A stretch of 27,356 bases of DNA from a virus. Shown piece by piece: positions 1 through 27,356 of this stretch. A model generated the notes under the pieces. That model was given only the letters and a program-made list of their open reading frames with translations, had not been told where the DNA came from and searched no databases. Made by a program: the position numbers and the translations under genes. The DNA lies in the IMG/VR virus record IMGVR_UViG_3300042509_000677, positions 1-27,356 of that record. One strand, given 5' to 3'. Within the stretch, counting starts at the first letter, position 1, and each line of letters opens with the position of its first letter.

Positions 1-2395
1 GAGATTCGTTTAGAATTGCGCTTTGGAATACTCTGTCGGCAGGAATGCGGCGATCATCCATGTTTTTGATATTTGATACCAGCCGCGCAACGATTGCACG
101 CTTTTCAAACTTATCTGATTGATCAATGCGAAGCTGACGAGCTTTCTTATAGAGATCGCCACCTACGCCTTCAGTCGCAGCATCAATCAAATCTTTCAGC
201 GCATCGCCATATGTAGAATTAGGTGTTCCTGGCTGAACGGCCTTATTGATCGACTTGCGCACATCTTCAAGCGCACGGATGGAAATCAACCCAGAGCCTG
301 CCGGGTCTTCCATGCGCAATTTCTCAAGCGTTGATTGCAAAATCGGTGCAAGCGATGTTCGCGTTGTCGGCGTTTGCTGATCAATAAAATTGACCAAATC
401 ATTATAAGAAACCATCTCAGCCGTTTCACCAGCCTTATCAGCTTCAGTATATGCAACTCGAACGCGATTCTTGCTTGCTTGATAGCCCTGTGAAAGAGCC
501 TTGATTACTGCATTGCCAGTGGACGCAATATCTGGAGCCTCTGCGCCAGTCATATCAATGAAGCGATCAAAATTCTGCAATGCTTGAAGATTGTTTTCTT
601 CAGCACGCCTGCGCAATGGGCCGCCAAGTTCGCTAAAGATTTGCTCTTTCTCGAAAGCCAATTGTTCAGGATCGCGTGCAGCAGCACCACGCGTCAATTG
701 AACAGGAACCGGAAGCCCTTCAGCCTGCATAAGCCGAATTTCTTCAGGCGATGTTCCCATTGCGCCTCCAGAACGACTTGTAATGGTTTCGCCAGCCTCA
801 AACATACGTGGTGATGTGACAGCAATTTCATCAGCAGCAGATACCGCCGCAGGAACCGCTTGAGGCACGCCACGGAACGTTGAAACGGCTTCGGGAAGAG
901 ATCGCGCAAAAGATTGCGCCTGACTAACAGCACCCGCCGCAGGGATGCCGCCAGCAATCGTTGCAGCGATCTGTGCTGGCACTCCGCCACCCTGTTGCCT
1001 GACGATCTCTGCTGCTGAAGCGCCGCCAATATTTGCAGCGATCTGTTGAGCAGGTTGCGTTGCCAATATCTCAGCAATTTCACGGCCAGCGGTAGGCAGC
1101 ACGCGTGCAGCGCCCATTGCGCCGCCGACACTTGTTAAACCGCCTATGCCAGCGCGATTGATTGCAGTTGCCAGCGGATCACCCTGCGGAGCGCCGGTTG
1201 CTTCGCGGAATGTCTGACCAAGATCAGTTGTAAGATTGGCTCCGGTCAGCGCATTGACAACAGCATTTGCTGGATTCGCAACGATGCCAAAAACGTCTCC
1301 GACGCCCTGGGCTATATCACCAACGCCAGCGTAAAATGCTTGACCCAGATCGCCGCCAGCAGGTGCTGCTGCTGCTTCAGAAGGCGCAATGTACGGCTTA
1401 AATCGTATGTTCTGCCTTGTTGTTTCATTCTCACGTAGCGCCTGAATGGTTTCAGGACTCAATCCATTGCCTCCAGTCAATTGACGTGAAAGCGCATCAA
1501 TCTGCTCGATTGTCTGATTGCCGGCCCATGCTTGCTGCAAGGCATTAGTAATTTCAATGTCGCGATCAGTCGCAACAGGGCCGCCGTCAGGCGGAATATT
1601 TATCTCAGGAGCCGAAACTCGCTCTGGACGATATTGCTCCGGCAAGCTTTCTGGATTGCGCTCATATTCCTTGCGCCAATATGACTTTACATCTTCAACC
1701 TGCTGCTGCGTGCCGAATGGCTGGCCGACAACAAGCATTGGATCGACGTTATAGACAGGTGATTGCGCATCAGAAGTGAAGCGATCTCGCGTAAATTTAT
1801 AAGCCTGATTTTTTTCCGTAATGACCTTATGCAAGCCCGATCGAATACTTGTTCGAGCAGCATCGGTAAACTTGCCATCAGATGCACGCAATTCACGCAA
1901 TGCGCCTTGAACGGCGGCTGGCAGTCGCGCATCGGACGCGTTGATGTTTTCCATATCGCTTGCGCCGACCGTGCTTTGCGGGTCGATAGTCTTTGCGTAG
2001 AGATAGAGCAGCGTCAAATCTTCATTTGGCCCAGTTTTCAACGCAGCGACATAATTGGGGAATGCTTTTTCATAATCCCTAACGGCATCTTCGCCGCGAT
2101 AAGCATCCCGCAATTCCTTTACGCGTTTGCGCTCATCTTCACTAACAGCACGCGCTTCCGAAGCTTTGGAAATTATGGCGCTTTCTTCGGCGCGAACAGC
2201 AGCTTCTTTGGCTAGTTCGAAAGTGCCTGCTTCGCGTTCCTCTTTAGCGGCTCTTTCAGGAGATTTTGGCAGGCGATAAACGCCGCTTTGCACAGAAGGG
2301 CCAGCGATCTGTTCACGAGGAACGCCGCCAACAACAACATAAATTTTGCCGTCGCTACCCTTGAGCTGCTGACCTTCTTGATACTTTTCAGCCAT
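1..2395 (-). CDS. Large virion/ejection-type protein, 3' end cut off
   Basis: The frame is open from an ATG at 2395 to the window edge, giving 798 codons with no stop, so the C-terminus lies outside. The N-terminus begins MAEKYQEGQQLKGSDGKIY. Residues about 50-300 are charged and helical. Residues about 340-490 are rich in Gly, Ala, Ile and Val with few charges, as in membrane-active segments of ejection proteins. Charged helical sequence then resumes. It is the last of a block of virion genes in P22 order, where P22 has its gp20/gp16 ejection proteins, and starts 2 bases after the stop of the M15 domain. I infer a large internal virion protein that leaves with the DNA. I recognise no enzymatic motif in the visible part; a lytic domain could lie beyond the edge. 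Confidence 0.7.
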   Translation of the reverse strand, partial: MAEKYQEGQQLKGSDGKIYVVVGGVPREQIAGPSVQSGVYRLPKSPERAAKEEREAGTFELAKEAAVRAEESAIISKASEARAVSEDERKRVKELRDAYRGEDAVRDYEKAFPNYVAALKTGPNEDLTLLYLYAKTIDPQSTVGASDMENINASDARLPAAVQGALRELRASDGKFTDAARTSIRSGLHKVITEKNQAYKFTRDRFTSDAQSPVYNVDPMLVVGQPFGTQQQVEDVKSYWRKEYERNPESLPEQYRPERVSAPEINIPPDGGPVATDRDIEITNALQQAWAGNQTIEQIDALSRQLTGGNGLSPETIQALRENETTRQNIRFKPYIAPSEAAAAPAGGDLGQAFYAGVGDIAQGVGDVFGIVANPANAVVNALTGANLTTDLGQTFREATGAPQGDPLATAINRAGIGGLTSVGGAMGAARVLPTAGREIAEILATQPAQQIAANIGGASAAEIVRQQGGGVPAQIAATIAGGIPAAGAVSQAQSFARSLPEAVSTFRGVPQAVPAAVSAADEIAVTSPRMFEAGETITSRSGGAMGTSPEEIRLMQAEGLPVPVQLTRGAAARDPEQLAFEKEQIFSELGGPLRRRAEENNLQALQNFDRFIDMTGAEAPDIASTGNAVIKALSQGYQASKNRVRVAYTEADKAGETAEMVSYNDLVNFIDQQTPTTRTSLAPILQSTLEKLRMEDPAGSGLISIRALEDVRKSINKAVQPGTPNSTYGDALKDLIDAATEGVGGDLYKKARQLRIDQSDKFEKRAIVARLVSNIKNMDDRRIPADRVFQSAILNES

Positions 2396-2397
2396 AT

Positions 2398-2760
2398 TTA
2401 ATCACCATATCTACGTCGAGAGCCGCTTACGTCAGGAGCCTGTCCCCATCCGGGGAAGGTTACATGAATTGCGCCTTTGTTGCTAGGGATAGCCTTAACG
2501 CCAGGATACATCCTGCGGACAGTGGCAATAGCCTCTTGCATGGACATTCCCTTCGGCGGCATGAAGTCCAAAGCGTCACCTATTGGATGCGATCCACCTT
2601 TGGTCTTGGTCAGCCCTTGAGCAACCAATGCCTCTTGATGGCGCTGCGTTCTGAATCCGCTTGTCGGTGCGAAGCCCAGCTTTCCAAGATCGGCAATCGG
2701 GTTAATGTTACTGCCCTTGAAAGGTGCCAGACGGCTTTTCCGTCTGACCTCCTTCAGGAT
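2398..2760 (-). CDS. M15-family peptidase domain, probably fused to upstream gene by +1 frameshift
   Basis: Open frame of up to 120 codons between an in-frame TGA (2763-2761) and its stop at 2398. It has the M15 D-Ala-D-Ala peptidase layout: a substrate Arg in TSGFRTQRHQEAL, the metal motif HPIGDALDF (HxxGxAxD), and the third metal His in GAIHVTFPGWG. This suggests cleavage of peptidoglycan cross-links during DNA entry. The only standard start is a TTG at 2628, which would discard the conserved Arg segment; no ATG or GTG exists upstream. The frame is +1 relative to the preceding ejection gene, which stops inside this ORF at 2708, and the site ACC-TTT-CAA at 2725-2717 could allow a UUU to UUC slip, giving a 362-residue fusion. 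A perfect Shine-Dalgarno (AAGGAGGT, 2754-2747) lies within the frame but has no usual start behind it. Confidence 0.7.
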   Translation of the reverse strand: MLKEVRRKSRLAPFKGSNINPIADLGKLGFAPTSGFRTQRHQEALVAQGLTKTKGGSHPIGDALDFMPPKGMSMQEAIATVRRMYPGVKAIPSNKGAIHVTFPGWGQAPDVSGSRRRYGD

Positions 2761-3487
2761 TCAATGGGGTGAATGTCACGCCTTTTGGCGCTGGCTTGCC
2801 GGTGAGTTTTCTATCTCTAATGAACTGTTGAATATCAATTAAGTCGGTGTCAGTGGTCATGAATTTGCCCTGAGACTCCCACCAAACATCAGCTTCGTCT
2901 TTGCCATCCTTGCGAACACGGGCTTGATATTCTGCAAGCGGTGCAGGCATATCAAATCCATAGATTTTGTTAATGCGATCATATTGTTCTTTGTCTGCAT
3001 AAACGGCAAGCAAGGAAGCAATCGCGCCACGACGTTGTGTGGGATCGCCCTGCATTCCCCGATAGGCTTTAGCCATATCAGTAAGCTGTTGCGCTTCAGT
3101 GGTCATTCCACTTGCCTGAGCAGCCGCAGCAGCATCTTCCGCTTGTTTTGCAGCGCCCTCCACGTCTCCAACAGCATCAGATTGCAGAACTTGAATTGCT
3201 GTTCGCGTAAACAAATTGGAAGCTGCTGGCGTGACATTTTTACGGATAGTGGAAATTTGCTCAACCATCAGCGGGTGCTTGGCGTAAAGCTCTTGCCACT
3301 TTTCAGGCGTTGGATTCCGAATTGTGCCTTGAATGTCTTGCAAAAAAGCGGCTTGCTGCTGCTGCTGCAATTGCTGATTTTGGCGCTCTTGTTCTTGTTG
3401 GCGTTGCACCTGACCGATCTGAACTCCCTGTAGGAATCCAGCCAAGGGATTAGGCACGTTGATTGAATAATTGTAAGGTGCGACCAT
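2708..3487 (-). CDS. Ejection/internal virion protein (259 aa)
   Basis: The protein starts MVAPYNYSINVPNPLAGFLQG and then has a long Gln/Arg-rich helical stretch (residues about 27-50), followed by an alanine-rich helical region with TPR-like spacing (about 110-200). The C-terminus is polar and ends PSGTFQGQ. This type of protein is found beside gp7/gp20-like DNA ejection proteins in P22-like podophages, which fits its place after the gp7-like gene with a TAATG junction. Its tail overlaps the M15 peptidase frame in +1, so the ribosome may make both a short form and a longer form with the peptidase domain. No motif proves function; the call rests on composition and position. Confidence 0.65.
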   Translation of the reverse strand: MVAPYNYSINVPNPLAGFLQGVQIGQVQRQQEQERQNQQLQQQQQAAFLQDIQGTIRNPTPEKWQELYAKHPLMVEQISTIRKNVTPAASNLFTRTAIQVLQSDAVGDVEGAAKQAEDAAAAAQASGMTTEAQQLTDMAKAYRGMQGDPTQRRGAIASLLAVYADKEQYDRINKIYGFDMPAPLAEYQARVRKDGKDEADVWWESQGKFMTTDTDLIDIQQFIRDRKLTGKPAPKGVTFTPLNPEGGQTEKPSGTFQGQ

Positions 3488-4176
3488 TAGAAAATACTCG
3501 GATTTGCGGCGATCAAAGCATCTGCGGCGGGTGTCAATCGGCCAAGGTTGCTTGGGGGCTGGCGACCAAAGGCCATTCCGCCAATTGTTGCGAGATTACT
3601 AAGCCCCTGACCAAAAGCCTGCGCTGATCCCAAAGTAGCACCAGCGCGTGCAGCACCACCCTGACCAAGCAATTCTGCAATGTTTGTTGCGCTGGTTAAT
3701 CCACTAGCGCCAACACCAGCAGCGGATTGCTGTCCAAGCTGCGTCAATCCACCTAGGCGTTCATATTGCTGGTTTAGGAATTGATTCAGAAGGCTGGGTC
3801 GAAACTGGGCCAATGCCCCTTGGATATTGCCGCCGCGAAGTCCGCCAGTAGCAGATGCTTGCTGGAGCATGGCTTCTTCACCCTGACGGGCCAATGCCTG
3901 AAAGATCGGGCTTTGTTCTTGCTGTGCAACGAATGCAGCCTGTTCTTCAGGGCCGCGCAATCCAACCGCGCCCATCATAGATTGAAGCGCAGGCGTGCCA
4001 GCAGAAACATAAGGCTCAAGCAACCTGCGAAGTTCTTCACGGGCCAAACGCTGTTCAGCAGCGCCAGCCTCTGCGGCCTGCACCTGCTGTCGCCCAGCCC
4101 TTTTTGAAGCACTCGATCCGATTGCAGCCGAACCGACACTGGATGCAGCCATTACGCCGGTAACTGGATCAGGCAT
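3487..4176 (-). CDS. gp7-like DNA ejection/virion protein
   Basis: The 229-residue protein begins with a Gly/Ser/Ala-rich segment (VTGVMAASSVGSAAIGSSAS), has a basic helix (KRAGRQQ, EELRRLLEPYVSAG), and then the family hallmark order: LEPYVSAGTPAL, QSPIFQALARQGEEAML, ATGGLRGG, then Gln-rich LLNQFLNQQYERLGGLTQLGQQSA and a Gly/Ala C-terminus. This pattern is common in phage DNA transfer proteins related to P22 gp7. Such proteins enter the cell with the genome and help form a channel across the envelope. It overlaps the upstream gene by 8 bases and joins the next by TAATG, so the three genes are translated together. I am confident that it is a virion ejection protein, less so of one-to-one equivalence with gp7. 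Confidence 0.75.
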   Translation of the reverse strand: MPDPVTGVMAASSVGSAAIGSSASKRAGRQQVQAAEAGAAEQRLAREELRRLLEPYVSAGTPALQSMMGAVGLRGPEEQAAFVAQQEQSPIFQALARQGEEAMLQQASATGGLRGGNIQGALAQFRPSLLNQFLNQQYERLGGLTQLGQQSAAGVGASGLTSATNIAELLGQGGAARAGATLGSAQAFGQGLSNLATIGGMAFGRQPPSNLGRLTPAADALIAANPSIF

Positions 4177-4630
4177 CAGACATTTCCTTCATATAATCTT
4201 CGAGGCTTTCGCCATATAGCTTCAGAACAACGCAACCAATATCCATCGCGGCCTGCACGCCATGCTCGATCTGCACAGCGGCTAGAACCATATCATAATA
4301 GCCAGCACGCCAAACGAAGCTGGTGGCACAAGCCTCGCCTTCACGCTCAACAACGTCAGAGGCTTTCCATTTCAAAACAGCAACGCCCATCAGTGGGATG
4401 AGCATGTGCGCGTTTCTTTGATAGAAACCATTTGCAGGAAGGCCGACCAGTGCGTTCCAGATTGCGCCGTCAAGATCATCTCGATCTATCGAAGTGCCGT
4501 CTGCAATATCATCAAATAACTGAATGACTTCCCAAAGCGCAATCAGCCAGTCGGAGGCTTCATCCGAAAGACTGAGTGTCTCGGTAAAGTTCCGCCTAAG
4601 CCAGTATTTGGGGGAGCCATCCTGCGTCAT
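4169..4630 (-). CDS. Conserved-type phage protein of unknown function in ejection cluster
   Basis: A 153-residue acidic protein starting MTQDGSPKYWLRRNFTETLS. It is mostly helical by eye, with an aspartate-rich segment (FDDIADGTSIDRDDLDG, residues about 39-55), aromatic residues throughout and hydrophobic helices near residues 72-87 and 109-137. No signal peptide or catalytic motif is seen. The start has AAGGG six bases upstream, just after a stem-loop at 4649-4680, and the end overlaps the gp7-like gene by 8 bases. It sits directly before the ejection genes, so a chaperone or morphogenesis role is possible, but I do not recognise the family. Confidence 0.7.
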   Translation of the reverse strand: MTQDGSPKYWLRRNFTETLSLSDEASDWLIALWEVIQLFDDIADGTSIDRDDLDGAIWNALVGLPANGFYQRNAHMLIPLMGVAVLKWKASDVVEREGEACATSFVWRAGYYDMVLAAVQIEHGVQAAMDIGCVVLKLYGESLEDYMKEMSDA

Positions 4631-4648
4631 TCAAAACCCTTGAAGGTG

Positions 4649-4680
4649 AGCCACCGGCTGCTCAGTAACGCTCGGTGGCT
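4649..4680. other. Stem-loop between virion genes
   Basis: AGCCACCG (4649-4656) pairs perfectly with CGGTGGCT (4673-4680) around a 16-base loop. It occupies the 64-base gap between two minus-strand genes. No T-run follows on either strand, so it is not a classic terminator; it may slow transcription or stabilise message ends. Confidence 0.45.
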
Positions 4681-4694
4681 GAACCATAACACAG

Positions 4695-5096
4695 TCAATC
4701 TTCGAATTCAAATTCTCGCTCTTCCCATGCTTGACAAGAACGAAGATCGTGGCAGATGAATTCAAACTTATGGCAATAGCCGCGAAAGCCAGCCTCAACG
4801 TCCCACTGGTTCCAGGGGATACGTTCCATCTTGGCCTGTGTCATGGTTGAGTTGTCGTAATATTCGCAATTGGAGCAGCGGCGGCGACGGGCTTCAGTCT
4901 CATCGCACTGCATGGCCTTGCCAAGCGAACGCCAGTATTCAGGGTTTGCACCGCGCTCGTTGCTGGGCTTTTCAGGGCCGAGCATCCAATCGTCGATCAC
5001 GACTTGCGTGTTCTTCTTATTCTGCGAGGCAGTGATGAACGGTTCGCTTTCACGCAGACCAGCAAAGCCTTCGATCATGATCATGGGCTTCTTCAT
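4695..5096 (-). CDS. Cysteine-cluster protein in virion module
   Basis: A 133-residue protein with six cysteines in the C-terminal half: C64, C74, C77, C108, C115 and C121, in the context RRCSNCEYYDNS and GYCHKFEFICHDLRSCQAW, plus His109 and His116. This spacing suggests binding of zinc or an iron-sulfur cluster. The N-terminus (MKKPMIMIEGFAGLRESEPF) carries no export signal. It starts with an overlapping TAATG junction from the gene before and is followed by a stem-loop. Similar Cys-rich small proteins occur among the structural genes of other podophages; I know of no proven role. It could be a minor virion component or a morphogenesis factor. Confidence 0.7.
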   Translation of the reverse strand: MKKPMIMIEGFAGLRESEPFITASQNKKNTQVVIDDWMLGPEKPSNERGANPEYWRSLGKAMQCDETEARRRRCSNCEYYDNSTMTQAKMERIPWNQWDVEAGFRGYCHKFEFICHDLRSCQAWEEREFEFED

Positions 5097-5431
5097 TATG
5101 CGATCTCCCTGCCAGATGCGCGAATGTTGATTGACGTGCCAGTGCTGGCAATCGTTGAAATGAAATTGCCGTTTGCAAGAACCTGGCCGACCAATTCGGG
5201 GAAGGTATATGTCTCGGACGGCTGAAGCGTCTTGGTCTTGACGATCAGGTTATCATTTCCTGCGCTGCCAGACAAAGCCACAAGGTTAACGCTGATCGTG
5301 CGTGCAACCGTGTCGTAATTGGTCGCAGTGAACTTGTCGATGATCGTGGTCACGTTCGTCGCGGTGTATTGCGTTGTCTGCGTTGCCTCGGCTGTTTTAG
5401 CCGAAATCAAAACCCTTGTAAGAACAGCCAT
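5096..5431 (-). CDS. Small beta-rich virion-associated protein
   Basis: A 111-residue protein rich in Thr, Ala, Val and Asn with alternating hydrophobic residues (TNVTTIIDKFTATNYDTVARTISVNLVAL), typical of a beta-sandwich. It has no cysteine, no signal peptide and no catalytic motif. It lies immediately after the needle/knob gene (1-base gap) and before the cysteine-cluster gene (TAATG). From composition and position, it is likely an adhesin-associated or decoration protein of the particle; this is inference only. Confidence 0.65.
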   Translation of the reverse strand: MAVLTRVLISAKTAEATQTTQYTATNVTTIIDKFTATNYDTVARTISVNLVALSGSAGNDNLIVKTKTLQPSETYTFPELVGQVLANGNFISTIASTGTSINIRASGREIA

Positions 5432-5432
5432 G

Positions 5433-6212
5433 TTAGACCTCCATTGAACTGATGTTATCGCTCACCGTCACAATTACAGACGGAGTTGCCGGATGCACGG
5501 CTGTTGCGGCTTCATACAATATCTGAACGGAAGTATCATCAACTTCCCACATTAATTCAATATAGTCGCCTGCGTTAAGCTGGACTAGATAATTCCATGC
5601 AGCCAACAATTCTGCGTTATTACCTTGGAGGCGAACAAATCCAGTACTGTCGGGAACGTTGACACCATTCTTGCGAAGCCAAATCCAGACCAGCCCAACG
5701 CCGCCTGTGGTCTTGTCCAACTGTGCAGAGAATTGCACATTATAAACATTAGGGCGATCTACATAGATGCGCGAAGTTGGAGATCCGATGTACACACCCT
5801 GAGAAAGATCGGTTGTGTTTATCGTCATTGCATAAGCGGTATTGATTGCCGCTGCCGTCTGCGTTGTCGTATCATAGAACGATCCGAAGCGCGGTGTGCG
5901 AAACTCTTTAGGCGGCGGCTGTTGCTGCAAGCCGGTGATCTGGTCTTGCAGTGCAGCTATGTCGCTTTGCGTCGGCGCTTCAGGTGCATAGGCCAAAAGT
6001 TGCACAAGGCTTTGCAGAGCTTCAACCTGGCTTAACGCTTCGTTCGCAGATGCACCAGCATTACCAGCCGAAACGCTCACGTCATCAAGCGTTACCGTAT
6101 TGATGGTGTCGACAATCTGAAACAGCTTTTCGAACTGCTTGATCTGCTCATGATCCTGAAGGAACATAGCAAGCTGATCGCGTGTCAGATTAAGGCGGAA
6201 CGGCGTAGCCAT
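5433..6212 (-). CDS. Needle/fibre-like protein with C-terminal C1q/TNF-like knob
   Basis: The 259-residue protein has two parts. Residues about 12-100 are helical with heptad-like spacing (DHEQIKQFEKLFQIVDTI, EALSQVEALQSLVQLL, IAALQDQITGLQQQ). After a Pro-rich hinge (QQQPPPKEF), residues about 108-250 are beta-rich and have the pattern of phage C1q/TNF-type jelly-roll domains: FGSFYDTTTQT, GVYIG, VYNVQFSAQLDK, WIWLRKNG, LNAGDYIELMW. Such domains trimerise. It directly follows the gp10-like hub with an overlapping TAATG, exactly where P22 carries the gp26 tail needle, and its length is close to gp26 (233) and Sf6 needle (282). I infer a trimeric needle or short fibre with a host-binding knob; a separate receptor-binding fibre is the alternative. 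Confidence 0.7.
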   Translation of the reverse strand: MATPFRLNLTRDQLAMFLQDHEQIKQFEKLFQIVDTINTVTLDDVSVSAGNAGASANEALSQVEALQSLVQLLAYAPEAPTQSDIAALQDQITGLQQQPPPKEFRTPRFGSFYDTTTQTAAAINTAYAMTINTTDLSQGVYIGSPTSRIYVDRPNVYNVQFSAQLDKTTGGVGLVWIWLRKNGVNVPDSTGFVRLQGNNAELLAAWNYLVQLNAGDYIELMWEVDDTSVQILYEAATAVHPATPSVIVTVSDNISSMEV

Positions 6213-7624
6213 TAGAACGCCAATCCCTCGATCTGGGCCTCTAGCCTAGCAAAAGACATATGCGCGTCAGAATTGCCCTGAAAGCGTTGTATGCGCCAAT
6301 TACGCATCCATCCCTGCTGGAACCACACAAGACGCTTTGCACGCTGTCCCTGCTTGCCAGCTTTGATGAACTTCTGCTGGCTCCACGTCTGCCCATCAGT
6401 GGAATAGGACGTGTTGATTGTTGGATCGAGACCATATGCAGCCGATCCAGTCAAGCCGACCAGTTCAAGGTTCGTTATGATCGCGCCGCGCCCTTCATTG
6501 TACAGAATGGTCGTTGAAAATTCCCAGCGCACTTTTACCCCATAGTGCGAGGAAATATCCTGCGTCATGTAACCGACGTTGTTGCTTGCTGGATCGCCAA
6601 CCAGCCATTTGTCATAACACCAGACCAGATTGCGTGCGCGATACTGGCTGAAGTCAACAAGGCTGCTAGTCAGGATGAACCAGACGGGCTGGCCGAGATC
6701 TTGGCTTGCCGATGCGTCATAGACCAACGTCTTGTTGGGAAGGTGAACATAAAGATGTTGGTGCGATTTATCGTTGCGGGATTCCAGTTTCACGCTTGCC
6801 AATTGCGCTTCGGTATAATCCAGAAGCAGCATATCAATTTCTTGCGTGCTGATCTTCTGCGTCTGCGAATTCGCGCCGACATAGATTCCTGGGGCCTCGT
6901 TAAAACCGCTGCCGAGGAACGCAATGTTCTCCATATAAACGCAACAGCCGTGGGTGCCAATGACGCCCTTTTCGATCTGTGCGCCCTCGATGCGCTGGAA
7001 CGGGAATAGATCGCCGCCAACGTTATCGAACACTTCGATGGTGTGACGGTTCAGCGCGTAAATCTCATTGCGTAGCTTGAGCAATGCAACAACTGGATCG
7101 GGATCAACTTCAGATGATCCGTACTTAAGCGGATTGACTGCCAGCGGGTTTCCGAGATCCGTGACAACCAGAAACTCGCCGTCCGTGGTCATCCAATAAC
7201 CATCGACCCATACCGTGTCTAAGACAGTGCCGAGATCAGGGTCGGTGTTCTGCGATAGCGTTGAGGTTGCTGGATTCCAGAAAAACAGATTGCCGTTTGA
7301 TGCTATACCCAAAAGGTCAAAGTCGTAATCAAGCGTTACTAGATCGCCATCGTCGCCAACATCTCCAAGGATCGTGATCGTGCCAGTGGAACCGACAGTG
7401 ACCAACTTGGAACCCATCACCCGATAGCAAACGCCGCGCCAATTGATTCCGCCGCGATCAACGCCAGGGCCTGTGCCATTAGCAATCAATCCATCAGCGG
7501 GACGCAGAAAGCCTTCGCTGATCCCATTAGTTTTGGGAACAGGGATGAAGTTTATAGGATATGACGTGCGAAAGTCAGGCCCGCTATCCGTAAAGATGCC
7601 GTTGATGATTGGAATCTGAACCAT
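6212..7624 (-). CDS. P22 gp10-like tail hub / packaged DNA stabilisation protein
   Basis: The 470-residue protein matches P22 gp10 in length (472) and in sequence landmarks: N-terminal INGIFTDSGPDFRTSYPINFIPVPKT, then SEGFLRPADGL, VCYRVMGSKL, IYALNRHTIEVFDN, IEKGVIGTHGC, HLYVHLPNKTLVYDAS, and C-terminal RLVWFQQGWMRNWRIQRFQ. In P22, six gp10 copies sit below gp4 and plug the portal with the needle. The fold is beta-propeller-like. The gene lies between the gp4-like gene and the needle-like gene as in P22, but here an HNH gene sits directly upstream with a 1-base gap, and its own ribosome site (GGATAAGATAAG) is weak, so it may depend on coupling. Confidence 0.93.
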   Translation of the reverse strand: MVQIPIINGIFTDSGPDFRTSYPINFIPVPKTNGISEGFLRPADGLIANGTGPGVDRGGINWRGVCYRVMGSKLVTVGSTGTITILGDVGDDGDLVTLDYDFDLLGIASNGNLFFWNPATSTLSQNTDPDLGTVLDTVWVDGYWMTTDGEFLVVTDLGNPLAVNPLKYGSSEVDPDPVVALLKLRNEIYALNRHTIEVFDNVGGDLFPFQRIEGAQIEKGVIGTHGCCVYMENIAFLGSGFNEAPGIYVGANSQTQKISTQEIDMLLLDYTEAQLASVKLESRNDKSHQHLYVHLPNKTLVYDASASQDLGQPVWFILTSSLVDFSQYRARNLVWCYDKWLVGDPASNNVGYMTQDISSHYGVKVRWEFSTTILYNEGRGAIITNLELVGLTGSAAYGLDPTINTSYSTDGQTWSQQKFIKAGKQGQRAKRLVWFQQGWMRNWRIQRFQGNSDAHMSFARLEAQIEGLAF

Positions 7625-7625
7625 C

Positions 7626-8075
7626 TTATCTTATCCAATAATTCTTCGGCAAACGGTTGGCTGCCTGTTCAAGCACAGTTGCCCATCTGACATTGCCCGG
7701 CTCGTAATGCCCCAGAGGGTCAATTCGATCAACTGAACATCCTTCTGGGCGAGGGCCAAGTGCATCGTAAAATTCATCAAAGCTTTTGAATTTGAATTCA
7801 ACATTCTCATAAGCTGGGTGATGGGCTCGACCTTCTTTGCAGCGCCTTTTAGCCCTTGAATAGCTTTTATAAGCCGGAAGGCGATCTGGATCATTTTTAA
7901 TTCCAGATCCTTTTCGAGGATGTGACTTGTTGGCAAACCTGTCCTGATTCCTGCACGGCTTACAAAATAATTCGCGCCCTTCCCTTTGTGCTCTGCGGAC
8001 AACATCACCACGGGCCTCTCTCTGATTGAGGCAGCGCGGACAAGTGACTGATATTCTCAGATTGAAATTTGGCAT
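7626..8075 (-). CDS. HNH homing endonuclease with zinc ribbon
   Basis: The 149-residue protein has an N-terminal zinc ribbon (CPRC at 12-15, CKPC at 38-41) and a C-terminal homing-type HNH signature: CSVDRIDPLGHYEPGNVRWATVLEQAANR (113-141), with the key residues D116, R117, D119, Y124, N128 and W131 all intact. Free-standing enzymes of this type cut one strand or both of phage DNA at an insertion site and spread themselves between phages. It has its own strong ribosome site (AAGGAGTGTCAA before the ATG at 8075). Its first 71 bases overlap the end of the preceding gene, whose C-terminal 39 residues look like read-through into this cassette. It therefore looks like a mobile insertion between that gene and the gp10 gene. 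Confidence 0.88.
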   Translation of the reverse strand: MPNFNLRISVTCPRCLNQREARGDVVRRAQREGRELFCKPCRNQDRFANKSHPRKGSGIKNDPDRLPAYKSYSRAKRRCKEGRAHHPAYENVEFKFKSFDEFYDALGPRPEGCSVDRIDPLGHYEPGNVRWATVLEQAANRLPKNYWIR

Positions 8076-8406
8076 TTGACACTCCTTGTAGAGTCATAAT
8101 GCTAATACCAATTGGAACTATTGTCCATTTAATCTTGTCAGCCCAGAAGGCCGCGCTCATCTTGCCTTTAGCGATGTTCTTTGCGTGCCGAGCCTTAAAA
8201 GATGCGCGCTTCTTTTTCATAGCTTCAGACTCACCCTTCTTGGGCTTGCCAGCAGTCTTCGCGCCCTGCTCACCAAATCGGATCGTCTTAATCGTATCAC
8301 CTTCTTTGGCGACAACGATATGCGACTTCTTCGGATGGTCAGGCGTGCGCTTGGGCTTATTGAAAGCCGAAACACCAGCACGGGCGAGGCGGCTATCTTT
8401 TTTCAA
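8005..8406 (-). CDS. Lys-rich phage protein with C-terminus altered by HNH insertion
   Basis: Residues 1-94 form a compact, very basic protein (MKKDSRLARAGVSAFNKPKR, KSHIVVAKEGDTIKTIRFGEQGAKTAG, SFKARHAKNIAKGKMSAAFWADKIKW). This pattern is widespread among phages and, as I recall it, family members end at or just after the ADKVKW-like motif. Here the frame continues for 39 further residues (95-133) that have a different, low-complexity character and overlap the start of the HNH gene by 71 bases. The natural end was probably at W94 (about 8125). The function of the family is unknown; the charge and its place among virion genes suggest a nucleic-acid-binding particle component. Confidence 0.75.
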   Translation of the reverse strand: MKKDSRLARAGVSAFNKPKRTPDHPKKSHIVVAKEGDTIKTIRFGEQGAKTAGKPKKGESEAMKKKRASFKARHAKNIAKGKMSAAFWADKIKWTIVPIGISIMTLQGVSNAKFQSENISHLSALPQSERGPW

Positions 8407-8733
8407 TTAGCCGACTTTCCAGACAGCGCCATCGCTATAAACGGGAACCTTGTTTGCACCGCCACCAGCAACGGTTGCGCCGAAAGTCGCTGTGCTGCCA
8501 TCAGTGATGAATGCACGACCACCAGTCAGGCCGACAGCGTTAGGAAGCTGCGCAAAGGTCGAAGGCGTGGTCTGAACCGAAGTGCAAACAACGCCATCCA
8601 TGTTGGCTTGGATATATTCAATCAGCGTGGTGATTGATGCGCGGCGGCTATCACCCTGATCGGGAACCCACAGAACGACATTGTTACCGCCTGAGACCTG
8701 CGTGATCAGCGGAAGCTGGTTAATAGTCGGCAT
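8407..8733 (-). CDS. Small fibre-like virion protein
   Basis: A 108-residue protein with the N-terminal pattern MPTINQLPLITQVSGGNNVVLW, followed by a short helix, and a C-terminal segment (GGRAFITDGSTATFGATVAGGGANKVPVYSDGAVWKVG) that resembles the ends of many phage fibre or tail proteins. It has a good ribosome site (GGAG, 7 bases before the ATG) and lies between the gp4-like adaptor (3-base gap) and the Lys-rich gene. It is probably a beta-rich fibre or head-tail joining component. No enzyme motif is present. Confidence 0.7.
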   Translation of the reverse strand: MPTINQLPLITQVSGGNNVVLWVPDQGDSRRASITTLIEYIQANMDGVVCTSVQTTPSTFAQLPNAVGLTGGRAFITDGSTATFGATVAGGGANKVPVYSDGAVWKVG

Positions 8734-8736
8734 TGA

Positions 8737-9216
8737 TTAACTCCATTCAATAGGGCCATCCGGCCCAGCATCCACGGGATCGACAGGCGGATAGACGTAA
8801 GGATTGTCCCAGCGCCACGGCTTGTTACCCTGACCAATCGGCATGGTTTCAGGCAATTGTTTCTCAAGCGGGAATGCAGCGCGTTGCAAGAGAATGTTAT
8901 AGGCATTCTTTGCCATGACTTTTGTGTCGGGCGAAACGGTCTTGCCGTAGCCTGGGGCAATGCGGATAGCGAGGTTAGTGATAACCGCTTCCCATGCACT
9001 GTCAGGCGTGTTGGTCTCTGTGTCCAGATCGCTGTCTTGCGGACTGCTTGCAACGGCATAGCCAAGACGAACGCCTTGCGCGTTCCATTCCATCATCATG
9101 GCGTCCAAGCGTCGGAGAGCGCCCTCAAGCTGTTCAGGCGAGAGATCGAAGACGTAATCTGCTAGCCCTATTTCCTCAAAGGCCGCAGTCACGAATTGTC
9201 TTTTCGTGTATCCCAT
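8737..9216 (-). CDS. P22 gp4-like tail accessory (head completion) protein
   Basis: The 159-residue protein (MGYTKRQFVTAAFEEIGLAD) matches P22 gp4 (166 aa) along its length: LSPEQLEGALRRLDAMMMEWNAQGVRLGY, then ITNLAIRIAPGYGKTVSP, and KQLPETMPIGQGNKPW near the end. Gp4 binds the lower face of the portal ring once DNA is packaged and carries gp10. I chose the start at 9216 because a ribosome site (GGAAGG) stands 6 bases before that ATG, the previous gene stops 2 bases upstream, and family similarity begins there; a longer in-frame ORF to 9321 has no such support. P22 gp4 also has muramidase activity; I cannot tell whether this one does. Confidence 0.9.
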   Translation of the reverse strand: MGYTKRQFVTAAFEEIGLADYVFDLSPEQLEGALRRLDAMMMEWNAQGVRLGYAVASSPQDSDLDTETNTPDSAWEAVITNLAIRIAPGYGKTVSPDTKVMAKNAYNILLQRAAFPLEKQLPETMPIGQGNKPWRWDNPYVYPPVDPVDAGPDGPIEWS

Positions 9217-9218
9217 GA

Positions 9219-9668
9219 CTACCTTCCAGAATGCTGCATAAGATACATCGCGGCAGGTGACATACCCTCTGGCCGTTGTTCTTCTTGCATTTCGTTTGGA
9301 TTGAATCCGATCTGGCTCCAATATCGCGGATATAATTGCGCGAACTTTTCCGCCATTTCAGGCGTTTCAAATCGTACAATGTTCCGACGCCGCAAAGCCT
9401 CATCAAATGCGCTCTGCCCGTAATCTCGCAACTGTCCTGTTTCGTCCAGCATCAGACGCGGATATACAATGGATCCGTTTTCGGTGTTCATGTATTCCAG
9501 CTTTTGAGCCATAGGCTCTCGCGGACGCTGCATTTCTGGATTCTTGAACGGAAACAATATGTCTCTGACAAATGGCGTGGCACTGTTGTCACGCAAAATG
9601 CGCTCGACACCAAACTCACGATAGGCTTCGTCCAGTGTCCTATTGGGATTGGTGTCTACCTGCGACAT
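9219..9668 (-). CDS. Virion-module protein of unknown function
   Basis: A 149-residue protein with a polar N-terminus, a middle motif SIVYPRLMLDETGQLRDYGQSAFDEALRRRNIVRFETPEMAEKFAQLYPRYW (split here by function: a short beta segment then two helices) and a polar tail. The middle motif resembles a small module found in phage internal or morphogenesis proteins where a value/date-like beta hairpin is followed by an AE-rich helix. It lies between the HeH-domain protein and the gp4-like gene with no gap. No catalytic residues are evident. Its place near coat and gp4 suggests a minor capsid or internal protein. Confidence 0.65.
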   Translation of the reverse strand: MSQVDTNPNRTLDEAYREFGVERILRDNSATPFVRDILFPFKNPEMQRPREPMAQKLEYMNTENGSIVYPRLMLDETGQLRDYGQSAFDEALRRRNIVRFETPEMAEKFAQLYPRYWSQIGFNPNEMQEEQRPEGMSPAAMYLMQHSGR

Positions 9669-10001
9669 TCAGTCCTCCAGCTTTTCAGCGATGCGCTCGG
9701 CAAGCTTCATATCAGAAGTTCGCGCATTAAACGAGACACCAAGTTCCTTTGCCTTGGATTCCAGTTCATCGCGGGTCGGGTCAGAAACTTCGTCGATAGC
9801 GTCCTCAAACGCTTCAGCGGCTTCGATAACCTTGGCGGCCTTCTTACCGCCTAGAGCAGCTTCATATGACGGAAACCAGCCTTTAGCGGTCAATACGTCA
9901 AATGCTTCCTGATCGGCAGCGCCTCTTGTGTCATAGGTTCCGCCACGCGGCATTTTGAATGGGCCGGGAACGCGAAACATGATTGTCGGAAAGTCAGTCA
10001 T
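9669..10001 (-). CDS. Small virion-region protein with C-terminal HeH/SAP-like helical domain
   Basis: A 110-residue protein. Residues 1-50 (FRVPGPFKMPRGGTYDTRGAADQEAFDVLTAKGWFPS) are of the type found in small phage proteins with a Gly-rich beta segment and a GW motif. The C-terminal 35 residues (PTRDELESKAKELGVSFNARTSDMKLAERI, shown here in part) match the HeH/LEM-like helix-extended-helix pattern with the T-R-x-E-L-x-x-x-A-x-x-L-G motif, often DNA-binding. The start overlaps the stop of the preceding small gene (ATGA). It may link DNA to the capsid interior, but this is inference. Confidence 0.7.
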   Translation of the reverse strand: MTDFPTIMFRVPGPFKMPRGGTYDTRGAADQEAFDVLTAKGWFPSYEAALGGKKAAKVIEAAEAFEDAIDEVSDPTRDELESKAKELGVSFNARTSDMKLAERIAEKLED

Positions 10002-10168
10002 TTCTTTTTCCGCTTCGGAGCCTTGCTTGGCTTGCCTGCTTTCATAGCAGCATCGCGGGCAACATTGAGAGCAATGGCGATGGCCTGCTTTTTCGGGCGG
10101 CCAGCCTTTTCTTCCATCTTGATGTTCTTGCCGATGCTTGAACGGCTGTAACCTTTTTTAAGCGGCAT
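9998..10168 (-). CDS. 56-residue basic protein
   Basis: The ORF starts MPLKKGYSRSSIGKNIKMEE and ends KAPKRKKK. It contains AGRPKKQAIAIALNVARDAA, a pattern common in very small phage proteins that sit next to the coat gene. The ribosome site AAGGAG stands 8 bases before the ATG at 10168; a closer ATG in another frame is not coding. The stop overlaps the next ATG (ATGA). The many lysines and an amphipathic helix suggest nucleic acid binding. No function is established from the sequence. Confidence 0.75.
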   Translation of the reverse strand: MPLKKGYSRSSIGKNIKMEEKAGRPKKQAIAIALNVARDAAMKAGKPSKAPKRKKK

Positions 10169-10192
10169 CTCATTTGCTCCTTAAGGAAGGTC

Positions 10193-10219
10193 GGGGGGGA
10201 TGACTTCCAAATCCCCCCC
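10193..10219. terminator. Perfect 9-bp hairpin after the coat gene
   Basis: GGGGGGGAT (10193-10201) and ATCCCCCCC (10211-10219) form a perfect 9-bp stem around a 9-base loop, 13 bases past the coat gene stop on the minus strand. There is no T-run after it, so it is more likely a partial terminator or a 3' stabiliser that keeps coat mRNA abundant relative to downstream genes. Confidence 0.5.
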
Positions 10220-10231
10220 TCCCAATTAGAC

Positions 10232-11506
10232 TTACGTCTGGTTGAAAAGCAGAATGCCTGCCATTTCAGGGTTTGTACACACAACGCCGTAGAGCGTATC
10301 GAGCGTGTAAAGCGTCTGGAATGTCAGCGGATCGAACTTCTTGGTCATGACCAGTTCGATGCCCTGATCGGTCGAAGCGCGCAGAACGTCCACGCCAGCA
10401 CCATCAGGAACAGCGTAACGGCCCGGAAGCAGTTCGATCGAATTCTTGTGCCAGAACGGGTTGATGTTCGAAGCAGCGATGTTCTTGAAGATGATCGGAG
10501 CAGTTGCCGAAGTCGATGCAACGAACACGTTCTGATACTGCTGTTCAGCATCAGTCGGGGACGAGTTTGCACCAATGATCGGCGGGCTGATCGTCATGGT
10601 CGTGCCGCTGTCAATCGAGATAACGCGGAACGTCTTAAGCTGTCCCGTGCTACGCTTTGTGATGTGGTGGACCGCTTCGATGCCGGTGATTTCAAACGAG
10701 TCACCAGCAAGAATGCCGGTGGTCGAAGAAACAGTAACCTGCTGATAGCGGTTGTCCACGTTGAGAACGCCAGCAACGCTGGTCGTGGTTGCCTGCGGAA
10801 CGTAACGCACCTGTGCGCCGTTGGTGGCGATGGTGCGGCTTGCCGAGTTGTCAGCGCAACGGTTGGCATAGTCGAGCTTATAGGTCTCGAAGCCAGCCAC
10901 GGGGCCAACATACGAACGCTCGTAAGCGTTAGCCGACTTAGTGCCGGTGAACGAACGAGTTGCCACAGCCAAATTGCCAGCCATGCCGTTGTAATCGCGG
11001 CTCGACAGAGCGAGGTAACGATCACCAGCCATGACACCCTGTTCGTTCATGATGCTATCGCACAGAGCAATGTCATCATAATCGCCAGCGGGGGTTGCAA
11101 CAGAAACAACGAGCGTACCCTGCGCCGAAGCAACGTCCATAACCGACAGGTTAATGTCCGAAGCAAGCTTCTGCTTTGCAGCATCGCCCAGGCGACCTTC
11201 CTGCAATGCGTCACGCAGTTCCAGAGCGTCCATCTGCCAAGCCGAGCACTGGCTGAAGCCGAGGGTCGAAGGAACCGAAAGCTGCGTCATGTTCTGAATG
11301 TCGCTTGCAATCGTGGTGCCGACAGTACGGCTGAACGACTGGGCGATGTAGGGCTGCGGACGCCAGATGGTGTCACGAGCGCGTTCCATCGTCACGCCGT
11401 TGGTGTTGTATACGTTGATGTTCTTCGAGAGAATCAGCGCATCGTTGAAGCCTTCGAGGATGTTTTCAAAGGCGACAATTTCTTCTTTTGAAAAGGCGTT
11501 AGCCAT
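10232..11506 (-). CDS. P22 gp5-like major capsid protein
   Basis: The 424-residue protein is close to P22 coat (430 aa) in length and landmarks: an N-terminal helix, TIWRPQPYIAQSF (46-58), MDALELRDALQEGRLGDAAKQKLASDINLSVMDVA (92-126), and the inserted I-domain beginning near GVLNVDNRYQQVTVSSTTG (246-264) and GDSFEITG, ending near IINP-type sequence at about 350 (NINPFWHKNSIELL). The C-terminus returns to the HK97 fold (TLDTLYGVVCTNPEMAGILLF). It forms the T=7 shell on the scaffold. It lies 15 bases downstream of the scaffold gene and is followed by a strong hairpin, as expected for the most expressed gene. Confidence 0.95.
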   Translation of the reverse strand: MANAFSKEEIVAFENILEGFNDALILSKNINVYNTNGVTMERARDTIWRPQPYIAQSFSRTVGTTIASDIQNMTQLSVPSTLGFSQCSAWQMDALELRDALQEGRLGDAAKQKLASDINLSVMDVASAQGTLVVSVATPAGDYDDIALCDSIMNEQGVMAGDRYLALSSRDYNGMAGNLAVATRSFTGTKSANAYERSYVGPVAGFETYKLDYANRCADNSASRTIATNGAQVRYVPQATTTSVAGVLNVDNRYQQVTVSSTTGILAGDSFEITGIEAVHHITKRSTGQLKTFRVISIDSGTTMTISPPIIGANSSPTDAEQQYQNVFVASTSATAPIIFKNIAASNINPFWHKNSIELLPGRYAVPDGAGVDVLRASTDQGIELVMTKKFDPLTFQTLYTLDTLYGVVCTNPEMAGILLFNQT

Positions 11507-11521
11507 TGTCTTAACTCCAAA

Positions 11522-12376
11522 TTAGGTTTTCTTGCCGCGCTTGTAGGCCATGACCTTTGACAGATCTCCAGTCTTAAGAGCCTCTTCACGCAAACGATCA
11601 AGGGTGGAATCCACACTGCCTGAGATTCTACCGCCTCCAGTGGAGATGGTGCGTTCAGGTGATGCGGCTGCTTTACGGTTTGTTACTTTCAACTGAGTCT
11701 CCAGTTTCGCTACCGCAAAGGCGAACTTTACGGGGTCAGTAATAGAAGCAAGCTCTTTGGCTTTGGTTGCGTTTTTGCCAATTGCGTAAACAAGCAGAGC
11801 AGGATTGTCAGAACCCTGAAGAACGATTCCCTGTTGCGTGACGTTGAAGGTTTCGAGAGCCGTAGCTTCTGCATCTTCGTAATCGCGCACCCTTAGCGAG
11901 GCTTTCGCTTTCGCATAGGAATCAAGCTTGTCCTGCCAGGCTTTGGCTTCAGCATCTTGCTGGGCCTTAGCATTGGCTTGGGCTGCATCGTATTCGCGTT
12001 TATGCTCATACCATTCAGCAAGCTTTTGTTCGTACTCTTCTGGATCATAATCGAAGTCTTCAAGCTTTGGCTTTTCGCTTAACGTGGCTGGCTTTGGTTC
12101 AGCAACGGTGGCGTTCAGCTTGGCTTCAAGCTCACGAATCTGACGTTCTTTTTCTCTGTTTGATTTGCGCAATTCACGCACCCATTTAGGCGCTCGCGCT
12201 TCTTCTTCTTGAGGTGGCGATTCCTCACCAATGGATATGACAACCTCATCCTCTACAATATCGTCATCTGAAGTTTCGTCGATGGCATTGTTCTCATCGT
12301 CGAGTTGCTCTTGTGGAGCGGCTTCAATCTCAATTGCTTCGATGTTGTCTGCGTTATCCAATTCTGCCGTTTTCAT
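11522..12376 (-). CDS. P22 gp8-like scaffolding protein
   Basis: A 284-residue, highly charged, helical protein immediately upstream of the coat gene, as in P22 (gp8, 303 aa). Residues 1-60 are very acidic (NNAIDETSDDDIVEDEVV), 60-160 are coiled-coil-like (RELRKSNREKERQIRELEAKL, EEYEQKLAEWYEHKREY), and the end is basic and helical (LDRLREEALKTGDLSKVMAYKRGKKT), the part that binds coat in P22. I use the ATG at 12376 (MKTAELDNADN); a TTG four codons earlier is also in frame but has no better ribosome site. The protein is expected to leave the procapsid during packaging. Confidence 0.9.
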   Translation of the reverse strand: MKTAELDNADNIEAIEIEAAPQEQLDDENNAIDETSDDDIVEDEVVISIGEESPPQEEEARAPKWVRELRKSNREKERQIRELEAKLNATVAEPKPATLSEKPKLEDFDYDPEEYEQKLAEWYEHKREYDAAQANAKAQQDAEAKAWQDKLDSYAKAKASLRVRDYEDAEATALETFNVTQQGIVLQGSDNPALLVYAIGKNATKAKELASITDPVKFAFAVAKLETQLKVTNRKAAASPERTISTGGGRISGSVDSTLDRLREEALKTGDLSKVMAYKRGKKT

Positions 12377-12423
12377 ATTATACCCCAATCAACTCACCCT
12401 AATTAAGCGAAGGGTGGAACCGC

Positions 12424-12460
12424 TTGCGTTTAATATCACACGGTTTCGTTCAAAACGCAA
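12424..12460. repeat. Inverted repeat before the scaffold gene
   Basis: TTGCGTTT (12424-12431) and AAACGCAA (12453-12460) are perfect 8-base inverted repeats with a 21-base spacer, in the 89-base gap upstream of the scaffold gene. It could be a hairpin at the end of the repeat-protein message or a protein site. A weak minus-strand promoter (TTGCGT, 17 bases, GATATT) overlaps it. No T-run follows. Confidence 0.4.
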
Positions 12461-12465
12461 TGATA

Positions 12466-13686
12466 TCAAAATCCAATAGCTAACAGTAGCAGCCTGTCAT
12501 CTTCCTGCGCATCAAGCAGTAGGATTTCAATTGCTTCTTGCTCTTCGTCCAGGAACCTTTGCACCTCATCTGCTGCCGCTTGCAGATCAGCGTTAAAGGT
12601 CAAATCATTCTGATCGTTGGCAGCTTTGACGCTTAACTGGATTTGCAGTTCATTAAGCTGCTTGCGCAGTGCGTCAGCGGTTCCCTTTTCGTTCAGATAA
12701 GAATTCAGGCTTTTGGCTGTTTTCTTCGCGGCAGCTAATTTGCTGTCATTCAGAACATTGATGTTCTCTGCAACGCGATCCGCTGATAGCGCCGCCTCAA
12801 GTTGTGCGCGCTCGTTGGCAAAGCCTTTTGCCTTGCGCTTGCTCTTGGGCTTGGCTGGCTTGCTGCTTGATGAAGCTTCGCCACCGCCACCGCCGACCAA
12901 TTGCACAGGCGGATCAACGACAGTGACGGGATAGAAGATGTTCGTGTTAACGAATAGGCTTGGCGATAGCTCTTGTGGAAGGCCAGCTATCGCAACCGTT
13001 GGGCTGTAAAAAGTTTGTTCATTAGTGAACAGCGATGGCAACAGCAGATTGATTGCCGATGCAGTTGGCCCGTAGAATGTCTGGGTGTTTGTAAATAGGC
13101 TGGGTTGAACCGCTCTGGTTGTCGTTACGGCAGGCGCAAAGAATGTTTGCGTGTTGGTGAACAGCGCGGGTGAAACTGTGTTGGAGCGTGTAGCTGTTGG
13201 GCTGTAGAAGGTCTGCGTGTTTGTGAAAAGCGCAGGCGACACCGCATTGCTTGAAGTGCGGGTCGGGCTATAAAACGTCTGGGTATTGGTAAACAGGCCA
13301 GCAGATAGATTGCGGGTTGTCGTTACTGTCGCATTGTAGAAGGTTTGGGTGTTCGTAAACAGTGCAGGGGCAACGATTCTTACCTGTGCAACTGTAGGCG
13401 AGTAGAAGGTTTGCGTGTTGGTGAGTAGCGCAGGGGCAAGAGTGATTGTGCCGCGACCAACCGTCGCAGCGTAGAAAGTCTGGGTATTAGTAAACAGCGC
13501 AGGGGTAAGTGTTTGGCTGAACGGGCCAGAAGCATTAAATGTCCAATTAATCCATACAGGTGCGTTTGCACTATTTCGCGCAGCAACATTGACAACTTTA
13601 CGCGGATTTGCGCCCCTGCCCCTGCCCCTGCCCCTGCCCCTGCCAAGCCAAGCGGAGCGAAGCGGAAAGTCGCCCTGTCCAGGCAT
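12466..13686 (-). CDS. Virion protein with nine ~22-residue tandem repeats
   Basis: The 406-residue protein has three parts. Residues 16-25 are a run of RG dipeptides encoded by a hexanucleotide tract. Residues about 60-256 hold nine tandem repeats of about 22 residues with the consensus PALFTNTQTFYSPTV; the last copy is degenerate (PSLFVNTNIFYPVTV). After VGGGGGE and a Lys/Ser linker, residues about 288-400 form a charged coiled coil (FANERAQLEAALSADR, LRKQLNELQIQL, QRFLDEEQEAIEILLLDAQEDDRLLLLAIGF). I infer a surface-exposed, beta-repeat stalk or decoration held by a helical base. It sits between the portal and scaffold genes, which is empty in P22, and joins the previous gene by TAATG. Confidence 0.75.
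   Translation of the reverse strand: MPGQGDFPLRSAWLGRGRGRGRGRGANPRKVVNVAARNSANAPVWINWTFNASGPFSQTLTPALFTNTQTFYAATVGRGTITLAPALLTNTQTFYSPTVAQVRIVAPALFTNTQTFYNATVTTTRNLSAGLFTNTQTFYSPTRTSSNAVSPALFTNTQTFYSPTATRSNTVSPALFTNTQTFFAPAVTTTRAVQPSLFTNTQTFYGPTASAINLLLPSLFTNEQTFYSPTVAIAGLPQELSPSLFVNTNIFYPVTVVDPPVQLVGGGGGEASSSSKPAKPKSKRKAKGFANERAQLEAALSADRVAENINVLNDSKLAAAKKTAKSLNSYLNEKGTADALRKQLNELQIQLSVKAANDQNDLTFNADLQAAADEVQRFLDEEQEAIEILLLDAQEDDRLLLLAIGF
12919..13509 (-). repeat. Nine-copy tandem repeat inside a virion gene
   Basis: Nine copies of a unit of about 66-75 bases encode the PALFTNTQTFYSPTV motif. The copies share the FTNTQTFY core but differ in synonymous bases and in the linker, so they are old or diverged duplications, not a fresh expansion. 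The spacing is 22-23 codons, except 25 before the last copy. Confidence 0.85.
13613..13644. repeat. Hexanucleotide tract (CCCCTG)5
   Basis: Five perfect CCCCTG units (13613-13642) plus CC. Read on the minus strand they encode the Arg-Gly run near the start of the repeat protein. A change of unit number keeps the frame and changes the number of RG pairs. Confidence 0.9.
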
Positions 13687-14501
13687 TAGCCTTGAGTTTC
13701 GATGTACTGCCCAATGAAGTTAGTGGCAGTTGTTGCACTAGGAAACCATACAAGCTGCAAAACACTACCATCGTAAATGCGCGGCATCCCTGCCGTCAGT
13801 ACGTCAATAGCGTTACCGATGTTGGCAGATGTAACTTCTACCTGAGCGAGAACACGGAACAGCACTAAGTGCATCGTACCACTGGTGCGAGTAGCGGACT
13901 GCGTGAAAGATGATGCTGAAGTAAGCGATCTAATACCTGTATCGCCGGCACCTAAAGTAAACACCTCAAAAGTGCCGACAGGAGGCGAAGCAACGGCAGC
14001 GAATGTTCCCGTGCCAGTGTTGCCATCTTGGTCGTTATAAACCAACGTAACAGTAGGCGTTCCCGTGCCTCCCGTTGCTGACCATTCAATAGCAGCCATC
14101 ACGTTAGCGCCATTAGCCGTCCCGTCGCCGGATCTGGCGGGAAGTGCTGCCGATGTGATGGCTTGACCCGCCGTAGAAGTGACCGAAAGTCCGCTGTTGT
14201 TCCACATACGGTCGATCAGCCACAAAGTGCCCGGTGTACTAGCGTTGATGCCTAAACGTGCAAGGTAAGCAAATGCGCCGCCTGTTGGATTTGTGCGAGG
14301 AAGCATTCCTGTCACGGGTGCAGTAACTGCCGCGCCGTTAACGCCAGCGGCGTTTGCTGTAGCAGCGCCGGGATTTCCTGCCGCATACCACGGGGTGTAT
14401 CCGCGCAATGCTCCGACAGCGGCGGTTCCAATACCTACCTTTGTGATAGGTACTGGAGCTTGCATACCAGCGATAGCGCCGTCTAGTGTCGTAATCGCCA
14501 T
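13686..14501 (-). CDS. Beta-rich structural protein (271 aa)
   Basis: The protein is rich in Gly, Ala, Thr and Val, starting MAITTLDGAIAGMQAPVPIT. It has no charged clusters, no cysteine in the visible part and a beta-strand pattern throughout (TVTLVYNDQDGNTGTGTF, FEVFTLGAGDTGIRSL, TMHLVLFRVLAQVEV). The N-terminal pattern with LRGYTPWYAAGNPGA is seen in other phage particle proteins. The start overlaps the stop of the 51-residue gene (TAATG). Its position after the portal region suggests a head decoration or cement protein; I cannot name a family. Confidence 0.7.
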   Translation of the reverse strand: MAITTLDGAIAGMQAPVPITKVGIGTAAVGALRGYTPWYAAGNPGAATANAAGVNGAAVTAPVTGMLPRTNPTGGAFAYLARLGINASTPGTLWLIDRMWNNSGLSVTSTAGQAITSAALPARSGDGTANGANVMAAIEWSATGGTGTPTVTLVYNDQDGNTGTGTFAAVASPPVGTFEVFTLGAGDTGIRSLTSASSFTQSATRTSGTMHLVLFRVLAQVEVTSANIGNAIDVLTAGMPRIYDGSVLQLVWFPSATTATNFIGQYIETQG

Positions 14502-14656
14502 TAAATCACCTCTATCAGAACGGATTCATCAAAGTCCACGCCATCTGCATTTTGCCAAGCGCCGGTTTCGGATTGGCTGACCACTTCCCAAGGATCTGGG
14601 AAAAATTCATCAAATGGCGCAAGTGCCTTAACGATGGAGCCAATGCCAATTGCCAT
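14501..14656 (-). CDS. 51-residue protein
   Basis: Starts MAIGIGSIVKALAPFDEFFP and ends DESVLIEVI. It is acidic with an N-terminal hydrophobic stretch of about 14 residues and several Trp. The stop TAA overlaps the ATG of the next gene. No similarity is recognised. It is too short for many gene finders but fits perfectly between its neighbours without overlap on either side. Confidence 0.6.
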   Translation of the reverse strand: MAIGIGSIVKALAPFDEFFPDPWEVVSQSETGAWQNADGVDFDESVLIEVI

Positions 14657-14664
14657 ATATCACC

Positions 14665-15066
14665 TTAAAGCTGGAAAATACCAGAAACGCTCCAAGTGAC
14701 AGTGATATCCCCGCCATTCGGTGTGACAGGAAGGCCGGTAACGCCGCTGTCAATGTAAGCCACAAGGCGCGAGGTACCAGCCGTGCCGGTGTCGATATAA
14801 ATAACCAGAGCCTCGACCGAGTTACCAGTCACGCCGCTATAGGTCACGTTATCACCATCAAATAGGCCATTGGCTACCGTGGTGGCAGCGATGGTCTGTG
14901 CCGTTCCAACAACGCCGGTAAGCGAAGTCAGGAATTCGTGAGCAGCCGAATAGGTGTAAACGCCAGTATCAACCAGCGCGACCTTGACGGTCAGATCATT
15001 AATGTCCGTGTTTGCAGAACCATCAAGCAGGGCTTGCTTGTAAAGCGGGTAAATTGCGTTTGCCAT
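14665..15066 (-). CDS. Phage structural protein of the 'MANAxYxxxKxxxLDG' type
   Basis: The 133-residue protein has a well-known phage pattern: MANAIYPLYKQALLDG, DINDLTVKVALVDTGVYTY, HEFLTSL, a variable loop, EALVIYIDTGTAGTSRLVAYID, and a C-terminus GLPVTPNGGDITVTWSVSGIFQL. Many tailed phages and prophages carry this beta-rich protein among head genes. The function is not proven; a head or head-tail surface component is likely. It lies 10 bases after the portal gene start side (downstream of it in transcription comes after portal stop at 15077), inside the block absent from P22. Confidence 0.75.
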   Translation of the reverse strand: MANAIYPLYKQALLDGSANTDINDLTVKVALVDTGVYTYSAAHEFLTSLTGVVGTAQTIAATTVANGLFDGDNVTYSGVTGNSVEALVIYIDTGTAGTSRLVAYIDSGVTGLPVTPNGGDITVTWSVSGIFQL

Positions 15067-15076
15067 GAGTTATCCT

Positions 15077-17422
15077 TTATTCAATTCCAACGATCTTGCC
15101 TTTTTCGCGTATCAGCTTTTTAGGCCGATTGACCGCTTTGATGGCAGCTTGTGCGGCTTCACGCTGGTTTTTTGTCATGATCTCTACCGCATCTTTGAAC
15201 CCTGCAACGCCGCTATCAATTCCAGAAACAGCGTTCGTAATGTTCTGGCTGGCTTCCGAAAGGCTTTGCGCTGCCGTGATCTGGGCTTTTACAGTGTCAA
15301 CCTTTGACTCTATTTCCTCAAGCTGGCGCATCTTGATCGCTAGATCGAATCGCTTGCTTTCAATGTCCAGGCGCTCACGCTCTTGCTTGATCGGGTCAAC
15401 TTCCTCAACCTTAACCTCAGTGCGGGTGTTTTTAGTCGGGTTGTCAATCTCAGACAGGATCGAAAGCGTATCGGCTTTGGCTTTCTCAGCGTTTGCCATT
15501 GTAAGCTCAGTGTCAGCCAATGCTTTGCGCGCCAGTGCTTCAGACTTCTGCGCTTCAGCCATCAGATAGACCGTCTGCGGATCTTGCTGCTGCTGTTGAG
15601 CCATCATGGCTTCCATCATCTGCTGCTGTTCTTCATCAGTCGGCGGAACAACGCCCATCTGAACGAGCTTCTTGCGGAAGAAGTCCTTAATGTCAGAGAT
15701 GCCTTCACCGTCCATGTTCATGATCGCCATAGACTGAAGGATCATCTGTGTTTCAGGATCGCTTGTAACCTGCATCATTCCAGTCAGTGAACGGACAGTG
15801 GATTCGCGGCGGCTGGTGAACGACGGGCCAACATCGACAGCAACATCAAAGTTGGCTTGGCTTAGATCATTCTCGTAAACCAATTCGCCAGTTTCAGCGT
15901 CAATGGTCGGCTTCATCATCTCGATGGATTCAACCTGCTCCATCGCGCCGATTGACTTCATCTTACGTCCTTCTTCGACGTAAATGTCTTTAGCCATCGA
16001 CAGCCATATCTCACCGCAGCGGCGCATAGCCTTCGCCATGTTGGTCATGTAGATGAATGACTGCATGTCCAAACGGGTCTGGATCATCTCAACGGCTTTA
16101 CCGCTGATGTTGCTGACCATCTTGTCCGCTTGCTGACTATTACCAAGAATTTCCGCCATATCCTGCTCGGTCAACTGCAAGAGCGCAGCCATCGCCGGAG
16201 GAATGTCGGAAGACTTGGTATAAGCAACAGGGCCAGCGGCTTGCGTCTCGCCATTCGGGCCAGTGATTGGATTGACCAGCAGATAGGGATAATTACGGAT
16301 ATTATCCTCTGCCCACATCACTTGGTGTCCAGCGACCTGCTCAGGAACGAGGATCGGCTTTTCAACGGATGAAAGCGCACTGATCTCACCCAGCTTTGAA
16401 AGCTGCATGTTCTTCAGGCGCTGCGGATCTTTAGCTAGGCGAACATGGCCCATGCAACGCTCGACGTTATCGACGAACCAACGCTTGCCGTAATAGGGAA
16501 CAATCGGAATGTTCTTGCCAGCGATGTAGCCAGCATCTTCGAGGATGCCCCCACCGCTCATGATGTATTTGTGAACGCGCCGACGCTTCACCCGCTTCTG
16601 GCGAACCTCGATGGTTCCAACAGCCAGGAGAGTTTCTTCAAGCGTTTCGTCTGCGTCAAAGTCTGCCTGCGTGTAGCGTTCTTCCTCGCCAGTGATGGTC
16701 TGGAATATGCGGATCGTCTCGCGCACTTCTTCGACGCGGTAATATTCCGCCACGAACACAACGTCTGGCGTGTCCCAGTCAAATTCGTATTGGTGAATCT
16801 CTTTAGGCCATGTGGTCGGATCATCGTTCCATTCAGCGCGATAGGCTTCGCGGGTCATCGAATAGAGAACGAAGCAATATTTAGCGTCCGACTTGTCCTG
16901 GCGCTTTGCGTCTAGATCAAAGAATACGCTGCTATCAGCGTCATAGATCGGTTCAAAGCGGATGCGCTGCTTTTCATTCTCATCGTCTTCATCGTCTTCA
17001 TAGACGGTGCGCAGACGCCATGCACCGAAGCCACCGCCAACACCTTCCTCGAAAGCATTGTCGAAAGCTTCATCTGCAACGCTGTCCTGTTCGTCAGCGC
17101 GATACAATCCGTTGCAAGTCTCAGCCAGCTTATCGTTGCTGCTTCCGTCCTTGGACACAAAGTCAACACCGATGCGGTTGTTGCGGTATTCGTTGATGAT
17201 ACGAATGACGCTCAGGTGAACCTTGTTTACCTCAAAGCGTGGCTTGTTCTCGAACTGCTCACCGATGGGGCCTTCCCATTGTGCGCCAGCGAGTGAATAG
17301 AAACGGCGATCCTGAAGGCACTGCAAGCGTTCATCGCGCATGGATGACTGACAGCGATCAAACTCAGTCAATGCCGCCTGATGCACATTGCCGAGCCGTT
17401 GTTCTCTAGTCAGTCGAGCCAT
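15077..17422 (-). CDS. P22 gp1-like portal protein
   Basis: The 781-residue protein matches the P22-type portal family (725 aa in P22). The N-terminus LTREQRLGNVHQAALTEFDRCQSSMRDERLQCLQDRRFYSLAGAQWEG leads into FENKPRFEVNKVHLSVIRIINEYRNNRIGVDFVSKDG, then the wing (FEPIYDADSSVFFDLDAKRQDKSDAKYCF), the stem region, and GNSQQADKMVSNISGKAVEMIQTRLDMQSFIY. From about residue 590 the protein is Gln-rich and helical (EEQQQMMEAMMAQQQQQDP, then heptads), the C-terminal barrel seen in P22. Twelve copies form the ring at the packaging vertex. It directly follows TerL with no gap. Confidence 0.95.
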   Translation of the reverse strand: MARLTREQRLGNVHQAALTEFDRCQSSMRDERLQCLQDRRFYSLAGAQWEGPIGEQFENKPRFEVNKVHLSVIRIINEYRNNRIGVDFVSKDGSSNDKLAETCNGLYRADEQDSVADEAFDNAFEEGVGGGFGAWRLRTVYEDDEDDENEKQRIRFEPIYDADSSVFFDLDAKRQDKSDAKYCFVLYSMTREAYRAEWNDDPTTWPKEIHQYEFDWDTPDVVFVAEYYRVEEVRETIRIFQTITGEEERYTQADFDADETLEETLLAVGTIEVRQKRVKRRRVHKYIMSGGGILEDAGYIAGKNIPIVPYYGKRWFVDNVERCMGHVRLAKDPQRLKNMQLSKLGEISALSSVEKPILVPEQVAGHQVMWAEDNIRNYPYLLVNPITGPNGETQAAGPVAYTKSSDIPPAMAALLQLTEQDMAEILGNSQQADKMVSNISGKAVEMIQTRLDMQSFIYMTNMAKAMRRCGEIWLSMAKDIYVEEGRKMKSIGAMEQVESIEMMKPTIDAETGELVYENDLSQANFDVAVDVGPSFTSRRESTVRSLTGMMQVTSDPETQMILQSMAIMNMDGEGISDIKDFFRKKLVQMGVVPPTDEEQQQMMEAMMAQQQQQDPQTVYLMAEAQKSEALARKALADTELTMANAEKAKADTLSILSEIDNPTKNTRTEVKVEEVDPIKQERERLDIESKRFDLAIKMRQLEEIESKVDTVKAQITAAQSLSEASQNITNAVSGIDSGVAGFKDAVEIMTKNQREAAQAAIKAVNRPKKLIREKGKIVGIE

Positions 17423-18634
17423 TTACCACCTGTTCACCGTTGCTAGAGGTTGGACTTCGACAGCCTTTTTAGGTGCTGCTCTCCGACTAGCCTCGCACGC
17501 ATAACGCAGCGCGTCTATCAAGTGATTATCACGATCTGCAAGAACTGGCAATACTGCGCCTGTCAGCGGGTCGGTCTTATAACTGTAGCAGGATAACTCA
17601 TCAATCGTATGCTTGCAGCGGGGATGCACCACAATGTCGTGCGACTTAAGCCATTCAATGCCTTCCTCGACAGACTTCGGGCCTTTGATCGCTGGCATGA
17701 TCTTCGGGAAGCCGTGGCGCTGCATGTGGCTAATTGTCTCAGGTCGGGCGCTGTCAGCAACGATAGGCCATTTCTCGGACTCTGGCACGGTCAGGAACAG
17801 ATCAGGCGTGTCCATAATCTCGCAGCCCACCCGATAGGCTTCGTGATCGACATAGATCGTGCGCCCGATAACGTGACAGCGGATCAAGACTGTCGGGTCT
17901 GAAGCAAAGCCCCAGTCAGCGCCGAACCGGTGTGTTGCGTCTTCAGGTGTGTCGAACTCCTCGATGCTCCAGTTGCGGAACACCCGTGCCTCGCTGTTGC
18001 TGAGATAGCTGCCGAGCCAGACGTGCTTGTATTTGTCAGGATCGCGGCTTCGATCGTACTCCATCTCTGCTTTGAGAACGTCAGGGAACCAAGGATTGCG
18101 ATCCCAATTAACGCGTAAAAATATTGTTTTTGGCGGCTTGGTTTCACCAACAAACATTACATCCACTGGATCGGTTTGGTTTTTAGGATTCCAAGTAAAA
18201 TATATTTGGCTGCCGGGTTTGCGGATTGTTGGTATCAGGATGTCCAAGCTGGCTTGACTAACAGTCTGCGCCTCTTCCACCCAGCAGACATCAATGCCCT
18301 CGATTGACTTAATGCTGTCAATGTTTGAGCGCAGGCCAGCGAATAAAATTAAAGATCCATTTTGTCCGCGTATCTCTGTATCAGTTGACACAAAGAATTC
18401 TTGCAACCCAGCACGCGCAATGGTGTCATCAAGCAGCCGCTTCACAGAATCTTTGATTGATTTCTGGATCTCACGGGCGCATAAAATGCGAAGCGGTTTA
18501 GATGCGGCGCGGAGAATCAACGTTGTAGCGACAGAATAACTCTTCGCACTACCTCGCCCCCCCAATAAGGCAAAATACCTAGCCTCCTCATCAAACAGGC
18601 TTTCACACCATTCTGGCAATTCAAGATTAGCCAC
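17423..18634 (-). CDS. terL: Terminase large subunit
   Basis: The 403-residue protein is a Terminase_3-type packaging ATPase/nuclease. Walker A is GGRGSAKS (25-32), Walker B is IDVCWVEEA (114-122) with E120/E121 as catalytic glutamate, and the coupling segment is FTWNP (146-150). The nuclease domain has D240 (FGADWGF), D294 (IVADSA) and D374 (HLIDALRY). It moves DNA into the procapsid through the portal and cuts the concatemer. The start is GTG at 18634, inside the end of the HNH gene (8-base overlap), with only a weak ribosome site. The original TerS-TerL junction was therefore probably changed by the HNH gene. Confidence 0.96.
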   Translation of the reverse strand: MANLELPEWCESLFDEEARYFALLGGRGSAKSYSVATTLILRAASKPLRILCAREIQKSIKDSVKRLLDDTIARAGLQEFFVSTDTEIRGQNGSLILFAGLRSNIDSIKSIEGIDVCWVEEAQTVSQASLDILIPTIRKPGSQIYFTWNPKNQTDPVDVMFVGETKPPKTIFLRVNWDRNPWFPDVLKAEMEYDRSRDPDKYKHVWLGSYLSNSEARVFRNWSIEEFDTPEDATHRFGADWGFASDPTVLIRCHVIGRTIYVDHEAYRVGCEIMDTPDLFLTVPESEKWPIVADSARPETISHMQRHGFPKIMPAIKGPKSVEEGIEWLKSHDIVVHPRCKHTIDELSCYSYKTDPLTGAVLPVLADRDNHLIDALRYACEASRRAAPKKAVEVQPLATVNRW

Positions 18635-19283
18635 GCGCCAACTTTCTTACCGAGACACTCAAGGCTTTTTCAACATCCCATCCGGAATCTAATCTGTTTC
18701 GAATCACGGTGGCTGGAATGCCTGTCTCACGCGACCATGCTGCCGCTGTCATAATTTTCCCAAAAGCCTCAATTGATCTAACATTTGTACGAGTCGATGC
18801 TTGTTGAAAGGCGTCAGCCCAAACGCAGTTTGCAGGCTCGTAATTTCCATTTGTATCCAAGCGCTCTAAGCTGTGTTTGCTTGATGGCTTTGGCCCCATG
18901 TCTTCATAGAAATTTTGGAATTCAGCCCAGCGCTCGCACACAGTAATTCCTCGCGCACCATAACGCTTATAGCTATGCACGTTCGGATTAAGGCAGCGCG
19001 ATTTCATTGATGCCCAAGCATGATATTCTGAAGCCGATCTTTTGCGCTCCTTGGTTGTGTGGCCATGCGTTCGCTGCTTCTTTCCTGCAACCTTTGCGCT
19101 CTCAGCATGAAGACAGCCACAAGAACGCTTATGCCCATTTTTCAGATAAGTGCTGATTGATGTCGTTTCAGTGCCACAATCACAAACGCATTTCCAGACT
19201 CTCCCCCTCTTGGTTTTCCCAATATCGCAAACTGCAATTAGTTTGCCAAAGCGGCGTCCAGATAAATTTTCAGCAATAGGCAT
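18627..19283 (-). CDS. HNH-type homing endonuclease between TerS and TerL
   Basis: The 218-residue protein has an N-terminal GRRFGKLIAV motif and zinc cluster (KCVCDCGTE at 31-39, RSCGCL at 53-58), the homing core EYHAWASMKSRCLNP, RYGARGITVCERWAEFQNFYEDMGPKP and then SLERLDTNGNYEPANCVWADAFQQAS (138-163), and a C-terminal helix-turn-helix (AAAWSRETGIPATVIRNRL, GWDVEKAL). Compared with the usual form SLDRIDNxGNYxPxNCRWAT, the first Asp is Glu (E140) and WAT is WAD, so catalysis may be weak or lost. It may be a homing gene in decay. HNH proteins beside terminases can also assist packaging, but those are of a different kind. Confidence 0.88.
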   Translation of the reverse strand: MPIAENLSGRRFGKLIAVCDIGKTKRGRVWKCVCDCGTETTSISTYLKNGHKRSCGCLHAESAKVAGKKQRTHGHTTKERKRSASEYHAWASMKSRCLNPNVHSYKRYGARGITVCERWAEFQNFYEDMGPKPSSKHSLERLDTNGNYEPANCVWADAFQQASTRTNVRSIEAFGKIMTAAAWSRETGIPATVIRNRLDSGWDVEKALSVSVRKLARG

Positions 19284-19317
19284 AATGGCTCCTTCGCATC
19301 ATCATGCCATACGCTGT

Positions 19318-19719
19318 TTAATCATGCAATGGTTTTACAAAGCGAACGGTCACATCAGTTTTAATATCGCCATTGACGTTTAGCTTTGATGGAGCGTCAA
19401 GACCGATCATTGCGTTGATGGCTTTTACAGCGTTCACCTTGTCGCTTGGCTTGGCGTCCTGGTCTATGCCTTTGGCTATCGTGGAGAGAACATCGAGGCT
19501 GTCTGCCATCGTCCAAACGACACGTTCAGCGATTGCGGCTTTAAGTTCAGCAACCCTTCCCGATATATTCCCGTCAGCCATTAGCTCACAAGCACGCTTA
19601 TATGTGGTCTCAGGTTTGGTCGTTGGCTTAACATTGAAGGCTGCTCGATAAGCGTCAGCTTGGCTTTTGCCTTGTGCGACTTCTTGAGCAAATCGCTCTT
19701 GTTTAGGTGTCAATGCCAT
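19318..19719 (-). CDS. terS: Terminase small subunit
   Basis: The 133-residue protein begins MALTPKQERFAQEVAQGKSQADAYRAAF, the Terminase_2 N-terminal helix-turn-helix that binds the packaging site. It is followed by PETTYKRACELMADGNISGRVAEL, an oligomerisation helix (AAIAERVVWTMADSLDVLSTIAKG), and a C-terminal tail. It recognises pac or cos and delivers DNA to TerL. I chose ATG 19719 and not the ATG at 19734, because the similarity begins there and the upstream bases carry GGAAGC and GAG, while the 19734 start has no ribosome site. It overlaps the end of a 40-residue membrane peptide by 10 bases. Confidence 0.92.
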   Translation of the reverse strand: MALTPKQERFAQEVAQGKSQADAYRAAFNVKPTTKPETTYKRACELMADGNISGRVAELKAAIAERVVWTMADSLDVLSTIAKGIDQDAKPSDKVNAVKAINAMIGLDAPSKLNVNGDIKTDVTVRFVKPLHD

Positions 19720-19832
19720 TGTCTCAGCTTCCATAAAAGGACTGGTAAAGCCACTATAGCAATTCCTATGCTACCAAACAAGCCGATGGCAGTCCAAAGT
19801 GCGGCGAGACCTAATGCGTCTGCCTTGGTCAT
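19710..19832 (-). CDS. 40-residue single-span membrane peptide
   Basis: The ORF (MTKADALGLAALWTAIGLFG, then SIGIAIVALPVLLWKLRQWH) holds one transmembrane helix (about residues 8-34) with a polar N-terminus and a basic C-terminus, so it would sit with the C-terminus inside. It starts in ATGA overlap with the methyltransferase stop and runs 10 bases into TerS, so it is tightly coupled. The size and shape fit a small holin or pinholin, or an anchor peptide. No homologue is recalled; the call rests on the open frame, its exact junctions and hydrophobicity. Confidence 0.6.
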   Translation of the reverse strand: MTKADALGLAALWTAIGLFGSIGIAIVALPVLLWKLRQWH

Positions 19833-20449
19833 ATAAACATATCGCCTTGACGTTGTGCATCTTCAATGCGCTTGCAGGCTATGTCGAAGTAATCAGTATC
19901 GCGCTCAATGTAGATAGCTTTGCGCCCCATAAGCACGGATGCGACTGCCGTAGAGCCTGATCCGCCAAATGGGTCGAGAATGGTTTGTGGATTATCAAGT
20001 TTGTTGATGCACCATTTCATTAAATCAATTGGCTTTTGTGTGGGGTGAACCTTGCCTCCATCCATAGACTGCGGACGCATTCTAAAAATTCGGGCAACAG
20101 CATCAATGTTTGTCCAAGCCATCTCTAAATCGGCAAAATCACGCCCATCGTTTTGCTTGTCCCAAACTAAAATGCATCGAGTTGCTGGAAGCGAGAAATA
20201 ATTTCCACCCCAAATAATTGCCTGTTTTGTCATGCGAACAATTTCTGCAAGGAAGTTGGCCTCTGGGGTTTCGTTGTCCCATGATTTGCCACCCATGCCG
20301 CGACTTACGGCGAGGCGATTGCTTTTGGTTATGTTTATCCCATAAGGCGGATCAGTCACTACAGCATCCACCTTGCCAAGCGTAGGCAGAATATCGCGGC
20401 AATCGCCCAGATAAAGCGTGGCGTTACCTATGATAACAGGATCAGCCAT
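19829..20449 (-). CDS. DNA methyltransferase, beta-class order (N6-A or N4-C)
   Basis: The 206-residue protein has TDPPYG (32-37, catalytic motif IV), a short central target region, VHPTQKPIDLM (134-144, motif X) and DPFGGSGSTAVASVL (159-173, motif I). This order IV-X-I is beta-class, as in CcrM of Alphaproteobacteria. With 206 residues it is near the smallest size for the class and lacks the long CcrM C-terminal domain. It methylates DNA using S-adenosylmethionine; the target cannot be read from sequence. The ATG at 20449 overlaps the stop of the small upstream gene (TGATG); the longer frame to 20506 would run inside that gene and has no ribosome site. It may protect phage DNA from restriction or alter host-controlled sites. 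Confidence 0.92.
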   Translation of the reverse strand: MADPVIIGNATLYLGDCRDILPTLGKVDAVVTDPPYGINITKSNRLAVSRGMGGKSWDNETPEANFLAEIVRMTKQAIIWGGNYFSLPATRCILVWDKQNDGRDFADLEMAWTNIDAVARIFRMRPQSMDGGKVHPTQKPIDLMKWCINKLDNPQTILDPFGGSGSTAVASVLMGRKAIYIERDTDYFDIACKRIEDAQRQGDMFI

Positions 20450-20619
20450 CACATCACCCCATAGTGTCGAAGGTAGAACTTCGCCCAGGCGTCTGTTGGG
20501 TAACACCCAGCTTTCCAGTTATCGCGTAAAGCAGCCTTTGACATTTTGCCTCGCTTCCATCTGTCTAGGTCTATCAGGAATTGTGTGCGGTTATTCGGCC
20601 TTCCGTAGCCGCTGGACAT
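20449..20619 (-). CDS. 56-residue basic protein
   Basis: The ORF reads MSSGYGRPNNRTQFLIDLDR, then WKRGKMSKAALRDNWKAGCY and PTDAWAKFYLRHYGVM. It lies between the replication gene and the methyltransferase. It overlaps the end of the upstream gene by 29 bases and ends in a TGATG junction with the methyltransferase. No domain is recognised. The junctions support it as a real gene, but the 29-base overlap leaves some doubt. Confidence 0.55.
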   Translation of the reverse strand: MSSGYGRPNNRTQFLIDLDRWKRGKMSKAALRDNWKAGCYPTDAWAKFYLRHYGVM

Positions 20620-21205
20620 ATCCCTCACCCTCTCGACGTAGCAAACCAGTCTCTACGCAAATGCGTTTCCAGCGTTCCGGCTTTGCGTCGATCACAGATT
20701 GATCAACTGGGCCATCGCGTAAATCAGCAACGAATTGATCGAATACCGATTGCGTGAAGTCTTCGCACTTGCGCAAGGCTCGATCTTTGCGCGTCGGTGG
20801 CGTCCGATATTCACCCAAGAAGCTTAGGCATTGGCGTGGCGTTGGGAACCAGTCCAATTCGCGGCAAGCCCTCTCGGTCATGTATGACAAAGCTTCCTTG
20901 CTATATCCGCCGAGCAATCGAACGTAGACCGCGAACCGCTTTTGCCCTGTTGCCTCATCAATGTTTTTGGCTGGCAGGGTCGCTGCGATAAATTCAAGCT
21001 GCCGAGCAATCTCTTGCGGACTTGCCAGATCCGCTTCAGCGGGGAGCGATAAGGCGAGTTGGCGAAGCTTGTCGCATTCCTCCATCGTCATCAAAGGCTG
21101 GGAAAGCATCCTCTCGATTTCCGACTTCGCGGAGGACAGAGAGGAAGCCATCGGCTTGTTTTCTGTTGCTTGCAGAATTGTTTTGACTGCTGCTGATATG
21201 TGCAT
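20591..21205 (-). CDS. Replication-module protein, possible helicase-loader type
   Basis: A 204-residue helical protein. The centre (KRFAVYVRLLGGYSKEALSYMTERACRELDWFPTPRQCLSFL) resembles a segment of phage proteins that follow the replication initiator, with LDWFPTPR as a recurring motif. I recognise no Walker motif, so it is not a AAA+ loader; a P-like loader is possible, by position only. The start at 21205 is supported by AAGGA 8 bases before the ATG, which puts the first 170 bases inside the initiator gene in another frame. Starts at 21151 or 21091 would remove the overlap but have no good ribosome site. Confidence 0.7.
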   Translation of the reverse strand: MHISAAVKTILQATENKPMASSLSSAKSEIERMLSQPLMTMEECDKLRQLALSLPAEADLASPQEIARQLEFIAATLPAKNIDEATGQKRFAVYVRLLGGYSKEALSYMTERACRELDWFPTPRQCLSFLGEYRTPPTRKDRALRKCEDFTQSVFDQFVADLRDGPVDQSVIDAKPERWKRICVETGLLRREGEGYVQRLRKAE

Positions 21206-21842
21206 TTTGCCTGTCCTTAATTTCGTAGAGGTCTGTCCATCCGTTCATCGTGCTGCGATCCAGCACCTCGGCAATATCCTGTCCAGCGTGACGCATTTTA
21301 TCCAGTTTGCTTAAAGCTCGTGTGTAACCTCTATCGGTTAAGGGTTTCTTAAGCTTTAACCTCATATCAATCCAACCATACCAAGCGTCCAATGGCATCC
21401 AGTCAGGGATATAAATTGAACCCATTTTGCTAGGGGGACTATAGGGGGTTATAACATCTGGTTTAATATCTGTGTTTATATCTGGTATAGGTTCGCCCTT
21501 CTGGTCATTTTCATTTGACCGTTTGGGCAAGTCGGATTTTCCAATAGGGCAAGTCGGTGCATACCATTTTGTTCGATCATATGCGGACTTGTTGAAAGAT
21601 CCGCTGACAAGCAAACCATCGTCCTCCAGCTTGGTCAAAGCCGTGCGAATTTGCTTTCCAGTCAGATAGGGGAACAAATCAGCAAATGCCGAAACGCTGT
21701 TATACGTCCACCACAAGCCATCGTGAAAATGCTTGTTGTTGGCTGCGTTCTTTTCAGCCCACCAAACAATGTTTTGGAAAATAACGGCGGCGTTCAAACC
21801 GACCTTGGCGGCAACCTCTGGATCGAAGCTGTGCCGACTCAT
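21036..21842 (-). CDS. Winged-helix replication initiator-type protein
   Basis: The 268-residue protein has an N-terminal winged helix (residues about 12-100): LNAAVIFQNIVWWAEKN, DGLWWTYNSVSAFADLFPYLTGKQIRTALTKLEDDGLLVSG, FNKSAYDRTKWYAP. This is the pattern of phage replication proteins that bind an origin within their own gene. A polar Pro/Asp linker follows, then a helical domain (DAWYGWIDMRLKLKKPLTDRGYTRALSKLDKM). The start at 21842 overlaps the stop of a 16-residue leader ORF (ATGA). It is the first replication gene of the leftward early operon. It could instead be a regulator; the size and its neighbours favour replication. Confidence 0.75.
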   Translation of the reverse strand: MSRHSFDPEVAAKVGLNAAVIFQNIVWWAEKNAANNKHFHDGLWWTYNSVSAFADLFPYLTGKQIRTALTKLEDDGLLVSGSFNKSAYDRTKWYAPTCPIGKSDLPKRSNENDQKGEPIPDINTDIKPDVITPYSPPSKMGSIYIPDWMPLDAWYGWIDMRLKLKKPLTDRGYTRALSKLDKMRHAGQDIAEVLDRSTMNGWTDLYEIKDRQNAHISSSQNNSASNRKQADGFLSVLREVGNREDAFPAFDDDGGMRQASPTRLIAPR

Positions 21843-21889
21843 AACACAATGCCTTGCGTTATGGTTTTGTGGCGTGTATTACTCAACAT
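21839..21889 (-). CDS. 16-residue leader peptide before the replication initiator
   Basis: The ORF MLSNTRHKTITQGIVL has a near-ideal ribosome site (AGGAGG with 8 bases to the ATG at 21889). Its stop TGA overlaps the initiator ATG (ATGA). The initiator by itself has a weaker site (AAGG, 9 bases). This arrangement fits translational coupling, with the leader opening the initiator start. The peptide may have no function of its own. Confidence 0.5.
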   Translation of the reverse strand: MLSNTRHKTITQGIVL

Positions 21890-21919
21890 ACTCAATGCCT
21901 CCTACTTAGGCGTTGTTTA

Positions 21920-21957
21920 GGGCGGGTTGAGCGATGCCTCTCTAACGCTCCCCGCCC
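21920..21957. terminator. GC-rich bulged hairpin
   Basis: GGGCGGG (21920-21926), a TT bulge, and GAGCG (21929-21933) pair with CGCTC (21946-21950) and CCCGCCC (21951-21957): 12 bp around a 12-base loop. It lies between the DUF1064 nuclease gene and the leader ORF on the minus strand. No T-run follows, so it may be an attenuator or a message end. Confidence 0.45.
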
Positions 21958-21981
21958 GCCCCACTAACCATAAAATGCGCT

Positions 21982-22314
21982 TTAAGTCAATCTCAGTTCC
22001 CAGTCAGGATACAGATGTCTGAACAAAGCAGCACGCAACGGGAAGTCTCGAACGACGAAGCCCTTCACGTCTTCAGCGATAAGCTTCCCACGCTCCATAT
22101 AGGTAAAGTCGGGTCGATAGCTTGCCACCCGTCCGTTGCCCATTTTGAGAGGCTTGCCGTTGACCATAAACTCGAACTTCGGCTCAATGGTCAAACCCTC
22201 GATCTCCCTGCCTCTCTGTAATAGGTGCAGTTGATCGCAACGCTTGGCTTCACGCTTTGACGCATGAAGATGCCCATTCGTGCAGGCGGTTTTCTTGGCG
22301 AAATATTTAGTCAC
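21982..22314 (-). CDS. DUF1064-type nuclease (PD-(D/E)XK-like)
   Basis: The 110-residue protein starts at a GTG (22314), giving VTKYFAKKTACTNGHLHASKREAKR, which fits the DUF1064 family pattern (TKYxAKK, dG, FdSkxEAxrY, L). Residues about 70-95 (ASYRPDFTYMERGKLIAEDVKGF) hold the active-site pattern D-(x)n-D-x-K. Members are phage nucleases of the PD-(D/E)XK type, perhaps for Holliday junctions. A longer frame to 22356 would start inside the DnaA-like gene; the GTG overlaps that gene's end by 8 bases, and the family similarity begins there. Confidence 0.82.
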   Translation of the reverse strand: MTKYFAKKTACTNGHLHASKREAKRCDQLHLLQRGREIEGLTIEPKFEFMVNGKPLKMGNGRVASYRPDFTYMERGKLIAEDVKGFVVRDFPLRAALFRHLYPDWELRLT

Positions 22315-22648
22315 GCAAGGCCCTCTCCACTCGTTCGACCGCTGCGGCAAACTCATCGTCTCGCTCGATTAGGTTCTCGACAACGCGCACGCCATGAAAG
22401 GCTGTGCTGTGATCTGTGCGGCCCAGCATGTTAGCCATCTGCAGATAGGACATATGTCCACAGTTGCGGCTCATCACATACCAGGCGACCTGCCTAGCCC
22501 TTACTCGCTTCTTGGATCGGCTAGGGCTAATCAATGATTGCTTGTCGATGTTGAATTCATTCATCACCGCTGTAACCACTGCCGAGCCACTGTTGCGTCT
22601 GCGGCGCTCAATATGCGGCGGCGAATACCATTTGGGAAACATGTTCAT
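22307..22648 (-). CDS. Free-standing DnaA domain IV-like DNA-binding protein
   Basis: The 113-residue protein matches only the C-terminal DNA-binding domain of DnaA: SRSKKRVRARQVAWYVMSRNCG (43-64), MSYLQMANMLG (66-76), and the signature GRTDHSTAFHGVRVVENLI (76-94), where GRDHST is the DnaA-box recognition motif. No AAA+ domain (Walker A or B) is present and the first 25 residues are basic and unstructured. It is therefore predicted to bind DnaA boxes without ATPase activity. In a phage early operon next to a replication initiator, it may take over or block host DnaA sites or act as an origin or promoter factor. It overlaps the neighbouring gene by 4 bases. Confidence 0.85.
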   Translation of the reverse strand: MNMFPKWYSPPHIERRRRNSGSAVVTAVMNEFNIDKQSLISPSRSKKRVRARQVAWYVMSRNCGHMSYLQMANMLGRTDHSTAFHGVRVVENLIERDDEFAAAVERVERALRD

Positions 22649-22935
22649 GCTTCACCACGGGCGATTGCCGCCATGCGCTTTACAGTGGCATTGGCCCCCG
22701 GAGTTTCTTGCGCCGCAATGCGCTCTAGACGCTCGTTCTTGGCTGCCAGCGCATCTGCAAGGCGTGACTGGCTATCTGCCATGTCTTTGAAGGCTTTTTC
22801 TACCACCTCGATTTGCGCACTCCATCGCGCCAATACGCAGTCAATATTAGGCTCACCTTTGCGCTTGCGCAGCCTATCGACAGCGGCCCAGCCTGCCAAT
22901 ACGCAGGCTGCTGCAAAAAATAGTTCTCCAATCAT
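22645..22935 (-). CDS. Membrane-anchored coiled-coil protein
   Basis: The 96-residue protein has an N-terminal transmembrane helix (residues 3-19, ELFFAAACVLAGWAAVD) followed by basic RLRKRK and a coiled coil (LARWSAQIEVVEKAFKDMADSQSRLADALAAKNERLERIA). The basic residues after the helix would keep the coiled coil in the cytoplasm, whereas an inner spanin (Rz) has its coiled coil in the periplasm, so a spanin role is uncertain. The ribosome site is strong (AGGAGG, 8 bases). The start overlaps the stop of the next gene upstream (ATGA). Confidence 0.65.
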   Translation of the reverse strand: MIGELFFAAACVLAGWAAVDRLRKRKGEPNIDCVLARWSAQIEVVEKAFKDMADSQSRLADALAAKNERLERIAAQETPGANATVKRMAAIARGEA

Positions 22936-23267
22936 TTTGCCAACCTCCTATAATATTCAATTTCGTGCGGCTTCAGCTTGCTGTGCTTCAAGTGGTAAGA
23001 TGCCAGCGCGGCAAGCAACGGATCGTCTGTCCTACGGCGAACTGTGCCGCGAAAGCTTCGATCACGCTTAAAGTCCCAACCAGATGGGTTGCCCTGCCCT
23101 GGCAGATACTTCTTTGGCAGTGATGCACGCATCTTAGCCATGTCAACCCTTGACAAAGTAACGCCGAAGCGGTGGCGAACATGAGCGAGGATCGTACTGT
23201 CATCGCTTATGTACGTTGCGAGATAACGGGCCAGTGCGACTGGCGTCGATGGTGATTCGTAAATCAT
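22932..23267 (-). CDS. Small protein with DNA-binding-like N-terminus
   Basis: The 111-residue protein begins MIYESPSTPVALARYLATYI, then ILAHVRHRFGVTLSRVDMAKMRAS resembles a helix-turn-helix (residues about 25-50). The rest is basic (KRDRSFRGTVRRRTDD) and ends in a Leu/Tyr helix (HEIEYYRRLAK). I do not recognise the family. The ATG overlaps the stop of the preceding small gene and its own stop overlaps the next ATG, so the operon is translationally linked. A regulator or DNA-binding role is possible. Confidence 0.6.
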   Translation of the reverse strand: MIYESPSTPVALARYLATYISDDSTILAHVRHRFGVTLSRVDMAKMRASLPKKYLPGQGNPSGWDFKRDRSFRGTVRRRTDDPLLAALASYHLKHSKLKPHEIEYYRRLAK

Positions 23268-23416
23268 GCCTGAAGCCTTTCCAAAAGATCCTGACGGCCC
23301 ATTTCTTTGGCGATCTGCATTGCCTTTTTGCGTGCAGCAACTCGGCTGGGTAGAAAGCGTCCGTCATTATCACGGGCCTGCTCAGGCTTGAGCCAGCGGG
23401 ATAAAATCTTAATCAT
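23264..23416 (-). CDS. 50-residue basic protein
   Basis: The ORF reads MIKILSRWLKPEQARDNDGR, then FLPSRVAARKKAMQIAKEMG and RQDLLERLQA. It is helical with net positive charge. It has ATGA overlaps on both sides and a ribosome site (AAGGAG, with 5 bases to the ATG) inside the previous gene's end. No family is recognised. The exact junctions support it as a gene despite its length. Confidence 0.6.
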   Translation of the reverse strand: MIKILSRWLKPEQARDNDGRFLPSRVAARKKAMQIAKEMGRQDLLERLQA

Positions 23417-23607
23417 GGTTTCTCCTTATGAATTATTTTCCATTGTGATTTGATCTGGTCTGGGCGGATAAATTCAAAGCCCATCTTCTGAAGCAATGCG
23501 CCTGTCACATGGCGCGGCGGATAAAATGCTACTGCATCGAACGAAGCCGACACAGTAGCTAGGTTCCCACTGGGAAATGCGTCTAAACCAGTGGGGGAGG
23601 AGGTCAT
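23413..23607 (-). CDS. 64-residue protein of unknown function
   Basis: Begins MTSSPTGLDAFPSGNLATVS; the C-terminal half (YPPRHVTGALLQKMGFEFIRPDQIKSQWKII) has a mixed alpha/beta pattern. No motif is recognised. It is the second gene of the leftward operon and its start overlaps the end of the HTH gene by 4 bases. The end overlaps the next ATG by 4 bases. Confidence 0.6.
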   Translation of the reverse strand: MTSSPTGLDAFPSGNLATVSASFDAVAFYPPRHVTGALLQKMGFEFIRPDQIKSQWKIIHKEKP

Positions 23608-23792
23608 CTACTCATCTCCGCCAAAGCCTTTTCCAGCTTGCCAATTGTCGGAAGCGTCGGGGCAATGCCCTGCTTTGTGTAGCGGTGTGCAATTGATGGC
23701 GAGACATTCGCAGCACGAAACAAAGCGTGCAGTTCAATGCGGCGATCTAAAGCGGTTTTAGCCACTTCATCCATGAGAGTTTTTCTGTCCAT
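23604..23792 (-). CDS. Small HTH protein, repressor/Cro-like
   Basis: The 62-residue protein has a helix-turn-helix pattern, LHALFRAANVSPSIAHRYTKQGIAPTLPTIGKLEKAL, similar to the Cro/C1 (XRE) fold, where NVSPSIAHRYTKQG would be the turn and recognition helix. It is the first gene of the leftward early operon. Its ATG has no ribosome site, but a promoter -10 (TATAGG) ends 6 bases before the ATG, so the message would start at or next to the ATG, as for lambda cI from PRM. No C-terminal dimerisation or cleavage domain is present; it may be a Cro-like regulator rather than a full repressor. Confidence 0.72.
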   Translation of the reverse strand: MDRKTLMDEVAKTALDRRIELHALFRAANVSPSIAHRYTKQGIAPTLPTIGKLEKALAEMSR

Positions 23793-23798
23793 ATCGGC

Positions 23799-23827
23799 CC
23801 TATAAATTAGACGCTTTTTAACATCAA
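23799..23827 (-). promoter_or_regulatory. Predicted leftward promoter of the HTH gene
   Basis: On the minus strand, -35 TTGATG (23827-23822), a 17-base spacer and -10 TATAGG (23804-23799). Each box matches sigma70 in 4 of 6 bases. The -10 lies 6 bases before the ATG, so a leaderless message is predicted. Confidence 0.55.
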
Positions 23828-23828
23828 G

Positions 23829-23840
23829 CGAAAAATTTCG
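23829..23840. promoter_or_regulatory. Candidate operator dyad
   Basis: CGAAA (23829-23833) and TTTCG (23836-23840) form a dyad with a 2-base centre, just upstream of the leftward -35 and 11 bases before the rightward -35. It is a natural place for the HTH protein to act on both promoters. No second copy is obvious in the gap. Confidence 0.35.
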
Positions 23841-23850
23841 AATTTATTTG

Positions 23851-23878
23851 TTGACCTAAATTGCAATGTGCGTAAAGT
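23851..23878 (+). promoter_or_regulatory. Predicted rightward promoter of the recombination operon
   Basis: -35 TTGACC (23851-23856), 16-base spacer, -10 TAAAGT (23873-23878). The 5' leader would be about 20 bases long and include GGAGG (23894-23898) before the first ATG. Confidence 0.5.
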
Positions 23879-23903
23879 GGGGGCAACAACAACGGAGGCA
23901 AAA

Positions 23904-24053
23904 ATGCAAAAAGTCATTTACCCGCACTTTGATAACCCAGAGACCAGCGACGAAGAACGCGCATTGATCGAGCGTCTTAAGGCGCAACCAATGCCAGCCG
24001 ATCTTGCCGAGCGCATCGAGCGTATCAATAAAGCTTTCGGGGCGCAGTCATGA
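23904..24053 (+). CDS. 49-residue protein, first gene of the rightward operon
   Basis: Starts MQKVIYPHFDNPETSDEERA and continues as a charged helix (LIERLKAQPMPADLAERIERI). The ATG at 23904 has GGAGG with a 5-base spacer; a longer frame from 23868 would start inside the promoter. It overlaps the next gene by 4 bases (ATGA). No family is recognised. Confidence 0.65.
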   Translation: MQKVIYPHFDNPETSDEERALIERLKAQPMPADLAERIERINKAFGAQS

Positions 24054-24280
24054 ACGGCGGCCTTTCACAATTTACCCGCGTGCTGGAAAGCGTTGACCTG
24101 ATTACGGTCTGGCCTGCCGAGCCGATCAGCGTAGACTTCTACCTGAACGCCAGCAGCGAAGCATGGGATGCAGAGATGCGCAGCCGCTACGGCGATGATT
24201 GGGAATCGCTCGATCAGGCCGATAGCTTTACGCAGCAAGAGTGGAATGAATGGAAAGCAGAACAGGAGGCTTTAATATGA
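24050..24280 (+). CDS. 76-residue acidic protein
   Basis: Begins MNGGLSQFTRVLESVDLITV, with an acidic, aromatic C-terminal part (SEAWDAEMRSRYGDDWESLDQ). It is of the size and charge of small phage anti-host proteins, such as DNA mimics, but nothing in the sequence proves that. It overlaps both neighbours by 4 bases. Confidence 0.6.
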   Translation: MNGGLSQFTRVLESVDLITVWPAEPISVDFYLNASSEAWDAEMRSRYGDDWESLDQADSFTQQEWNEWKAEQEALI

Positions 24281-24843
24281 AAGAGATTATAACCGCTTTG
24301 GCTAAGGCACTTCCCGAAGTTGACAGTGCTTCGAAGGATAAAAGCAACCCAGCGTTTCGGTCAAAATATGCCGACCTTGGCAACGTGATCGAAGCGATCC
24401 GCCCTATTGTAAAGCACGGTCTCTGGTATCGCCAAGAAACGATTGAGCATGAACAGGGAGCCTGCGTTGAAACCTTTTATCTGCATATAAGCGGAGAGGA
24501 AAAGAGCGGTGGCAAATGCTTTATCCGTGCGTCAAAGCAAGACGCTCACGGCTTCGGTAGCGCCCTTACCTATTGCCGCCGTTATGGCTTGATGGCTGCT
24601 TTCGGGATCGCGCCCGAAGATGATGATGGAAATGCTGCCGTCAAACAGGTTAAGCATTCCGAACCGATCAACCAGACGCAATGCGATATGCTGCGCACGC
24701 TGATCGAAGCCAGCGGATCAAACATCGTGGCATTCTGCAAATATTATGGGATCGAATCGCTGCCGGAATTGCCTGCAAACAAATTCGCCCATGCAGAAAA
24801 AAGCCTGCAAACCAAACTAGCGGCCAAGGGAGAGAAAGAATGA
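24277..24843 (+). CDS. erf: Erf-type single-strand annealing recombinase
   Basis: The 188-residue protein starts MKEIITALAKALPEVDSASK at an ATG with AGGAGG 8 bases before. It has the Erf family pattern FRSKYADLGNVIEAIRPIVKHGLWYRQ (27-53) and the core SKQDAHGFGSALTYCRRYGLMAAFGIAPEDDDG (86-118). Erf proteins form rings and anneal complementary single strands; in P22 they circularise the genome. The C-terminal part after residue 120 is variable. The gene stands directly before the exonuclease gene. Overlap with both neighbours is 4 bases (ATGA). Confidence 0.92.
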   Translation: MKEIITALAKALPEVDSASKDKSNPAFRSKYADLGNVIEAIRPIVKHGLWYRQETIEHEQGACVETFYLHISGEEKSGGKCFIRASKQDAHGFGSALTYCRRYGLMAAFGIAPEDDDGNAAVKQVKHSEPINQTQCDMLRTLIEASGSNIVAFCKYYGIESLPELPANKFAHAEKSLQTKLAAKGEKE

Positions 24844-25463
24844 TCGAGCAGCGCACAACCGAATGGTTCGCACAACGCTGCGGCCATCTTACCGCTTCAC
24901 GCATTGCCGATATGATGGCGCGCACCCAGAAAGGCTGGGGCGCGTCTAGGGCAAACTATGCTGCCCAACTTATTGCAGAGCGCCTAACAGGTGTTGCGGA
25001 ATCTGGATTTACAAGCGCAGCGATGCAGCATGGCATAGACACAGAAGCAGCCGCTAGAGCCGCCTACGGCTTCATGCAGGACGTTGAGGTTGTCGAAGCC
25101 CCATTCGTTCTGCATCCCCGCCTAGCATGGTCTGGTGCGTCTCCTGATGGCTTTGTGGGTGATGCTGGGCTGGTCGAGATTAAATGCCCCAATACTGCAA
25201 CGCACATCACCACACTGCGCGGCGGCGAGATTCCCGACAAATACATCAAGCAGATGCAATGGCAGATGGCTTGCACCGAAAGAGATTGGTGCGACTTCGT
25301 TAGCTTCGATCCGCGAATGCCGGTTGAAATGCAATTGCACATTCAGCGGGTTGATCGGGACAATGACTTGATCGCGGAGATCGAAAGCGCCGCGATTGGG
25401 TTCCTTGATGAAATTGCGGCAACCGTCGCAGAACTAGAAGCCATTTATAGAAAGGCAGTATAA
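24840..25463 (+). CDS. YqaJ/lambda-exonuclease-like recombination nuclease
   Basis: The 207-residue protein matches the YqaJ viral recombinase family: N-terminal RTTEWFAQRCGHLTASRIADMM (5-26), H64-G-x-x-x-E69, then SGASPDGFVGDAGLVEIKCP (98-117) with the catalytic D103, E113 and K115, and KYIKQMQWQM (134-143). Lambda exonuclease has the same D-(x)9-E-x-K layout. It degrades one strand of double-stranded DNA so that the annealing protein can load. It overlaps Erf by 4 bases and joins SSB by TAATG. Pairing of lambda-type exonuclease with an Erf annealase, not Bet, is seen in other phages. Confidence 0.9.
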   Translation: MIEQRTTEWFAQRCGHLTASRIADMMARTQKGWGASRANYAAQLIAERLTGVAESGFTSAAMQHGIDTEAAARAAYGFMQDVEVVEAPFVLHPRLAWSGASPDGFVGDAGLVEIKCPNTATHITTLRGGEIPDKYIKQMQWQMACTERDWCDFVSFDPRMPVEMQLHIQRVDRDNDLIAEIESAAIGFLDEIAATVAELEAIYRKAV

Positions 25464-25834
25464 TGACAGTTATTACAACCATCGTCGGCAATGTCGGCAA
25501 GGATGCGGTTTATAAGGAAGGGCAAAGCGGAAAAGGTTTCGTTAGCTTTTCCGTGGGCGCATCAGTGGGCTGGGGCGATAAGAAGGAAACGCTCTGGTTC
25601 GATGTGACGAAATGGAACTCTAGCCCCAAGCTGGCAGAGATGGTTCTAAAGGGAACCAAGATCACCGTGATCGGTGAATTGTCTACCCGTGAGCATAACG
25701 GCAAGACTTACCTGCAAATCAATGCACAGACTGTCGATCCGCAAAGCCGATCAGGTGGCGCACCGCAGCCGACAACATCAGACGATTCGTTCAATATGGA
25801 CGATTCGGATCTCGACGATTCAGTTCCATTTTGA
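25463..25834 (+). CDS. ssb: Single-stranded DNA-binding protein
   Basis: The 123-residue protein has an OB fold (residues about 1-92: [70 protein letters not shown]) and a short, acidic tail that ends [11 protein letters not shown], like the DDDIPF tip that recruits partner proteins in bacterial SSB. It protects single strands and would hand them to the Erf annealase. It is shorter than host SSB (about 170 residues). The TAATG junction links it to the exonuclease gene. Confidence 0.93.
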
Positions 25835-25848
25835 GGAAGGAAAAGATT

Positions 25849-26079
25849 ATGAACGTAGCAGCAGACCAACTCCGCCTATATCTGGAGCGCATCGAGCGTC
25901 TTGAGGAAGAAAAGCGCGGCATATCGGAAGACATTAAAGAAGTTTATTCCGAAGCCAAATCCAATGGCTTTGACGCGAAGGTTATGCGCCAGATCGTAAA
26001 GCTGCGCCGCATGGAAACCCATGTTCGCCAGGAATGGGAAGCCGTTCTCGAAACCTATAAAGACGCACTGGGTCTTTAA
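25849..26079 (+). CDS. gapR: GapR-like nucleoid protein (DUF2312)
   Basis: The 76-residue protein is nearly all of the DUF2312 domain: [50 protein letters not shown], then a helix ending ALGL (parts joined from residues 5-54 and 60-76). In Caulobacter, GapR (89 aa) is a tetrameric clamp that encloses overtwisted DNA and stimulates gyrase ahead of forks. The ATG at 25849 has AAGGA with a 7-base gap; the ORF from 25831 has no such site. It follows SSB in the recombination operon, so the likely task is to support fast phage DNA synthesis, or to displace host GapR. Confidence 0.93.
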
Positions 26080-26080
26080 G

Positions 26081-26416
26081 ATGCTGCCGCCCCGTCGCCC
26101 ACAAGCTGCAAAGCGTCCCAAGCGGTTCGTATCGCCAGCGCATTGCAAGTTCGTTCGCTCCCACGCCTGCTGCGTGTGTCAGACCTATGATCATATCGAG
26201 GTTGCTCACGTCAGAACGGGAACGAACGGGGGGATGGGGTTAAAGCCTGGCGATTATTGGACGATCAGCCTTTGCCGCGATTGCCATTCCGAACAGCATA
26301 GGATTGGTGAGCAGTCTTTCGAGACAAAGCACGGCATCAACATGAAGGAACTTGCACGGGCATTTGTGAAAGCCAGCCCGAAGCGGAGTGAGTTGGAAAG
26401 GGCGCGTGATGGATAA
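26081..26416 (+). CDS. Ref-like HNH-type recombination nuclease
   Basis: The 111-residue protein has a basic N-terminus (PRRPQAAKRPKRF), then SPAHCKFVRSHACCVCQTYDHIEVAHVRTG (18-47), GMGLKPGDYWTISLCRDCHSEQHRIGE (51-77) and a helical end (KHGINMKELARAF). Cys30, Cys33, Cys65, Cys68 form a zinc site; H43 and H69/H73 are the His residues of an HNH-type nuclease. This layout is like the P1 Ref RecA-dependent nuclease core and NinG/DUF968-type phage nucleases. The gene lies between GapR and NinB, as HNH nucleases do in recombination operons. It starts 1 base after GapR stop. Confidence 0.8.
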   Translation: MLPPRRPQAAKRPKRFVSPAHCKFVRSHACCVCQTYDHIEVAHVRTGTNGGMGLKPGDYWTISLCRDCHSEQHRIGEQSFETKHGINMKELARAFVKASPKRSELERARDG

Positions 26417-26819
26417 GCGCACGATCAAGCTGGTATCAGCAGCGCACCGATATCGAGCCGCCAGCCTTATCTATCAGGCTCCACAAGGCTATGTCATGGC
26501 GATAGGCGAAGAAACCCGCACGCAAGAACAGAATCGCCTTATGTGGCCCTTGATCGCGGACATACAGGCGCAGGTTCCAGAGACAGCCACATTCTCAGCC
26601 GATGATATGAAATTGCGCTTCCTGCACGCATTGGGCCAGGAGATGCGCTTTCTGCCAGAATTGGAAGGCTCTGGAATGTTTCCCTGCGGCCAGCGATCAA
26701 GCACGCTGTCGAAGTCACAATTTAGCGCATTGATCGAGCTTCTGTTCCAATACGGCGCAAAACATGGCGTGCGCTGGTCGGACAAATCTCAGCGAACGAT
26801 TGACCTGAATGTAAAATAA
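26409..26819 (+). CDS. ninB: NinB-like recombination mediator
   Basis: The 136-residue protein (MDKRTIKLVSAAHRYRAASL) has the NinB pattern: EETRTQEQNRLMWPLIADIQAQVP, FSADDMKLRFLHAL, then GQRSSTLSKSQFSALIELLFQYGAKHGVRWSD (about 96-127). NinB (Orf of lambda, 146 aa) binds SSB-coated DNA and loads annealing or strand-exchange proteins. The start at 26409 overlaps the HNH gene's stop by 8 bases. The stop lies within a 14-base palindrome. Confidence 0.9.
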   Translation: MDKRTIKLVSAAHRYRAASLIYQAPQGYVMAIGEETRTQEQNRLMWPLIADIQAQVPETATFSADDMKLRFLHALGQEMRFLPELEGSGMFPCGQRSSTLSKSQFSALIELLFQYGAKHGVRWSDKSQRTIDLNVK

Positions 26820-26826
26820 TTATTTT
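26813..26826. repeat. 14-base perfect AT palindrome at the end of ninB
   Basis: AAAATAATTATTTT (26813-26826) reads the same on both strands and includes the ninB stop. AATTATTCT is repeated directly at 26832-26840 and 26861-26869 just after it. A protein-binding site in front of the last small genes is possible; there is no loop for a hairpin. Confidence 0.5.
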
Positions 26827-26841
26827 GTGCGAATTATTCTC

Positions 26842-26869
26842 TTGCAATATGTGTGAAGGTAATTATTCT
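26842..26869 (+). promoter_or_regulatory. Weak predicted promoter for the last small genes
   Basis: TTGCAA (26842-26847), 16-base spacer, TATTCT (26864-26869) before the gene at 26900. Both boxes match 4 of 6 bases. The direct AATTATTCT repeat overlaps the -10. Confidence 0.35.
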
Positions 26870-26899
26870 GACCACATCAACCACAAGCGGAGAATGAAA

Positions 26900-27103
26900 A
26901 TGGAAATGATAGTAGTTTTCAATCAAGGGTACAAGGCAGCGAAGGCTGGTGAACCTCGCGTTGCGCCCGAATCGATTCAGTATCCGATCTTTCATTATGT
27001 AACAAAGCAAATCACCCATTATGAGAAGGCGCTTCTTGACCGCATGTCCAAGCAGGTCTGGCTCCAAGGTTTTGATAAATGGGAGAACGCAAATGCCGCT
27101 TGA
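26900..27103 (+). CDS. 67-residue protein of unknown function
   Basis: Starts MEMIVVFNQGYKAAKAGEPR and ends DKWENANAA; the centre is helical (YEKALLDRMSKQVWLQGFDKW), with the GYKAAKAG and WLQGFD motifs that often appear in small phage or bacterial 'ribosome modulation-factor-like' proteins. The similarity is weak. The ATG at 26900 has GGAGA with a 6-base gap; ATGs at 26894 and 26906 are also in frame, and the longer frame from 26825 runs through the presumed promoter. It overlaps the next gene by 11 bases. Confidence 0.6.
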   Translation: MEMIVVFNQGYKAAKAGEPRVAPESIQYPIFHYVTKQITHYEKALLDRMSKQVWLQGFDKWENANAA

Positions 27104-27179
27104 AGCTTTTATCCTGCTGGGAATCATCCTGTGCATGTCGATTGTCGCTTATGACGAACTTTTCAAGGGAGGCAAATAA
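27093..27179 (+). CDS. 28-residue membrane peptide
   Basis: The ORF reads MPLEAFILLGIILCMSIVAY, then DELFKGGK. Residues about 5-20 form one short transmembrane helix. It overlaps the preceding gene by 11 bases and joins the next by TAATG, and has GGGAGAACGCAA before the ATG. It is short enough to be a chance ORF, but the exact stop/start junction supports translation. Confidence 0.5.
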   Translation: MPLEAFILLGIILCMSIVAYDELFKGGK

Positions 27180-27346
27180 TGCTTGCTGCTGAATTCACCA
27201 AAGGCCGCAAATCTGGTGCGGACACGCTCGATATTACGCGGATCGTCAATGGTCAGCGCACATATCTCGAAAGCTATGAAGTCTTGGGCAAACGCGAAGC
27301 CCGTAAAGTCGCGCAATCATTGGGCGCTACGCCTTGGAATTTTTAA
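27179..27346 (+). CDS. 55-residue basic protein
   Basis: The ORF reads MLAAEFTKGRKSGADTLDIT, then RIVNGQRTYLESYEVLGKRE and ARKVAQSLGATPWNF. The ATG at 27179 has GGGAGG 6 bases upstream. The pattern VNGQRTYLESYEVLGKREARKVA suggests a small beta-hairpin and helix, as in small phage DNA-related proteins. No family is recognised. It ends 10 bases before the window edge. Confidence 0.6.
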   Translation: MLAAEFTKGRKSGADTLDITRIVNGQRTYLESYEVLGKREARKVAQSLGATPWNF

Positions 27347-27356
27347 GGATCAATCA

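Follow-up and report, generated by a model that had tools for sequence, protein, structure and literature searches.

A predicted lone DnaA domain IV protein in a phage replication module: conservation, neighbourhood and possible targets

In the window of 27,356 nucleotides, which is the whole stretch of DNA analysed here, the genes from position 23792 down to 20449 all lie on the minus strand, with short overlaps of a few bases between most of them. The part of this gene series around the protein under study, P0001, contains the following features:

21036..21842, minus strand: O-like replication initiator (phrog_11233, E 6.4e-35; phrog_678, E 8.8e-29)
21839..21889, minus strand: 16-aa leader ORF MLSNTRHKTITQGIVL, overlapping the initiator start codon (side feature)
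21982..22356, minus strand: DUF1064 / Holliday-junction-resolvase-like gene (PF06356, E 1.4e-13; phrog_190, E 2.3e-24)
22307..22648, minus strand: lone DnaA domain IV protein P0001, 113 aa (PF08299; model against 3pvp/1j1v; contact residues)
22385..22582, minus strand: Bac_DnaA_C domain proper (six-frame family search, E 3.7e-17)
22645..22935, minus strand: 96-aa gene upstream of P0001, overlapping the P0001 start by 4 bases (from the ORF list)
22932..23267, minus strand: 111-aa gene without assigned function, 90–100% identical in the family loci compared

The first-pass annotation had placed P0001 in an early leftward operon, of which the leftward series of overlapping genes is confirmed, while early expression is presumed. 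With its listed start, the DUF1064 gene shares 50 bases with the end of P0001; were the in-frame GTG at 22314 the true start, the overlap would shrink to 8. The 96-aa gene gave no Pfam family above the cut-off and no PHROG better than E 0.036.

Between the DUF1064 gene and the initiator, we additionally observed a conserved leader ORF of 14–16 aa with a GGAGG site and two covarying inverted repeats (window 21839–21975, minus strand), where the stop of the leader overlaps the initiator start. The hairpin test was based on 12 of 23 sequences, near-duplicates as well as L021, L022 and L037, which carry another gene there, being excluded. In these 12 sequences, the drawn pairs form in 90.5% of cells compared to 35–53% when slid, and 14 two-sided changes fall into drawn pairs compared to 3.4 in shuffles, with further pair types being no more frequent than in shuffles. 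The second hairpin loses several pairs in 2 of the 12 sequences, and the minimum-energy fold of the window's strand (z -3.1) contains the first hairpin and not the second. No Rfam family matched the leader region at the gathering score. Judged from sequence, the leader ORF and its inverted repeats may serve translational coupling of the replication initiator; they are a side feature, separate from the finding on P0001.

The P0001 reading frame (22307–22648, minus strand) begins with ATG, and residues 24–88 match Pfam Bac_DnaA_C (PF08299) with E 2.3e-15 and 56.8 bits against a cut-off of 31.5. The GRTDHST signature, which had been noticed by eye, is located at residues 76–82. PF08299 is the sole Pfam family in P0001 at E up to 0.1, with neither AAA+ nor DnaA_N among the matches, and phmmer searches with P0001 at E up to 1 returned five distinct PDB sequences, all of them DnaA. 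An AlphaFold2 model built from 11 aligned sequences (mean pLDDT 83.8, six helices) superposes on DNA-bound DnaA domain IV with TMt 0.92 for 3pvp and 0.95 for 1j1v at an rmsd of about 1, so that family match and model bear out the earlier description of a lone domain IV with this signature and without ATPase. Residues 1–20 constitute a low-confidence tail in the model, while the first eight residues, MNMFPKWY, are invariant in P0001 and 10 aligned relatives of the 24 found. Taking sequence and predicted fold together, P0001 consists of DnaA domain IV preceded by a short N-terminal tail, and it lacks an AAA+ domain. It equals bacterial DnaA in the fold of domain IV and in most box contacts; bacterial DnaA in addition has domains I to III, which P0001 lacks, including the AAA+ domain by which a full DnaA would be recognised. 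In DnaA, domains I to III are responsible for ATP binding, oligomerisation, origin opening and helicase recruitment.

The roles of the DNA-contacting residues of domain IV are in part general knowledge. In part they are described in PMC9638019. In an alignment of P0001 to E. coli DnaA, for which the E. coli letters were obtained from PDB-sequence matches, R44, R52, Q53, D79, H80, T82 and R88 of P0001 correspond to identical residues in DnaA (R399, R407, Q408, D433, H434, T436 and R442), S81 replaces T435, and P423, R432 and K443 are changed to L69, T78 and V89. Among the 11 other AAA+-less sequences aligned (10 from phages, 1 from a plasmid), R407, D433, H434 and T436 are kept in all 11 and R399 in 10. 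Since P423, R432 and K443 are changed, the specificity of P0001 may differ from the DnaA box, and sites in phage DNA may consequently be overlooked.

Comparison with four relatives (two at 96–98% identity, two at 79%) yielded dN/dS values of 0.02–0.10, by which P0001 is under purifying selection. Relative to the 79% pair, the core of residues 44–90 (0.05–0.08) is more constrained than the N-terminus (0.14–0.16); relative to the 96–98% pair it is not (0.04–0.07 compared to 0.01–0.06). These values, consistent over all four comparisons, speak strongly against P0001 being a vestigial, functionless remnant of a captured dnaA. Although the rest of DnaA is indeed missing, as such a remnant would have it, the domain also occurs repeatedly in unrelated phages, and we regard this explanation as highly improbable. 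By alignment, model and substitution pattern, P0001 is instead a real lone domain IV, under selection and with most DNA contacts retained.

Two scans of IMG/VR delivered 24 contigs with P0001 relatives at 79–100% identity, whereas two scans of 84,980 cellular genomes, both needing an exact short peptide match that distant relatives could escape, delivered none. A motif scan with GRTDH[ST]T found four more distant proteins, all with PF08299 (L044, L045, L058 and L059), of which the L044 protein is 39% identical to P0001 and has a similar MFPxWYxPP start. By tblastn with three of the motif-scan finds and two later ones, the domain was reached in further phages. It is found in Rhizobium, Bradyrhizobium, Sulfitobacter, Octadecabacter, Aurantimonas, Pelagibacter, Microcystis and Synechococcus phages, in phage C72C1 and in the uncultured phage ctOK67, and PF08299 without AAA+ could be confirmed in 17 phage records besides the window. 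By structure, 50 viral models match at E 0.001 or below. Top of this list is A0A6J7X7G2, a protein of 112 aa and 78% identity that is named 'Chromosomal replication initiator, DnaA C-terminal', and the models listed also include Cellulophaga phi19:1 and Tenacibaculum Gundel_1. We take the hosts of the lone domain-IV phages found to be Alphaproteobacteria, cyanobacteria and Bacteroidetes. A0A6J7X7G2, phiGT1 gp62 and the protein of the Pelagibacter phage Skadi-1 resemble P0001 in having domain IV without AAA+ and a similar fold; A0A6J7X7G2 is nearly equal in length and shows no essential difference, whereas phiGT1 gp62 and Skadi-1 differ in length and N-terminus. Judged by these matches, this kind of phage protein is already widely annotated, often as DnaA-like by depositors, and P0001 is one more of it. 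In the open-access literature searched, which lacks most subscription papers, no functional test of a phage copy was found.

Ten INPHARED matches named 'Bacteriophage sp.' were rejected as phage homologues, since all four that were read of these ten hold full-length DnaA of 427–458 aa; these records from human faeces (L028–L031) are probably contaminating bacterial contigs in the phage collection. Further matches resembling bacterial dnaA by label or by missing annotation were likewise excluded. A separate observation concerns plasmid pBSY19_1 of Bosea sp. RAC05 (L038 11587–12372), where a protein of 261 aa combines DnaA_N with DnaA domain IV and has no AAA+.

Gene neighbourhoods were compared in 18 phage records (the window, L044, L045, L058, L059, L063–L067, L069–L075 and L077, with L065 and L075 being similar phages). 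Thirteen of them have a replication initiator or primase no more than five genes away from the domain, and 8 have a Holliday-junction-resolvase-like gene within four genes (the window, L045, L059, L063, L065, L066, L067 and L075). Neighbours were labelled by HMM scans and deposited annotation, the genes of four IMG/VR contigs being picked ORFs. The phage matches RHph_I1_23, Yong-M4-211 and other Pelagibacter phages are left out of this count, as is MW202711 (L076), whose annotated gene has 120 bases and no Pfam confirmation. In Aurantimonas phage AmM-1 (L071 3902–5092), domain IV even resides inside a 396-aa protein adjoining an annotated DNA primase gene, with the remaining ~300 residues giving no family match. 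These findings would suit a phage-replication accessory, sitting at or near the phage origin and marking it, helping the initiator or excluding host DnaA. On the other hand, L058, L067, L069, L072 and L077, whose neighbours were partly scanned, showed neither an initiator nor a primase at five genes or less from the domain; in the last of these, C72C1, the annotated initiator is 11 genes away from the domain. As a side observation, in Synechococcus phage Ssp-JY42 the gene two positions behind the lone domain IV (L074 4670–5563) matches the CBASS inhibitor Acb3 (PF25187, E 2.2e-79).

Within the window's own family, the partners of P0001 are exchanged while the gene itself stays. In all 17 family loci compared (16 contigs of the 24 found), the DUF1064 gene follows the domain-IV gene. 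The window's O-like initiator, by comparison, is recognised by tblastn in only 4 of the 16 contigs (L003, L006, L032 and L035, the last equal to L018). Of six other contigs typed by HMM, L033 and L021 have initiators beginning like DUF1376-kind primosomal proteins, those of L034 and L036 are DnaD-like, and those of L017 and L020 are O-like and have phrog_678 in common with the window's protein, of which they may by this profile match be distant relatives. Close relatives thus differ in three clearly different initiator types by HMM and four by tblastn; independently of this, the L021 and L033 initiators look like chimeras in which N- and C-terminal halves of different kinds are joined. At 23604–23867, exchange has also affected the small HTH gene and its adjoining operator-like region, which come in several versions among close relatives, reminiscent of immunity types. 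Since initiator and repressor/operator are exchanged and the domain-IV gene is constant, P0001 is not linked to any single initiator, origin or repressor. For a replication accessory this is an unfavourable result: in lambda-like phages the N-terminal domains of initiators set origin specificity, and it is these domains that are swapped in the relatives, with P0001 remaining in place.

The absence of boxes noted by eye holds in the strict sense, as the window contains no exact TTWTNCACA. By chance, only about 1 (third-order model) to about 2 (first-order) would be expected, and this absence alone therefore says little. Near-boxes number 26, compared to 47 expected from a first-order Markov model and 30 from a third-order one; a depletion of DnaA boxes as a sign of avoidance was rejected on the grounds of the third-order expectation and because 23% of permuted motifs are equally low. 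The search for box clusters that the first-pass annotation had proposed was carried out for near-boxes within 300 bases, with 100 simulations per record, on five complete records with the domain (HTVC010P, Sulfitobacter phage phiGT1, Octadecabacter virus DB2, Mvi-Yong1342-1 and C72C1), on the window, and on most of ctOK67 (40.3 of 43.0 kb) and ppBeUSDA76-2 (28.3 of 41.8 kb). It came out negative for the window and the seven other domain-bearing records in the DNA examined (0 of 8, p 0.11 or higher each), although a degenerate or altered motif would escape this test. The lowest p, 0.11, belongs to phiGT1, where the densest 300 bases start ~2 kb before the domain-IV gene, and Mvi-Yong1342-1 has 3 exact boxes compared to 0.7 expected, without clustering. 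Near-boxes are mildly in excess in ctOK67 (24 compared to 16.1) and L036 (11 compared to 6.1), counts higher than those of 97% and 96% of permuted motifs, respectively, which is in favour of a replication accessory.

That the test can see a DnaA-box array follows from ct3Oc712, a related phage without PF08299 (terminase 61.6% identical), in which a clear cluster with two exact boxes close together was detected (L040 14552–14850; 0 of 100 simulations as high). This cluster, closely behind a gene with the annotation 'regulatory protein repA', is by its box content a candidate for an origin using host DnaA. The other two domain-less records, PBR31 (28.7 of 40.0 kb) and RDJL1 (50.0 of 62.7 kb), show no cluster. 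Iterons near the initiator were not detected either, since the window region 20400–24300 contains only two-copy repeats and no iteron array. The first-pass annotation had offered three options for P0001, namely host oriC, a phage origin or a role as transcription factor. The first and the last survive, while the simple form of the phage-origin option is weakened by the missing clusters in the eight records, the cluster in ct3Oc712, and the swapping of the adjoining initiator next to a constant domain-IV gene. We consider an accessory role in phage replication unlikely.

To our knowledge, GafY is the only lone domain IV studied so far, and it was reportedly first named HdaB in the original paper for its effects on replication. 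This replication reading was reinterpreted, and the protein, as GafY, acts in gene transfer agent (GTA) production of C. crescentus (PMC9632790). GafY, a homologue of DnaA domain IV, activates the GTA jointly with IHF, RpoD and the anti-terminator GafZ; it acts far upstream of promoters together with IHF and contacts RpoD domains 3–4 (PMC11150451, PMC9632790). In Rhodobacter, both parts are united in a single protein, GafA (PMC6363796, PMC9638019), whose homologues carry DUF6456 and in which changes of key residues in the DnaA-like N-terminus impair RcGTA activation (PMC9638019). GafY and the N-terminal domain of GafA are P0001-like, being DnaA domain IV homologues without ATPase in a prophage-derived element. 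P0001 could accordingly be a transcription factor of the GafY kind, binding a site other than the DnaA box upstream of phage promoters, contacting the sigma factor and activating phage genes. Such a regulator would also be expected to persist while replication modules are swapped.

The two systems also differ. GafY is encoded with GafZ, a DUF6456 protein, and P0001, unlike GafY, sits in a replication module. DUF6456 (PF20057) gave 0 matches at E up to 1 in the window, which may be a genome fragment, with Caulobacter vibrioides scoring positive among the control genomes. Of 25 further domain-bearing records or contigs (6 of them fragments of the window's family, and one, MW202711, without Pfam confirmation), only Bradyrhizobium phage ppBeUSDA76-2 has DUF6456. 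In this phage (L064), the lone domain IV lies at 13821–14324 and the DUF6456 gene at 16156–16689, ~1.8 kb downstream of the domain-IV gene and two small genes before the terminase. Its DUF6456 score is right at the cut-off (25.9–26.5 bits compared to 26.3), and by this match a GafY/GafZ-like pair probably exists in this one phage, in line with a transcription factor. RDJL1 gp38 was considered as a GafA with DnaA-like N-terminus and rejected, since it has DUF6456 and no PF08299. P0001 itself shares with GafY the lone domain IV and not the pairing with GafZ, and is therefore outside the GafY/GafZ definition. At the position of R399, in addition, GafA carries Glu and P0001 has retained Arg, although the authors caution on that end of their model (PMC9638019).

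The stretch before terS is common to the window, L006, L017, L032 and L036, overlaps a small ORF and is missing in L015, L020, L025, L034 and L037, and was consequently rejected as late promoter. Against a GafY-like factor, none of the stretches before terS is common to all 10 family sequences aligned, and exchange extends to the region in front of the early genes. Weighing precedent against these observations, we hold a GafY-like transcription factor to be possible, close behind the model favoured below.

We tentatively favour a different model, in which P0001 is an early DNA-binding protein that competes passively with DnaA by occupying sites resembling the DnaA box, most of them in the DNA of the host. 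P0001 would be made early in infection and bind double-stranded DNA in a sequence-specific manner at DnaA-box-like sites. Since it has neither an AAA+ domain nor domain I, it would form no filament, open no DNA and recruit no helicase, and would thus act passively, as competitor or roadblock. Since no box cluster was detected in the phage DNA examined, the sites it mainly binds most likely belong to the host, where they would comprise the origin and DnaA-controlled promoters. Occupation of these sites would slow or deregulate host replication and thereby favour that of the phage. The observed basis of this model consists of the predicted fold, the kept contacts, the missing ATPase, purifying selection, the position of the gene and the absence of box clusters; that P0001 is expressed early, binds DNA at all, chooses host sites and has the effect described is inferred. 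The constancy of the gene over swapped initiators and repressor/operator regions is as expected if the target is outside the exchanged modules, and the spread over phages of Alphaproteobacteria, cyanobacteria and Bacteroidetes fits a near-universal target.

Several points stand against host competition. By alignment and motif counts, these are the changed residues P423, R432 and K443, the mild near-box excess in ctOK67 and L036, and the p of 0.11 in phiGT1. Further, a cluster was seen in only one of the three control phages, and the reinterpretation of HdaB as GafY sets a precedent for abandoning a replication reading. The choice of a competitor over a transcription factor is therefore made on the kept contacts, the missing clusters and the constancy across swapped modules, with the GafY precedent pulling in the opposite direction.

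On a broader scale, phages might repeatedly have stripped DnaA to its box-reading domain as a decoy on host DnaA boxes, a general anti-replication device, of which GafY would be a later domesticated form turned transcription factor and ppBeUSDA76-2 the link; we regard this scenario as speculative and unlikely. DnaA domain IV proteins are a common class among phages, as the structure matches in viral models show. If host DnaA boxes are the target, this class would represent a simple and widespread phage interference with the start of host replication. If its members are transcription factors, phage domain-IV proteins would help to explain the origin of the GTA activators GafY and GafA.
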